A stretch of 64,000 bases of DNA, from the NCBI RefSeq assembly GCF_000613885.1, contig NZ_BAJV01000002.1:124001-188000 (forward strand). Reading direction: 5' to 3'. Both the position numbers and the translations under genes were made by a program. Positions 1-64,000 of the stretch are shown in pieces (the stretch's first letter is position 1; each line of letters begins with the position of its first letter). The DNA is from Asaia prunellae JCM 25354. GTDB taxonomy: Bacteria; Pseudomonadota; Alphaproteobacteria; Acetobacterales; Acetobacteraceae. Below the pieces are notes generated by a model that was not told where the DNA came from, made no database searches, and saw nothing but the letters and a program-made list of their open reading frames with translations.

Positions 1-753
1 GCCGAAAATTTCGGGCTGGGGCGCGATGACGGGCCGATCCAGCCTCAGGGTGCGCGTGAGATACGCAAGGCCGCTCTGGCATTCAATCGCATGCAGGCGC
101 GCGTCAATCGCTTCGTTACCCAGAGAACAGCTGTGTTGGCGGGTGTCTCGCATGATCTGCGCACGCCGCTCACCCGATTGCGTCTGACCCTTGCCATGAT
201 GCCGGTTGAGGGCAGTGTTGAGGCGCAGGAGCTGCGCCCTGATATCGAGGATATGATCGCGGATATTACAGAGATGGAGCGCCTGATAGGCAGTTATCTC
301 TCTTTTGCCCGCGGAGAAGGGGAAGAAGACCCGGTTCCCACCGATCTTCTCGCGCTTGTACGCGATGTGGCAGCAGATACGACCCGCTCGGGTGGAGAAG
401 TGCTGGCTATACACGCTGAACAGAGCCTTGTGGTGCCGGTACGGCCAGACGCCATGCGTCGTGTGCTGATCAATCTGGCGGAGAATGCCCGTCGTCATGG
501 CGGGCGTATGAGTTTCTCATTACGCAGGGCCGGGCGTTCCATCGAGATTATACTCGACGATGACGGGCCGGGCATCGCGCAGTCACGACGTAAAGATGTA
601 TTCCGTGCCTTCAGCAGTACATCAGGTCCTGACGGCGGAACCGGTCTCGGTCTGACGATTGCCCGTGATATCGTGGCAGCCCATGGTGGCAGTGTGACAC
701 TTCACAACAGCCCTCTTGGCGGATTGCGGGTTATGCTCAAGCTGCCACGCTGA
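1..753 (+). CDS. EnvZ-like sensor histidine kinase (5' end outside window)
   Basis: Frame 1 is open from the first base, so the gene begins upstream. The visible 250 residues are the end of a HAMP linker followed by the full kinase core. The H-box is VSHDLRTPLTRLRL (phosphoacceptor His), the N-box NLAENARRHGG, the G1 box DDDGPGI and the G2 box GGTGLGLTIA. The loop between N-box and G1 is short, as in EnvZ/RstB-type kinases. These membrane kinases autophosphorylate and pass the phosphate to an OmpR-type regulator, usually encoded just upstream, which would lie outside the window. The signal sensed cannot be told from this part. The stop is followed by a terminator that serves the opposite-strand gene bamE. 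Confidence 0.9.
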   Translation, partial: AENFGLGRDDGPIQPQGAREIRKAALAFNRMQARVNRFVTQRTAVLAGVSHDLRTPLTRLRLTLAMMPVEGSVEAQELRPDIEDMIADITEMERLIGSYLSFARGEGEEDPVPTDLLALVRDVAADTTRSGGEVLAIHAEQSLVVPVRPDAMRRVLINLAENARRHGGRMSFSLRRAGRSIEIILDDDGPGIAQSRRKDVFRAFSSTSGPDGGTGLGLTIARDIVAAHGGSVTLHNSPLGGLRVMLKLPR

Positions 754-792
754 GGCGTGTGATCCGGTAAGGGGCTGGTCCATCAGGGGAAC

Positions 793-829
793 AAAAAAAG
801 ACCCGACGAGGCAGTAGGCCCAGCCGGGT
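793..829 (-). terminator. Intrinsic terminator of bamE
   Basis: Read on the minus strand, ACCCG pairs with CGGGT and an inner GGC pairs with GCC, followed by seven T residues. It lies about 55 bases after the bamE stop, in the convergent gap with the sensor kinase gene. Confidence 0.7.
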
Positions 830-882
830 GAGATATGGTCGACGCGCCGCCCATGGTATGACGGCCACAACGTATGAGCAGG

Positions 883-1455
883 TTATGGAACCGAGTTGCC
901 GGTACCGCCATGGCCGGTTCCAACGCCGGCACCCAGAGGACCCTGTGTGCCGCCAAAAGTACTGCCCATATTGCTCATGGGGTTGTAACGGCCGACATTG
1001 CCCAGCAGCTGCTGGAGTACATTGATCTTGGTGCCCGGTGTTGGTGTTGTTTCACCAACCATGCCGACATTGTAGCCATTCTTGCGATGGAGTGTATCCA
1101 TGCGACGCAGGACGCCACCATTGTCGAAGGCCAGAACAAGCACATTCTGTTTTGTAATACGCGGGAAGCCCAGTGGCTGAGGAACAGTTACCATGGATAT
1201 ATAGATCCAGGTGTTGTCATCGAAAGTGGCGTGAGCTGTCGGTGAGCCGAGAATATCAGTCACGTCATTACGTGTGCTGGTTCCCGGCATAAGCTGGGAA
1301 TAATCGTCTTTTTCGATCAGGGAGCCGCGATTTTGCGGAATGGGACCGAAGACGGAGCAGCCAGCGAGCGCAAGAGGGGCGATGCAAAGCAGGGCGCGCG
1401 CAAAACCCGCATGCGCTTTAAGCCGCGGGGAGGTCTTCTTGGAGGCGCTCTTCAT
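883..1455 (-). CDS. bamE: Outer membrane assembly lipoprotein BamE (SmpA/OmlA family)
   Basis: The 190-residue product has a signal peptide with a lipobox (LALAGC, lipidated Cys33), so it is anchored in the outer membrane facing the periplasm. Residues about 45-125 form the SmpA/OmlA domain, including the typical LMPGTSTRNDVTDILGSPT segment. In the family this domain stabilises the BamA-BamD complex that inserts beta-barrel proteins. The C-terminal 60 residues are Gly/Asn/Thr-rich and probably disordered, making the protein longer than the enterobacterial BamE (about 113 residues). It is divergent from the yceD-rpmF operon, a common arrangement in acetic acid bacteria, so the 186-base gap should hold both promoters. 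Confidence 0.88.
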   Translation of the reverse strand: MKSASKKTSPRLKAHAGFARALLCIAPLALAGCSVFGPIPQNRGSLIEKDDYSQLMPGTSTRNDVTDILGSPTAHATFDDNTWIYISMVTVPQPLGFPRITKQNVLVLAFDNGGVLRRMDTLHRKNGYNVGMVGETTPTPGTKINVLQQLLGNVGRYNPMSNMGSTFGGTQGPLGAGVGTGHGGTGNSVP

Positions 1456-1599
1456 GGCGGGTTATGTCGTCCTGCACTGATCGAAAAAAGGTCGAGAGAT
1501 CGTCCGGCAATGACGGAAACAGGATTTTGACGCCATGGCAAGATGATCAAGCTCTTCTATATTGCGGAGAGCGACGGTAAGGCAATTCGGAAAAGAAGC

Positions 1600-1617
1600 C
1601 CCGTCTGCGGGTTTTTT
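1600..1617 (+). terminator. Small hairpin plus T-tract ahead of the DUF177 gene
   Basis: CCCG-TCTG-CGGG is followed by six T residues, 25 bases before the start codon at 1642. The stem is only 4 bp, so it may be a weak attenuator, a terminator for a short upstream transcript, or chance. Confidence 0.3.
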
Positions 1618-1641
1618 ACAGCCAGTGTCAGGAAAGCAGTC

Positions 1642-2238
1642 ATGAACGACGCTCAGGAATTCTCCCGATCACATGCTCCACAGCCGGAATTCTCGCGCCG
1701 CCTGATGCTCAACCGCATCGGTCATGAAGGGCTTTCGGAGACGGTCAAGGCCAATCAGGACGAACGCAAGGCGCTTGCCCGGCGTCTGGGGATTCTCGAT
1801 CTTCATGAATTGTCCTGCCGTTTCAGGATATTCCCTGAAGCATCCGATCATTTTGTGCTCGAGGGCATCCTGACCGCCCGTGTCGTGCTTGAATGTGTAA
1901 TCACGAGTGAGACTTTCGAGGATGTCCTGAACGAATCCTTCGCAGTACGCCTGGTTCCGGCTCGCCGTTTCTCCGAGGAGAATGCTTCTGATCTCGATGC
2001 AATTGACGAGATTCCCTATGACGGCAATGCGCTCGATCTGGGTGAGATTACGTCAGAGCAGTTGGCGCTGATACTGCCTGCCTATCCTCGCAAACCGGGG
2101 GCAGCCCTCGAAAATGCGGTTGACGAAGCCCCACGAGAGGCGGCAGAGGAAGCTCCAGATGAAGCAAGTGGCCGACCTAACCCTTTCGGTGCGCTGGCTG
2201 GTCTGTCTGTACCCAAAAAGAAGACGGATCTCAGCTAG
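1642..2238 (+). CDS. DUF177 / YceD family protein
   Basis: A 198-residue acidic soluble protein of the YceD/DUF177 family, recognised from its position directly before rpmF and from the central segment with VLECVITSETFEDVLNESF. An upstream in-frame start at 1543 exists, but ATG 1642 (MNDAQEFSRS) is preceded by AGGAAAG and gives the usual family length. The family is tied to 23S rRNA accumulation in plants and E. coli, but its biochemical role is not settled. The C-terminal 40 residues are Glu/Ala-rich. It is the first gene of the rpmF-plsX-fabH-ihfA-merR cluster; a 6-bp GACCCG-GCTT-CGGGTC hairpin lies at 2258-2273, between it and rpmF. Confidence 0.8.
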   Translation: MNDAQEFSRSHAPQPEFSRRLMLNRIGHEGLSETVKANQDERKALARRLGILDLHELSCRFRIFPEASDHFVLEGILTARVVLECVITSETFEDVLNESFAVRLVPARRFSEENASDLDAIDEIPYDGNALDLGEITSEQLALILPAYPRKPGAALENAVDEAPREAAEEAPDEASGRPNPFGALAGLSVPKKKTDLS

Positions 2239-2375
2239 AACCGCACAGGATGCTTGCGACCCGGCTTCGGGTCTGCTAGAGCCGCCCGCCTGATCATAGT
2301 GAACAGTATCGTTTCCTGCTGCGGTCGAATGGCGACCAAAAGCGGGGTCGATCTAAGAAGAAAGAGGCTCCTGTC

Positions 2376-2579
2376 ATGGCCGTCCCCAAAAGAAAGACCA
2401 CGCCGTCCCGCATGGGCATGCGTCGCAGCCATCACGCCCTGACCGTTCAGGCTCACGCTGAGTGCAGCAATTGCGGTGAGCTGAAGCGCCCGCATCACGT
2501 CTGCGCGCATTGCGGTCATTATGACGGTCGTGAAGTCGTTGCTTCTGGCAAGACGCTCAAGACGACCGTTCGCGTTTGA
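2376..2579 (+). CDS. rpmF: 50S ribosomal protein L32
   Basis: The 67-residue basic protein begins [20 protein letters not shown], the standard L32 start. It carries a zinc-ribbon pair, CSNC (about residues 31-34) and CAHC (44-47), so this is the Cys-plus form of L32. It is part of the large ribosomal subunit near the exit region. It sits between the DUF177 gene and plsX, the conserved rpmF-plsX linkage that couples ribosome and phospholipid synthesis genes. The start has AAAGAGG about 6 bases upstream. Length and composition are normal. Confidence 0.97.
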
Positions 2580-2645
2580 GGCTCGATAGGGCCGGTCTTT
2601 TTCTGACTGGCTCATCTTGTTTTGAAACAAAACGCGGGGCGGAGC

Positions 2646-3740
2646 ATGAGTGACGTAAATGCGCCGGCCAGCCAGGCTGCGCCTTACTGTTTGGCTGTCG
2701 ATGCGATGGGCGGGGATCATGCCCCTGAAATCGTTCTGGCCGGCCTGGATCGCGCAGCCGATCGACATCCGACAGCAAGAATTTTGCTGGTCGGTGATGA
2801 AGCTGTCCTGCGTCCTCAGCTGGCCCGCTTCGCCAAGGCTCAGCGTATCTGCGAAATCCGCCACGCTCCGTCCTCCATTTCCATGGAAATGAAACCGACA
2901 GCAGCCCTGCGTCTGCGCGATTCCTCATTGCGTGTGGCGATTGATGCTGTCGCGTCTGGTGAGGCTGGAGGGGTTGTCTCGGCGGGTAACAGCGGTGCCA
3001 TGCTTGCTCTCGCCAAAATCGTTCTGAAAACCCTGCCGGGCATTACCCGCCCGGCTATGGCGGCGGTCAATCCATCAGCACGTGGCGATGTGGTGATGCT
3101 GGATCTTGGCGCTAATATTGCCTGCGACACCCGTAATCTTGTTGAGTTCGCTGTCATGGGCGAGGCTTTTGCCAAGGCTGTTCTCGGGCTCCCTGCGCCC
3201 AGCATCGGTCTGCTGAATGTCGGTGCCGAAGAGCTCAAGGGTGATGAACGCTTGAGAGCTGCTGCGGATATTCTGCGCGAGTCGCCGCTTTCATCCCAGT
3301 TTCACGGGTTTGTCGAAGGTCATGACATAACGGCTGGTACAACGGACGTTGTTGTGACTGATGGTTTCTCTGGCAATATTGCTCTCAAGACGGGTGAGGG
3401 TGCGCTCAAACTCGTTTCCATGCTTCTGCAACGGGTTTTCAAGACCAATCTGCTTACCCGCATCGGCTATCTCCTTGTACGTCCCGGTCTGGAGCGTATG
3501 AAAGAATGGATTGATCCTCGCCGTTACAATGGTGCTGTTTTCGTTGGCCTGAACGGGATTGTTGTGAAATCGCATGGCGGTGCCGATGCTGAGGGCTTTG
3601 CTGCAGCCATCGATGTGGCGATGGATGCTGTTACACACTCGATTAACGAGAAAATCCGCGAACGTCTTCGTCAGGTGGAGGTGCTGATGGCTGCCTCTGA
3701 GGACGAAGGCGAGCTTGCTTCTTCCTCCACAGCCGCCTGA
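2646..3740 (+). CDS. plsX: Phosphate acyltransferase PlsX
   Basis: A 364-residue enzyme that converts acyl-ACP and phosphate to acyl-phosphate, the acyl donor used by PlsY to start phospholipid synthesis. Family marks seen are the N-terminal AVDAMGGDHAPEI, the SAGNSGAML segment, VMLDLGANIACD and the C-terminal YNGAVFVGLNGIVVKSHG. It is a soluble, peripherally membrane-bound protein. A TTG start at 2622 is possible, but ATG 2646 fits the family length and follows a GC-rich purine stretch (GCGGGGCGGAG). It is directly followed by fabH, the usual lipid-gene pairing. Confidence 0.96.
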   Translation: MSDVNAPASQAAPYCLAVDAMGGDHAPEIVLAGLDRAADRHPTARILLVGDEAVLRPQLARFAKAQRICEIRHAPSSISMEMKPTAALRLRDSSLRVAIDAVASGEAGGVVSAGNSGAMLALAKIVLKTLPGITRPAMAAVNPSARGDVVMLDLGANIACDTRNLVEFAVMGEAFAKAVLGLPAPSIGLLNVGAEELKGDERLRAAADILRESPLSSQFHGFVEGHDITAGTTDVVVTDGFSGNIALKTGEGALKLVSMLLQRVFKTNLLTRIGYLLVRPGLERMKEWIDPRRYNGAVFVGLNGIVVKSHGGADAEGFAAAIDVAMDAVTHSINEKIRERLRQVEVLMAASEDEGELASSSTAA

Positions 3741-3808
3741 CTGGCACAGTGAGGGGATAGGCTGGTGATGATCTCTGCTTTGCCAGCACCAATTCAAGAG
3801 GAAGAGAC

Positions 3809-4761
3809 ATGTCCCTGCGCGCGCGTCTGACCGGGTTTGGCAGTTATCTGCCAAAGCAGGTTGTCACGAATGCCGAGCTTGCCGAGCGTATTGAAACCTC
3901 AGACGAGTGGATCAGGACCCGTACAGGCATCTCCCAGCGGCATATAGCAGGTGAGGGAGAGAACGCCGTTACTATGGCTGCCGCCGCGGCACGCTCGGCT
4001 TTGGCTTATGCTGATGTAGCTGCCGAATCAGTTGACGCAGTCATTGTTGCAACGGCGACCCCTGATCAGGGATTTCCTGCAACAGCCGTACGCGTACAGG
4101 CTGAGCTTGGTATGAGCGCCGGCTTTGCTTTTGACATCACGGCAGCCTGTTCAGGATTCGTCTATGCGCTTTCGACTGCAGAAGCGTTCATCCGGAGTGG
4201 TCAGGCAAAAAAAGTGCTGGTGATCGGGACGGAAGTCTACTCACGCATCATGGACTGGGAAGACCGGACGACCTGCGTTCTCTTCGGAGATGGAGCCGGT
4301 GCTGTTCTGGTCGAGGCCAGTGACGAGGCTGAGGTCGGTATTCTGTCAACTCATTTGCACAGCGATGGGACCTACGCCGATCTACTGTATGTTGATGGCC
4401 CGACGGTGGAAAAACCTGTGTTGCATATGCAGGGGCGTGACGTGTTTCGTCATGCTGTTGCCAAGCTTTCTTCTGTGGTCGATGAGGCTTTGGCGGCCAA
4501 TGGTCTGTCAGGTGAGGATATTGCCTGGCTCGTGCCGCACCAGCCAATCTCCGTATTATCGAAGGCATGGCCAAAAAGCTCTCCTTGCCGCTTGATCGTG
4601 TTGTTGTGACCGTCGATCGCCATGCCAATACGTCAGCGGCTTCCATTCCTCTCGCTCTTGATGAAGCAATACGTGACGGTCGTATCAAACCGGGTGATCT
4701 GGTGCTGATCGAGGCTCTGGGTGGTGGGTTGACCTGGGGGTCTGCCCTGCTGCGGATCTGA
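3809..4761 (+). CDS. fabH: 3-oxoacyl-ACP synthase III (FabH), frameshifted in this sequence
   Basis: FabH condenses acetyl-CoA with malonyl-ACP to start fatty acid synthesis. The first frame runs to about 4543 and carries the catalytic Cys in ITAACSGF and the catalytic His in LVPHQ. The reading then continues one frame back (from about 4546) with the catalytic Asn in [14 protein letters not shown] and the C-terminal [16 protein letters not shown]. The break is at base 4543, where CACCAG-CCAAT should read CACCAGGCCAAT; restoring the G gives [13 protein letters not shown] and a 317-residue protein of normal length. I read this as a probable one-base sequence error, not a pseudogene. The start ATG 3809 has AGGAAGAG upstream. 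Confidence 0.93.
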
Positions 4762-4846
4762 GCCAGATCTGACGTAATTGCCCTTCAGGGGCATATCCTT
4801 TCATTGAGTCGATTGACCTTCATTACTGTCATGATACGGTGCTGTC

Positions 4847-5170
4847 ATGACCACGGTGACCCGCGCGCAAATTGCAGAGCATATCTACAGCCAGGTTGGA
4901 CTGTCCCGGCACGAATCCGCCGATCTGCTTGAGACGGTTCTCGAGCTGATTGCGTCGCGGCTTGAGAAGGGCGAAACAGTCAAACTGAGTGGCTTTGGAA
5001 CTTTTTCTGTCCGTCAGAAGGGCCGCAGGGTTGGTCGCAATCCCAAAACAGGTATCGAAGTACCGATTCTTCCCCGTTCTGTACTGGTGTTCCGGCCAAG
5101 TCAGATTCTCAGGGCGGAAGTGAACGGCGAGTCGATCGAAGGTCTGGCCAGTGAAAGCGATGATTCATGA
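4847..5170 (+). CDS. ihfA: Integration host factor alpha subunit
   Basis: A 107-residue HU/IHF-fold DNA-bending protein beginning MTTVTRAQIAEHIYSQVGLS. The DNA-intercalating arm is recognised in FGTFSVRQKGRRVGRNPKTG with RNPKTG and the Pro at its tip. IHF alpha pairs with IHF beta (not in the window) to bend DNA at specific sites. Its stop codon overlaps the start of the following MerR gene (ATGA at 5167-5170), so the two are translationally coupled. Position after fabH and before merR matches the usual alphaproteobacterial order and supports IHF alpha over HU. Confidence 0.92.
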   Translation: MTTVTRAQIAEHIYSQVGLSRHESADLLETVLELIASRLEKGETVKLSGFGTFSVRQKGRRVGRNPKTGIEVPILPRSVLVFRPSQILRAEVNGESIEGLASESDDS

Positions 5171-5994
5171 GTACGACCCACGTCTCTCCTGACATGACGA
5201 GAGTGACGGAAGAGAGGGCGGAGCTTGAGCGTCTGGTCAAAGGGCCAAATGCCTATCGTACCATCAGTGAAGTCGCTGACGAACTGCATGTTCCTCAGCA
5301 TGTACTCCGTTTCTGGGAAACACGATTCCCTGAAGTGAAACCTCTCAAAAGAGGGGGCGGGCGTCGTTATTACAGTCCGGAAGATATTGATGTCCTGCGT
5401 CATATCACAGACCTGCTCTATGTGCAGGGCTATACGATCAAGGGTGTTCAGCGTGTCCTTAAAGAGCATGAAGCCCCATCAGCACTTGTCCCTGTTCCTG
5501 TGAAAGCGAAAAGCGCTGCTGTGGCAGTCTCTTCTGCAAGTGGGTCAGCACCTGTTGAAATAACCGATCCTGTTGTGTCGAAAGATACAGAGTCCGAAAA
5601 AGACCAGGCGGAGGTCGTGATTCCAGCCACGCGAAGCTCTCTCGAAATTCCTGCTTTCCATGCAGGTGACGAAGAGGCGGCGAAGCATGATCAGTTATCT
5701 GAGGATTACGTGGCTGACTCGCTGGCAGATCCCGGAGAGGAGACCGCTTCATCATCAGATATTGCTGACGAGGAACCGCTTGCACAGTCACACTCCGACA
5801 ATCTGTCTCATGATGACGATACAGCGGCAGTGAAAAGCGAGTCTGAGATCGCGGCTGTTCTGTTTGACGAACTTGTCGAGCTTCGTGCGCTTCAGGCCAG
5901 CTGGACAAGTGAAAAGCGCGCGCTTCGTCTGGCATTGGAAGATGTTTTGGGTGAGCTCGATAGCTTGCGTCAGATGGTGCCGGGAAGCGCTTGA
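5167..5994 (+). CDS. MerR family transcriptional regulator with long acidic tail
   Basis: A 275-residue protein. Residues about 36-105 form the MerR winged helix, with YRTISEVADELHVPQHVLRF and RRYYSPEDIDVLRHI. There is no metal-binding Cys cluster typical of the metal sensors. The middle (about 110-230) is low-complexity, rich in Ser, Glu, Asp and Ala. The C-terminus (about 235-275) is a predicted coiled coil (LFDELVELRALQ, SEKRALRLALEDVLGELDSL) that could dimerise. The gene overlaps ihfA by 4 bases. Proteins of this type next to ihfA are conserved in alphaproteobacteria, but I know no assigned regulon. Confidence 0.85.
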   Translation: MSTTHVSPDMTRVTEERAELERLVKGPNAYRTISEVADELHVPQHVLRFWETRFPEVKPLKRGGGRRYYSPEDIDVLRHITDLLYVQGYTIKGVQRVLKEHEAPSALVPVPVKAKSAAVAVSSASGSAPVEITDPVVSKDTESEKDQAEVVIPATRSSLEIPAFHAGDEEAAKHDQLSEDYVADSLADPGEETASSSDIADEEPLAQSHSDNLSHDDDTAAVKSESEIAAVLFDELVELRALQASWTSEKRALRLALEDVLGELDSLRQMVPGSA

Positions 5995-6075
5995 GCACTA
6001 TCGGATAAAAAACCTGCTTCCAGACGCTTGCAGGAAAGGCGTCTCACTGCTAAACGGCCTTTACCGCAGGACTGA

Positions 6076-6149
6076 CGGGCAGTAGCGCAGCCTGGTAGCG
6101 CATCAGTCTGGGGGACTGGGGGTCGTGGGTTCGAATCCCGCCTGCCCGA
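6076..6149 (+). tRNA. tRNA-Pro (anticodon GGG)
   Basis: The acceptor stem CGGGCAG pairs with CTGCCCG, the D-arm is TAGCGCAGCCTGGTAGCGC, and the T-loop is GTTCGAATCCC. The anticodon stem TCAGT/ACTGG encloses loop CTGGGGG, giving anticodon GGG, which reads CCC. CCA is not encoded (the sequence after the discriminator A is TATC). The gene lies 81 bases after the merR stop. Confidence 0.96.
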
Positions 6150-6191
6150 TATCTTCGTCCTGCGGTTATTCTCCTCCTGTATGATACAGTA

Positions 6192-6440
6192 CCTTGACCA
6201 CTCAAGGTTGCCCTTTGCTGCCTCTTGTTCCTGTGATGGCATGAAGGTTACCCCACGGTGACCTAGCCTTATTCGGGGTCGGGAGAGGGTTCAAAGAGAC
6301 CCCTCGTCACAACGAAGAACAGGTTCTGGTCTGTCTGAGAGATCGTACAGATCCGGGTCGGGCATTAAGTACCGATGACTGTTGCGTCTGGCCTGACTAC
6401 TTTCACTTAGTATACAGCGATAGGCCAGGTTTTTGCTTTT
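6192..6440 (+). ncRNA. Candidate structured non-coding RNA with its own terminator
   Basis: The 394-base gap between tRNA-Pro and the permease gene has no convincing ORF but many exact inverted repeats. CCTTGA-CCAC-TCAAGG lies at 6192-6207. A long outer helix pairs 6225-6230 with 6317-6322 and 6232-6237 with 6306-6311. Inside it are GGTTACC-CCAC-GGTGACC (6246-6263) and GGGGTC/GACCCC (6275-6303). GGTCTGT/ACAGATC follows at 6328-6353, then a terminator-type hairpin. A -10-like TATGAT at 6180-6185 would start transcription near 6192. I could not match it to tmRNA, RNase P or SRP RNA; 6S RNA remains possible. Promoter and boundaries are inferred. Confidence 0.45.
6388..6440 (+). terminator. Intrinsic terminator after the candidate RNA
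   Basis: CTGGCCT (6388-6394) pairs perfectly with AGGCCAG (6422-6428), followed by GTTTTTGCTTTT. It points along the plus strand, away from the tRNA-Pro/candidate RNA region. The loop is long (27 bases) and itself holds no obvious stem. Confidence 0.6.
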
Positions 6441-6543
6441 GGCGTCGTCGCATGGCAGTCTGCCAAAGGGGATAATCTTATAATAAGACTCCCCCGGTTT
6501 CCCTGGTCAGACCGGCCTTAAACCGGATTGGCGTGATATGTCG

Positions 6544-7725
6544 TCAACGTAAACTCTGCTCCTGCGCCTGCTCTTGCTCACGTTCTGAATCCGAACTCCA
6601 GATGCGCCAGAGCAGATGTACGGCCGCCATAATGGCCGGCCCCAGAAACAGGCCAAGTAAACCCCAGGTTTCAACACCTGCGAGAATACCAAGCAACACC
6701 CAGAGAAAAGGCATCTGTGTGCTGCCGCCAATCAGTGCCGGACGAATGAAATGATCGGCGACAAAAATCACGACAGCACCGAGAGCCACAACGACGATCG
6801 CAGAAATCATCTTGCCCTGTATCATGATCAGCAACGCTGCCAGGACAACCGTAGGCAGACCCAGAAACGGGATCATGGCTGCTACGCCGGTCAGCATAGC
6901 CAGAAGCAGGGGCTGGGGCGTGTCGGTCAATACATAGGCGACCCCCATTACAAGCCCTTCGCCGAGACCTACGAGCACGAGGCCGGCTACGGTACCATGA
7001 ACAGATGAGATCATTTGTCGCGCGAGACTTTCACCACGCTTGCCGAAAGTGCGGTTCGAGACGACTAGCACGCGGTGAATGATATCAGCACCATCTCTCA
7101 ACAGAAAAAACAGTGTCAGGATCGAGAACAGAAACAGTGTGGCCCGTTTGGCGACCTGGGTTGTGACCTGTCTCGTTACCGCCATGCCATGACCAGCGTC
7201 GAAAGAGTGGAAGAGCCGATTGAGGTGTTCGGGATTGACAAGATTGTTCTGCCACCATCTTGCAACCTGCGCGCGTTCGAAAGGGAGGTCATTCAGCCAT
7301 TCGGGCATCGGGATACCGGTATGACGGACCTGGTCGATCCAGCGCAGGGCACTCTGTGCCTCTTCTGCGGCCTTGTAGCCAACCAGACTGAGCGGGATCA
7401 GGAAGATGAGCGCAATCGCCGCTGTAAACAGCATAGGGAGCCATTCTGTGCGGCCGAAACGCTTTTCGGTGCGCTGGTAGAGTGGCCACGAAGCAATGGC
7501 GAAAACACACCCCCAGAGCAGGGCGGGCAGAAAATTCTTCAGTGTGAAGAGGGCAAGCGCGATGAAGAAAAAACCCAGCAACCCGCGTGAACGCCGCTGC
7601 GAGCGGCCAATTGGAGATACGGCCTGCGCATTGTCATCTGAAAAATCGTCTTCCACGTCTCGTTTCTGGCTCCTTGCCATTTTCCTGTCTGAGCCTTCGG
7701 GAGGAGGCGCGTTGTGATCCGTCAT
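6544..7725 (-). CDS. AI-2E family (UPF0118/PerM-like) membrane transporter
   Basis: A 393-residue inner-membrane protein. After a charged 50-residue N-terminus it has a double hydrophobic hairpin (about 55-130), a soluble insert, and then a cluster of membrane segments ending in the family signature around MIPFLGLPTVVLAAL and FIRPALIGGSTQMPFL. The family includes TqsA (AI-2 export), PerM and Na+/H+ antiporters, so the substrate is not predictable. ATG 7725 (MTDHNAPPPEG) is chosen because GAGGAAC precedes it; an upstream start at 7764 lacks this. Both ends of the protein are highly charged, the C-terminus being Glu/Gln-rich. A CCGGTTT/AAACCGG hairpin near 6500-6530 could end its transcript. 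Confidence 0.85.
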   Translation of the reverse strand: MTDHNAPPPEGSDRKMARSQKRDVEDDFSDDNAQAVSPIGRSQRRSRGLLGFFFIALALFTLKNFLPALLWGCVFAIASWPLYQRTEKRFGRTEWLPMLFTAAIALIFLIPLSLVGYKAAEEAQSALRWIDQVRHTGIPMPEWLNDLPFERAQVARWWQNNLVNPEHLNRLFHSFDAGHGMAVTRQVTTQVAKRATLFLFSILTLFFLLRDGADIIHRVLVVSNRTFGKRGESLARQMISSVHGTVAGLVLVGLGEGLVMGVAYVLTDTPQPLLLAMLTGVAAMIPFLGLPTVVLAALLIMIQGKMISAIVVVALGAVVIFVADHFIRPALIGGSTQMPFLWVLLGILAGVETWGLLGLFLGPAIMAAVHLLWRIWSSDSEREQEQAQEQSLR

Positions 7726-7913
7726 TATGTTCCTCGGGCGTTGCATTACGCATATCTCGTTCATCTGACGACCCTGGTTTTCCGATCGTCTGGTTTCCCG
7801 GATGCCGCTTCACATAGTGATGACCCTGATCAGATCAGGATCGAAAATCTCATTTCTTGCATGTCACGGCAATGCGTCAATATCATTACGATTTTCCAGG
7901 ACCGGCATGCGTG

Positions 7914-8360
7914 TCAGAACGAGGCGCAGATCGGATGGATGAACGCTCCGACAGAGCTCTGGTTGAATTGCTTTTTATAGCTGCTGCGTATTGCCTCAAG
8001 AGCCGGAAGAAGTTCTGGTTTTTGTGAGGTAATAATCCAGATCAGGCGCGATTTTTCATGAAGAACAGGTTCATGGCGACCGTTCTGCCACTGTCCTTCT
8101 GCCTCGATTACGGAAAAGCCGGACGGAAAGCGAGGTGTTACATTTTCCGCGAGAAATCTTGTCCACTGTGATCGGGAGACCTCGCCGCCTCCGGGCAAGG
8201 AGAGGCCAAAAGCGAGGGTAACAGCCTCTCCCTCGTACCCGCCGAACCTAGTGCAGAGAGCCGTCTTCTCAGAGGATCGCGCCTCATCATGTCGCATACA
8301 TCCTGAGAGTGCGAGCACCAACAGACTGCAGCTCGCAAAACAGACGCCTCTTGGTATCAT
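7914..8360 (-). CDS. DUF3574 family lipoprotein
   Basis: A 148-residue protein with a lipoprotein signal ending in the lipobox LALSGC (Cys21). The following part matches my memory of DUF3574: a LAFGLSLPGGGEVSRSQW strand, FLAENVTPRFPSGFSVIEAE, then a strand with QWQNG and SRLIWIITSQKPE. The family is uncharacterised; the fold is thought to be a small alpha/beta domain. Its start overlaps the stop of the Nudix gene by 4 bases, so the two are co-translated. The last residues include an extra Cys (PICASF). I cannot assign a function. Confidence 0.7.
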   Translation of the reverse strand: MIPRGVCFASCSLLVLALSGCMRHDEARSSEKTALCTRFGGYEGEAVTLAFGLSLPGGGEVSRSQWTRFLAENVTPRFPSGFSVIEAEGQWQNGRHEPVLHEKSRLIWIITSQKPELLPALEAIRSSYKKQFNQSSVGAFIHPICASF

Positions 8361-9181
8361 TGTCGATCGAGTGCAGCACGAAGCAGGCGGCTGTCTTCTG
8401 TCGAAAAGAGATTGCGGCGCAGGAAAAGATCAATCAGCACAAGATTGACGTTGAACTTGATGTCAGTCGTGTCCCTGACAAGGCAAAATACTTTTTCGAG
8501 GGACATGAGTTCGAAGAAAGCCACTTCGCCATCGACTGGTTCAGGAATAAAATCATTCGGCAGGATCAGATCGTAACAGAACAATGTATCCTGACGCAGT
8601 CCTTCCGGACGTTCCATGGCGTAGCGCAATGTTGCAACGGGCTGTGCCCGGGTTGCCAGCTCTGGCGGGATGGCAGCTTCTTCTCCGGCTTCCTTGATCA
8701 GGGCCTGTATGGGGGTAAGGCCGGTACAGATGCCCCCTGCCGCAAGGTGATCAAGTTTGCCCGGATCGAGCCTTTTGTTTTGGGCGCGATGACCCATCCA
8801 TAGAAATATCCCTTCTTCCTTCTCCACCAGCCCGTTGAGATGCACGCCGGACGCGGTGCAGCCAAGAAGGGGCAGGGCGCCACGATCAATCCTGCCGATT
8901 GCTGTGCCTTTGTCGTCGAAAACATCAAAAAGTTCATGATGGGGGCGATAAAGACCCTGGGCTGCCAGTGTCTCCCCCAGGGGAAGCAGGGCCTCGCCAT
9001 CAGGCAGGCGGAAATTTGTGCCGTCTTCGTAGCCCAGCGTGCACAATGCTTCGAAAACACGTGGGTCGGCCAGGCCAAACAAGGCGTCTCCTGCCAGAAT
9101 GGGACGACGTTTGCCAGGCAGGATGGCAGTCTGGCAGCGTCGGATATGGGCAAGAAACGGGGCGAGGTTATCGTCGGGCAT
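8357..9181 (-). CDS. DUF4743-Nudix hydrolase (Tnr3-like)
   Basis: A 274-residue protein with an N-terminal DUF4743 region (about 1-100) and a C-terminal Nudix domain. The Nudix box reads GGICTG-L-TPIQALIKEAGEEAAI: the KE-x2-EE metal-binding core is present, while the first box Glu is replaced by Leu, as I recall for this subfamily. Characterised relatives (yeast YJR142W, plant NUDT20/24) act on damaged thiamine diphosphates (oxy/oxothiamine forms), so a housekeeping or cofactor-repair role is likely; that is inference. ATG 9181 is preferred over a TTG at 9241; AGGAG lies 13 bases upstream. It is divergent from the ABC exporter and overlaps the downstream lipoprotein gene. Confidence 0.8.
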   Translation of the reverse strand: MPDDNLAPFLAHIRRCQTAILPGKRRPILAGDALFGLADPRVFEALCTLGYEDGTNFRLPDGEALLPLGETLAAQGLYRPHHELFDVFDDKGTAIGRIDRGALPLLGCTASGVHLNGLVEKEEGIFLWMGHRAQNKRLDPGKLDHLAAGGICTGLTPIQALIKEAGEEAAIPPELATRAQPVATLRYAMERPEGLRQDTLFCYDLILPNDFIPEPVDGEVAFFELMSLEKVFCLVRDTTDIKFNVNLVLIDLFLRRNLFSTEDSRLLRAALDRQ

Positions 9182-9270
9182 GAAAAGCGGTACTCTCCTG
9201 TCGGAGTATCCACGATATCGCGTATCGCTGTACGATTGCAAAATGCCTTGCCGCAGTTCAGTTGAGGAGC

Positions 9271-11124
9271 ATGCGCTTCAAACGGACACTCCCCTTTGCC
9301 GTAATCAGTCTGGCGCGTGCCTGGCGATTGGTCCTCTCTCACGATATCCGTTACTTCAGGTTCGGGATCGGAGTGACGCTTTTCCTGCTCGTCGCCGAGC
9401 GTCTTTGCCTGCTTGGTACGCCCTATCTGTTCAGTCGGATCGTAGCGCATTTTTCGTCGCCGGATCTTCTTGTAATCATTCCTGTTGCTCTGATTCTTTC
9501 CTATGCCGGATTGATCTTCTGTCGAAGCGCATTCTCTGCCCTGCAGGAAATGGTCTATCAGCCTGTGGGCCAGAGATTGCAGGCTCTTACAGCGCAACAG
9601 GCCTTTCGCCATCTGCTTGATCTGCCCTATCGCTTTCATCGTGATCGCCAGACAGGGGCCCTGACGCGCGCCATTGAACGTGGCTCCGAGGCGGCCGATA
9701 CGCTTTTGCGCCTCGCTCTTTTCAATATTCTGCCAGCGCTGCTTGATACCAGCCTGACGATTGCGGTCGTCTTCTCCTGTCTGGGAGGACGTTATGCCGG
9801 TGTGATTCTTTTGGCACTGCTTTGCTATCTCGGGCTTGCCCAGTGGTTCGTACGTCAGCGTGTCAGGGCGCGTCGTCAACGCAATGAGGCCAATGGAAAG
9901 GCGCAGCATTTCCTGCTCGATTCCCTGCTCAATTTTGACTCCGTGCGTCATTTTGCCAATGAGGCGCATGAATTCGATCGCTATGAACAGGCGAGGATTG
10001 CCCAGGAAAAAGCCAGTTTGCGCATGACATTCGTGGCCGGACTTTCGTCTGTCTGCCAGAACGCCATGATCGCGCTTGCGACCCTGATCATTTTTCTTAT
10101 GGCAGCGCAGGATCTGGCAGCAGGACATATTGATGTGGCGGCCTTCGTCATGATCGGGACGTATCTGCGCACGCTTTATCAGGCCGTCATCTCGCTCAAT
10201 ATTGTTTATGCGGGATGGCGCAATGCCTGTGTCGATCTGGAACACCTTACCGATCTTATGGATGAGCCTGCGCGGGATGGTGGTTCGTTGATCGAGGGAA
10301 CGGCTTTTCGTGAGCAGAACACGGGGCCGGCGTCACTGGCGTTCGATCATGTCGTGTTTGATTACGATGGTCGGGAAATTCTGCATGATCTGTCTTTTGC
10401 TGTCGCTCCTGGTCAGACTGTTGCGCTGGTAGGCCCGACGGGTGCGGGAAAATCCACCATCGCCCGTCTTGTGCTGGGCGCATATGCGCCGAAATCAGGA
10501 CGGATTTTGCTGGATGGACAGGATCTGACCGGTCTGTCGCCTGCGATGCTGCATCAGACGATCGGTGTTGTTCCTCAGGATACCCAGCTTTTCAACGATA
10601 CGATCGGCTATAACATTGCCTATGGCCGCCTTGATGCGACGCAGGATGAGATTGAAGAAGCAGCGCGGCTGGCGCAGATCCACGATTTCATAGACTCTCT
10701 GGAGGGAGGCTACGAAACCCTGGTGGGTGAGAGGGGGCTGAAGCTCTCGGGAGGAGAGCGCCAGCGTATCGCCCTTGCTCGTATCATCTTGCGCAAACCC
10801 AGATTGCTTCTGCTTGACGAAGCAACAAGCGCCCTCGATACGCACACGGAACAGCGTCTGATGGATGCTTTGCGACGGGTCACAACGCGCCAGACCACCG
10901 TTGCGGTTGCCCATCGCCTTTCGACGATACGCCACGCTGATCTTATTCTGGTTATCGACTCAGGAAGGATTGTCGAGCAGGGAACGCATGAGGCGTTGAT
11001 GACAGCGAAAGGCAGATATTTCACAATGGTGGGCAATCAATCTGATCCTCTCTCTGGTTTTCCCGATCATGGAGCCCTACGTGAGGGAGCGGAATATCCA
11101 GTCAAGAGAGGAGAGAGTCCATGA
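9271..11124 (+). CDS. Atm1-type ABC exporter (fused permease and ATPase)
   Basis: A 617-residue half-transporter that would dimerise in the inner membrane. Residues about 1-320 hold six membrane segments, and about 345-600 the ATPase with Walker A GPTGAGKST, signature LSGGERQR, Walker B LLLLDEATS and switch His in AHRLST. The membrane part resembles the Atm1/HMT1 heavy-metal-tolerance group (AIERGSEAADTLL, LNFDSVRHFANE motifs), which in alphaproteobacteria exports glutathione-linked metals or sulfur compounds. That substrate is inference. The start ATG 9271 follows TTGAGGAGC; a TTG at 9262 is the alternative. Its stop overlaps the start of the next small gene (ATGA). Confidence 0.88.
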   Translation: MRFKRTLPFAVISLARAWRLVLSHDIRYFRFGIGVTLFLLVAERLCLLGTPYLFSRIVAHFSSPDLLVIIPVALILSYAGLIFCRSAFSALQEMVYQPVGQRLQALTAQQAFRHLLDLPYRFHRDRQTGALTRAIERGSEAADTLLRLALFNILPALLDTSLTIAVVFSCLGGRYAGVILLALLCYLGLAQWFVRQRVRARRQRNEANGKAQHFLLDSLLNFDSVRHFANEAHEFDRYEQARIAQEKASLRMTFVAGLSSVCQNAMIALATLIIFLMAAQDLAAGHIDVAAFVMIGTYLRTLYQAVISLNIVYAGWRNACVDLEHLTDLMDEPARDGGSLIEGTAFREQNTGPASLAFDHVVFDYDGREILHDLSFAVAPGQTVALVGPTGAGKSTIARLVLGAYAPKSGRILLDGQDLTGLSPAMLHQTIGVVPQDTQLFNDTIGYNIAYGRLDATQDEIEEAARLAQIHDFIDSLEGGYETLVGERGLKLSGGERQRIALARIILRKPRLLLLDEATSALDTHTEQRLMDALRRVTTRQTTVAVAHRLSTIRHADLILVIDSGRIVEQGTHEALMTAKGRYFTMVGNQSDPLSGFPDHGALREGAEYPVKRGESP

Positions 11125-11465
11125 CGAAGCAGGCTGAAGAACTCGCCCGCGATTTCCATCCGGACAAGGCTGTCGAGGAAGAAATTCGCGAACAGGTTGC
11201 CCATGAGCTCTCTGATGGGGAAGAGGGAGTCGAGATACCGGAAGAGCTTCGTCAGTGTGGCGTCGTGATCGACAAGGCGATTGGCTATCTTGTGGAGCAG
11301 AATCTTCCTACAGAACTTATTGCCTCTGCATTGCTCGGTGGCTCACTTGGCGTTCTCGCGCGGACAACCGATGCCGAAACGATGATCAGGATGCTTCAGA
11401 CGGCTGTTGAGAGTATCAAGGCCGGAGAACTGATCTGCGCGGACGCGTTTTCCGACGGCGAATGA
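11121..11465 (+). CDS. Hypothetical acidic protein coupled to the ABC exporter
   Basis: A 114-residue, strongly acidic, mostly helical protein with no signal peptide or membrane segment and a single short hydrophobic patch ([16 protein letters not shown]). I do not recognise a family. The 4-base overlap with the exporter gene suggests co-translation. Cysteines at CGVV and LICADA are two of its few notable residues. It could be a cytoplasmic partner of the exporter or merely a genomic neighbour. Confidence 0.65.
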
Positions 11466-11584
11466 CAGTTTGCGACGCTTTCGGCTTGACGGAACCGGGG
11501 GGGTCCGTCATAAGCCGCGCCTTAACGCGTCGTCGTATGCCGGGACTGGTCTCGGCGAACTTATTACTACCGAGGATCAAGTCC

Positions 11585-11887
11585 ATGTCACGCCGCTGCC
11601 AAATCACGGGCAAGGGTGTGCTGACGGGCAACAACGTCAGCCACGCCAACAACAAGACCCGTCGTCGCTTCCTGCCGAACCTGCAGGAAATCACTCTGCT
11701 CTCCGACATTCTCGGCACGGGCGTTCGTCTGCGTCTGTCCACCCAGGGCATCCGCACGGTTGAGCATAACGGCGGTCTGGACTCGTTCCTGATCAGCACG
11801 CCGAACCGCAAGCTCCCGGTGGAAGCTCAGGTTATCAAGCGCCGCATCCTGCGCGCTCAGGAAAGCAAGGCCGCTCAGACCGCCTGA
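11585..11887 (+). CDS. rpmB: 50S ribosomal protein L28
   Basis: A 100-residue basic protein beginning [20 protein letters not shown], the standard alphaproteobacterial L28 start, with [15 protein letters not shown] following. The open frame extends upstream to 11462, but ATG 11585 matches the family N-terminus. The Cys-containing zinc motifs of some L28 proteins are absent apart from Cys5. It stands as a single gene; the 119 bases before it should hold its promoter. Confidence 0.97.
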
Positions 11888-12125
11888 GTCTGACGGTGTT
11901 TGCCTCGCGGCCTCTGGCTGCAAAAGGCAGGCAAAAACAAAATTGGCCTTGAAAACGTGATCGGGTTGTTTCATTCAGCCACTCGATCACAAGGCCTGAC
12001 TTGGTCGATCCGGCTTCGACGTCTTTACCGGACTATTCCGAAAATTGCGTCGATCTGTGACGGCCACGGCAAAAGGTGTTTCGGGGCGGCCTGAAGCACC
12101 TTTAATCGCATTCTGGAGGTATCCC

Positions 12126-14231
12126 GTGTCCGAAAGCAGCGTCGCAGAAGCCAAATCGGCTCTCTCGAAGATCCGCAATATCGGTATTACCGCGCATATC
12201 GATGCCGGCAAGACCACGACGACCGAGCGCATTCTGTACTACACCGGCGTGTCTCATCGCATTGGTGAAGTGCATGATGGCAACACGACCACTGACTACA
12301 TGGCGCAGGAACGTGAGCGTGGCATCACGATTACCTCGGCAGCCGTGACCTGCGAGTGGGAAAACCACCGCATCAACATCATCGACACCCCGGGTCATAT
12401 CGACTTCAACATCGAGGTGAACCGCTCGCTGCGCGTACTCGACGGCGCCATCTTCATTATCGAAGGCGTTGCCGGTGTTCAGCCGCAGTCAGAAACCAAC
12501 TGGCGTCTGGCTGACCGCTACAACGTGCCGCGCGTCATTTTCATCAACAAGCTCGATCGTACCGGCGCCGATTTCTATCGTGCGTTCGACACGCTGAAGG
12601 AAAAGCTCGACATCGTCGCTATTCCGCTTCAGCTGCCGATCGGCATCGAAGAAAACTTTGTTGGTGTGGTCGACCTGGTCGAAATGCGCGCCATCATCTG
12701 GGAAGGCGGCGAGCTGGGCGCAAAGTTCCACTATGCTGAAATTCCCGATGACCTGAAGGAAAAGGCAGCCGAGGCCCGCCAGAACCTTCTGGACACCGCG
12801 CTGAGCGTTGATGAAGCCGCGATCGAAGAGTATTTCGAGAAGGGCGATGTTGACGTTGCAACACTGAAGAAGTGCATCAAGAAGGGCGCCATCTCCGGCG
12901 TGTTCCGTCCCGTTCTGTGCGGCACAGCCTTCAAGAACAAGGGCGTTCAGCCGCTTCTCGACGCCGTTATCGATTACCTGCCGGCTCCTGACGAAGTCGA
13001 AGGCATCCGTATTGCGCCGCCGGAAGGCGAAGAGGTCGACGAGAACTTCCTGCCGATCGTGCCGGTTGACCCCGATGGCAAGTTCGCTGGTCTCGCCTTC
13101 AAGATCATCTCCGACAAGTATGGCACTCTGACCTTCGTGCGCGTCTATCGTGGTGTTCTGAAGTCGGGTGACACCGTGCTGAACACGACCAAGGGCCACA
13201 AGGAACGCGTCGGCCGCATGTTCCAGATGCACGCTGACAAGCGTGAGGAAGTCAAGCAGGTCGGCGCTGGCGACATCGCAGCTTTCGTTGGTCTGAAGGA
13301 CACCCAGACGGGTGACACCCTGGCCGATGCTGCCGATCCGGTGGTTCTGGAGCGCATGCAGTTCCCGGTTCCGGTTATCGACATCTCTGTCGAGCCGAAG
13401 ACCAAGGATGCCGTCGAGAAGATGACGCTGGCGCTGCAGAAGCTCGCCGCCGAGGATCCCTCGCTGCAGCTCAAGACCGACCAGGAAACGGGTCAGACCA
13501 TCCTGTCCGGCATGGGTGAGCTGCATCTCGACATCATCGTTGACCGTCTGCGTCGTGAATACGGCGTTGAAGCCAATGTTGGTGCGCCTCAGGTTGCTTA
13601 TCGCGAAACGATTTCGCGTCCGCATATCGAGACCTACACCCACAAGAAGCAGTCCGGTGGTTCGGGTCAGTACGCTGAAGTCAAGATCGAGTTCGCTCCG
13701 GTCGAGCGTAACGAAGGCATCAGCTTCGAGAACAAGGTCGTCGGCGGTACGGTGCCGAAGGAATACATCCCGGCTGTCGAAAAGGGCATTCGTATGCAGT
13801 CCTCGACGGGCGTGCTGGCTGGCTTCCCGACGGTCGACTTCAAGTTCACGCTGCTCGACGGTAAGTACCATGACGTCGACTCGTCGGCTCTCGCCTTCGA
13901 AATTGCCGCCAAGGCCTGTTTCCGTGAAGGCATGAAGAATGCCGGCCCCGTGATCCTTGAACCGATCATGGACGTCGAAATCACGACCCCGAACGATCAC
14001 GTTGGCGACGTGGTGGGCGACCTTAACCGTCGTCGTGGCATCATCCAGAGCCAGGAAACCGCCGGTTCGACCGTCATGATCCGCTCGCAGGTGCCGCTGA
14101 AGGAAATGTTCGGCTACATCTCGCATCTGCGTTCGGCCACCAAGGGCCGTGCGTCGTTCACGATGCAGTTCCATCACTATGATCCGGTGCCGCGCAACGT
14201 GGCTGACGAGATCATGGCGAAGAGCGCCTGA
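12126..14231 (+). CDS. fusA: Translation elongation factor G
   Basis: A 701-residue GTPase that drives tRNA-mRNA translocation. The G1 box is [12 protein letters not shown], the switch II region DTPGHIDF and the G4 box NKLD; domains II-V follow, ending in the conserved [17 protein letters not shown] segment. The GTG at 12126 has a perfect GGAGGT five bases upstream, so I prefer it to ATG-type starts further up; it gives [20 protein letters not shown]. Codon bias is extreme (highly expressed), which creates a long false ORF on the opposite strand. Unusually, fusA here is not flanked by rpsL, rpsG or tuf but follows rpmB. Confidence 0.97.
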
Positions 14232-14260
14232 TCCTTCGGGACTAGTCAAAGCCTGCAAGA

Positions 14261-14287
14261 AAGCCGCCCTTCCGGGCGGCTTTTTTG
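14261..14287 (+). terminator. Intrinsic terminator of fusA
   Basis: AAGCCGCCC-TTCC-GGGCGGCTT followed by TTTT: a 9-bp perfect stem with a tetraloop, 30 bases after the fusA stop. This is the clearest terminator of the window. Confidence 0.93.
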
Positions 14288-14320
14288 TTTGAATATCTGC
14301 TGGATCGGGGAGGGGATGAA

Positions 14321-14530
14321 TCAGTGTCGACTGGCAGCATAAAGGCGATAAAGCAATTTGCCCTGAAAGCTGACCAGGATCATGGCGAGTAATGTAGTCT
14401 TCAGAATAATGCCGGAGACCATGTGGTTATGCGGCGTGGAATCCAGATAAAGGAGATAGCCGCTCCTGAGCAGAAAAAAGCTGGCTGACCCAGCTTTCCA
14501 AAAAGCTTCTGCGCAGGGCAGGTGTTTCGG
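14321..14530 (-). pseudogene. Possible C-terminal remnant of a membrane protein
   Basis: The minus strand has an open frame of 69 residues with no good start. It reads like the end of an integral membrane protein: a hydrophobic stretch SASFFLLRSGYLLYL, a loop with HNHM, a second hydrophobic stretch (LLAMILVSFQ) and a basic tail. No upstream half is visible because the region beyond 14530 reads as a TetR-type gene on the other strand. It may be a decayed gene or chance. I cannot name a family. Confidence 0.25.
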
Positions 14531-15030
14531 CTACAGCTGCCGTCCCTCATCTAGGCTCTCTTGTTGGATTGAGATCGGCACTTGCCGCACAAGGGTATGA
14601 TGAACTGGCTGATGCTCTCCTTTCGGCACAGGGTCTGCCTCTCTCAGTGAGCGAGAACAGTTCTGACAGTGGCATGCACGAGGATCATACAAAGGCGCGG
14701 TCGGCAGGACGTGCTTATCTTGCCTTCGCAACTGCAAACCCAGATCTCTTCCGACTCATGTTTCGCCGCGCCTTGCTGGATTACAGCTGTCCGGAACTTG
14801 CCCGGGCATCGGCAAGAGCCTTTGAGGCGTTGAGCTTGCTATGCGGGGATGATGGGTCAGGCGTACGAAATTCCGCTCGCATGGCAGGGCTCTGGGAAAG
14901 AGTACATGGACTGGCCACCCTGGCTATCGACGGTATGCTCGGTCCTTTGCTGGAAGAAGCAGAGGCTCCTTCGCAGGAGCTTTTTCTGAATGAAGCGCTT
15001 GCTCTCTCCGGATCCCGAAATCATGAATGA
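14470..15030 (+). pseudogene. TetR-family regulator lacking its N-terminal helix (remnant)
   Basis: The frame open from 14470 reads LLRRAGVSATAA...GSLVGLRSALAAQGYDEL, which looks like the recognition helix and linker of a TetR HTH. It is followed by a TetR_C/WHG-type ligand domain (SAGRAYLAFATANPDLFRLM, ALLDYSCPEL). The first helix of the DNA-binding domain and any start codon are missing: an in-frame stop lies at 14467 and the sequence before it reads differently. A TTG at 14569 would give only 153 residues without a DNA-binding domain. I read it as a truncated regulator; a distant or mis-assembled 5' end is the alternative. No target can be assigned. Confidence 0.55.
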
Positions 15031-15202
15031 CGCATTTGCGAGAAACATGAACTATGATTAATTATCACGTTTACGTTACTGTCACAAATATTGCGAAAAC
15101 ATTATATTAATTTAATCAGAAGTCTGCTTTTCTCCTGTTCAGTGACGGGGGACGCTGGACGAAATCCCCGCTGCTTCAGGCTCAAATCGGGAGGCTGGTC
15201 CC
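15031..15202 (+). promoter_or_regulatory. AT-rich promoter region of the sugar ABC operon
   Basis: Between the TetR remnant and the ABC operon the sequence changes to AT-rich DNA (about 15050-15120, for example TTGCGAAAACATTATATTAA). It is the only plausible site for the operon promoter. No operator could be defined by eye. Confidence 0.4.
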
Positions 15203-16762
15203 ATGGCATTGGCCCATCAGACCACAAGTGAAATGCAGGAAAACAATACACCGCTCCTGCATGTGGCGGGTATTTCTAAGACATTTTCCGGGATCAAGGT
15301 TCTCAAGGATGTCTCACTCAGCGCCTATGGTGGCGAGATCCTCGCCCTCATGGGAGAGAACGGGGCTGGAAAGTCCACTCTCATGAAAATTCTGTCAGGT
15401 GCGTATACTGCCGATCCCGGTGGCGAGATCCGCATTGGCGGTGAGGTCGCCAGGATTACAAATCCTGCTTCTGCGCGTGCACTCGGGGTTGGCATTATCT
15501 ATCAGGAGCTTGCACTCGCACCGAACCTGACCGTTGCTGAAAATATTCATCTCGGCTCGGAGCTGCGCAAAGGGGGAATGATCGACCGTTCTGCGATGAA
15601 TGAGGCGTGTCGCGAGTTGCTCAGGGAGCTTGGCGCGCCTTTCGGACCGGAAGACAAGCTTTCAACCATGTCGGTCGCTGAGCAGCAACTGGTTGAGATC
15701 GCCCGTGCCCTTCATCGGGATGTTCGCATTCTCGTGCTTGATGAACCGACAACGGCGCTTTCAGCACGCGAAACAGACCGGCTTTTTGCCCTGATCCGTC
15801 AGCTACGCGCCAAGGGGCTTGCGCTTATCTATATCAGCCATCGTATGGATGAGATCGACGAGCTTGCTGACCGGGTATCGGTGCTGCGCGATGGTGCTCA
15901 TGTAGGCACACTCGAAAAACATGAGCTTTCTTCTGCACGAATCGTCAGTCTTATGGTCGGGCGTGATCTGTCGAGCTTTTATGAGAAAGACGGTGATCAT
16001 GTGCGCCATGATGCGGCTCCGATCCTGCAGGTTGAAGGGCTGACAGATGGCAAACGCGTTCAGCCGGTCAGCTTTGTGCTTCGTCCTGGCGAGGTTCTGG
16101 GTATTGCGGGGCTGGTCGGTGCAGGACGTACGGAGCTTGCACGTCTTGTTTTCGGTGCTGATCCGAAAGTGGCAGGTACTATCTCTCTTGATTCCCGGAA
16201 GCTTGATATCCGTTCGCCACGCGATGCGCTGGCAGCCGGCATTGCCTATCTGACCGAAGATCGCAAGGCGCTCGGTCTCTTTCTGGACATGTCTTGCAGT
16301 GGCAACATCAATCTTGGCGTTGTCGAACGCGATGCGCGGCTTGGTGTACTTGATCATGGCAAGGGAAGAACGCGGGCAACAGGTTCCTTTGCCGCCTTGC
16401 GGATCAAGGCCCAGAACATGCTGACCAATGTTGGTGGCCTTTCAGGTGGCAACCAGCAGAAGGTTCTTCTGGGTCGTCTGCTCGAAACCGGTCCGAAAGT
16501 GCTGATACTCGATGAACCGACAAGAGGTGTCGATATCGGTGCAAAAACAGAAATCTATCGCATTATCAACGATCTGGCAGCCCAGGGGCTGGGGATTATC
16601 GTCATATCGAGCGAGATGGCCGAGATCATCGGTGTGAGTGATCGCGTTCTTGTCATGCGTGAAGGTCACCTTACGGGTGAACTCACAGGCGACGAGATCA
16701 CGCAGGAAGCCATCATGTCTCTCGCAGTCGGTCTCGCCGCTGCTCCTTCAATCGCCGCCTAG
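15203..16762 (+). CDS. Sugar ABC importer, ATP-binding protein (RbsA/MglA type)
   Basis: A 519-residue tandem ATPase. The first domain (about 12-250) has Walker [10 protein letters not shown], signature [14 protein letters not shown] and Walker [10 protein letters not shown]. The second (about 265-510) has the degenerate P-loop GLVGAGRTE, signature LSGGNQQK and [18 protein letters not shown]. This two-domain layout is typical of the carbohydrate CUT2 family (ribose, xylose, galactose, erythritol importers). It is followed by the permease and binding protein genes, so one ATPase, one permease and one binding protein form a full importer. The sugar cannot be told from sequence alone. Confidence 0.93.
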
Positions 16763-16774
16763 GATAACACGTCT

Positions 16775-17794
16775 ATGAGCACCACTCTCAACCCGGCGGT
16801 TGCGGCTACTCCCGCCGCCCAGCTCAATGCGCGCGCCGCGACCCGCAGCATTCTCCAGGCTGCAGGCATGTTACCGGTTCTGATCCTGCTGGCGCTCGGT
16901 TTCCATTTTCTGGGAGGGCATCGTTTTCTCTCGGGTCAGAATCTCTCGATTATTGCCCAGCAGGCATCGATCAACACTGTTCTGGCTTCGGGGATGACAT
17001 TTGTCATCCTTACCGGCGGTATCGATCTTTCAGTTGGTTCCATACTTGCTTTCGCGGCCATGTGCGGACTGATTGTTTCGACAATGCCACATCTGGCCTG
17101 GCTTGCCGTGCCTGCATGCCTCGGAGCGGGACTGCTTATCGGCGTGTTCAACGGTGCCCTCATCGCTGGTGTCAAGATTCCGCCTTTCATCGTGACGCTG
17201 GGTACATTGACTGCTGTGCGTGGTCTCGCCCGTCTGATGGGAAATGATCGCACAATCTTCAACCCGGATCTTTCCTTTGCCTGGATCGGCAATGATGGCA
17301 TCGCCATCACCTCGACTTTCACCATTCCCTGGCTTGCCGTCATTGCCCTGGCGGTTGTGGTGGCAAGCTGGTTCATCCTGCGACGCACTGTCCTGGGTGT
17401 GCATATCTACGCCATCGGCGGCAATGCTTCGGCAGCACGACTTGCCGGTATCCGTGTCGGCCTGGTGCTGATGTTCGTATATGCCGCTTCTGGTCTGCTC
17501 GCTGGCCTTGGCGCAGTGATGTCATCCGCGCGGCTTTATGCTGCCAACGGTCTGCAGCTTGGACAATCCTACGAGCTTGACGCCATTGCCGCTGTCATTC
17601 TGGGGGGCACGTCGTTTGTCGGCGGCGTCGGCTCCATCTGGGGCACACTGGTCGGTGCCCTGCTGATTGCCGTCCTGACCAATGGGCTCATCCTGGTTGG
17701 TGTGTCCGATATCTGGCAGTTCATCGTCAAGGGGCTCGTCATCATCGTGGCGGTCGCTCTTGACCGGTTCCGTGCACCGGCGGCGCGCACCTGA
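16775..17794 (+). CDS. Sugar ABC importer, permease (RbsC type)
   Basis: A 339-residue inner-membrane permease of the CUT2 family with about eight to ten hydrophobic segments. Recognisable parts are NTVLASGMTFVILTGGIDLS (conserved in RbsC) and the cytoplasmic coupling region around YAIGGNASAARLAGI. It follows the ATPase gene by 12 bases and precedes the binding protein, so the three are one transcript. The N-terminal 25 residues are Ala-rich and polar. No specificity can be assigned. Confidence 0.92.
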   Translation: MSTTLNPAVAATPAAQLNARAATRSILQAAGMLPVLILLALGFHFLGGHRFLSGQNLSIIAQQASINTVLASGMTFVILTGGIDLSVGSILAFAAMCGLIVSTMPHLAWLAVPACLGAGLLIGVFNGALIAGVKIPPFIVTLGTLTAVRGLARLMGNDRTIFNPDLSFAWIGNDGIAITSTFTIPWLAVIALAVVVASWFILRRTVLGVHIYAIGGNASAARLAGIRVGLVLMFVYAASGLLAGLGAVMSSARLYAANGLQLGQSYELDAIAAVILGGTSFVGGVGSIWGTLVGALLIAVLTNGLILVGVSDIWQFIVKGLVIIVAVALDRFRAPAART

Positions 17795-17856
17795 TTTCAG
17801 GTTGTATCCTTCCGTCTTTTTCGATCCTGTTCTTCTATCGCTTCGGATATTTCAAG

Positions 17857-18798
17857 ATGATTACTCGTTCAAAATTCCTCCTCGGTGCGCTGGCTCTCTC
17901 AACGGCTCTTTCGGTTCAGACAGTACATGCTGAAGGCATAAGCAATGTCGGGGTTTCGGTCGGCTCTCTGGGTAATCCCTATTTCGTGGCACTGGTCAAA
18001 GGCGCCACGACCCAGCTCAAAACTGTCGCTCCGGATGCCAGGATCAACGCGCTCTCCGCTGATTACGACCTGAACAAGCAATTCTCGCAGATGGACAGTT
18101 TCGTTACCTCGGGTGTCAATCTGATCCTGCTCAATGGTGTTGATCCACAGGCGGTTCTGCCTGCAGTCAAACGTGTGCAGAAAGCAGGGGCAACCGTCAT
18201 TGCGGTTGACGTTGGTTCTGCCGGTGTGGATGGGACGGTCCAGACCGATAACGTGGCGGCAGGGCGTATTTCCTGCGAGTATCTCGCGAAGAAACTGGAC
18301 GGAAAAGGCGAAGTCGCCATCGAGAACGGCCCGCAGGTTTCCTCGATCATTGATCGTGTAAAGGGCTGCAAGGAAATTCTGGCAAAGTATCCGGATATCA
18401 AGATTGTCAGTGATGACCAGAACGGGGGGGCAGAGCGTGACCTCGGTTTCAAGGTCATGCAGGGCTTTCTCGTGCGTTTCCCGAACCTGAAAGGTGTTTT
18501 CGCCATCAACGATCCGGAGGCGATCGGTGGCGATCTGGCCATTCGTCAGGCCCATCGTCAGGGAATTACAGTCACTTCTGTCGACGGTGCGCCGGATATC
18601 GTAGCGTCACTCAAGGACCCGAGATCATCCATCGTTGCTTCTGCCAGCCAGGATCCGTACCAGATGGGCAAGGACGGTGTTGCCATGGGGCAGGCGATCA
18701 AGGATGGCAAGCTGGCAAAGGGCACTGTACGCCTGATGCCACCAACCCTCATCACGCGTGACAATGTCGGCACCTATAAAGGCTGGACCGGCGAATAA
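17857..18798 (+). CDS. Sugar ABC importer, periplasmic binding protein (RbsB type)
   Basis: A 313-residue protein with a classic signal peptide (FLLGALALSTALSVQTVHA, cleavage near residue 25), so it is periplasmic. The mature part is a type I (peripla_BP_4) fold: VGVSVGSLGNPYFVALVKGA, DVGSAGVDGTVQTDN, FAINDPEAIGGDLAI and SVDGAPDIVASLKD are family marks. It captures a sugar or polyol and delivers it to the permease. Candidates from relatives include ribose, xylose and polyols; I cannot choose. A short TCCCCG/CGGGGA hairpin (18814-18833) follows the stop in the convergent gap with the next gene. Confidence 0.92.
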   Translation: MITRSKFLLGALALSTALSVQTVHAEGISNVGVSVGSLGNPYFVALVKGATTQLKTVAPDARINALSADYDLNKQFSQMDSFVTSGVNLILLNGVDPQAVLPAVKRVQKAGATVIAVDVGSAGVDGTVQTDNVAAGRISCEYLAKKLDGKGEVAIENGPQVSSIIDRVKGCKEILAKYPDIKIVSDDQNGGAERDLGFKVMQGFLVRFPNLKGVFAINDPEAIGGDLAIRQAHRQGITVTSVDGAPDIVASLKDPRSSIVASASQDPYQMGKDGVAMGQAIKDGKLAKGTVRLMPPTLITRDNVGTYKGWTGE

Positions 18799-18836
18799 GC
18801 CAGTCCGTTTCCCCGGCCTCACAGCGGGGAGATGTC

Positions 18837-19094
18837 TCAGTTCTGCGTATTGTTCGAAGCGAAAAGCCGGTAGATAAGCAAAAGAATCATCGCACCGAAA
18901 ACCGAGGCGACAAAGCCGGCAGGCTGGCCAGCGTGATAGAAATGCAGTTTCTGGCCTATCCACCCAGCCAGAAGCGCACCGGCGATACCCAGAAAAATTG
19001 TGATGATAAAGCCACCGGGGTCCCGGCCGGGCATCAGGAATTTGGCGATCAACCCAACAAAAAAACCGACGATCAATGTCCAGATCAGATGCAT
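18837..19094 (-). CDS. GlsB/YeaQ/YmgE family small membrane protein
   Basis: An 85-residue protein with three hydrophobic segments: MHLIWTLIVGFFVGLIAKFL, a Gly-rich IITIFLGIAGALLAGWIG and a last segment AGFVASVFGAMILLLIYRL. The PGRDPGG loop between the first two is the family signature (transglycosylase-associated protein family, PF04226). Members are often induced by stress, but the molecular role is unknown. It is convergent with the sugar-importer operon and reads away from poxB. Confidence 0.88.
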   Translation of the reverse strand: MHLIWTLIVGFFVGLIAKFLMPGRDPGGFIITIFLGIAGALLAGWIGQKLHFYHAGQPAGFVASVFGAMILLLIYRLFASNNTQN

Positions 19095-19448
19095 GTCATC
19101 TCCTCATGCCTTCAGGCATTTGTCACGTCATTGTGACTACCATGAAAATAACACAAGGGTCCACGGCCGGCTGGGCTGACTCCTTGTCCCTATCTTCCAC
19201 CTGGTAGTCAAAGCGGATCTGACGACAGACGCAGAGGCAGGTTGTTGTCTCTCCTCTGGAAAGGAATTCTTCATACTTGAAATACTGATCATCTATATAT
19301 TTTATGGTTTATAAAAAATATATTTTCTTTCTTTATTGTAATTTATGTAAATTATTTACTCGACATATGTCCTGTTTCACTAATGAAAAGAACCTCTCTT
19401 CTGTTGCCGACGTTGTGTCTCATGAGGATTCCATTCGGAGAAACAAAG
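19095..19448. promoter_or_regulatory. 354-base AT-rich divergent promoter region
   Basis: This gap separates the leftward GlsB-like gene from the rightward poxB gene and must hold both promoters. Bases about 19270-19380 are markedly AT-rich (runs such as TATATATTTTATGG and TAAAAAATATATT). No ORF of note and no clear operator is visible. A frame open from 19383 leads into poxB, but ATG 19449 has the better ribosome site. Confidence 0.4.
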
Positions 19449-21164
19449 ATGAGCCGCAACGTCGCTGAGTCCATGGTTGAAGTTCTTGAGGAAGCGGGAG
19501 CGCTTCATTGTTATGGCATTCCGGGCGACACGCTCAATCATTTCACCGATGCCCTGTCCCGCAGTTCAATCTCTTTCGTTCACATGCGTCATGAGGAAGC
19601 AGGAGCTTTCGCTGCCGGGGCTGAGGCGCTTCTGGCCGATCGCCTGACACTTTGCGCGGGGTCGTGTGGACCTGGCAGTCTGCATTTCATCAACGGCATA
19701 TGGGAGAGCAACCGGAACCGTGCTCCGGTGCTCCTGATTGCAAGCCAGATAGCCCGTGACCAGCTTGGTTTCGAGTTTCCGCAAGAGGTTGATTTCCGTA
19801 CCGTCTACGGAGCAGGGACTGTTTTCTGCGAGGAAATCCGCACACCGGAACAGGCTGTCCGTATGACGGCAATGGCTGCACAGGCGGCCGTGTCCCGTCG
19901 GGGGGTCGCTGTTCTGATTGTACCTGCTGATGTTTTTGCGGCGAAGGAAGCCAAAAAATCGGCGCATCGTGCGCATTATGCCCGTCCCGTCGTGACGCCC
20001 AATGCCGCCGAACTCAAGGCGATGGCAGAAATTCTCAATGCCGGACATCGCATCACCATTTTCGGGGGCTCAGGATGTGAAGATGCCCATGACCAGATTG
20101 TTCGTCTGGCAGATGCACTGAAAGCGCCGGTCGCCAGAACATCCCGTGCGAAGGATTTTCTTGAGCACAACAATCCATTCGATGTGGGAATGACTGGCAT
20201 GATAGGTGCCGAAGGCGGAATGCATGCCGTCAGCTCCTGCGACACCCTGCTTTTGCTCGGCTGTGATTTTGCCTGGGCACAATATTATCCGGACAAGGCG
20301 AAAATCATTCAGCTTGATCTTGATCCCGTTCACCTCGGTCGACGTCATCCGATTGATCTGGGCGTGGCTGGTGATGTAGGTGCGACGCTTGACGCTCTGC
20401 TCCCCCTTGTCAGCCCCCGGACTGATCGCACATTTCTTGATGCCTCGCTCGAAGTTGCCCATGAGGCTCAGGCCAAACTCGATGAACGGGCTGTTCCCGG
20501 AAAGATAGGAACCATTCATCCTCAGTACCTGGCTGCAACTGTTGCCCGCCACGCGGCACCGGATGCCATTTTCACGGCCGATGGTGGTTCACCTATGGTC
20601 TGGATACTCCGGCATGTTCCTTCCACAGGCCGTAATCGTACGCTGACCAGTCTCAGTCACGGCACGATGGCCAATGCCATGCCGCAGGCATTGGGTGCCC
20701 AGAAAGCCTTTCCTGAACGTCAGGTGATTTCTTTTTCAGGAGATGGCGGCATAGCGATGTTGCTTGGCGATCTGTTGACGACCATTCAGGAGAAACTGCC
20801 AATCAAGGTTGTTGTGTTCAACAACAGCTCGCTGAATTTTGTCGAGCTGGAACAGAAGGTCGAAGGGCTGCTCGATCATTACACCAATCTGGTCAATCCT
20901 GATTTCAGTCAGGTTGCTTCCTCGATCGGGTTGTGGAGCCGGCGTGTGGAGAATCCTGATGATCTGGATGGAACCGTTCAGGAGTTTCTGGCAGTACAGG
21001 GCCCAGCCCTGCTGGATGTCGTCACAAACGAATTCGAACTGGTCATGCCTCCTGATATTCATGCCGGAGAAGTTGTCGGAATGAGTTTGTATGCTGCCAA
21101 GGGCATGCTTTCCGGAAGAGCCAAGGAAGTTGTCAAGATGCTCGGCGGGGCTTTGCGCGGCTGA
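19449..21164 (+). CDS. poxB: Pyruvate dehydrogenase (quinone) / pyruvate oxidase, PoxB
   Basis: A 571-residue thiamine-diphosphate and FAD enzyme that oxidises pyruvate to acetate and CO2, passing electrons to ubiquinone. The catalytic Glu is in VHMRHEEAGAFAAGAEA, the FAD-domain starts near residue 190, and the ThDP motif is GDGGIAML...NNSSLNF. The C-terminal tail (MSLYAAKGMLSGRAKEVV) matches the amphipathic membrane-binding end of E. coli PoxB, so it is probably a peripheral membrane enzyme. ATG 19449 follows GGAGAAAC; length is nearly that of E. coli PoxB (572). In an acetic acid bacterium it gives a direct pyruvate-to-acetate route. Confidence 0.93.
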   Translation: MSRNVAESMVEVLEEAGALHCYGIPGDTLNHFTDALSRSSISFVHMRHEEAGAFAAGAEALLADRLTLCAGSCGPGSLHFINGIWESNRNRAPVLLIASQIARDQLGFEFPQEVDFRTVYGAGTVFCEEIRTPEQAVRMTAMAAQAAVSRRGVAVLIVPADVFAAKEAKKSAHRAHYARPVVTPNAAELKAMAEILNAGHRITIFGGSGCEDAHDQIVRLADALKAPVARTSRAKDFLEHNNPFDVGMTGMIGAEGGMHAVSSCDTLLLLGCDFAWAQYYPDKAKIIQLDLDPVHLGRRHPIDLGVAGDVGATLDALLPLVSPRTDRTFLDASLEVAHEAQAKLDERAVPGKIGTIHPQYLAATVARHAAPDAIFTADGGSPMVWILRHVPSTGRNRTLTSLSHGTMANAMPQALGAQKAFPERQVISFSGDGGIAMLLGDLLTTIQEKLPIKVVVFNNSSLNFVELEQKVEGLLDHYTNLVNPDFSQVASSIGLWSRRVENPDDLDGTVQEFLAVQGPALLDVVTNEFELVMPPDIHAGEVVGMSLYAAKGMLSGRAKEVVKMLGGALRG

Positions 21165-21329
21165 GTTTCTCCCTGGCGGGGACAGGCCACAAGAGAAGCC
21201 GAGGCTAGGTAATCGAAGCGCTTGGCTCCGCTTTGTAACCGCCTGATTTTTTAGTTGTCTGGATTGTCATCAAGATCCAGGACAGGCGCGAGAGAAATCC
21301 TACGTCTGTCCTGGGTGTCTATCATGCAT

Positions 21330-24263
21330 TCAGCCGAATGAGCCGTTGGCATGCATGACCGCTACGCTGATCTCCCGCAACACGGCGAAAAGACGGGCCA
21401 TCGGGGCAAAAATCTCTTCGTGCTCGCGGGTGAAGCCATAATCGTCACGAGGGCCACTGGGCTCATGAAAGTCGATATCGGTGACCATCCCTGCGGATTG
21501 AGGGAAGATCTCTGAAAGGCGCTTGAGCACGGCTGGAATTTCGAGCTGCAGCACAAGTTTCAGCAATGTCTCCCGATTGATGTCGTTGCGCGGGCTGAAA
21601 GAGGGAATACGTGTGGCCAGAATCCAGATCTGGCCGATAACAGCGTGGCGGATGGCATGGAGCGTCCGTTCCTGTGCGGTCATTCTGAGTGAATGACTCC
21701 AGACAGATTCAAGGGCGATATGATCTGCCTGTATGCGCCTGAACATGGCAGGCAGACTGCGCCAGAACTCCAGCCCTTCGAGCCCATGCGCCAGAACAAG
21801 ATGCTGTCTGCGCTGCTCCTCGTTGCGTGCTGATGCAGCCCTGTCCAGCCAGGTGCCTGGATCCAGCAGCCGCACGATCCCCCGCAGCGCCAATATCGGA
21901 ATGTGCCGCAGCCTGACGGGCAAAATCGAGTGCGAGACCGAAACGCCGGCTGCTGCGGGCGAGCTTCTCGAAGGTCTCGGGGTGGCGCGAGGCAGCCGTA
22001 CCGAAACCCTGGAGTACGTTTGTCCACCAGCCAAGCTGTTCGAGAATGGCGTTATTGGGAATGGCACGAAGCTGGCTCGGATGGGTAATACGCGTGACGC
22101 TGATACCGTCTCCCTGCCGTGCCGACGGACGTGAGCCGGACTTGTCGATCAGAGCCGGGCCAAAGGCACCGAGCAGCCCGGCATAGCAGGATCTTCAACA
22201 AGGCTGCTCATGTCGAGAGCAATGGTCGAGAAGAAGTCCGAGGAGAAATCCGGCTCGTCATAAATCGGGTCGCGCGCGGTTGAAATCGGGCGCATCAGAT
22301 GTTCGGCAAGGGTTGCGATGGTTGAAGCGGCAAGTGGCGCCGTGCCGAAGAGCGTGTATCCGTCACCACCCTGAAAGGCCACTTCCTCACGCAATCTGAT
22401 ACCGGCCTTGGCGAACAGGCCACGCGTATGATCGGGAGAGAAATAGCTCAGTCGGTCGGACAGGCTGAACGGATGGGCACCACGGCCGATACTCTCACCA
22501 TGGGTATCGAACAGAACAAGCTCGATATCCTTCATTCCATGCTTCTGCATGAGTGCAAGAGTGCGCAGACGCAGACGCTCGACCAGATTGGTTGCAGCGA
22601 GCTGGCCTATATAGCGTCCGGAATCCGAATAGCCGAATTGCAGGCAGAGACGGCCGTTGTTGCGGATGTAATCCCGCCAGTGAGGTGAACGGAACGCTTC
22701 TTCGAGAATAATCTCGCCGTGTTCAAGCGCGTTCTGTGTTTCGAAAAGTGGTGAGATCTGGATCTGGTTGTCGCGTATGCCGAGCAGACGTGCCAGCCAG
22801 AGTGTGGCAAGCAGGGTGTAGCCACTTTCTGTTTCGGCAATCAGGAAGCGTATTGGTGTGTCGGAATCGATATGCTTGAGGATCTGCGCCATGGTCATCA
22901 TCAGACGGCCGGCAGAAGATTGCTCCATCATCACCGCGCCGAAATCGACGGGAATAGGTTCCTTCAGGGATTCAAGAGCATCATTGATCTGGGAGAGTAC
23001 CAGGCGACGGCGTGACGGAATGGTGGGATCATCCTCGATACCGAGACGATGGCGCACCACGTTATAGATCTGGGTTGCATTCAGGCGGGTATGGATATGG
23101 GCAGCCCCCAGACCATGTGCCATGAAGCCGGCACGCGCGGTCAGCAGGGCGGCGCGGCCTGTATTATCCAGCAGGGGTAATGCCTGCTCGAAAAGTGGCG
23201 AAAGTGTTTCGGCAGATGTAAGGGCAGAGTCCCGTCGGCTGACCAGAGTCCGGGCAAAGGCAGCGATTGCTGCTGCGTCATGATGCTGCTGGTCAGGGCA
23301 GGCGGCTTCCTGTTCTTTGACCGCGCCCAGTGCGACATCGATACGGGCCACGAGCTGGGAACATTGAGGTAACAGCTTCTCGAGCTGATTACGCAAACGT
23401 TCCAGCTGTGTGCGCTTCAGTGCCAGACGAATGCGAAGAGTATCCCACCAGTATATGTCGCTTCGACCATCCGTATCGAAGCCGACCCAGGTGGCCAGAA
23501 TGAGCGTTCTGATATCGAACGCGGCAAGCGTCTCTTCATGCTCGGGCCAGCGTATGGCTGCATGTTTCAGGATCGCAGCATTGAAGATGTCGAGTGCATC
23601 GCGCCCGCGAAGAATGGCCGTGAGTGCCAGACTCTGCTCATGAGCAAGTGTCGGGGCAGCTTCGCGGCGATGCGATTTCAGTTCCGGCAGGCGATGAGAG
23701 GGGTCGGTCGCCATTTCGACAATATGGCGATAGACGTTGTCGGCCAGAGCAAAAGTCGGATGAGCAGTAAAAACGGCAGCAAATCCGGGACGGGAGAGTT
23801 TTGCAACCAGCGCCTCTGCCGTGTCACAGCTTTCAACGGTTTCCCGTGCCGCGCTGTCCAGGCGACTTTCTGGTGTCGTCTCATTCCCGAGGCCAAGATA
23901 GCCGCGCAGACGTGAGGCGCGTTCCCTGAGATTGTCGTCTCGCAAGACGCGCACGGTATTTTCGAGAGTCGTTACCGAAAGCGCGCCGTCGATCAGTTCG
24001 TCACCTATCCGGCTCGAAAGCGTCTCGATTGGATCAGGAGCATGGCGCTCATGCGAGGCGCGATCCTGGAGTGCCTGCATTTCACCTGTCAGACGTTCGG
24101 CAAAAGCAATGCTTTCACTGGTGTCAGCAGCAGTTTTCTGGTTGGCCTTGGGGGTTGGCGTTCCGTCAGGGGCGTGATGCGGTGCAGTATTGGACAAGGC
24201 ACTCTCGCTGAGGTTCGGGTCACGGGCGGAGTCCGGTTTTCCATGCAAAAGGCATGATGGCAA
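21330..24263 (-). CDS. ppc: Phosphoenolpyruvate carboxylase, interrupted by frameshifts
   Basis: PEP carboxylase makes oxaloacetate from PEP and bicarbonate. The first frame (24263 to about 22186) has the catalytic FTAHPT, EMATDPSHR-type and GRGAHP segments. At base 22185 one A/T is missing (minus strand CCTGCT-ATGCC should be CCTGCTTATGCC), which shifts to a frame reading AGLLGAFGPALIDKSGSRP with the catalytic-site Arg motif. Near 21890-21891 the frame changes back, needing two lost bases of a C/G run or one extra base, and continues to the FGFTREHEE-type C-terminus. The start is unsure: TTG 24263 gives about 978 residues, slightly long for the family, and no ATG is in frame nearby. Confidence 0.88.
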
Positions 24264-24318
24264 TGGAGGATCGCCGAGGTGCAGGACTTTTTATCCCGCA
24301 AGTGGTAATCGGTCGGAA

Positions 24319-25649
24319 ATGCATCATCCGAATTCCGATCATTCCCCTGGTGGCGAACGTCAGGCTGAAGGCAGCGCCTCAGACGCCGAGGCTCTTGCGA
24401 GCCTGAGAGCTTCCCGACGTCTTGCGGGAGGGCTGCTGGTGTCGATGGGCGGGGTCATGGTTCTTTCTGCAGGGCTGCCCGCCATGGGACTGGTGAAAGA
24501 TCATTTTCTGCTCGAGGTGCTGCGTTCCGGCGCACGGGCCGGGGTGGTTGGCGGTATTGCGGACTGGTTCGCCGTCACGGCCCTGTTTCGGCATCCGCTG
24601 GGCCTGCCTATCCCTCATACGGCAGTACTGCCCCGGCAGCAGCCGCGTCTGGCGCGTGCGCTGGGGCGCTTTGTCTCTACGCAGTTCTTTACTGAAGAAG
24701 ATGCAGGCCGTGCCCTGGCGGCGGCCGATGTGGCACGCATACTGGCCAATCTTCTGCGTCAGCCCCGTACAGTCAATGCGGCAGCGGCGGCTCTGCGCCG
24801 CAGCGTGCCTGACATGCTCGACAGACTTGAGGACGGGCGAGCTTCTGCTGCAATAGCCAAGCATTGCCGGTTCTGGTGCGCGGTGAAACCTCCATCAACG
24901 TGGTAACGCGCGCGCTGAGAGCGCTGGTCGATGATGAGCTGCATCAGGAAGTGCTTTCCGCGTTGCTTGAACGCTTCAAGGGTGGGGTACAGAAACGCGA
25001 GGCAACGCTTCGCAGCTTTATCGAGGAGCGTGTGCGCGAACAGGGCGGCCGCATGATTGGCTGGGCGATAGGCCCATCAGTAGCCAGCAGGGTCATAACG
25101 GCGCTTTATCTGGAACTTGATCGCGTTGATCCGCGGGATTCTGAATTGCGTGAGGGATTCACAGGCTGGATCCGACAGGAAATCGACCGTCTGGAACAGG
25201 ACCCGGAACGTCGTGCCCAGTTTGGCGATGCCATATCGGGTTATCTCGGACATGACAGCCTCAAGCTCTGGTGGTCGGAAATCTGGCAACGTTTCCGGGG
25301 GCTTGCCGAGGCCGATCTGGCCAGTGATGAGGGGTGGAGCCGAAGCGTGATAGAGGCGGCGCTGCTCAGTCTGGCTGATCAGCTCGATCATGATCCAGCC
25401 ATGCGCGCGCGCCTGGAACAGACGCTCAGAACTACCCTTGTCAGGATATTGCCGTCGCTGCGTGACAAACTGGCGGCTTATATCGCTTCGGTCATGGAAC
25501 GCTGGGACCCCGCCGAGCTTTCGGCAAGGCTTGAGCAGCGTGTTGGCCGCGACCTGCAGTATATCCGTATCAATGGCACGCTGGTCGGATTTGTCGTTGG
25601 CGCTGTTCTTGATATGTTCATGAGACTTTGCTTCGGCCATCTAGGCTAG
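24319..25649 (+). CDS. DUF445 family membrane protein, frameshifted
   Basis: The DUF445 family (YjiN-like) is recognised by RSGARAGVVGGIADWFAVTALFRHPLGLPIPHTA after an N-terminal membrane segment (LAGGLLVSMGGVMVLSAGLP). The frame breaks at base 24861, where CCAAG-CATTG should read CCAAGGCATTG; with one G restored the text reads AIAKALPVLVRGETS and the protein is 443 residues, ending in a second membrane segment (LVGFVVGAVLDMFMRLCF). Function is unknown. The start ATG 24319 is divergent from ppc and 55 bases away. The break is probably a sequence error. Confidence 0.82.
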
Positions 25650-25779
25650 ACGACGTCTTTCTCTGCAAAGCTGATGCTGAAAAGGGTTGACGCAGCGGCC
25701 TTGCGCGCGCATCTGCTATGAAAATAGCACCATTTAGGTCTTTAATTTCTGTCCATGCGGGACTGATCGAGGGAGCCGA

Positions 25780-26247
25780 ATGCTCAGGTTATCGAAACTC
25801 GCTGATTACGCAACGGTTCTGCTCGTGCAGCTTGGCCAGCAGGACACGCTTGTGACAGCCACCGCGCTTGCGGCAGCGACCGGTGTGCCGGAACCGACTG
25901 TTGCCAAGCTGCTCAAGGGGCTGGCTGCGGACGGTCTGGTTGCCTCGCATCGTGGCGCACGCGGCGGGTACCGGCTGGCGCGATCTCTGGCTGATATTTC
26001 GATTGCCGCCGTCATCACCTCGGTCGATGGTCCAATTGCCCTGACTGCCTGTGTCGAAGGACGGGTTTGTGAAGCGAAATCGCTTTGCGCCCTGTCATCC
26101 GGTCAGTGGGACATGGTTAACAGGGCCATCCGCTCGACACTCGAATCCATCAATCTTGACGATATGAGTCGCGCGCATCTGACGGGCGGTTTTGCGCCTG
26201 CATCACGCTGCGTCGCTCATGATCATCATCCTGCCAGGGAGGGATGA
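25780..26247 (+). CDS. Rrf2-family regulator of the SUF operon
   Basis: A 155-residue Rrf2/IscR-type repressor. The winged helix spans about 1-80 ([48 protein letters not shown]). Three cysteines, in [16 protein letters not shown], match the iron-sulfur cluster ligands of IscR-type proteins. Its place immediately before sufB, with start and stop two bases apart from the next gene, supports a role as the operon's own iron-sulfur sensor. A TTGACG box lies at 25687-25692, about 90 bases upstream, and could be a -35 element; I see no clear -10. Confidence 0.88.
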
Positions 26248-26248
26248 G

Positions 26249-27739
26249 ATGCCAGCCGTAACGGAAACCCGTGAAGCCGTCGAAACACTCGGTCAATCGA
26301 CCTATAAATGGGGTTTCGAGACTGATATCGAAATGGAGTTCGCCCCCAAGGGGCTGAGCGAGGAAACCATCCGGTTCATCTCGGCACGCAAGCAAGAGCC
26401 TGAATGGATGCTCGACTGGCGTTTGCAGGCGTTTCGTGCCTGGCAGGCCATGGAAGAGCCCAGCTGGCAGAAGCCGGAATATCCGGCGATTGATTACCAG
26501 GATGCTTTCTATTTTGCCGAGCCGAAAAAGAAGCCTGGCCCGAAATCGCTTGAGGAAGTCGATCCTGAGCTTTTGCGCACCTACGCGAAACTGGGAATTC
26601 CGTTGCACGAGCAGGCCATTCTGGCGGGTGTCGAAGGGGCTGGCGAGCCTGAGGCCCGTCTACCGGTTGCTGTTGATGCCGTGTTTGATTCTGTTTCGGT
26701 CGTAACAACCTTCCGCAAGACTCTTGAGGAAGCCGGGGTCATCTTCTGCCCGATTTCGGATGCCATTCGTGAGCATCCCGAACTGGTGAAGCGCTATCTC
26801 GGTTCCGTCGTGCCTGTGAGTGACAATTTCTTCGCGGCGCTGAATTCGGCAGTCTTTACTGACGGTTCGTTCGTTTATGTACCTGAGGGTGTAAGCTGCC
26901 CGATGGAGCTGTCTACCTATTTCCGCATCAATGCACGTAATACGGGGCAGTTTGAACGTACGCTTATCATCTGCGAAGATCGCGCCACAGTCTCGTATCT
27001 CGAGGGTTGTACTGCGCCGATGCGCGACGAGAACCAGCTTCATGCTGCGGTGGTCGAACTCGTGGCGATGAACGACGCCAAGATCAAATATTCCACAGTG
27101 CAGAACTGGTATCCGGGCGATGAGAACGGCAAGGGTGGCATCTATAACTTTGTGACCAAGCGCGGTGCCTGCCGTGGTCGCAATGCCAAGATCTCCTGGA
27201 CACAGGTCGAGACGGGGTCTGCCATCACCTGGAAATATCCTTCCTGCATCCTCGCGGGCGAGGGTTCGGTGGGCGAGTTCTATTCGGTGGCTGTCACCAA
27301 CAACCGTCAGCAGGCCGATACGGGTACGAAGATGATCCATCTGGCGCCCAATACCCGCTCGACCATCATCGCCAAGACCATTTCTGCCGGGCACTCCGAC
27401 AGCACGTATCGCGGTCTGGTGCGTATGATGCCCAAGGCTCGGGGCGCGCGCAATTTCACGCAATGCGACAGTCTGCTGATCGGCGATCAGTGTGGCGCGC
27501 ATACCGTGCCTTATATCGAGAACCGCAACATGACGGCGCGTGTCGAGCATGAGGCGACCACCTCGAAGATTTCTGAAGACCAGCTTTTCTATTGCCGGTC
27601 ACGTGGCCTGTCGGAAGAAGATGCCGTGGGCCTCATCGTCAACGGGTTCTGCAAGGATGTCCTGAAGGAACTCCCCATGGAGTTTGCAGTGGAAGCTCAG
27701 AAGCTCCTGCAACTCAGTCTTGAAGGTAGCGTCGGGTAA
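26249..27739 (+). CDS. sufB: Fe-S cluster assembly protein SufB
   Basis: A 496-residue SufB with [17 protein letters not shown]-type N-half, [20 protein letters not shown]-type core and the C-terminal [18 protein letters not shown] containing the family's conserved Cys. SufB is the scaffold subunit of the SufBC2D complex, on which clusters are built with sulfur from SufS. ATG 26249 follows GGAGGGATGAG, and the stop of the regulator overlaps this ribosome site. Second gene of the operon. Confidence 0.96.
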
Positions 27740-27750
27740 AGAGCCGCATC

Positions 27751-28521
27751 ATGAATGATTTTCTGAAAATTTCTGGTCTCTGTGCGCAGATTGACGATAA
27801 CGGAACCCCGAAGGAGATTCTGCGCGGTCTCGACCTCGAAGTGCCCAAGGGCCAGATCCACGCGATCATGGGGCCGAACGGTTCGGGCAAGTCGACGCTC
27901 TCCTATGTGCTCGCCGGTCGTGAAGACTACGAAGTAACGGGTGGCAGCGCCGAGTTCCTCGGCGAGGATCTGCTGGCGCTTGAGCCGGAAGAACGCGCCG
28001 CCCTCGGTGTGTTCCTCGCCTTTCAGGCGCCGATCGAGTTGCCCGGCGTGAATAATGCCAATTTCTTGCGCACGGCGGTCAATGCGGTGCGTCGCGCCCG
28101 CAAGGAAGAAGAGCTTGATGCCGTGGGCTTTCTCAAGGCCGTTCGCGCCGAGACGAAGCACCTGCACATGTCCGACGACATGCTCAAGCGCAACGTCAAT
28201 GTCGGCTTTTCCGGCGGTGAGAAGAAGCGCAACGAAGTGCTGCAGATGCGTATGCTGCGGCCTAAATTTGCCATTCTTGACGAAACGGATAGCGGTCTCG
28301 ATATCGATGCGCTGCGTATCGTGGCAGAGGGCGTGAACAGCCTGCGCGGATCTGACTTCTCCGCCCTGATCATCACCCATCACCAGCGCCTGCTGGATTA
28401 CATCAAGCCTGATCGTGTGCATGTCATGGCCAAGGGCAAGATCATCCATAGCGGCGGTGGCGAAGTGGCGCTGGCGCTTGAGGCTCAGGGTTATCAGCAA
28501 TATCTCGAGGCGGTGGCATGA
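27751..28521 (+). CDS. sufC: Fe-S assembly ATPase SufC
   Basis: A 256-residue ABC-type ATPase without membrane domain. Walker A is GPNGSGKST, the signature NVGFSGGEKKRNEVLQ (SufC type), and Walker B FAILDETDSGLD. The H-loop is in IITHHQRLL. Two SufC bind SufB and SufD and power cluster assembly. The stop overlaps the sufD start (ATGA at 28518-28521), so expression is tightly coupled. Confidence 0.97.
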   Translation: MNDFLKISGLCAQIDDNGTPKEILRGLDLEVPKGQIHAIMGPNGSGKSTLSYVLAGREDYEVTGGSAEFLGEDLLALEPEERAALGVFLAFQAPIELPGVNNANFLRTAVNAVRRARKEEELDAVGFLKAVRAETKHLHMSDDMLKRNVNVGFSGGEKKRNEVLQMRMLRPKFAILDETDSGLDIDALRIVAEGVNSLRGSDFSALIITHHQRLLDYIKPDRVHVMAKGKIIHSGGGEVALALEAQGYQQYLEAVA

Positions 28522-29733
28522 GCGGCGTAACCGCCATTTCTCCTGCGATCGAATCCTTTCTTTCGCGGGCGCATCAGGGTGAGGCGCGCAGCCTGCTACA
28601 GCGTCAGGGTCTGCCGCAGCGTCGCCTCGAAGCCTGGCGTTACACACCGCTGCGTGATCTCGACAAGAGCATTTTCACCACCCCTGAAGCTGTATTGGGT
28701 GATGAAGCAGAGGCTCTTCTTGCCCGTCTCGCGCCCGAAGCGCTCGAGGGTCATCGCGTCGTTTTCGTCAATGGCGTTGCAGTCTCTGCCCTTACCAGCC
28801 TGCCGGATACGGTCGAGATCGTTGATCTCGACACTCCACTTTTGACGGACCGCCCACTGAGCGTGCTTAACAGTGCCGTGCAGCAGCCGGGGCTTGCCCT
28901 GCGGGTGGCAGCAGGTATCGATGCTGGCCGGATTGCCCTTGTGTCTCTGGTCACCAGTGGCAATCAGGTTTCAACGCATCTTGCACATCAGATCACGTTG
29001 GAAGCAGGTGCGAAACTGACTCTGCTCGACATCCAGTCGGGAGAAGGTACCTATCTCGCCAATCCGGGCCTTACGGTTTCGGTGGCGGAAAAGGCGCATT
29101 TGACGCATCTGCGTGTGCAGCAGGACAGCTTGAGGCGACCAATCTTGCATTGGTCAATGCCCGGATTGCCGAGCATGGCACTTATGACAGCTTCACGCTG
29201 ACCCTCGGGGCGAAGCTTTCGCGTCATGAGGTTCTGGCGCATCTGGGCGGCAGGCATGCTATCGTGCATGTCAACGCGGCGCAGCTTCTGGCTGGCACGC
29301 AGCATGCCGATCTGACTTCGGTCATTACCCATGCCGCCCCTGACTGCAATTCACGTCAGACAGTCAAGAATGTCCTTATGGATGCCGGCCATGGTGTATT
29401 CCAGGGCAAGATCTACGTCGATCGCATTGCCCAGAAGACAGATGGCTACCAGATGAACCAGGCCCTTCTTCTATCGGAAAAAGCGCAGATCGACAGCAAG
29501 CCGGAGCTTGAGATCTACGCGGACGATGTCAAATGCAGTCATGGTGCCACTGTCGGTGCGCTTGATGAAGAACAACTCTTTTATCTTCGTGCGCGGGGCA
29601 TTCCGCACGCTGAAGCCCGCGCCATTCTGGTGCGAGCCTTCCTGCTGGATGCTCTGGCACTGGTGACGGATGAACCGCTTATGCATTGCTCGACCGACGT
29701 GTTGATGCATGGTGGCAGAAAAGAGAGGCATGA
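28518..29733 (+). CDS. sufD: Fe-S assembly protein SufD, two frameshifts in this sequence
   Basis: SufD is the partner of SufB in SufBC2D. The N-terminal frame (RQGLPQRRLEAWRYTPLRDL) is typical. It breaks at base 29132, where AGCTT-GAGGCG should read AGCTTGGAGGCG (giving DSLEATNLALVNARIAEHG). A second loss at base 29683 (ATG-CATTG for ATGGCATTG) would otherwise run on to an unrelated end; restoring it gives ALLDRRVDAWWQKREA and a stop at 29731. With both bases restored the gene encodes 405 residues, a normal SufD length, and its stop overlaps the sufS start. I see both as sequence errors. Confidence 0.88.
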
Positions 29734-30967
29734 TGACCTCGAACGACGTTCTCGACCGTTTTGCGACGTTGCGCAGCCAGTTTCCGATTCTGTCGGAAAC
29801 CGTGCACGGGCGTCCGCTTGTCTTTCTTGACAGTGCAGCTCGGCGCAAAAGCCGGATTGCGTTATAGACGCCATGGCTCAGGCCATGCAGCATCAATACG
29901 CGAACATCCATCGCGGACTGCACTGGATGAGCGAGCGCACAACCGAGGCGTATGAATCGGTGCGCACGCAGGCTGCCCGTTTTCTCAATGCGCCGGATCG
30001 TCACGAGATCGTCTTCACGCGTAACAGCACCGAGGCGATCAATCTCGTCGCGCATTCCTTCGGGGCTCTGCTCAAACCCGGGCAGGCTGTGCTGATCTCG
30101 GAGCTGGAGCACCACTCCAATCTCGTGCCGTGGCAGATGCTGCGTGACCGCGCCGGAATCGACCTGCGCATTGCCCCCATCACCGGGCAGGGCGATCTCG
30201 ATCTGGAGGCTTATGAAGGGTTGCTCCAGGACGGACGTGTCGGGCTGGTGGCCATTACCCATATGTCTAACGTGCTTGGGACCTTGACCCCGGCAAAAGA
30301 GCTGGCGCGCCTGGCCCATCGCCACGGCGCGCGTATCCTGTTCGACGGATCGCAATCTGCGGTGCATCGCAAGATCGATGTGCAGGACATCGACGCTGAT
30401 TTTTTTGTATGTACCGGACACAAGCTTTACGGCCCGACCGGCATTGGTCTGTTGTGGGGGCGGACTGAACTGCTCGATGCCATGCCACCCTTCATGGGCG
30501 GTGGCGAGATGATCGAGAGCGTAAGTTTCGAAAAATCGACTTGGGCCCGAATTCCCCATAAATTCGAAGCCGGCACGCCGCCTATTATTGAGGTGATCGG
30601 CCTCGGCGCCGCACTCTCTTTCATGGACAAGCTTGGCGCTGAAACAATTGCCGCTCACGAAGAGGCGCTGGTCTCCTATACGCGCGCGACACTGGGTGCA
30701 TGTGAAGGGGTCAGGCTCATCGGGTCACCTGCTGAACAAGGGGGCGTAGTCTCTTTCATTGTAGAAGGTGCACACCCACATGATCTGGCAGTACTCTTGG
30801 ATCGTCAGGGTATTGCTATCCGGGCAGGGCAGCATTGTGCGGAACCCCTGATCCGTCGTCTGGGCCTGACGGCAACAGCAAGAGCAAGTTTTGGCGTCTA
30901 TACGACGCGTGATGATATCGATGCATTGGCCAAGGGCGTCTTGCGTGCCCGACAGATGCTGGTCTGA
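29730..30967 (+). CDS. sufS: Cysteine desulfurase SufS, frameshifted
   Basis: A PLP enzyme that takes sulfur from cysteine for cluster building. The N-terminus MMTSNDVLDRFATLRSQFPI starts at 29730 (or 29733). The frame breaks at base 29840, where GCAGCT-CGGCG should read GCAGCTTCGGCG, restoring DSAASAQKPDCVIDAMAQA. The rest holds the PLP-binding Lys (CTGHKLYGPTGIG) and the active-site Cys (RAGQHCAEPL). Restored length is 412 residues, normal for group II enzymes. No SufE/SufU partner gene is in this operon. Confidence 0.92.
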
Positions 30968-30984
30968 CGCAGGGAGATCACACC

Positions 30985-31368
30985 ATGACGGACGAAAATC
31001 ATATCCTGACCAGACCACTCGGCGCTACGGACGAGGATGGATCTGTTGAGACTACCTCTTCGGGTCTCGCGGATGAGGACAGTGTCATATCGGCCATTGC
31101 GACCGTTTATGATCCTGAGATTCCGGTTAATATCTATGAGCTTGGCCTTATCTACGCAATCGATCTGCATGATGACGGTCGTGTTGATATCGAAATGACC
31201 TTGACCGCACCTAACTGTCCCAGTGCGCAGGAGCTGCCTGAACAGGTTCGCGAGGCTGTTGCCGCCCTGCCAGAAGTCACCAAGGCCAGTGTTGCCATCG
31301 TCTGGGATCCGCCATGGGATATGAGCCGTATGAGCGATGACGCGCGTCTTGCGCTGAATATGTTCTGA
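30985..31368 (+). CDS. SufT-like DUF59 (MIP18 family) Fe-S assembly factor
   Basis: A 127-residue protein whose core is the DUF59 domain: ATVYDPEIPVNIYELGLIYA, then MTLTAPNCPSAQELPEQV with the conserved Cys. SufT-type proteins help mature iron-sulfur proteins, often as part of suf operons. The N-terminal 30 residues are acidic. It lies 17 bases after sufS and 15 before the A-type carrier gene. Confidence 0.92.
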   Translation: MTDENHILTRPLGATDEDGSVETTSSGLADEDSVISAIATVYDPEIPVNIYELGLIYAIDLHDDGRVDIEMTLTAPNCPSAQELPEQVREAVAALPEVTKASVAIVWDPPWDMSRMSDDARLALNMF

Positions 31369-31383
31369 ACGGGGAGAAGAGAG

Positions 31384-31755
31384 ATGAGCGATACACAGAC
31401 TGCCCCGATGCCCGTCAAACGGGAGCTGCCTCCGCTGATGCAGATGACCGAACGTGCGGCAAAGCGACTGAAGCAGCTCTACGAAGGTGCAAACAAAGGG
31501 CAGATCCTCCGCATCAGTGTCAATACACGCGGCTGTTCTGGTATGTCCTATGATATGAGCTTCGTGGAAGAAGCAGCGCCAAGCGATGAACGCGTCACGG
31601 ATCAGGGGCTCCTGCTTCTTGTTGATCGCAAGGCAACGCTTTTTCTGATCGGTACGGTGATGGATTACGAGGTCAAGGATCTCGAGTCAGGATTTACTTT
31701 TACCAATCCTAACGAAAAAGGCCGTTGCGGCTGCGGTGAAAGCTTTCACGTCTGA
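31384..31755 (+). CDS. sufA: A-type Fe-S carrier protein (SufA/IscA family)
   Basis: A 123-residue carrier with the three conserved cysteines of the family: one in RGCSGMSYD and two near the end in RCGCGESF. It accepts clusters from SufBC2D and passes them to target enzymes. It closes the suf operon; its end overlaps the convergent methyltransferase gene by 10 bases. Gene name is by family and context; it could equally be called iscA-like. Confidence 0.93.
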   Translation: MSDTQTAPMPVKRELPPLMQMTERAAKRLKQLYEGANKGQILRISVNTRGCSGMSYDMSFVEEAAPSDERVTDQGLLLLVDRKATLFLIGTVMDYEVKDLESGFTFTNPNEKGRCGCGESFHV

Positions 31756-33030
31756 CGACGTGAAAGCCTCTTTTTGCTTTTGGTGAAGCTGACGACCGCT
31801 TCTACCTCGGTTGACCAGAGAAACTGATCAATGACCGCAACCGAAAGTACCTCATAACCTGCCTTCTGCAGAAGAGCTGAATCCTTCTGAAGCGCCTGCG
31901 GATTACAGCTTACATAGATAATATCCTCGACGCCGGACCGCGCAATATGATCCATCTGCGACAATGCGCCAGCATGAGGCGGGTCAAGAACGATGACCCG
32001 TGCTTTGGCAAACTCCTTGGCAATGAGGGGCTGGCGTGTCAGATCGCGGTGAGTGGTTTCAATACGCTGGCCAATGGCACCTGATTTAAGTGCAGCGATC
32101 GCTTCGGAATGCCCCTCATAAGCCAATACGCGCCCTTTTTGTGCGAGTGGCACGGTAAGTGTGCCAAAACCCGCAAAAAGCTCGATGATCGGGTCACGAC
32201 GATTCAGCGTAGGCAGCGCGTTCAGAACAGCATCGGCAATCGCTGACTCACTCTGATTGGTGGCTTGCAGAAAGCCGCCTGGTGGTGGCGTCAGCCTGAC
32301 TGCTCCGAAAGCATGGAAAACCGGGCCCTGCTGAGCGACAATCTCGTAGCCGTCACTCGGCCTGCGTCTGGAGCGCCACGAAATACGGGGAATTTTATGG
32401 GTACGGGCGAAGGAGGCAAGTTTGACCCGGTCTGTCGGGACGAGCGCTGCGTCAGTCGCAATCAGAAGATCCGGGCCCGAACTGTACAGATTGATCTGGA
32501 GATCGCCCCCTCCCGTAACAGCGCCCAGAGATCCGAGAACCTCGCGTAGCGGTCGAGAAGAGCAAGCAGGCTTGGCTCGATGACATGACATTCTGTCATG
32601 TCCACTACGTCGCCATGGCGACGATGAAGGCCCAGAATGATCTTGCCGGGTTGACGCTGAAAGGCGAGATCTATTCTGCGACGGCTCTCTGCATCAACCT
32701 GCATTGCATCGAAACGCGGCAGGGTCTCGAACCCGGAACGGGTCAGGGCATGCTGAACCAGCCCGATCTTCCAGTCCAGCAGGGCCGGACGGGAGGTGGT
32801 CTGCATCGCGCAGCCACCGCAACTCCCGAAAAGGGAACAGACAGGGGGGACCGATCGGGGGAGGGGGCAAGAATGTCGATCAGCTCGACATGACGGGAGT
32901 CGTCATAGCGTAATCTGAGTGTATCGCCCGGAACAGTTTCAGGAATGTAGGCGGGCTTGTCCTTGATAAGAACAAGCCCGTCGCCATTCGCGCCGAAGGA
33001 GAGGACCTTCGTCTCGATAAGAGAGGCCAT
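31746..33030 (-). CDS. 23S rRNA (uracil-5)-methyltransferase, RlmD/TrmA family, frameshifted
   Basis: A SAM enzyme with an N-terminal TRAM-like part, an iron-sulfur Cys cluster (CSLFGSCGGC in the corrected reading), the SAM-binding IELFAGFGTLTVPLA and the catalytic SCNP loop (YVSCNPQALQKD). Two one-base losses break it: at 32844-32849 a run of six G should be seven, and at 32551-32552 GG should be GGG. With both restored the protein is 428 residues and reads continuously. The enzyme would methylate 23S rRNA at a uracil (U1939 or U747 in E. coli); which site is not decidable. Confidence 0.85.
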
Positions 33031-33036
33031 CAGGGA

Positions 33037-35340
33037 TCAGACAGTCCCGCGATGCTGGATCGGTCCAACCTGATCATCGTGTTCTGCCTTGCGATTGCGG
33101 CGCGGCAGCAGCATGAAGGCCGGTGTGTCATGGCCGAATCCGGTGCGTGGGGCATCGTGATCGAAGGCAGGCGTGGGAGCAATCGAGATGCCACCCGCCT
33201 CATCCTTGTCGCGTACCGGCTGACGCGACGCATTGCCTGTTCCAGTACGGTCACGATCACGGTTTTCACCATGACGGTTCTGGCGACCGCCACGGTCTTT
33301 TCCGTGGCGCTTTTCACGGCGTTCCGGATGGCTGTTTTCCTGTTCGGGATCTGCCCAGGGCAAGGTCTCGATTCCATCGATGCTGATGGATGGAATCGGG
33401 GCATGTTTCAGCTTCTCGATTGCCTCGGCCAGTAATTTCTGGCGTGGGGAAGCCAGACTGAATGCATGGCCTGTTTTTCCTGCACGTCCGGTGCGGCCGA
33501 TACGGTGGATATAATCCTCTGCATTGAAAGGCAGATCGAAATTGAACACATGGGAAAGGCCGCCAATATCAATGCCGCGAGCAGCCACGTCCGAGCAGAC
33601 CAGAATCTGAAGCTCGCCTGCCTTGAATCGTTCAAGCGTCTTGAAACGAAGCGACTGGGCAAGGTCTCCGTGCAGATGACCTACAGCAAAACCATGCTTG
33701 TGCAGGGATTTGTAGAGCACATCAACGTCGCGCTTGCGGTTGCAGAAGACGATCGCGTTCTGCACGTTTTTACGTCGCAGCAATTTGCGAAGCACACGAC
33801 GCTTCTCATGTTCATCGACAACTAGAAGGGCTTCCTCGATTGTGGTTGCAACCGATGAGGGGCGCGAAACGGTGATTTCTTCTGGCAAATGCAGGAACTG
33901 ATCTGCCAGTGTCCGGATTTCCGGCGCCATGGTTGCTGAAAAAAGCAAAGTCTGGCGATTTGCAGGAAGCATGGAAACGATACGCGTGATGTCGGGAATA
34001 AATCCCATATCCAGCATGCGGTCGGCTTCGTCGATAACCAGGATACCGGTTTGCGTCAGAAGCAGCCCCCCCCGGTCGAACAGATCCATCAGGCGCCCAG
34101 GTGTTGCAATCAGGATATCAACGCCCTGATTCAGCACTGCACGCTGATCGGCCATGCTTTCACCACCGATGAGAAGGGCATGGTTAAGGCGCAGATGCTT
34201 GCCGTAAAGGGTGAGATTTTCGGCAACCTGGAGTGCCAGCTCACGCGTAGGCTCAAGAATGAGGGAGCGAGGCATGCGGGCGCGGGCGCGCGATCCAGCG
34301 AGTCGCTCGATCATGGGGAGGGTAAAGGAAGCGGTCTTTCCCGTACCGGTCTGGGCGACGCCAAGCACATCCTGACCGCTCAGAACGACAGGGATGGCGC
34401 GTGCCTGGATTGGAGTCGGATGCTCATAGCCCATCTCCTCGATGGCACGCATGACAGGAGCCGACAGGCCAAGTTCGGAGAAGCGTGGTCTGGGTGTCTC
34501 GGCAACAGCTTTCAGGTCCGGCTCTTGGTCGAGAGGCGGTGTCGTCTGAGGCAGTACAGCAGAGGAGGTCTGTGTCGTTGTTTCAGTCGTGCTGGGCTTG
34601 CGGCGGCCGCGTCTGGGAGGGGTCTGTACTGCAGGCTCTATCGCGAGAGGGAGGGCGACCACAGACTCCTCTTCAACGTGTGACTCATTTTCCTGAGGAG
34701 CAATGTCTGCAATTGCTTCTTTCAGGGCAGGTTCGAGTTTGGCAACAGTGCTACGGGCTGTACGCTTGCGTGGGCCCCGGGGCGTGTCTGTGTCGGGTTC
34801 ATTAGTCAACGCGACGGGTTCAGCAAGGACGGGGGCAGCCTTGGCTGTTGCGCGAGGCTTGCGCGAGACGGATTTAGTGACTGCCGTCTTGCCTGCTGAA
34901 ACCTTGCTGGCAACTGGTCTTCTGCCGGGCTTGGCCTTGGGTTCTTCCGGTGCACCCTCTGTCTTGCTGGCGACTTCTTCATCCATGACAGCAGCAAGGG
35001 GAGTCTTGCGAGGACGGCCACGTCCGCGCTTGACCGGGACTTCCTGTTCCGAAGTGGCGACAGTGACAGCTTCGGCTGTCGGAGCGGTCTTTTTCACTGC
35101 TGTGGTTCTGACACGGGCAGGTTTTGTGATGGTTGTTTTCTCTGTTGTGGCGCTGCTGATGACTGGCTTGCGGCCGCGTCTTGCTTTGGGCGCATTCTCG
35201 ACGGCGGGTGCGTCAGACTGAGTGTTGCGAGGCTGCGCCTCTGCCACGGACTCCACCGCTTGAAGTTCTGCCTTGGAGGAGGAACGTTTCTTGCGTGCGG
35301 GGGAGGTTTTTGCCGAACCTGCGGTCGATTTTGCGGTCAA
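33037..35340 (-). CDS. DEAD-box RNA helicase with AT-hook-rich N-terminal extension
   Basis: A 767-residue protein. Residues about 287-660 are a standard DEAD-box core: Q-motif PTPIQ, GTGKT, PTRELA, DEAD, SAT, and HRIGRTGRAG. The first 285 residues are unusual: Lys/Ala/Thr/Pro-rich with four AT-hook-like Arg/Lys-Gly-Arg-Pro motifs (RRGRKP about 54-59, KRGRGRPRK 104-112, KPGRRP 137-142, PRRGRRKPS 242-250), like histone H1-type tails. The C-terminal 110 residues are charged (RHGKDRGGRQNRHGEN). Start TTG 35340 follows a purine stretch and an in-frame stop lies 5 codons upstream; no ATG is available nearby. It probably acts in RNA metabolism, perhaps at the nucleoid. Confidence 0.85.
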   Translation of the reverse strand: MTAKSTAGSAKTSPARKKRSSSKAELQAVESVAEAQPRNTQSDAPAVENAPKARRGRKPVISSATTEKTTITKPARVRTTAVKKTAPTAEAVTVATSEQEVPVKRGRGRPRKTPLAAVMDEEVASKTEGAPEEPKAKPGRRPVASKVSAGKTAVTKSVSRKPRATAKAAPVLAEPVALTNEPDTDTPRGPRKRTARSTVAKLEPALKEAIADIAPQENESHVEEESVVALPLAIEPAVQTPPRRGRRKPSTTETTTQTSSAVLPQTTPPLDQEPDLKAVAETPRPRFSELGLSAPVMRAIEEMGYEHPTPIQARAIPVVLSGQDVLGVAQTGTGKTASFTLPMIERLAGSRARARMPRSLILEPTRELALQVAENLTLYGKHLRLNHALLIGGESMADQRAVLNQGVDILIATPGRLMDLFDRGGLLLTQTGILVIDEADRMLDMGFIPDITRIVSMLPANRQTLLFSATMAPEIRTLADQFLHLPEEITVSRPSSVATTIEEALLVVDEHEKRRVLRKLLRRKNVQNAIVFCNRKRDVDVLYKSLHKHGFAVGHLHGDLAQSLRFKTLERFKAGELQILVCSDVAARGIDIGGLSHVFNFDLPFNAEDYIHRIGRTGRAGKTGHAFSLASPRQKLLAEAIEKLKHAPIPSISIDGIETLPWADPEQENSHPERREKRHGKDRGGRQNRHGENRDRDRTGTGNASRQPVRDKDEAGGISIAPTPAFDHDAPRTGFGHDTPAFMLLPRRNRKAEHDDQVGPIQHRGTV

Positions 35341-35547
35341 ACTGCTCTCTGATAACTATGGAGGTCTAGAAAATATACGGCGCTCAGGCATGGCCTCTTT
35401 ACAGCAGGGCAAGCGCAGGGCCTTGGCCAGTCGCCCGTGCGTTATCGCGAAATCCTGTAAAAGGCAAGGTTTTCCGCTGATCGGGCTCCAGATCAGCGGT
35501 TTTCGGTTCTTTTTTCTGCCTTTTGTCGGGTGTTCGCCAGAGGCGCG

Positions 35548-35999
35548 TCATACATTCCCGCCTGTGGCAGCGCAGAATACGATCAGAACGCCTATGGCGA
35601 CCATCAGGATGACGCGCTTGCGTACCTTGTCAAACTGTGAGGGCTGTGGCCGGATGGCGCGGCGAAGGCTCTGGAAAGGCCCGAAATAGATGCTGGCAAA
35701 AAGTAGCGCCATGATGAGAGCAAGGCCCTGCATGATGTTGATTGGCAGGCTCATGGCGCCGAATCCACCATATGGATAACCAGCAGCCAGCCCGTGATCA
35801 GGGCAGTCGGGATAACATGAAGCAAGGCGCGGAAGTAACGACCGATCAGCTGGATCTGTACATTCTGCCGTTGAGCGGGTTCAAGCAGAGCAACCGTCGA
35901 GCGGCTGACGATCGCAGCGTAAAGACCGCCTCCAATCCAGTAAGCCATGCACAGAAGATGAAGCGCAAGGATCACGCTCCAGAGAAACGGGTTCGACAT
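35548..35999 (-). CDS. CopD-like small membrane protein, frameshifted
   Basis: Two short overlapping frames (35751-35999 and 35548-35754) join into one 150-residue protein if one base is restored at 35768-35769 (CC should be CCC, giving HMGGFGAMSLPI). It then has four hydrophobic segments with conserved His in HLLCMAYWIGG and LLHVIPTALITGW, resembling CopD-type or related heme/copper membrane proteins. Function is not known. The gene precedes and is divergent from nnr. The call of one gene rather than two is inference from the continuity of membrane segments and the window-wide pattern. Confidence 0.65.
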
Positions 36000-36136
36000 G
36001 TTTTCTCCATCAAGGATCGGGTCCAGAAAGGATCGGCGTCCTCAGGATCAGGGCCCTGAAAAGCGGGATCTGGAATACTGGAGCTTTCTGCGACGTTCCC
36101 TAGCAGCATGCACGAAATCATCAATATCGGAATGAA

Positions 36137-37598
36137 ATGATCATGAAGCCGGATCTGCGTTTTTCCCTGCCAACACCTGCACAATGCAGTCTCATGGACA
36201 GAAAGGCGAGCGAGACGGTTGGGATCGCCAACCTGATGGAGCGCGCGGGATGGGCCGTTGCCCAGGCCGTTCGGGCACGTTTTGCGCCTTGTCGCGTGCT
36301 GGTACTCTGTGGGCCGGGAAATAATGGTGGCGATGGTTATGTTGCTGCGCGCTATCTGGAGCGTGCAGGCTGGCCGGTACAGGTATCATATTTCGTTCCG
36401 CCACGGGTTCCCGGTCCTGCGGCTGAAGCTGCATCCCGGTTTCGCGGTAACAGAGTCGCTTTTACGGCAGAAAATGTGGCACGGGCCGATCTGGTGATTG
36501 ATGCCATTTTCGGGGCGGGACTTGATCGTCCGCCTTCTTCCGGAATCATGGGCGTGTTGTCAGCGGCAAAAAGACTGGTTGCGGTCGATCTGCCGAGCGC
36601 GATCAATGGCAGTACGGGAGCCATCATGCCGAAGGGCCAGATTACTGTCTGAGTGTGACTTTTGTTCGCCCGAAACCTGGCCATATTCTCTATCCCGGGC
36701 GTGCGGTTTGCGGCGAAGTCGTATGGGCTGATATCGGCATGCCTGAAGACTGCCTTGCCCATGCTGCGCCCGATACCTGGCTTAACCAGCCCGGCTTGTG
36801 GCGCATTCCGGCGATGAGCCTGAAGATCACAAATATCGTCGTGGCGTTGTCAGCCTGTGTGCTGGGCAGGTCATGCCAGGTGCCACGCGTCTGGCAGCAG
36901 CGGGTGCCCGGGCAAGTGGGGCAGGTCTGGTACGGATAAGTGCAGGTCAAGGGGCAGAAGCTTATCGTCTCGGCGCGCCGGGACTCGTTATCGACGAAGC
37001 GCCGCTTGAAGCCCTGCTTGAGGACGACCGGCGCAAGGTATGGCTCTGCGGCCCCGGCCTGACGGAAGGAGAAGTCGAAGCGAGTCTCCCCGTACTCCTA
37101 CGTGCGGGACGTATTGTGCTTGCCGATGCCGGGGCGCTGGGCTGGGCAGGTGAATGCCCGGCCAGACTGGAAGGTGTTGCCGTCATCACGCCTCATATCG
37201 GAGAGTTTACCAGACTTTTCGGCTCTCCCGGTGATGATCCTGTCATGGCGGTTCGTGAGGCAGCGCGGCAGATCGGAGCAACAGTCGTATTGAAAGGGGC
37301 GGTAAGTATTATTGCAGCACCTGACGGGAGAGTGGCTCTGAATGACCATGCAAGTCCGGCACTTGCCACGGCAGGTTCCGGCGATACGCTTTCCGGCGTG
37401 ATCGCAACAATGCTGGCGGCGGGTATGGCAACATGGGAAGCTGCCTGTGCGGGTGTATGGCTGCACGGAGAAGCTGGATTGAGAGCCGGAAACTGGCCAA
37501 TTGTTGAGGCTCTGGATTCTCATCTTGGCGATGCTCGTGCCAAGGCGATCGCACTGGCTTGTGGAATGGAAGATCTTGCTGTAAAGCGGCGCGCTTGA
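36137..37598 (+). CDS. nnr: Bifunctional NAD(P)H-hydrate epimerase/dehydratase (Nnr), two frameshifts
   Basis: This enzyme repairs damaged NAD(P)HX. The N-terminal epimerase (GPGNNGGDGYVAARYLERAG) and C-terminal ADP-dependent dehydratase (AGASGAGLVRIS-type, then VITPHIGEFTRLF and ATAGSGDTLSGVIATML) are both present. One base is lost at 36640 (GCCAG-ATTAC for GCCAGGATTAC) and one at 36819-36820 (AGCC-TGAAG for AGCCCTGAAG); restoring both gives a continuous 487-residue protein. Start is ATG 36137 or 36143. In other bacteria this gene is often near tRNA genes, as here. Confidence 0.87.
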
Positions 37599-37625
37599 CG
37601 GTCCTGCTCCGGCGGGACTGCGTGT

Positions 37626-37710
<85 letters not shown>

Positions 37711-37810
37711 AATAATTCTCCTTAGTCGGGGTTCCTGCCTTGCCTGTGCTGCGATGAAGCCAGGCGCAGGGCCCCGATGGCAACCCGGTCAATAGAGGAT
37801 CGCCTGACAG

Positions 37811-39142
37811 ATGCAGGTTACCCAAACGCAATCCGAAGGTCTGAAGCGCGGCTTTACCGTCACTGTGCCGGCTGGCGATCTGGAGGCGCGACGCGCCGCT
37901 CGTCTCGCCGAGCTCGGCCGTACGATCAATTTGCCTGGCTTCCGTCCTGGCAAGGTGCCCGCATCGCTCGTCAAGCAGCGCTATGGCGCCGCTCTGAACG
38001 GTGAGATCCTTGAGCAGGTCGTTAACGAATCCACGACCAAGGTGCTGGAAGACAACAAGCTGCGCCCTGCTGTGCAGCCGAAAGTCGAGCTGGTATCAGG
38101 TGGCGAGGGTGAAGGTGATCTCGAATTCAAGATCGAACTCGAGATTCTGCCGGAAATCGCCCTTCCCGATCTGTCAGGGCTTGAGCTGACCCGTCTCACT
38201 GCCAAGCCGGCTGATGAAACCATCGACAAGGCCCTTGCCGAGCTCGCCAAGCGTCAGCGCAGCTTTGAAACGATCGAGGAAGATCGTGCTGCCCGTCAGG
38301 GTGACGTCGTGAACTGCGACTTTGTCGGCAAGCTGGACGGCACGCCTTTCGATGGCGGTACGGCGCAGGACGTCAATGTCGAGATCGGTGGTGATGGCTT
38401 CATCCCCGGTTTCGCCGAACAGCTTGAAGGCATGAAGGCCGGGGAAGAAAAGGTGATCACCGTCACGTTCCCCGCCGAGTATCAGGCCAAGGAGCTGGCT
38501 GGCAAGGAAGCGACCTTCGACATCAAGGCGAATGCTCTCAAGACGCCGGTAGATCCGGCGCTCGATGACGAGCTGGCGAAGAAGATCGGTTTCGAGAACA
38601 TCGCCCAGGTGCGTGACATCATCGTCAAGCAGGCTGAGGGTGAATACAGCCAGTTGTCACGTCTGCGCATCAAGCGTGAGCTGCTGGATGCTCTTTCTGG
38701 CAAGACCGAGTTCGAGGCTCCCGAGAGCATGGTCGAGAGCGAATTCGGCCAGATCTGGCAGCGCGTCGAGCAGGATCGTGCTTCCGGCGAGATAGATGAG
38801 GAAGATGCAGGCAAGGATGAGGAAACCCTGCGCGCTGATTACCGCAAGATTGCTGAACGCCGCGTAAAGCTTGGTCTTCTTCTGGCAGAAATCGGCCGCA
38901 GCAAGGAAATCACGGTTTCCCGCGAAGAGCTGATGCAGGCCGTTCGTCAGGAAGCCATGCGCTATCCGGGGCAGGAGCAGGCCGTGTTCGAATTCTTCAG
39001 CAAGAATCCGCAGGCTGCTGACGGTCTTCGCGGTCCGATTCTGGAGAACAAGGTTGTCGACTATCTGATCGAGCTGGCCAAGGTCACAGACAAGGAAGTG
39101 ACGCCTGAAGAGCTGGCCGAAATTCCGCCAGCCGATCTCTGA
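37811..39142 (+). CDS. tig: Trigger factor (ribosome-bound chaperone)
   Basis: A 443-residue chaperone. The ribosome-binding signature is in [20 protein letters not shown], the FKBP-type prolyl isomerase domain spans about residues 150-245 ([27 protein letters not shown]), and the C-terminal chaperone arms follow. It binds nascent chains at the exit tunnel. Placed before clpP, clpX and lon, it forms the usual tig-clpP-clpX-lon protein-quality cluster. Start ATG 37811. Confidence 0.97.
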
Positions 39143-39170
39143 TCATCTGATTCGCACCGAAACTCCCGGA

Positions 39171-39192
39171 GTCCGTTCGTTTTTTGACGGAC
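39171..39192 (+). other. Hairpin with T-rich loop between tig and clpP
   Basis: GTCCGT pairs with ACGGAC around a loop TCGTTTTTTG. The T-tract is inside the loop, so it is not a standard terminator; it may attenuate or stabilise the tig transcript. Confidence 0.35.
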
Positions 39193-39278
39193 GGGCTCTA
39201 GGCGTTCATGGTGGCCATACCAAGATTAGAGAAGTCACACACCGGCCCGATCAGGGCCGGTGGCAGTTAGGAACGGAA

Positions 39279-39923
39279 ATGGCCATGAGAGATCGCGATC
39301 CTGTCGAGATCTTCAATAATGCGCTCGTACCGATGGTCGTTGAGCAGACGTCACGCGGCGAACGGGCTTTCGATATTTATTCCCGTCTCCTGCAGGAGCG
39401 GATTATCTTTCTGACAGGTCCGGTCTACGATCAGGTAGCCGCCGTCATCTCGGCGCAGCTTCTCTATCTGGAGAGCGTCAATCCGAGCAAGGAAATCTCG
39501 TTTTATATCAACAGTCCGGGCGGCGTTGTTTCAGCCGGTCTCGCGATGTACGACACGATGCAATATATCCGCTGCCCCGTCAGCACAGTCTGTATCGGGC
39601 AGGCGGCTTCCATGGGCTCGCTGCTTCTTGCTGCCGGTGAAAAAGGGCGGCGGTTCTGTCTGCCGAATGCACGCGTCATGGTGCATCAGCCATCCGGTGG
39701 AGCGCAGGGTCAGGCGTCTGATATCGAAATCCAGGCTCGTGAAATTCTTGAAATACGCAAGCGCCTGAACGAGATCTATCGTCACCATACAGGGCGGACC
39801 CTTGAAGAGATCGAGCAGAAGCTCGAACGTGACACCTATCTCTCGGCTGATGAAGCAAGAGAATTCGGTCTGGTTGACGAAGTTGTCCAGGCGCGTCCCA
39901 AAAGTGTCCCAGAGCAGGGCTAA
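39279..39923 (+). CDS. clpP: ATP-dependent Clp protease proteolytic subunit ClpP
   Basis: A 214-residue serine protease. The catalytic Ser lies in GQAASMGS and the His in [12 protein letters not shown]; the Asp lies further on, in the family position. Fourteen subunits form the chamber that degrades proteins fed by ClpX or ClpA. Start is ATG 39279 (or 39285). It is followed by clpX, its ATPase partner. Confidence 0.97.
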
Positions 39924-40127
39924 GCCTGTTCCCGGTTGCGAGGTCCGGCCCTCTCGCCGGATCTGACGCAAGGCCGCAACAAGTGGTTCTACGCTCGGGG
40001 CCTGCTGGCCCCGTTTCAGCCTCTGACCGGAGGGGCTTGCCGGGCTCTTGTTGCCTGGCCTAAGTTTGGAATTCCCCCTGTCGCGTTCTCGCCGCATGGC
40101 CAGGCCGATCGGGGAGGAGGAGCAACG

Positions 40128-41396
40128 ATGACTAACAAGACCGGCGATTCGAAAAACACCCTGTATTGCTCGTTCTGCGGCAAGTCGCAGCACGAGGTGC
40201 GCAAGCTCATTGCCGGTCCAACCGTCTTCATCTGCGATGAATGCGTCGAGCTGTGCATGGATATCATCCGTGAAGAACACAAGACGCATCTTGTGAAATC
40301 GCGTGATGGGGTCCCGACTCCTAAAGAGATCTGCAAGGTTCTCGACGATTATGTGATTGGCCAGTTTATCGCCAAGCGCGCGCTCTCCGTGGCCGTCCAT
40401 AACCATTACAAACGTCTTGCCCATTCCCAGAAGAGCAATGATATCGAGATTGCAAAGTCCAATATCATGCTTATCGGTCCGACCGGCTCTGGCAAGACAC
40501 TGCTCGCCCAGACGCTGGCGCGTATTCTCGATGTACCCTTTACAATGGCTGACGCCACAACCCTGACTGAAGCCGGGTATGTGGGTGAGGATGTCGAGAA
40601 TATCATTCTCAAACTGCTTCAGGCTGCCGATTACAATGTCGAGCGGGCGCAGCGCGGTATTGTCTACATCGACGAGATCGACAAGATTTCGCGTAAATCC
40701 GACAATCCCTCGATTACGCGTGATGTCAGTGGTGAAGGTGTGCAGCAGGCCCTTCTCAAGCTGATGGAAGGTACAGTCGCCTCAGTGCCGCCCCAGGGAG
40801 GGCGCAAGCATCCCCAGCAGGAATTCCTGCAGGTTGATACGACAAACATGTTGTTTATCTGCGGTGGCGCCTTTGCCGGACTGGACAAGATTATCTCGGC
40901 ACGTGGCAAGGGGTCGGGCATCGGTTTCGGTGCCGATGTGCAGAACCCCGATGACCGTCGACTGGGTGCTGTGCTGCATGATGTCGAACCTGAGGATCTG
41001 CTGAAATTCGGTCTGATTCCGGAATTTATCGGTCGTCTGCCCGTTGTGGCGACGCTTGAAGATCTGGATGAAGAGACACTGGTTGCTATTCTTTCCAAGC
41101 CGAAGAATGCGCTTGTCAAGCAGTATCAGCGCCTGTTCCAGATGGAGGGAGTGGCTCTGACCTTCACTGATGATGCTCTGGTCCAGATCGCCCAGCGTGC
41201 CATCGCTCGCAAGACAGGTGCCCGTGGTTTGCGTTCGATCATGGAAGCCATTCTGCTCGGGACAATGTTCGATCTGCCCGGTCTCGACGGGGTGGAAGAG
41301 GTCGTTATCAACAAGGATGTGGCTGAAAGTCGTGCAGCGCCTGTTTATGTCTATGGCCAGAGCAAGGCCAGTGAACCGGCAGAGCAATCCGCCTAG
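40128..41396 (+). CDS. clpX: Clp protease ATP-binding subunit ClpX
   Basis: A 422-residue AAA+ unfoldase. The N-terminal zinc-binding domain has CSFCGK and CDECVELC; Walker A is GPTGSGKT, the pore loop GYVGED, Walker [11 protein letters not shown], and sensor 2 Arg lies in [11 protein letters not shown]. It unfolds tagged substrates for ClpP. The frame is open from 39936, but ATG 40128 with GGGAGGAGG upstream gives the normal start. The 204-base gap after clpP has no separate gene. Confidence 0.97.
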
Positions 41397-41416
41397 GTGT
41401 TTTCCGCTTTAAACAA

Positions 41417-41445
41417 GACGGGCTGGCTTGTCGCATCGGCCCGTC
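41417..41445 (+). terminator. Possible terminator between clpX and lon
   Basis: GACGGGC pairs perfectly with GCCCGTC (7 bp), loop 15 bases. It is followed by ATTCTCATATG, so a T-tract is weak; it may be a partial terminator, leaving lon under its own promoter. Confidence 0.4.
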
Positions 41446-41553
41446 ATTCTCATATGAAAAAAACCTGCCTTTATCGGTAGAAAAGACGCGGCGTCGTTCA
41501 CGCCAAATTTCGGGTGACAGTGCCGGGATCGTCCTCAAGGAGATCAGAGTTTT

Positions 41554-44010
41554 ATGAGTGAAAAAAAGAGGAAGACTGCGGCGAGCAAGCTCTCTACCGC
41601 AGTCAAGGCAGAAGAAGTCAAGGCAAACCCGGTAAAAACAATTGCCGTTCTGCCGCTGCGCGATATTGTCGTCTTTCCGCACATGATCGTGCCGCTGTTT
41701 GTGGGCAGGGAGAAATCTGTTCGTGCCCTTGAGGCGGTAACACGGGACAACAAGCAAATCCTTCTTGTGGCGCAGAAAAATGCATCACAGGATGATCCGC
41801 CAGCCGATGATATCTATCGCTTCGGTACGATTTCAACGATCCTGCAATTACTCAAACTGCCCGATGGCACGGTCAAGGTGCTCGTAGAGGGTATTCGTCG
41901 TGCGCGTATCAAGGAATTCCACGATATTGACGGTCACTTCGAGGCTGAAATCGAGGAGATCGCCGACGCGCCGGAAACGGGAAGTGAAGTTGAGGCACTG
42001 GGGCGTACAGCCATTTCCCAATTCGAGCAGTACATCAAGCTCAACAAGAAAATTGCACCTGAAGTCATGGTGTCGCTTAACCAGATCGAGGATCTCTCGA
42101 AACTGGCTGATACGATCGCCAGTCATCTCAATCTGAAGATCGCCGAGAAACAGGAGATTCTTGAAGGTGGCTCGGTCAGCCATCGCCTTGAACAGGTCTT
42201 CGCCCATATGGAGCAGGAGATCGGGGTTCTTCAGGTCGAGAAGAAGATCCGTAATCGCGTCAAGCGGCAGATGGAAAAGACCCAGCGCGAGTACTATCTC
42301 AACGAGCAGCTTAAGGCGATCCAGAAGGAGCTCGGCGAGGGAGAGGACGGACGCGATGAAACCGCTGAAATCGAAGAGCGCATTGCGAAAACGAAGCTGA
42401 GCAAGGAAGCGCGAGAGAAGGCGCTGGGTGAACTGCGCAAGCTGCGCGGTATGAGCCCCATGTCGGCTGAGTCAACTGTCGTACGGAATTACCTTGACTG
42501 GATCCTGAGCATTCCCTGGAAAAAGCGTTCCAAGGTCTCCCGTGATTTTGCGGCAGCCGAGGAGGTGCTTGAATCAGAGCATTACGGACTGGAAAAGGTC
42601 AAGGAACGTATCCTGGAATATCTGGCGGTACAGACCCGCTCCCAGAAGCTCAAGGGCCCGATTCTCTGTCTCGTTGGTCCGCCCGGTGTAGGCAAGACCT
42701 CGCTGGCGCGCTCGATAGCGAAAGCGACAGGGCGTCAGTATGTGCGTATGTCTCTGGGCGGTGTGCATGACGAGTCCGAAATTCGCGGACATCGTCGTAC
42801 CTATATCGGTTCAATGCCCGGCAAGATCGTTCAGGGCATGAAGAAAGCCAAGACGTCAAACCCGCTTTTCCTGCTTGATGAAATCGACAAGCTGGGCTCG
42901 GACTGGCGCGGTGATCCGTCTTCAGCTCTTCTCGAGGTGCTGGATCCGGAGCAGAATAGCACATTCAATGATCACTACCTCGAGGTCGATTACGACCTGT
43001 CCGACGTGATGTTCGTCACAACGGCGAATAGTCTGAACATGCCGCAGCCATTGCTGGACCGCATGGAGATCATCCGTCTGTCAGGTTATACCGAGGATGA
43101 GAAGGTCGAGATCGCACGGCGTCATCTGGTAGGCAAGCAGGCTGAGGCGCACAACCTCAAACCGCATGAATGGTCGATCAGCGACGCTGCGCTACGCAGT
43201 CTGATCCAGCATTATACGCGTGAGGCCGGCGTGCGTAATCTCGAGCGCGAGATTGCCAAGATCGCCCGTCGTGTGGTCAAGCGGCTGGTAACGTCGTCGG
43301 TCGAAACCATCGCAGTAACGCCGGAAAACCTCGAAGAATTTTCAGGTGTACGTCGTTTCAGGCATGGAGAGACAGAGGCCGAGGATCTGGTCGGTATGGT
43401 CTCCGGTCTTGCCTGGACTGAAGTAGGTGGCGAGATTCTGACGATTGAAAGCGTCATTCTGCCCGGCAAGGGGCAGGTCAAGGCTACGGGCAAACTTGGT
43501 GAGGTCATGCAGGAAAGTGTATCTGCTGCCGTATCCTATGTTCGTTCGCGTGCGCAGACTTTTGGTATCAAGCCGTCAATTTTCGAAAAGCGTGATATCC
43601 ACGTTCATGTACCTGAGGGGGCAACACCAAAGGATGGTCCTTCTGCCGGTGTTGCCATGGCCACCTCGATTGTTAGCGTCATGACCGGTATTCCAATTCG
43701 TCGCGATGTCGCGATGACAGGTGAAATCACCTTGCGTGGTCGTGTACTCGAAATTGGCGGTCTGAAGGAAAAGCTTCTGGCTGCAACGCGCGCCGGTATC
43801 ACGACCGTTTTCATTCCCAAGGATAATGAAAAGGATCTTGCTGAAATTCCGAATAACGTCAAAGAAGCATTGACGATTGTTCCGGTCTCCCATGTTGATC
43901 AGGTTCTTGCGGCAGCTCTTGTGCGTCCGCTTGAAGCAATCGAATGGGACGAGGAAGATATTCCGGCGGGTCGTTCAGCAGAGACACTTGCCAGTCAGCT
44001 GCCTCATTGA
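41554..44010 (+). CDS. lon: ATP-dependent protease Lon
   Basis: An 818-residue AAA+ protease. The N-terminal substrate domain begins at [18 protein letters not shown]; Walker A is GPPGVGKTS; the C-terminal serine protease domain has the catalytic Ser in [14 protein letters not shown] and the catalytic Lys in [13 protein letters not shown]. It degrades misfolded and regulatory proteins. Start ATG 41554 with AAGGAGA upstream. It follows clpX with its own likely promoter in the 157-base gap. Confidence 0.97.
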
Positions 44011-44052
44011 GGCGATACAGTTCGGCTGAACAGGCGCGATCCTGTATGTGAC

Positions 44053-44082
44053 ATGGCCGCTCCGAAAGGAGCGGCCATTTTC
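44053..44082 (+). terminator. Intrinsic terminator of lon
   Basis: ATGGCCGCTCC-GAAA-GGAGCGGCCAT followed by TTTTC: an 11-bp perfect stem with a GAAA tetraloop, 43 bases after the lon stop. Confidence 0.92.
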
Positions 44083-44245
44083 ATGGCCATGGCAGGAAAG
44101 TCGCAGCGTTGGTTAAAGCGTTGATTTGTGCAGTCCGGGCGCGGTCTGTACGGTTGACGTGATAGAAAACGCCTTCATAGTGCCTGACTGGACAAGCCGG
44201 GAGACTGGCATCAGGTCGAACAAAGAGATTTTTCAAGAGGACAAG

Positions 44246-44530
44246 ATGGAAAAGCCGCTGAACAAACAGGAGCTCATTGCAGCGGTTGCCGAGAAGACCG
44301 ATCTTCCCAAGGCAAAGGCCGGGGATGTGGTCGAAGCTCTCTTTGCCAGTATCGAAGAGGCTCTGGTACGTAAACAGGAAGTACGTCTGGTGGGTTTTGG
44401 GTCTTTTGCAACCACGACGCGTAAAGCCGCGAAAGGCCGTAATCCGCGCACCGGTGAAGAAATCGACATTCCTGCATCGATTTCTGTACGTTTCCGCCCA
44501 GGCAAGGGCTTGAAGGATGCTGTCAGTTAA
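44246..44530 (+). CDS. hupB: DNA-binding protein HU
   Basis: A 94-residue histone-like protein beginning MEKPLNKQELIAAVAEKTDL. The DNA arm is seen in VGFGSFATTTRKAAKGRNPRTG, with Pro at the tip. It bends and compacts DNA without strong sequence specificity; a single HU gene often follows lon in proteobacteria. ATG 44246 has AAGAGGACAAG upstream; an upstream start at 44126 gives an odd extension and is rejected. Confidence 0.94.
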   Translation: MEKPLNKQELIAAVAEKTDLPKAKAGDVVEALFASIEEALVRKQEVRLVGFGSFATTTRKAAKGRNPRTGEEIDIPASISVRFRPGKGLKDAVS

Positions 44531-44579
44531 AGTATTCCCTCTTCAACGACAGGCGGCGATTCGAAGCCTCCTGTCCTGA

Positions 44580-44654
44580 GGGCGATTAGCTCAGCGGTAG
44601 AGCGTCTCGTTTACACCGAGAGGGTCGGCAGTTCAATCCTGTCATCGCCCACCA
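44580..44654 (+). tRNA. tRNA-Val (anticodon UAC)
   Basis: Acceptor GGGCGAT pairs with ATCGCCC; CCA is encoded. The anticodon stem TCTCG/CGAGA encloses TTTACAC, giving anticodon UAC (reads GUA). The T-arm is GGCAGTTCAATCCTGTC. Confidence 0.97.
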
Positions 44655-44676
44655 TTCCTCAGTATACGGAAGAGTT

Positions 44677-45405
44677 ATGAGCTTCCTCTGGTCCCTGACG
44701 TGTTACAAAACGCTTGGGTCGACCTCCGATTTCTGCAAACAGCTCGCTGAGAACGGTGCCCCAAGCGGGCACGCCGTTCTGGCATACAGCCAGACAGCGG
44801 GAAGAGGCACGCGTGGACGTGTCTGGACTGCACCGGAAGGTAATCTCTCGTTTTCATTCCTGCTTCGTCACGACAGGCTCGAGGAGCTCGCTCAGGTCAT
44901 GCCGTTTCTCGTGGCGGTTTCCCTGCATGAAGCTCTCTGTTCCTTCCTGCCCCATGCGGAATTGCGCCTAAAATGGCCCAATGACGTGGTGTGTGAAGGT
45001 GCCAAGCTTTGCGGCGTGCTGATCGAGCGCGGCGGTATTGCAGATGCAGCGTGGATTGTAACCGGCATTGGGGTCAACTTGCAGACTGCGCCTGTCATTG
45101 AAGGGCGCAGGACTGTTTCGGCTGTCACCCTGGGTGCTGAGATTGCTCCTGAAGGGCTTGCAGAGTGTATTCTCGCGCAATTCGGTCTCTGGATCGACCG
45201 TTGGGAGCGTGAAGGTTTCGCGCCGATCCGCATGGCCTGGCTCGACCGGGCACATGATCCGGGCTCACGGCTTGCGGTTCAGAAGGGCGCTGACTATATT
45301 GAGGGTTTCTTCGTGGGCCTTGACGCATGCGGTCGGCTCCTTCTCCAAACCGATCGGGACGAAATCCAGACGTTCTCGACGGGAGAGATTCTACTGCTAG
45401 GGTGA
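44677..45405 (+). CDS. birA: Biotin-[acetyl-CoA-carboxylase] ligase, BirA catalytic form
   Basis: A 242-residue biotin protein ligase. The catalytic motif is [19 protein letters not shown], followed by SFSFLLR and the [20 protein letters not shown] segment. It lacks the N-terminal DNA-binding helix of E. coli BirA, so it is a ligase only, not a repressor. It attaches biotin to the acetyl-CoA carboxylase carrier protein. It is followed 10 bases later by coaX. Confidence 0.93.
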
Positions 45406-45415
45406 AAGACGGTCT

Positions 45416-46207
45416 GTGCTCCTCGTTGTCGATGCCGGTAATACCAATATTGTTTTTGCCGTGCATGACGGTCGGGAATGGCGTGGTACCTGGCGTATAT
45501 CGACCAATGATCAGCGTACTTCCGATGATTATGCTGTGTGGCTTCTGAGCCTTATCGAGCGGTCCGGCTTGCACCCACAATCCATTTCACGTGCCATCAT
45601 AGGCACTGTTGTTCCGGCTGCGCTTTATCATCTGCGACGTCTGTGTCGCGAATGGCTCGATGTTGAACCGCTGATTGCGAATACGGCGCTTGACTGGGGC
45701 TATCCGCTCAAGGTGGATACCCCTTCGGAGGTTGGAGTGGATCGCCGTCTCAACGGGCTGGCGGCACAGCATTTCTTCGGCGGCCCTCTTGTCGTGGTGG
45801 ATTTTGGCACGGCAACCACTTTTGATGTCGTGGATGGGGAGGGGGCTTTTTGCGGTGGAGCCATTGCGCCCGGCGTGAATCTCTCGCTTGAGGCACTGCA
45901 TCAGGCCGCCGCACGTCTGCCACGCATCAGTGTCGGCCGTCCTTCTTCTGCGATCGGCCGTAGTACCACAGTGGCGATGCGGTCTGGTCTTTTCTGGGGT
46001 TATGTCGGTCTGGTGGAAGGGATCGTCTCGCGTATTGCGCTTGAGATGGCCACACCGATCAAGGTGATCGCGACAGGCGGACTGGCCCCGCTTTTCTCTG
46101 AAGGAACAGATCTGTTCCAGCATGTTGCTCCTACTCTCACGCTCGACGGGCTGCGCCTTCTTGCTGCGCGCAACTCGACGGGTGAATTCATTCCGGCACC
46201 AGGATGA
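45416..46207 (+). CDS. coaX: Type III pantothenate kinase
   Basis: A 263-residue kinase for the first step of coenzyme A synthesis. Family marks are [44 protein letters not shown] and the C-terminal ATGGLAPLF. The start is GTG 45416. The birA-coaX-rnj order is conserved in acetic acid bacteria and other alphaproteobacteria, so co-transcription is likely. Confidence 0.94.
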
Positions 46208-46240
46208 AGGTGCGTTTTTCTCCAAATTTAGGAATTTTGA

Positions 46241-47887
46241 ATGTCCGTGACTGAAAAGGGTCTCGCATTTCTGCCATTGGGCGGGACGGGCGAGATCGGC
46301 ATGAATTTCAATCTTTACTGTCTCGACGGTAAATGGCTGGCCATCGATTGCGGGATCGGGTTTTCGGGTAATGATACCCCCGAGGCAGAGATCCTGATGC
46401 CCGATCCGCTCTTTATCGCAGAGCGTCACAAAAGCCTTTGTGGTCTGGTGATCACTCATGCGCATGAAGATCATCTGGGCGCAGTTGCGCATCTCTGGTC
46501 GCAATTGCGTTGCCCCATTTATGCGACCCCTTTCGCCGCTGCTGTGCTGCGTCGCAAGCTGGGTGAAGCCCATCTGCTTCCCCAGGTGGCGATTCATACC
46601 ATCCCTATGGGTGCGCGTTTCGAGGTTGGTTCCTTCAACCTGCAATTCATCAACGTGACCCATTCCGTGCCCGAAGCGCAGTCGCTCGTGTTGCGCACGC
46701 CTTATGGGACGATTGTTCATACTGGTGACCTCAAGCTCGATCGTGAGCCCGTGGTTGGTCCGCTGACTGATCTTGATGCCTTCAAGGCCGTGGGTGATGA
46801 AGGCGTTCTGGCCATGGTGTGTGACAGCACCAACGTATTCCGCGACGGCATTTCCGGCACGGAAGGCCAGGTGCGGGATTCCATGGCCGCTCTGATCAAG
46901 ACCCTGCATGGCCGTGTCGCCATTACGTGTTTTGCAAGTAACGTGGCTCGTGTTGAAAGCATTGCCCGTGCAGCCAGGGCCGCAGGGCGTCAGGTCATGG
47001 TCGTAGGGCGTTCACTGCGCAATCTCGAGGTTGCAGCCCGTGAATGTGGCTATCTGCAGGATATTCCGCCTTTCCTTGATGAACGCGAAGCAAATTCGGT
47101 CCCTGATAATCGCCTGCTGATGATCATTACGGGCAGCCAGGGCGAGCCGCGTTCCGCTCTGTCACGCATTGCCTCTGATGTTCATCCGAACATTGCGCTG
47201 GGTGAGGGGGATACTGTTATCTATTCGTCGCGTATGATCCCCGGTAATGAGCAGGCAGTCATGGCGGTGCAGGATAACCTGACGCGTCGCGGTGCTACAG
47301 TGCTGACCGACAAGGATCATCTGGTGCATGTGTCGGGCCATGCCACAGCTGATGATCTGCGTCACCTCTACAGTCTCGTGCGCCCCAGATACAGCGTGCC
47401 TACCCATGGAGAATGGCGTCATCTGACTGCTCATGCGGCTCTGGCCCGCGAGACGGGTGCAGAAGCCATTCTGCTCGAAGATGGTGATCTGCTGCGTCTT
47501 GCTCCCGATCATGTTGAAGTGGTCGATACGGCACCGACAGGCCGTCTGGCACTTGATGGCGGGCGTCTGCTTCCCATGACCGGTGGCGTACTTGCTGCGC
47601 GTCGCAAGATGCTCTTCAATGGCATGGTCATTGCGAGCTTTGCGGTGGATGATGAGGGCTACGTAATAGGCATGCCCAAGATCAGCGCCCCGGGTCTGCT
47701 TGAAGCCGAAGACCCTGAGAGCACACGTATTTCTGAAGAATTCGCCGATGCGATCGACGAGATCCCTGATGACCTGCGTCGCGATGACGATGCCTTTCGC
47801 GATGCAGCGAAAACGGCATTACGGCGCGCTCTGGGGCGGAAGCTGCAGAAGCGTCCGTTGGTCGATGTTCATCTTCTGCGGGTCTGA
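46241..47887 (+). CDS. rnj: Ribonuclease J
   Basis: A 548-residue metallo-beta-lactamase nuclease of the RNase J (beta-CASP) group. The N-terminal PLGGTGEIGMN and the metal-binding ITHAHEDHLGAV are diagnostic; GDLKLD and SGHATADDL are the later metal ligands and beta-CASP motif. It degrades and processes RNA, with 5'-exonuclease and endonuclease activity in relatives. It starts 33 bases after coaX. Confidence 0.95.
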   Translation: MSVTEKGLAFLPLGGTGEIGMNFNLYCLDGKWLAIDCGIGFSGNDTPEAEILMPDPLFIAERHKSLCGLVITHAHEDHLGAVAHLWSQLRCPIYATPFAAAVLRRKLGEAHLLPQVAIHTIPMGARFEVGSFNLQFINVTHSVPEAQSLVLRTPYGTIVHTGDLKLDREPVVGPLTDLDAFKAVGDEGVLAMVCDSTNVFRDGISGTEGQVRDSMAALIKTLHGRVAITCFASNVARVESIARAARAAGRQVMVVGRSLRNLEVAARECGYLQDIPPFLDEREANSVPDNRLLMIITGSQGEPRSALSRIASDVHPNIALGEGDTVIYSSRMIPGNEQAVMAVQDNLTRRGATVLTDKDHLVHVSGHATADDLRHLYSLVRPRYSVPTHGEWRHLTAHAALARETGAEAILLEDGDLLRLAPDHVEVVDTAPTGRLALDGGRLLPMTGGVLAARRKMLFNGMVIASFAVDDEGYVIGMPKISAPGLLEAEDPESTRISEEFADAIDEIPDDLRRDDDAFRDAAKTALRRALGRKLQKRPLVDVHLLRV

Positions 47888-47955
47888 TCCTGCAGCGAAT
47901 TTTTTCGAACGCGCCGTGAAAGGCGCACCATCTTTCTTCAGAATGGTCTAGCTCG

Positions 47956-49281
47956 ATGCGTCTGTCCCGTGGTTTTTTGCCTACTCTCAAAGAAGTCCCT
48001 GCCGAAGCCCAGATTGCCTCTCACAGACTGATGCTGCGTGCTGGTCTGGTGCGTCAGACTTCAGCAGGTATCTATGCCTGGTTGCCTGCAGGACTTCGGA
48101 TTTTGCGCAATATCGAACAGATCGTGCGCGAAGAGCAGAATGCCATTGGCGCGCAGGAATTGCTGATGCCGACTGTGCAGTCTTCCGAATTATGGAAGCG
48201 CTCCGGTCGTTACGATGCCTATGGACCGGAAATGCTGCGCATTCGCGACCGTCAGGATCGCGAGCTGCTCTACGGACCGACCAATGAGGAAATGATCACC
48301 GATCTCTTTGGCCAGGTCGTGAAATCCTATCGCGAATTGCCCCAGACGCTCTATCATGTTCAGTGGAAGTTCCGCGACGAGCTGCGCCCGCGCTTTGGTG
48401 TTATGCGAGGCCGCGAATTCTTCATGAAAGATGCCTATTCTTTCGATGCGTCCTATGAAGATGCCGTTGCATCCTATCGTCGCATGTTGCTCGCCTATCT
48501 GCGCACCTTCCAGCGTCTTGGTGTTCGTGCCGTACCGATGAAAGCCGATACCGGGCCGATTGGTGGTGATCTGAGCCATGAATTCCTGGTTCTGGCTCCG
48601 ACAGGCGAAAGCGGCGTGTTCTTCGATGCGGCTCTGGAAGAACAGGACTGGCTGGCCGAAACTGTTGATATTGCTGATCACAAGAGCCTTGAGACCTTCT
48701 TCAACGGTGTGACGAAATCATACGCCGCAACGGATGAAATGCATGACGAGAAGGCGTGGGAAGACGTTCCCGCCGATCGTCGTCGTGAAGGTCGCGGTAT
48801 CGAGGTCGGTCATATCTTCTATTTTGGCACGAAATACACGGAATCCATGGGGATTTCGGTCAGCGGTGCTGATGGCAACCAGTTTTTCCCTGAGATGGGA
48901 TCCTACGGCATTGGCGTGTCACGTCTTGCTGGCGCGATCATCGAGGCCAGCCATGATGAGGCAGGTATCATCTGGCCGGATTCAGTGGCGCCGTATCGTG
49001 CGGCAATTCTCAGCCTCAAGCCGGGTGATGAAGCCGTCGATGCATTGTGTGAAAAGCTCTATGCGGCTTCCCCTGATGCATTCCTTTATGATGATCGTGC
49101 CGAGCGCGCTGGCGTAAAATTCAATGATGCCGATCTTATGGGTCATCCCTGGCAGATGATCGTTGGTCCGCGCGGGGCGAAAGAGGGCAAGGTCGAACTC
49201 AAGCGCCGTGCCACGGGCGAGCGTCTTGAACTTTCGGCTGACGAGGCGCTGGCCAAGGTACTGGGCAAGGACGCCGCCTGA
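47956..49281 (+). CDS. proS: Prolyl-tRNA synthetase (short, class II type)
   Basis: A 441-residue synthetase. Class II motifs are visible around [52 protein letters not shown] and the C-terminal [18 protein letters not shown]. It lacks the long editing insertion of E. coli ProS, as in other alphaproteobacteria. It attaches proline to tRNA-Pro. Two bases separate it from the following lolC gene. Confidence 0.96.
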
Positions 49282-49283
49282 TC

Positions 49284-50531
49284 ATGTTCAATCGCTTCGA
49301 GCGCGTGGTGGCAGGGCGCTATCTGCGCGCCCGTCGCGGGGAACGCTTCGTTTCCATCATTGCCATTTTCTCGCTGATTGGCATCGCACTGGGCGTCGCA
49401 ACGCTCATCATCGTCATGGCGGTGATGAACGGCTTTCGCGCTGATCTGATGGGCCGGGTGCTCGGGTTGAATGGTGATCTGAATATTTTCAGCGCCGGTC
49501 ACAGCATCACCAATTATCAGGATGATGTGGTGGCCATCAAAGGCGTGAAAAACGTTACCCGTGTCACACCTATGGCAGAAGGCACGGTGCTGATCGATGC
49601 TGGCAGCTATTCGACGGGTGGCGTCGTACGCGGCATTGCGCCGGGTGATCTGCGCGACCTGCATGCGCTGAGCGATACGGTGATCGAGGGTAAACTCTCC
49701 GATTTCCAGGGGGATGATGCCATAGCCGTGGGCGCTACTCTGGCTGCACGTGCTGGCCTGAGTGTCGGAAGCAAGGTCACCCTTCTTTCACCCAATGGCC
49801 GTGCAACGCCCTTTGGTACCATGCCGCGCATACGTGCCTATCATGTGGCAATGGTGTTTGATGCCGGTGTCAATGATTACGACACCAGCGTCATTCTCAT
49901 GCCTCTGGAATCGGCTCAGCGCTTTCTCATGATGCCGGGCGCCGTATCACTTATCCAAGTGGCGACAAAAGATGCGCTCGAAGTGGCTCCGGTCACGCGG
50001 GCTATTGCCCAACGTCTGGATGATCCCAGACTGCGGGTAATGGACTGGACACAGAGCAACAATGCGTTTCTTGGCGCTCTGACGGTGCAGCAGAATGTGA
50101 TGTTTCTTATCCTGACACTCATTATCCTTGTTGCAGCTTTCAACGTGATCTCGTCCATGATCATGATGGTCAAGGACAAGACGCGCGATATCGCTGTGCT
50201 GCGTACGCTGGGGGCGAGCCGCGGGGCGATCATGCGTATCTTCTTGATGTGCGGCGCCTCAGTAGGTGTCTCAGGCACGCTGATCGGCTTCGGCATCGGG
50301 GTGGTGTTCTGCCTCAATATCGAGCGCATTCAGCATGGTGTGGAGCATCTGACCCACACCAGCCTGTTCAATCCGGAATTCTATTACCTTGAACATCTGC
50401 CTGCAAAGCTGATCTGGTCGCAGGTCATCGAGGTGATGGTCATGGCGCTGGCTCTTTCATTCCTTGCCACGCTTTATCCCTCCTGGAGAGCGGCAAAAAC
50501 CGATCCTATCGAGGCGCTGCGCCATGAGTGA
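49284..50531 (+). CDS. lolC: Lipoprotein-releasing ABC permease (LolC/LolE type)
   Basis: A 415-residue inner-membrane permease of the LolCE family: an N-terminal membrane segment (FVSIIAIFSLIGIALGVATLI), a large periplasmic domain, and three C-terminal membrane segments (MFLILTLIILVAAFNVIS, LMCGASVGVSGTLIGFGIGV, MVMALALSFLATLYPSW). With LolD it pulls lipoproteins from the inner membrane and hands them to the carrier LolA. Alphaproteobacteria use a single permease in place of the LolC/LolE pair. It overlaps lolD by 8 bases. Confidence 0.9.
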   Translation: MFNRFERVVAGRYLRARRGERFVSIIAIFSLIGIALGVATLIIVMAVMNGFRADLMGRVLGLNGDLNIFSAGHSITNYQDDVVAIKGVKNVTRVTPMAEGTVLIDAGSYSTGGVVRGIAPGDLRDLHALSDTVIEGKLSDFQGDDAIAVGATLAARAGLSVGSKVTLLSPNGRATPFGTMPRIRAYHVAMVFDAGVNDYDTSVILMPLESAQRFLMMPGAVSLIQVATKDALEVAPVTRAIAQRLDDPRLRVMDWTQSNNAFLGALTVQQNVMFLILTLIILVAAFNVISSMIMMVKDKTRDIAVLRTLGASRGAIMRIFLMCGASVGVSGTLIGFGIGVVFCLNIERIQHGVEHLTHTSLFNPEFYYLEHLPAKLIWSQVIEVMVMALALSFLATLYPSWRAAKTDPIEALRHE

Positions 50532-51207
50532 AACACCTGTTCTCGGCCTTGAGGGCGTGACAAGGCATTTTCGTTCGGGTGATGAGACTCTCGAAATTCT
50601 CAAGGGGGCGGGTTTCGACCTGTTTCCCGGCGAGATCGTGGCGCTGGTCGCTCCGAGTGGCACGGGTAAATCGACACTGTTGCATATTGCAGGTCTGCTT
50701 GAGTCGCCTCAGCAAGGCGCTGTCCGTATTGCAGGGCGGGAAACGCGCGCGTTAAGCGATACGCTGCGCACGCAGATACGCCGCGATGAGATCGGCTTTG
50801 TGTATCAGTTCCATCATCTTCTGGCCGAGTTCTCTGCTCTGGAGAACGTGGTGCTTCCTCAGCATATCTCAGGGGTATCACCTCGTGAGGCAAAAGCACG
50901 TGCAACCGATCTGTTGACGCGTTTTGGTCTTGCGCATCGTCTGCACAATCTCCCCGGCAAGCTTTCCGGGGGGGAGAAACAGCGTGTGGCCATTGCACGG
51001 GCTCTTGCCAATCGTCCCAAGCTGCTTCTGGCCGATGAACCAACGGGGAATCTCGATGTGCATACTTCTGACGCTGTGTTCGACGAACTGCTCCATGCTG
51101 TACGAAGCGAGAATGTAGGCGCCTTGATTGCCACGCATAATGAGGAACTTGCCTCGCGCATGGATCGCGTGGTGACACTGCGCAACGGTCAGATCGTCGC
51201 AAAATAA
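50524..51207 (+). CDS. lolD: Lipoprotein-releasing ABC ATPase LolD
   Basis: A 227-residue ATPase of the LolD/MacB group. Walker A reads APSGTGKST (the usual first Gly is Ala here), the signature is LSGGEKQR and Walker B LLLADEPTGNLD. It powers the LolC-type permease encoded just upstream, with which it overlaps (start 50524, lolC stop 50529-50531). An earlier frame start at 50464 is rejected. Confidence 0.95.
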   Translation: MSETPVLGLEGVTRHFRSGDETLEILKGAGFDLFPGEIVALVAPSGTGKSTLLHIAGLLESPQQGAVRIAGRETRALSDTLRTQIRRDEIGFVYQFHHLLAEFSALENVVLPQHISGVSPREAKARATDLLTRFGLAHRLHNLPGKLSGGEKQRVAIARALANRPKLLLADEPTGNLDVHTSDAVFDELLHAVRSENVGALIATHNEELASRMDRVVTLRNGQIVAK

Positions 51208-51251
51208 AGAAAGGGATGAAGCCATGAGGAGGGTCTGATACATCTCGCCTC

Positions 51252-54200
51252 ATGTCCCATGCCCGCTTTGTTCATCTTCGTAATCACTCCGCCTATTCGC
51301 TGAGCCAGGGGGCGATACGCATCCCCGATATGGTGGCACTCGCTGCCGAATCGGCCATGCCTGCAGTGGGACTGACTGATACGGGCAATCTTTTTGGCGC
51401 GCTCGAATTCTCGCAATATTGCAGCGCCAAGGGCGTGCAGCCGATCATTGGTTGTCAGCTTGCCTTGCCGTCACGCAGTGACAAGCCGGGGGCGGCCTCG
51501 GAACCCATGGTGGCGCTGGCGCGCAACGACGCTGGTCTCGCTAATCTGCAGTTTCTGTCTTCTGAGGGATTCCTGAAGGGTGATCCTTCTGATCCCTGTA
51601 TTCTGCTTAAAACGCTTTGTGATCATTCTGATGGTTTGTTCCTCCTAACAGGCGGTACGCGTGGCCCGCTCTTTCGCCTTCTGGCTGAGGGGCAGGAAGA
51701 CGAGGCTATGGCGCTGCTGCGTCGTTTGCAGGCAAGCTTTGGCGAACACATGGCTGTTGAGCTGCATCGCCACGGTCTGCCAGAGGAAAGGGCGGTCGAG
51801 CCGGGAATGATTGCGGCGGCGGATCGGCTTGGCCTGCCTCTCGTTGCGACCAATGAGTGCTTTTTTTCCAAACCGGCCATGCATGAAGCCCATGATGCGC
51901 TGCTGTGCATCGCGCAGGGGCGTACAATGGCTGAGCAGGAACGGTGGCGTGTCACGCCGGAACACTGGTTCAAGACTCCGGATGCCATGCAGGCGCTTTT
52001 TGCCGATCTGCCTGAAGCCTGTGACAACACGCTCATGATCGCGCAGCGATGCGCGGTGAAAGTTTCGACACGTCCTCCGCTTCTGCCTGTCTGTCCCAAG
52101 GTCCATGAGGGCGAGACCGAGGAGCAGACGCTTCGGGCCATGTCACGGGACGGGCTGCGTCTGCGTCTGGAGCGCATGAATGCCGACGAGGCAACGCGCA
52201 CGCGTTATGAAGAACGGCTGGAGATGGAGCTGGGCATTATCGCCCGTATGGGCTTCCCTGGTTACTTCCTTATCGTGGCTGACTTCATTCAATGGGCCAA
52301 GGAACATGACATTCCGGTCGGGCCGGGGCGTGGATCGGGTGCCGGCTCTCTTGTTGCATGGGCGCTGACTATCACGGATATCGACCCGCTGCCCTTCAAT
52401 CTGCTGTTCGAACGTTTTCTCAACCCCGAGCGCGTCTCGATGCCTGACTTCGATATCGATTTCTGTCAGGACCGGCGTGACGAGGTGATCCGTTATGTGC
52501 GGACTGAATATGGGGGTGAGCGCGTGGCGCAGATCATCACCTTCGGTAAGCTTCAGGCGCGTGCGGCCGTGCGTGATGTCGGGCGTGTGCTGGGTCTGCC
52601 TTTCGGCATGGTTAATCGTGTGGCGGAATTGATACCGAACAACCCGGCGAAGCCCGTGACGCTCAAACAGGCGATCGATGGCGAACCGCGTTTGCAGGAG
52701 ATGCGCGATAATGACGAGGCGCTGCGTCGCCTCATGGAGATCGCGTTGCAGTTGGAGGGTCTGTATCGTCACGCCTCCACCCATGCCGCCGGTGTGGTGA
52801 TCGGTGATCGGTCACTCGTGGAGCTCGTGCCGCTTTATCGCGATCCCAAGAGCGATATGCTGGTCACCCAGTATAACATGAAATTCGTCGAACAGGCCGG
52901 GTTGGTAAAGTTCGACTTCCTTGGTCTGACCACGCTCACCATTCTCAAGCGTGGAATCAATTTCATTGCGCAGCAGGGTATTGAGGTCGACCTCGCAACG
53001 CTGCCGCTCGATGATGCCCCGACCTATGACATGCTGGCCCGCGGCGATGCGGGCGGCGTGTTCCAGTTCGAAGGTGCGGGCATGCGTGACGTGCTCAAAC
53101 AGATGCGCCCGACCCGGCTTGAGGATCTGATTGCGGCGGTGGCGCTCTACCGGCCGGGGCCAATGGCAAATATCCCCGATTACTGCGCGCGCAAGCATGG
53201 CGCAGAGTGGGAGCCGCCTCATGAGGAGATCCGCGATATCCTGTCAGAGACCTATGGCATCATGGTCTATCAGGAACAGGTCATGCAGATCGCGCAGAAA
53301 ATGGCCGGGTACAGTCTCGGTGGGGCTGATCTGTTGCGTCGTGCCATGGGCAAGAAAATCCGCGCGGAAATGGATACGCAGCGCGAGATTTTCGTCAAGG
53401 GTGCGACCGGGCGGGGCATTACGCCGGAAAAAGCCGCCGAGGTGTTCGACCTCATGGCCCGCTTCGCCGATTATGGATTCAATAAATCCCACGCCGCCGC
53501 CTATGCGCTGGTGTCGTATCAGACGGCCTGGATGAAGGCGAACCATCCGGTGGCCTTCCTGGCCGGGTGTATGTCGCTGGCGCGGGAAAAGACCGACAAG
53601 CTTGCCTCGCTTTGTCAGGAAGCGCGCAGGATGAAAATCAGGGTGCTGCCTGTCGACATCAATCGTTCAAAAGCCGATTTCTCGCTCGAAAAACAGGATG
53701 ATGGCAGCTGGGCCATCCGCTATGCGCTGGCTGCGGTCAAGCGTGTGGGTTTTTCAGCCATGCAGGCCATTGTTGATGCACGTGGTGACAAGCCTTTTAC
53801 CAGTCTCGCTGATCTGGCTTCACGCTGTGACGCCAGACAGCTCAACAAGATACAGATCGAAAATCTGCCAAGGCAGGGGCATTCGATTCACTCGACAAGC
53901 CGCGTCATATCGTTTTCGCCAGTTCGGAAATCATCATGCGCCGGGCTCAATCCGAGGCGCAGGAGGCCGCGTCGGGTCAGATTGGCCTGTTTGGTGCCGC
54001 TACCGAGCCTGAGGAGCTGCGTCTTGCCAGTGCTCCTTACTGGCCCGAATTCGAGCGTCTGGCAGCTGAGGCAGAGGCGATCGGCTTTCACATGTCGGCC
54101 CATCCGCTCGACGCCTATCGCTCAGTGCTCAAGCGAGCCAATGTGCTGACCTCCCAGAACCTCATGACAGCTGCTGAAAACGGATCCTATCGTGTACGTA

Positions 54201-54670
54201 TTGCCGGCTGTGTAGTCGACAAGAAGGAGCGTCCGACCAAGAGTGGCAGCAAGATGGCCTGGGTGCGCCTGTCCGATGCAACAGGTGGTTGTGAAGTAAC
54301 ACTGTTCTCAGAGGTATTGTCGCGCTGTCGTGACCTGCTCGTGGCGGGTCAGGCCGTGATGGTGACGGCTGATCTCAAGCTGGAAGGTGATGCGCTGCGT
54401 ATCACGGCGACCGACGTGACAGATCTGGAAAAGGCCGCGGCTCAGGAAAGCTCGGAGATGCGTGTCTGGATCAGCGAGGCCTCAGCCGTGACGAAAGTGC
54501 GCGATCTTCTGACTGGCCAAGGCAAGGGAAGGGGCAGGATTGTCCTCGTGCCCGCAGTTGATGAAACCAAAGCAGTCGAAGTCACACTGAATGGCAGCTT
54601 CCCCGTTACTCCCCGGCTGGGTGAACAGTTGCGCATGATCAAGGGCGTATCACGCATTGACCATCTGTGA
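51252..54670 (+). CDS. dnaE: DNA polymerase III alpha subunit, frameshifted near the end
   Basis: The replicative polymerase. The N-terminal PHP domain begins FVHLRNHSAYSLSQGAIRIP; its usual metal-binding residues are partly lost (TDTGNLFGALEFS). The polymerase catalytic motif is MPDFDIDFCQDRRDE, and the C-terminal helix-hairpin-helix and OB-fold (VRIAGCVVDKKERPTKSGSK) follow. The frame breaks at base 53867, where AATCT-GCCAAGG should read AATCTGGCCAAGG; restoring the G gives ENLAKAGAFDSLDKPRHIVF and a 1139-residue protein. Loss of a functional dnaE is not credible, so this is probably a sequence error. Confidence 0.94.
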
Positions 54671-54761
54671 CCGGCAGAATTGACCGCAATGTCACCACGG
54701 CAGGAGAGTGAACGAGAGATATTTCATGCATCCGGGATCGGATTCTTGCCTGAAGATCTGT

Positions 54762-55016
54762 TCACGCGTCTCTGCCAAGGTCCCGTTTTCCCAGGAGTTC
54801 TGTCAGACGTGTTTCAATAGTGAGAATCAGAGCTGCGGAAACAGGACGCAGTTGCGCGATTTCAATCATCACCAGCAAGATAATCCTGAGAAAACGGATT
54901 ATGCGCTTTGTGGCACGTCGCGACATGGCTGTGCGCCAAAAGGGGCGCCAATGGCCGGTAAGTGCCTGATCCCCGGGCTCGTTGCTTTCCTTCTCTGATG
55001 GATACAGAAATGCCAT
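54762..55016 (-). CDS. Possible small membrane protein (uncertain)
   Basis: An 84-residue frame in the 950-base gap between dnaE and the two-component system. It has one hydrophobic stretch with basic flanks (RATKRIIRFLRIILLVMIEIA) like a single membrane segment. No strong ribosome site and no family recognised. The frame continues upstream to 55160 without good start. Could be a real small protein or chance. Confidence 0.25.
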   Translation of the reverse strand: MAFLYPSEKESNEPGDQALTGHWRPFWRTAMSRRATKRIIRFLRIILLVMIEIAQLRPVSAALILTIETRLTELLGKRDLGRDA

Positions 55017-55037
55017 CCCGTCATGACGGGTGATGGC
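55012..55037. repeat. Perfect palindrome with flanking complementary arms
   Basis: CCCGTCATGACGGG (55017-55030) is a perfect 14-base palindrome; GCCAT on the left and ATGGC on the right extend the hairpin past a 2-base bulge. No T-tract follows on either strand, so an operator or a processing hairpin is as likely as a terminator. Confidence 0.5.
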
Positions 55038-55197
55038 CGGGATGCTGGATATCTGGTTGCGATTTGCCGGATAGAGTGATTCGTTCTCGAGCCAACGCGT
55101 CAAGGTCTGTCGTGGGCGAGACGAAGGGAACACGGTTGAGCGTGATCGTACAGGTGGCATGCTGCCTGGTTTCCATATGGTCGAACGGTGCTGCCGT

Positions 55198-55488
55198 TCA
55201 GTTTCTTTTTAGATCACGCAGGGTAGCTGCGAGCTTGAGTATGGTGCGTCCGAAAGTTTCGTTTGCCGCGTCTCGCCATGAGACAATCAGACTGAATGCC
55301 CCGTTGCCGGCAGTACCCGGACGCGCCGGATTGGTATGGTAAATGGTATTTCTTGTCTTGATGTGGATAGGGTCGCCTACACATGCGAGATCAAAATTCC
55401 CTGAGGGCATGTGTTGAGAAAGCTGATGAGCGACCAGGTTTACTGTCCCTGATTGTCGCGTCGAAATCATGCGCTCTTGCATCATCAC
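55198..55488 (-). CDS. Hypothetical protein downstream of the sensor kinase (uncertain)
   Basis: A frame of 96 residues, ending at 55198, that reads sensibly (NLVAHQLSQHMPSGNFDLA, then IHIKTRNTIYHTNPARPGT and FSLIVSWRDAANETFGR). It lies downstream of the kinase in the same direction. A shift of one base in the C-run near 55505-55509 would join it to an upstream open frame ending in DDASVVTP, making about 120 residues. I recognise no family; this could be a real secreted or small protein with a frameshift, or chance. Confidence 0.35.
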   Translation of the reverse strand: MMMQERMISTRQSGTVNLVAHQLSQHMPSGNFDLACVGDPIHIKTRNTIYHTNPARPGTAGNGAFSLIVSWRDAANETFGRTILKLAATLRDLKRN

Positions 55489-55622
55489 GGTCTTGCCTCT
55501 CAGCAGGGGGTGACGACAGAGGCGTCGTCAGGGGCCCGGCGTTTGAGAGATTTAGAGGACAGACATTGCACGAAGCTGACGGCGTGATTTCCTGTTGAAT
55601 TTTTAATGCTTGCAGTAAAACC

Positions 55623-57002
55623 TTACTGATATTCCTGATCCGTTGACCCGACAGGCAGCTCAACCCTGAAGGTGCTCCCTCCACCTGGTGTTTCATGGAT
55701 CTGTATATTGCCACCGTGCAAAGTCACGATATCTCTGGCCGTTGCCAGACCCAGACCGGTCCCGGGTTTATGATGATCCTTGCGCCAGAACGGTTCATAG
55801 ATATGGTGCCGATCTTCAACCTCAATGCCCGGTCCATGATCGGCTACCGTGATTATGGCCAGCCCGGACGTATATTCCAGCATCACATTGATGGTGCTGC
55901 CCTGAGGCTCGGCCTTCGTGGCATTATCGACAAGGTTCATGATGAGGCTTCGTAATGCCTCACGATCCCCTGTGAGCACACATTGCGTCATACGGGTCTG
56001 TAAATCGATTGAGCGTCCACTGCGTAAGACATAGGGCGCACAATCCGCGATGACTTCCTGTAGAAGATCCACGAGATCAAGTGTTGTAAAAGAAGCTGTC
56101 TGTTGATGATCAAGTCGAGCAATGGTCAGAAGCTGATCGACCAGAAGGCGTAGACGATGAACGTCACGACCGAGATTCATTCTGCTGTCATTATCGAGTT
56201 TGATAAGATCAAGCCGTGCCTGAAGAATGGCAACGGGCGTTCGTAATTCATGAGCAGCATTTGCCATGAAGAAATGTTGTTGCTGCCATCCGACTGAAAT
56301 ACGTTCAAGAGCGGCGTTGATTGCTTCGACTGCTGGGCGAAGTTCGTTCGGCAATTTGTCCGTGGGAAGCGGATGATCAATATGATGCAGATCAATAGAA
56401 GCGGCGGCACGTTTTACAAGACTGAGGGGACGCAGTGCCCAGACAATGAGCAAAGGCAGTGAGATGATCATGCCAATAAATAACGGGCCATAGATTGCGA
56501 ATAGCTCTGGTCTAAAAAGAAGGAAAAAACTTGATAAGTCAGATACTCCAAATGAATTTCCTGCAGTTGCTATACTTATTTTTCCGAATTCCGTCGATAC
56601 TGAATCAATGTATATTTGACCTTTCCCGGTTCGGCTTACAATAAAGCCCTGTGATACATCGGGTTGCACCGATGCTATCTGTGTCAGTATCTCGCTCAGG
56701 TAATGATCTGATCCATCGGCAATATGACCTTTGCTATCTGATACTGCATAGGTCAGTGACGGGCGAGAGGAGGCGTAACGAAGCAGCGCTGGCGACGGCG
56801 TTATTGCAAGTTCGCCGGACACGTTGCGTGTAAGAGATTTCTGGATAAGCGTTTCGGTCGTAATGTCGGCGATATCAGTATAGCTGCTGTCAGGAATGAA
56901 AAATGGATGCAGAAAGACAATAAGAAGGACGCATGTGACCTGTACTCCAAGCAGAAGCGCGGTAATGCGCATACGGAGAGAGGTGAAACGGGGAACCCAC
57001 AT
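55623..57002 (-). CDS. Two-component sensor histidine kinase
   Basis: A 459-residue membrane kinase. Two membrane segments (about 10-32 and 165-190) enclose a periplasmic sensor of about 130 residues. The HAMP region is followed by H-box NAAHELRTPVAIL, N-box NLVDNATKAEPQG, G1 DHGPGI and G2 GTGLGLATARDIV. It starts 1 base after the response regulator stop and is co-transcribed with it. The sensor part (about 56400-56700) is visibly lower in GC than the surroundings. The signal is unknown. Confidence 0.9.
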   Translation of the reverse strand: MWVPRFTSLRMRITALLLGVQVTCVLLIVFLHPFFIPDSSYTDIADITTETLIQKSLTRNVSGELAITPSPALLRYASSRPSLTYAVSDSKGHIADGSDHYLSEILTQIASVQPDVSQGFIVSRTGKGQIYIDSVSTEFGKISIATAGNSFGVSDLSSFFLLFRPELFAIYGPLFIGMIISLPLLIVWALRPLSLVKRAAASIDLHHIDHPLPTDKLPNELRPAVEAINAALERISVGWQQQHFFMANAAHELRTPVAILQARLDLIKLDNDSRMNLGRDVHRLRLLVDQLLTIARLDHQQTASFTTLDLVDLLQEVIADCAPYVLRSGRSIDLQTRMTQCVLTGDREALRSLIMNLVDNATKAEPQGSTINVMLEYTSGLAIITVADHGPGIEVEDRHHIYEPFWRKDHHKPGTGLGLATARDIVTLHGGNIQIHETPGGGSTFRVELPVGSTDQEYQ

Positions 57003-57003
57003 T

Positions 57004-57674
57004 TCAGGATTGATCCAGCAGATAACCTACTCCGCGAACGGGGAAAATGGCGATACCCGCCTCCAAAACGGCCAGACGAACGCGCAGCGTGATATATGTG
57101 CATCAAGAGTATTGGGTTGGACGTCGTCATCGAAGCCATATACTTCTTCAATCAGGGTTTCACGTCTGACAACACGCCCGGCACGCCGTATAAGTGTTTC
57201 CAGTACTGCAAGCTCGCGTCGCTTGAGCGTGACAGGGACTCCGTCGACCGTTACTTCCCGTGTTGAAGGATGAAATCCGACCCGACCGCAGATCATGGGA
57301 GGCGTATCCTCTGCGCCCGGTCGGCGTAATGCTGCCCGTACCCGTGCAAGCAGCTCCGCCATATCGAAAGGTTTGGCAAGATAATCATCAGCACCCTTGT
57401 TCAGGCCGAGCACACGATCCTGCACGGCATCAAGGGCTGAGAGCACAATGACAGGCGCACCGGGCTGCTGTGCACGAACAGTGCGGATCAGGCTGAGACC
57501 ATCTCCATCCGGCAGGCGACGGTCAAGAAGAACGAGCGCATAAGAAGCGAGGGCGAGCATCTCTGTGGCCTCATCCAGTGAATGCGCGCAATCAACGGCA
57601 AATCCGGCTTCCTGGACGCTTCTGATCACGAGAGCAGCCATGTCCAGCTCGTCTTCAATCAGCAGGATACGCAT
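57004..57674 (-). CDS. OmpR/PhoB-type response regulator, frameshifted at its C-terminus
   Basis: The receiver domain has the acidic pair in LIEDELD, the phosphoacceptor Asp in VLLDRRLPDGDG and the Lys in YLAKPFD. The C-terminal winged helix (VTLKRRELAVLETLI, RRETLIEEVYGFDD) follows. At base 57087 one base is missing (plus strand CGCAG-CGTG for CGCAGGCGTG); restoring it gives ISRLRVRLAVLEAGIAIFPVRGVGYLLDQS, the expected wing and end, and 223 residues. It is the partner of the downstream kinase. Without the correction the last 24 residues are nonsense. Confidence 0.9.
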
Positions 57675-58033
57675 GGGCTGTATTCCGTATGGTGTCGGTC
57701 TGGTCAGGAGGCATTATTCAAACCTGCAAAGCGTGGGGCGTACTGGCCACATGTGCAGCGGAGCGCCTAACAGAGCCGGATTGCAGTAACAAGCGAGGAT
57801 CACACGCGCTCGTGTAATTCACCTCCGGCATATGCGTGATTCATTATCCAGCCGGTGCTTGCGGCTTGCCTTTTGCGGAAAAAAAAGCCATATCGCGCCC
57901 GTCTGACTTTTCCTCCGGTTCTGCCTGAGGGAGAGGGTAAGGCAATTCGCACGTATGACGACAGACTCTCTGGTGCACGCGAAAGCGCGCGATGTCATAC
58001 GGAGGCACAACCAGAAGAACAGGAATTTGCATC
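57675..58033. promoter_or_regulatory. 359-base gap: promoters of the two-component system and of rpsB
   Basis: No convincing gene is seen. The region is divergent between the response regulator and rpsB, so both promoters must lie here. rpsB leaders are often autoregulated by S2, but no specific leader structure was identified by eye. AGGA at 58021-58024 is the rpsB ribosome site. Confidence 0.4.
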
Positions 58034-58815
58034 ATGGCGATGCCCGAATTCACCATGCGTCAGCTGCTCGAGGCCGGCGTTCACTTTGGTCACCACACGC
58101 GCCGCTGGAACCCGGCGATGGCACCGTATCTCTTCGGTATCCGCAACCAGGTTCACATCATCGATCTGCAGCAGACCGTTCCCCTGCTCGACCGCGCCCT
58201 TCAGGCCGTTCGTAATACGGTTGCCGGTGGCGGGCGCGTGCTGTTCGTTGGCACCAAGCGCGCTGCAGCCGAGCACGTTGCTGAAGCCGCAACCCGTTGT
58301 GGCCAGTATTACGTCAACCACCGCTGGCTTGGCGGCATGCTGACCAACTGGAAGACCATCACCGGTTCGATCAAGCGTCTGCGCCAGATCGACGAGATGC
58401 TCTCCGGTGATACGCATGGTCTGACGAAGAAGGAAATTCTCGACATCACCCGTGACCGCGAAAAGCTTGAGCGCTCGCTCGGTGGTATCAAGGAAATGGG
58501 CGGCCTGCCTGACATCCTGTTCGTGATCGACACGAACAAGGAAAAGCTGGCGGTTGAAGAAGCAACAAGCTCGGTATCCCGGTTATTGCTGTTCTCGACA
58601 GCAACTCTGATCCGGCTGGCGTGACCTACCCGATTCCGGGCAACGACGATGCCATCCGCGCCATCACCACCTATTGCGACCTCGTGGCGCAGTCGGTTCT
58701 GGACGGCATTTCGGCTGAAATGGCTGCTTCAGGCGTTGATTTCGGCGCTTCTGAAGAACTGCCGGTCGAGACAGTTGTTGAGGAAACGACGGCTGAAGCT
58801 CCGGCTGAAGCCTGA
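58034..58815 (+). CDS. rpsB: 30S ribosomal protein S2, frameshifted
   Basis: S2 begins [20 protein letters not shown] at ATG 58034. The frame breaks at 58564-58565, where GAAGCAACAAGC should read GAAGCAAACAAGC; restoring one A gives [20 protein letters not shown] and a 260-residue protein ending in an acidic tail ([11 protein letters not shown]). S2 is essential, so the break is almost certainly a sequence error. It is followed by tsf after a hairpin, the classic rpsB-tsf operon. Confidence 0.95.
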
Positions 58816-58824
58816 TCTGCGTGT

Positions 58825-58844
58825 GGAGAGCTTCCGGGCTCTCC
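58825..58844 (+). other. Hairpin between rpsB and tsf
   Basis: GGAGAGC pairs with GCTCTCC around TTCCGG (7-bp stem). No T-tract follows. In many bacteria a stem-loop between rpsB and tsf adjusts the amounts of the two proteins; here a similar role is plausible. Confidence 0.5.
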
Positions 58845-58919
58845 CGGCATCTGACTATTTTGGGCGTGCCCGGCTGAAAGGCTGCGGCGCGCCGTTTCAT
58901 TCCTGAAGGAGTATGGAAC

Positions 58920-59860
58920 ATGGCGGAAATCACTGCTGCCCTCGTTCGTGAGCTGCGCGAAAAGACCGGCGCTGGCATGATGGATTGCAAGAAGGCCCTT
59001 ACAGAAGCCGCTGGCGACATGGACGCTGCCATCGACTGGCTGCGCGCCAAGGGTCTGTCGCAGGCTGCCAAGAAGTCCGGCCGCACCACGGCTGAAGGCC
59101 TTGTGGCGGTTGCTTCTGGCAAGAACAAGGCCGCTATGGTCGAAGTCAATGCCGAGACCGACTTTGTGGGCCGTAACGAGGCGTTCCAGGCTTTTGTTGA
59201 GTCCGTAGCCCATGCTGCGCTTGAAGCCGGTGACGATCTCGAAGTCCTGTCACAGGCAAAGCTGCCTACGGGCCGTACTGTTGCAGAAGAGCTGACTCAT
59301 CTGATCGCCACGATCGGTGAGAACATGTCGCTGCGTCGTGCCAAGGTTCTGACCGTTCCTTCAGGCATCGTTGCGTCCTATGTCCATGGCGCACTGCGTC
59401 CGGGTGTTGGCAAGATCGGCGTTCTGGCCGCTGTCGAAGCCCCTTCGGAATCCGAAGCGCTTCTGACGCTGGGTCGTCAGATCGGCATGCATGTCGCAGC
59501 AACCCGGCCGGCCGCCCTCGAAGTGGCCAGCGTCGATCCGGAAGCCCTGGAGCGTGAGCGCCAGGTTCTGATCGAGCAGGCTCGTGAGTCCGGCAAGCCG
59601 GAAGCCATCATCGAAAAAATGATCGAAGGTCGTATCCGCAAGTTCTATGAAGAAGTGGTTCTTCTGGAGCAGGTCTGGGTTCATGACGCGAGACGCGCGT
59701 TGCCAAGGTTGTCGAGAAGGCCGGTGCCAAGCTCGTCGCTTTCGAACGCTTCCAGCTCGGTGAAGGCATCGAGAAGGAAACCAGCGATTTTGCTGCCGAA
59801 GTGGCTGCTGCTGCTGGCGCTGATCATCTGATCAGGCAACAAATCGAGCGCGGTACATGA
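58920..59860 (+). CDS. tsf: Elongation factor Ts, frameshifted
   Basis: EF-Ts begins [20 protein letters not shown], with [20 protein letters not shown] following. It recycles EF-Tu by nucleotide exchange. The frame breaks at base 59688, where CATGAC-GCGAGACG should read CATGACGGCGAGACG; restoring the G gives [20 protein letters not shown] and a 313-residue protein. In the corrected frame the stop (59858-59860) overlaps the recO start (ATGA), so tsf and recO are coupled. Probably a sequence error. Confidence 0.94.
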
Positions 59861-60633
59861 ATTTTGAATGTGCCGCGATCGTCCTCTCCGCCCGCCGCTA
59901 CGGCGAGGGCGGGGCAGTGGTCCATCTCTTCACTGAAGAGTATGGCCGCATAGCCGGTCTGGTGCGTGGCGGTTCGTCACGGCGTCAGGCTGCGCTCTGG
60001 CAACCGGGTAATCTCATTCTTGCCCGTTATACTGCGCGACTTGCTGATCAACTGGGGCAACTTGGCGGAGAAATGGTTCAGGAGACAGCCGTCAGGCTTC
60101 TGGATCGCCCCTTGCAACTAGCTCTTGTTCAGTCTGCTGCAGAGCTGGCTGATGCTGCGCTGCCTGATCGTGAGCCTCATCCGGATTTTTTTCTGCGCAC
60201 TGTGCGCGATCTGACGGCATTTTGCGTGTTGAGCGACCCCGCTCCTGTTATCGATTATATCCGCTGGGAAGCGGCATTACTCGCAACGCTGGGTTATGGT
60301 CTGACGCTTGATTGCTGTGCGGTTACCGGCGACAGAGAAAATCTGCGCTACGTTTCCCCCAGGACCGGGCGGGCCGTGAGCGAAAGCGGGGCAGGGCAAT
60401 GGATCGACCGTCTTCTTCCACTCCCTGATTATCTGCGTCCGGATGGAAATGATGATGGTGCTGATAATCCTGCGCTCTGGGCGCAGGGCCTGTCTTTGAC
60501 CGGATATTTTCTTTCCCGTCATCTCTTTGGTACACGCCACCGCCCTGTGCCTGCATCCAGGGAAAGACTTGAGGCCAGGATTAGAGCAATGTGCCCGGTT
60601 TCAGCAATCAGTCACGAGGATAGTGCCCTCTGA
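59857..60633 (+). CDS. recO: DNA repair protein RecO
   Basis: A 258-residue recombination mediator with N-terminal OB-fold ([21 protein letters not shown], then [14 protein letters not shown]) and a helical C-terminal domain. It lacks most of the zinc-binding Cys of some RecO proteins; one Cys pair (LDCCAVTG) remains. It loads RecA on SSB-coated DNA. It overlaps tsf by 4 bases and its last 33 bases overlap the convergent blh gene. Confidence 0.92.
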
Positions 60634-61527
60634 TGACACAGGAAGTCGTCTGTAGAAAAAAGTGACAAGCCGCTCGAAGATCATGTGGGGCAGAGTCAGG
60701 GCAGCAAGGAGCTGAAAAGTAATCTGGACACTGCGCATCTCATGGGATCCCGCAAAAAACGGCCACAGAGCCAGTGCAATCATCCCGGTTGCGAGGGTAA
60801 GAGGCAAAGCATGCAGCAGGGCTGTCTGCCATGAAGCGATACGGCTCCATCGTATATCTTTTATCAGGGTGTTGATGTGGGCGGGTGCATGGATGAACAC
60901 GAAATAGAGCATGAATGCCTGCAACGGTTGGCATAGCCAGAATATGATAGCCAGGCCGGTCATCAAACACAGATGGTGTCGTCTTGTATCCTTTTGGCAG
61001 GTAGCCAGGTCGAGAGCGACAGATGCTATCCATAGAGGGGCTAGTGTCACAAGCCATAGCGGTGGTGAGCTCAGGCTTTCTGGCAGCACCATGGTACTCA
61101 GCAGAGCAGCTGTTGCATCAGGGCGCAAAAGACAGGGCAGAATGAGCGGCGCGCCACCCCAGGCCAGTACGGATGCAGGTGAAATATTTCCAGCCTCTCT
61201 TTCCATCCCGAAATGGCAAAGAGAAAGAACCAGAAACGCGTTCAGCGTTCCCACGGGCCAGACATGCCAGCACCAGAGAACCATGCCAACAAGGAACAGG
61301 TAAGGCAGGGCGAATGAAGGGAACCACCAGGATCTGAAGCGGTGCCGAAGTATCTCTCTCGCCATCTCGCCATCCAGAGCCCCATGGGGGAGACCAAAGA
61401 TGGCAATCATGGCGAGAGCAGGTAGGGGAGATCCCAGCCAGAGTGAAGCCATCGCACCAGAAATGGCGAGACTCCAGTAGGTCTGTTCGAACAGGCGGTT
61501 GGAGAGAGGTGAAGGCCTTGTGAGCAA
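60601..61527 (-). CDS. blh: Brp/Blh family beta-carotene 15,15'-dioxygenase (retinal synthase)
   Basis: A 308-residue integral membrane protein with about eight hydrophobic segments. Conserved iron-binding His motifs of the family are present: GLPHGALDGE, LSLCHFGMERE, FIHAPAHINT and TLPHMIFERL. The enzyme splits beta-carotene into two retinals, the chromophore of the rhodopsin encoded 16 bases upstream. The start is TTG 61527, supported by a strong AGGAGGGG five bases before it. It converges on recO and overlaps its end by 33 bases. No carotenoid-synthesis gene is in the window, so beta-carotene must be made elsewhere in the genome. Confidence 0.93.
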   Translation of the reverse strand: MLTRPSPLSNRLFEQTYWSLAISGAMASLWLGSPLPALAMIAIFGLPHGALDGEMAREILRHRFRSWWFPSFALPYLFLVGMVLWCWHVWPVGTLNAFLVLSLCHFGMEREAGNISPASVLAWGGAPLILPCLLRPDATAALLSTMVLPESLSSPPLWLVTLAPLWIASVALDLATCQKDTRRHHLCLMTGLAIIFWLCQPLQAFMLYFVFIHAPAHINTLIKDIRWSRIASWQTALLHALPLTLATGMIALALWPFFAGSHEMRSVQITFQLLAALTLPHMIFERLVTFFYRRLPVSSEGTILVTDC

Positions 61528-61543
61528 GACTTCCCCTCCTGTC

Positions 61544-62257
61544 TCAGACTGTCGTCAGTTTCCGGTCGTCAGACAGGCTGAGGAAACCAAATCCGACCTT
61601 GGCCAGAACATCTGTCACAGCAATGACGAGAACACTGGCGGAGTCAGTCACGAGACCAAGCCCGTCGGGGGATAGTGCGAGAATGACCGGATAAACCATC
61701 CAGAGGATAGACAGAACTGCAGCGCTGCGTTTGTACGCTGCCTGCACTGCAGGCAGTTCAAGCCGGTTGGCCTGAAGCTGCGAGACCCAGATGACATAAT
61801 AGACGCCCAGAAACGCAATGCAGGACAAGATAAACCAGATCCAGCGGCTGATGACGTTCTCTGAAGCACTGAACGCGAAAGCCGTGATAACCATGATGAT
61901 ATCGGCTGCTACGGCACCGAGAAGCAGGTCAGTTCTTTTGCGTCCGCGGAACATCCCCAGGCAGCCAAGGCCGATGAGAAGGAGCGGTGTGGTGAAAAGC
62001 CAGTCGATGTACCGTCCGAACCAGAAGATACGCGTTGTATTGGCCGCTCCTGCCAGAGTGGCATCGGTGGGGAGGAGCAGGGCACCCTGACCGGTAGCCA
62101 TAGCCACATAGAGGCAGCCGGCGATGATGGGCACTATGCCGTGCGAGAGGCTCATGACCCCTTCGGTTTCCGTACGTCGTTTACCGAGCAGGAGGAGCGC
62201 CGTCCCTCCGGCAAACATGATCAGGGCAGTCAGCCATAGAACGGTCTGGGTCATCAT
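61544..62257 (-). CDS. Microbial rhodopsin, D-T-G type light-driven proton pump
   Basis: A 237-residue seven-helix protein. By alignment to bacteriorhodopsin, helix C reads RYIDWLFTTPLLLIG: Arg82, Asp85 (proton acceptor) and Thr89 are kept, but the cytoplasmic donor Asp96 is Gly96 (D-T-G). Helix G has TDVLAKVGFGF with Asp216 and the retinal Lys220. Helix B has His39 at the place of BR Thr46, the feature of a described proteobacterial group in which a helix-B His replaces the carboxylic donor. Leu93 predicts green absorption, and Phe142 at the carotenoid-contact position argues against a xanthorhodopsin-type antenna. First gene of the rhodopsin-blh pair; starts at ATG 62257 (or 62254). Confidence 0.95.
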   Translation of the reverse strand: MMTQTVLWLTALIMFAGGTALLLLGKRRTETEGVMSLSHGIVPIIAGCLYVAMATGQGALLLPTDATLAGAANTTRIFWFGRYIDWLFTTPLLLIGLGCLGMFRGRKRTDLLLGAVAADIIMVITAFAFSASENVISRWIWFILSCIAFLGVYYVIWVSQLQANRLELPAVQAAYKRSAAVLSILWMVYPVILALSPDGLGLVTDSASVLVIAVTDVLAKVGFGFLSLSDDRKLTTV

Positions 62258-62305
62258 CGCTATCTTTCACGCAGAGAAGAGATTGCTGAACGAGTCCTGA
62301 CACAA

Positions 62306-62319
62306 AAGTTGTAGAACTT
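62306..62319. promoter_or_regulatory. Inverted repeat in the rhodopsin/parC divergent gap
   Basis: AAGTT-GTAG-AACTT is an exact inverted repeat about 50 bases before the rhodopsin start. It lies in the 227-base region that must hold the rhodopsin promoter (minus) and the parC promoter (plus). It could be an operator for light or growth-dependent control; a TTGACC at 62326-62331 is a possible -35 for parC. Function is inferred only from position. Confidence 0.3.
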
Positions 62320-62484
62320 CCCATCTTGACCGATCTTTTGGGTCCCTTTTTCGATCTGCAGGTCTTTTCCGGACCAGAGATAACTGTCTGGACGCTTCAG
62401 GCAGAAACCAGAACAAAAACGGGGTATTTGCACTGGACATTGTCCGGGGCACCGCCTTATCTGCCTGAAACAAGAGGGCGTGAG

Positions 62485-64000
62485 ATGAGTCAGGATCTGG
62501 CAGGACATATCGAGGATACGAAACTCGCTGATGCGTTGAGCGAGCGATATATCGCCTATGCGATGTCAACCATCATGCGCGTTCCCTGCCGGATGTGCGT
62601 GATGGCATGAAGCCGGTCCACAGGCGCATACTCTATGCCATGCAGCAACTGAAACTGGATCCCAGTTCGGGCTTCAAGAAATGTGCCCGGGTAGTTGGTG
62701 ATGTTATCGGTAAATTCCATCCCCATGGCGACGCGGCTGTTTATGAGGCACTGGTACGTCTGGCTCAGGATTTTGCTGTGCGCTACCCGCTTGTCGAGGG
62801 GCAGGGTAACTTCGGTTCAATCGATGGCGATAATGCGGCTGCCATGCGATATACCGAGTCCCGTCTGACGGAAGTGGCAAAGGCGCTTCTGGAAGGGATC
62901 GAGGATGATGCTGTCGATTTCCGCCCGACATATGACAACGAGGATGCAGAGCCTGTTGTCCTGCCAGGTGCTTTCCCGAATCTCCTTGCCAACGGGGCAG
63001 CGGGTATTGCCGTCGGTATGGCTACGTCCATACCACCGCATAATGCCGCAGAAATCTGCCGTGCCGCACGCCATCTGATTGATGACCCCAAGGCGTCTGT
63101 CGAAGCGCTCATGCAGTATATGCCGGGTCCGGATTTTCCGACTGGTGGAGTGCTGATCGAAGAGGCGCAGAGCATACGCAGCGCCTACGAGACGGGGCGA
63201 GGCAGCTTTCGTACCAGAGCACGCTGGGAGGTTGAGCAGGGGCGTTTCGGGACCTGGACAGTTATTGTAAACGAGATCCCCTATCAGGTGCAGAAAGCGC
63301 GTCTGATCGAGCAGATTGCCGAGTTGATGGAGCAGAAGAAACTGCCTCTGCTCGCGGATATACGCGATGAAAGTACGACGGATATCCGTCTTGTTCTCGA
63401 GCCGAAAACCAAGGGAATCGAGCCCGAAGTGCTGATGGAAACGCTTTTCCGCGTTACGGCACTCGAGAGCCGCTTCAGCCTCAACATGAACGTGCTTGAT
63501 GCCAATCGCGTGCCCAGGGTTATGGGACTGCGTGAAGTTATCCAGTCCTGGCTCGACCATCGTGAGATCGTGCTGGTTCGTCGCTCGACCCATCGTCTGG
63601 CTGCCGTTGAACGACGCCTGGAGATTCTTGAAGGCTTTCTGGCAGTTTATCTCAATCTTGATGAGGTCATCAGGATCATTCGCGAGAGCGATGAGCCCAA
63701 GCCGGAACTGATGCGCGTTTTCAGCCTGACAGATCTTCAGGCAGAATATGTGCTGAACATGCGTCTGCGTTCACTGCGCAGATTGGAGGAAATCGAGCTC
63801 CGCAAGGAGCGTGATGCGCTTCTGAAGGAAAAGGCGAGTCTTCAGGGATTGCTTGGCAGCGAGCGCAAGCGCTGGACCCGTATCGGCAAGGAACTCGAAG
63901 CGACTGCAATCAGGTTTGGTGATGGCGCACTTGGTGCCCGTCGTACGCAGATTGCGGCACCTCCTGCACCCATAGATCTGAGTGTTGCCATTCAGGTCGA
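62485..64000 (+). CDS. parC: DNA topoisomerase IV subunit A, frameshifted; 3' end outside window
   Basis: ParC relaxes and unlinks DNA. The N-terminus ([18 protein letters not shown]) and the catalytic Tyr region ([15 protein letters not shown]) fit ParC rather than GyrA, as does [20 protein letters not shown]. The frame breaks at base 62577, where ATCATG-CGCGTTCC should read ATCATGGCGCGTTCC; restoring the G gives [20 protein letters not shown]. The rest is open to the end of the window. ATG 62485 follows AGAGGGCGTGAG. As an essential gene it should be intact, so the break is probably an error. Confidence 0.93.

Follow-up and report, generated by a model that had tools for sequence, protein, structure and literature searches.

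Rhodopsin and Blh genes in Asaia without a recognised pathway for the Blh substrate: possible use of outside beta-carotene

Introduction

The locus described here raises the question of where the retinal for its opsin would come from. The window, by which we mean the whole stretch of 64,000 nucleotides analysed from Asaia prunellae JCM 25354, carries an opsin gene followed by a gene for a Brp/Blh-family beta-carotene 15,15'-dioxygenase (Blh), and an initial annotation of the sequence supposed that the cell supplies the opsin with retinal from its own beta-carotene and gains a light-driven proton pump. The same annotation placed the novelty of the locus in host and context. However, an operon of the same two genes in the same genus, consisting of rhodopsin and a beta-carotene 15,15'-monooxygenase, was described for Asaia bogorensis NBRC 16594 in 2015 and proposed to be a light-driven ion pump with its retinal supply (PMC4596401), and because of this publication most of the host novelty is gone. 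The passage on the operon in that report does not take up the question of beta-carotene synthesis or the branch of the opsin. What appears to be new, as far as profile searches show, is that carriers of the opsin-Blh pair are predicted to be without a pathway for the Blh substrate. The reading we favour, with a probability of about 0.5, is that of a working pump whose retinal would come from externally acquired beta-carotene cleaved by Blh.

The opsin and Blh genes

The two genes and the gap between them are as follows.

61544..62257, minus strand: opsin, a DTG-type microbial rhodopsin of 237 aa (PF01036, E 1.2e-42; alignment; tree)
60601..61527, minus strand: Blh, a Brp/Blh-family beta-carotene 15,15'-dioxygenase of 308 aa with a TTG start (PF15461, E 4.6e-36; TIGR03753)
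61528..61543, minus strand: opsin-Blh gap of 16 bp with the AGGAGG ribosome site for Blh (sequence)

Both reading frames are intact in the Asaia assembly, and the possibility that they are chance open reading frames was ruled out by the profile matches (PF01036, PF15461 and TIGR03753) and the PDB sequence matches. The opsin scored 146.4 bits with PF01036 against a cut-off of 24.6, and 139 different sequences in the PDB matched it at E<=0.001. The alignment gives R82, D85, T89, G96, H39, D216 and K220 as its key residues, and it has the family profile, the Schiff-base lysine (K220) and the counterions (D85 and D216) of a type-1 microbial rhodopsin. The score of Blh with TIGR03753 was 165.3 bits, above the curated cut-off of 95.25, and H48, H105, H213, H217 and H281 are invariant across eight aligned homologues; we take this conserved histidine set to have a metal role. 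The structure model of the opsin was poor (pLDDT 58) and was left unused for fold search, while that of Blh had pLDDT 84. No structural inference is made for Blh, since it had neither a fold match at E<=0.001 nor a sequence match at E<=0.1 in the PDB.

These coordinates and profiles agree with the initial annotation, which described a rhodopsin and Blh pair in an acetic acid bacterium, 16 bp apart on the same strand, and the D-T-G helix C with a helix-B His that it noted is seen in the alignment as D85-T89-G96 and H39. The strong ribosome site that it placed before the second gene is also there, as AGGAGG precedes the TTG of Blh, though this feature is local to the window, since AGGAGG is missing from the equivalent stretch in all eight other Asaia/Swaminathania loci examined. 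A single transcript for both genes, likewise supposed, is probable because the gap is only 16 bp.

Insertion site and upstream region

The pair lies between two genes of the opposite strand and is preceded by a conserved upstream element.

59857..60633, plus strand: recO, flanking the insertion site on one side (PF02565, PF11967; synteny)
62485..64000, plus strand: parC (topoisomerase IV subunit A), the other flank (start read by eye)
62287..62313, minus strand: promoter-like footprint upstream of opsin, TACAACTTTwTGTGTCA then CGTT (10 upstream regions aligned)

The 3' end of Blh shares 33 bp with recO. The initial annotation had proposed a search of related genomes for the same pair, and the pair was found in 9/9 Asaia genomes and in Swaminathania, in each with the gene order tsf, recO, Blh and opsin (on the opposite strand) and parC, five of the nine Asaia loci having been read via named records in this count. 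At 18 other recO loci, parC follows recO without an intervening opsin in seven (L166, L171, L172, L175, L177, L178 and L181), and at the other 11 the short flank examined showed no parC. The simplest reading of these arrangements is that the cassette would have been gained once, inserting between recO and parC before Asaia and Swaminathania diverged. The similarity of parC to the A. bogorensis-type protein starts at 62434, with a frameshift near 62577. Frameshifts break rpsB, tsf and parC (57992-64000) and also hpnC in the window's assembly, and such frameshifts in conserved genes are most likely sequencing errors; tsf is also split in the records of A. platycodi (L077) and A. astilbis (L082).

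The footprint precedes the opsin start by about 30 bp in 10/10 Asaia/Swaminathania upstream regions, one base shorter in the window than in its relatives and with one change in the Swaminathania copy, and a second conserved block is found farther upstream, toward parC. We take the footprint to resemble an ECF-sigma -35/-10 pair (AAC...CGTT, with a spacer of 16, or 15 in the window). The exact core was found in 23 of 190 loci, all Asaia and including many overlapping copies of a single site, and among these 190 loci it was confined to the site upstream of the opsin. A loose form of the pattern gave two matches within the window against 0.55 expected, which is not beyond chance. Scanning the window for the exact core, with at most three mismatches allowed, gave one unrelated site only, as chance predicts; the opsin site was missed by this search because one base is missing there.

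Beta-carotene pathway in Asaia

Blh was recognised (PF15461) in 9/9 Asaia genomes, and the initial annotation had suggested that crtE/B/I/Y should be looked for. The same nine genomes gave no match to TIGR01789 (CrtY) or to TIGR03462 (heterodimeric lycopene cyclase, a search that covered Asaia only), and TIGR01790 (CrtL-type) reached at most 29.2 bits against a cut-off of 209.5, with N-terminal parts of the model only. As positive controls from the same family, TIGR01789 gave 469 bits in G026 and 454 bits in G260. PF05834 had matches in 9/9 Asaia, some of them above its loose cut-off of 23.4 and all within the first 160 model positions, and among 14 control genomes the same search was also positive in 10, E. 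coli included. The best Asaia match (33.6 bits, in the window's genome) lies in a halogenase-like protein (L040). This flavoprotein was considered as a hidden lycopene cyclase and rejected, as it scored 52.8 bits with Pfam Trp_halogenase versus 35.2 with Lycopene_cycl.

PF00494 (SQS_PSY) identified two genes per genome in 9/9 Asaia, one of them in two pieces in the window's assembly. Their identity as HpnC and HpnD and the cluster around them were read in detail only in the single-contig Asaia genome G149, where one gene is HpnD (319.9 bits over 278.6), adjoined by HpnE, and the other is HpnC only just (251.2 over 250.45). Two neighbouring crtI-family genes are unbroken in seven of the nine Asaia genomes, one of them being fragmented in G286 and G299, and the pair in G149 is surrounded by aldehyde dehydrogenase, acyltransferase and glycosyltransferase genes, as expected for a predicted squalene-based C30-type carotenoid route like that of Methylobacterium extorquens AM1. 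Two aldehyde dehydrogenases tested for the AM1 route were not needed (PMC10448405).

Phytoene synthase and lycopene cyclase, which together in a genome would mark a self-sufficient retinal photosystem, were thus not recognised in Asaia by profile search, and the standard C40 steps were unrecognised in 9/9 genomes, although profile searches leave room for an unrecognised cyclase or phytoene synthase. As each of the nine has only a pair of SQS_PSY genes and no lycopene cyclase that the profiles recognise, the proposal of retinal from the cell's own beta-carotene is not supported. It could be rescued if trace beta-carotene were made by an unrecognised route, for instance by promiscuous HpnC/HpnD or desaturase together with an unrecognised cyclase, and then cleaved by Blh. 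This is in line with a study of six Asaia strains, in which beta-carotene was reported for two A. bogorensis strains in minimal sucrose medium (0.1 and 0.7 ug/100 mL) and none for the other four, along with other C40 carotenoids, among them zeaxanthin and canthaxanthin in some strains (PMC6151773); if that beta-carotene is right, some unrecognised route exists. Aurantimicrobium minutum, moreover, is described as making retinal without blh or diox1 (PMC7734400). However, the pigments assigned in PMC6151773 also include neoxanthin, synechoxanthin and myxoxanthophyll, which are unexplained by any gene found, and a self-sufficient cassette must be set against the lack of any recognised cyclase of CrtY, CrtL or CrtYc/d type and of a third SQS_PSY gene in 9/9 Asaia, the best PF05834 candidate being like a tryptophan halogenase. 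We regard it as rather unlikely.

Opsin types across the Acetobacteraceae

Of 299 Acetobacteraceae genomes searched, 26 have a PF01036 match, and seven of these are Asaia; two further Asaia genomes outside this draw (G299 and G300) carry the opsin beside Blh. The 19 opsin-bearing genomes outside Asaia comprise 12 with MpR-like opsins, six with the xanthorhodopsin type and two unclassified, with G017 counted under both types and the type in G105 and G260 assigned from partial genes. All six xanthorhodopsin carriers have TIGR01790 matches that span three quarters of the model or more and score 67-308 bits, G026 and G260 alone exceeding the curated cut-off. G284 serves as a further positive control, since Pfam finds in it a row of opsin, polyprenyl synthase, desaturase, SQS_PSY, lycopene cyclase (192.7 bits, near full length) and Blh. 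A lycopene cyclase was recognised in 0/20 genomes with an MpR-like opsin only (TIGR01790 at most 29.2 bits), these being nine Asaia, Swaminathania and ten others, which are related and not independent events, and three of the ten others reach a completeness of at most 85%. TIGR01789 gave N-terminal matches only in these 20 genomes, of at most 22.9 bits, in G108 and G163. Blh adjoins the opsin in seven of the ten others, in G181 in two pieces, and was not seen in the flank examined for G128, G163 (contig edge) and G206. Extra SQS_PSY genes occur in some of the ten; they may serve purple-bacterial carotenoids in G086 (L140) and G132 (L141), since they lie near bchP and some kilobases from pufL, respectively.

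Some of these genomes have features of their own. G132 (pufL) and G086 (bchP) combine an MpR-type opsin with purple-photosynthesis genes, pointing to possible dual phototrophy. G108 has two MpR-type opsins (L007 and L027), while G017 has one MpR-type and one xanthorhodopsin-type opsin (L020 and L028). The unclassified opsins of G084 and G148 (L024 and L025) are divergent PF01036 members on a very long branch and give no match to the usual helix-C motif.

Selection on opsin and Blh

The mean omega over 36 pairs was 0.064 for the opsin and 0.132 for recO, and the median for Blh was 0.248 (32 of the 36 pairs with usable dS), A. platycodi being excluded from all three sets for its split Blh. Non-synonymous changes in opsin, Blh and recO were below neutral expectation in both of two close pairs, with P values of 1.8e-7 and 3.2e-11 for the opsin and of 1.0e-6 and 1.7e-3 for Blh. 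Judged by these substitution patterns, opsin and Blh are both under purifying selection, and for this reason both are probably in use, which in turn implies that retinal or a precursor would reach the cell.

Ready-made retinal might be what is imported, with Blh as a leftover under weak constraint. Blh is indeed much more divergent than the opsin within Asaia/Swaminathania, with a mean identity of 52% versus 88% and a Blh/opsin distance ratio of 4.65 (range 2.84-11.96) versus 1.28 (1.01-1.96) in 28 pairs of eight other family members, the Asaia ratio being the highest seen, among few comparators and with a ratio that falls with divergence. Outside supply has also been reported for Rhodoluna lacicola (PMC7734400). 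However, Blh outpaces the opsin elsewhere too, as in a Pantoea pair of comparable opsin divergence, where the ratio is 2.46, and the purifying selection on Blh in both close pairs and its invariant histidines do not suit a leftover. A sequencing error probably explains why Blh is split in A. platycodi, because that record splits tsf too. Comparison of close pairs and of other lineages thus gave no support to fast divergence of Blh as a sign of lost function, and import of ready-made retinal seems to us quite improbable.

Opsin branch and transported ion

The nearest named opsins are those of Asaia species (86-91% identity) and Swaminathania salitolerans (85%), the Swaminathania opsin having S at position 96. 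The tree, built from 37 opsins, places Asaia and Swaminathania within an Acetobacteraceae-Methylobacterium group of 25 rows with moderate support (88/91). The Pantoea-Sphingomonas opsins form a neighbouring separate group (99/98), and both groups are joined at 99/97; MpR and SpaR are themselves outside this tree, with two Methylobacterium plasmid opsins and the Pantoea/Sphingomonas plasmid opsins as stand-ins. The Asaia opsin has 44% identity to Methylobacterium versus 32% to Pantoea/Sphingomonas. The gene arrangement is shared with both, since the Methylobacterium plasmid has opsin then Blh as in Asaia, and the Pantoea and Sphingomonas plasmids also carry the opsin-Blh pair.

The residues of the Asaia opsin make up a mosaic, with E32, G33, V34 and M35, yet S130 and S208. 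E32, E33 and D35 are described as common to 'most' MpR-like members (PMC10154332), and of these Asaia shares E32 with the MpR-like DTG rhodopsins of its branch and differs from them in G33 and M35, in the SpaR-type serines and in the recO-parC site. With the 'mirror proteorhodopsins' SpaR (PDB 8ANQ), PspR and PaR it has in common the D-T-G/S helix C and the donor-region helix-B His (PMC10154332), and its S130 and S208 match S121 and S199 of SpaR. It differs from them by its place outside the SpaR-like (Pantoea/Sphingomonas) clade, by V34 and M35 instead of the H32/H33 pair, and by R104 where SpaR has E92. Pumping of H+ at acidic pH alone is a further mark of the SpaR-like mirror proteorhodopsins. 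The same source separates SpaR-like proton pumps (H32/H33, S121/S199) from the MpR-like clade (E32/E33/D35), in which it places MpR of Methylobacterium populi, a reported Li+/Na+ pump, and states that the three-letter motif is insufficient for predicting function (PMC10154332).

Since the Asaia opsin mixes MpR-like and SpaR-like residues, the transported ion is not fixed by sequence. Proton pumping, as put forward in the initial annotation, is unproven for an opsin that groups with Methylobacterium (MpR-like) and is without the SpaR His pair. The tree position outside Pantoea/Sphingomonas, the higher identity to Methylobacterium, the retained E32, the absent H32/H33 and the reported activity of MpR would all suit an opsin that pumps Na+/Li+ (or several cations) and not H+. 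The replacement of E33 and D35 by G33 and M35 and the SpaR-type serines argue against such a pump, and the insufficiency of the motif weakens any transfer of function from MpR. H+ is favoured as slightly more likely, and Na+/Li+ is a live alternative that we place on the doubtful side.

A xanthorhodopsin-type carotenoid antenna needs a small residue (Gly) at the helix-E fenestration. The Asaia opsin has F142, not Gly, at the position of SpaR Y133, which we take to be the fenestration position, and an antenna of this type was on this general rule rejected.

Proposed use of outside beta-carotene

Because the genes for beta-carotene synthesis appear to be missing, Asaia and its sister species may have to borrow host pigment, and the simplest way to account for the gene content is that beta-carotene is scavenged from outside. 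The cell would take up beta-carotene, or perhaps a beta-ring apocarotenoid, from its plant, fruit or insect host, and the retinal that Blh forms by cleaving it would load the opsin. Light would then drive outward cation transport, with the Schiff-base proton accepted by D85 and reprotonation via a cytoplasmic path in which H39 may replace the carboxylate donor, by analogy with H37 of SpaR. The cell would be a conditional phototroph, its light use dependent on outside carotenoid. It is tempting to go further and regard the MpR-type cassette of Asaia, Swaminathania and the other Acetobacteraceae carriers found in this analysis as host-fuelled phototrophy, uncoupled from carotenoid synthesis and scavenging the beta-carotene of plants (or of plant-feeding insects) for pump retinal, so that the cells would be 'provitamin A auxotrophs' for light use; this wider proposal is tentative, and we hold it at somewhat less than even odds.

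The proposed dependence can in some respects be compared to that of Rhodoluna lacicola, which according to PMC7734400 has an opsin without a full retinal pathway and for which outside supply was inferred. R. lacicola is there without blh, whereas Asaia keeps blh and is without recognised beta-carotene steps. In the open-licence PMC literature, the titles and abstract beginnings of the matches listed did not tie Asaia to C30 carotenoids or to absent beta-carotene steps, and PMC8776678, in the part available, has no mention of rhodopsin or phytoene.

The scavenging idea should be easily tested by growth, as these are culturable land bacteria. On this reading, the locus would also be a warning that 'opsin + blh' alone is no proof of self-sufficient phototrophy. 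If the favoured reading is true, retinal dependence would in this case retain the cleavage enzyme but not the pathway to its substrate, and a symbiont of flowers and mosquitoes would need outside carotenoid for its use of light.
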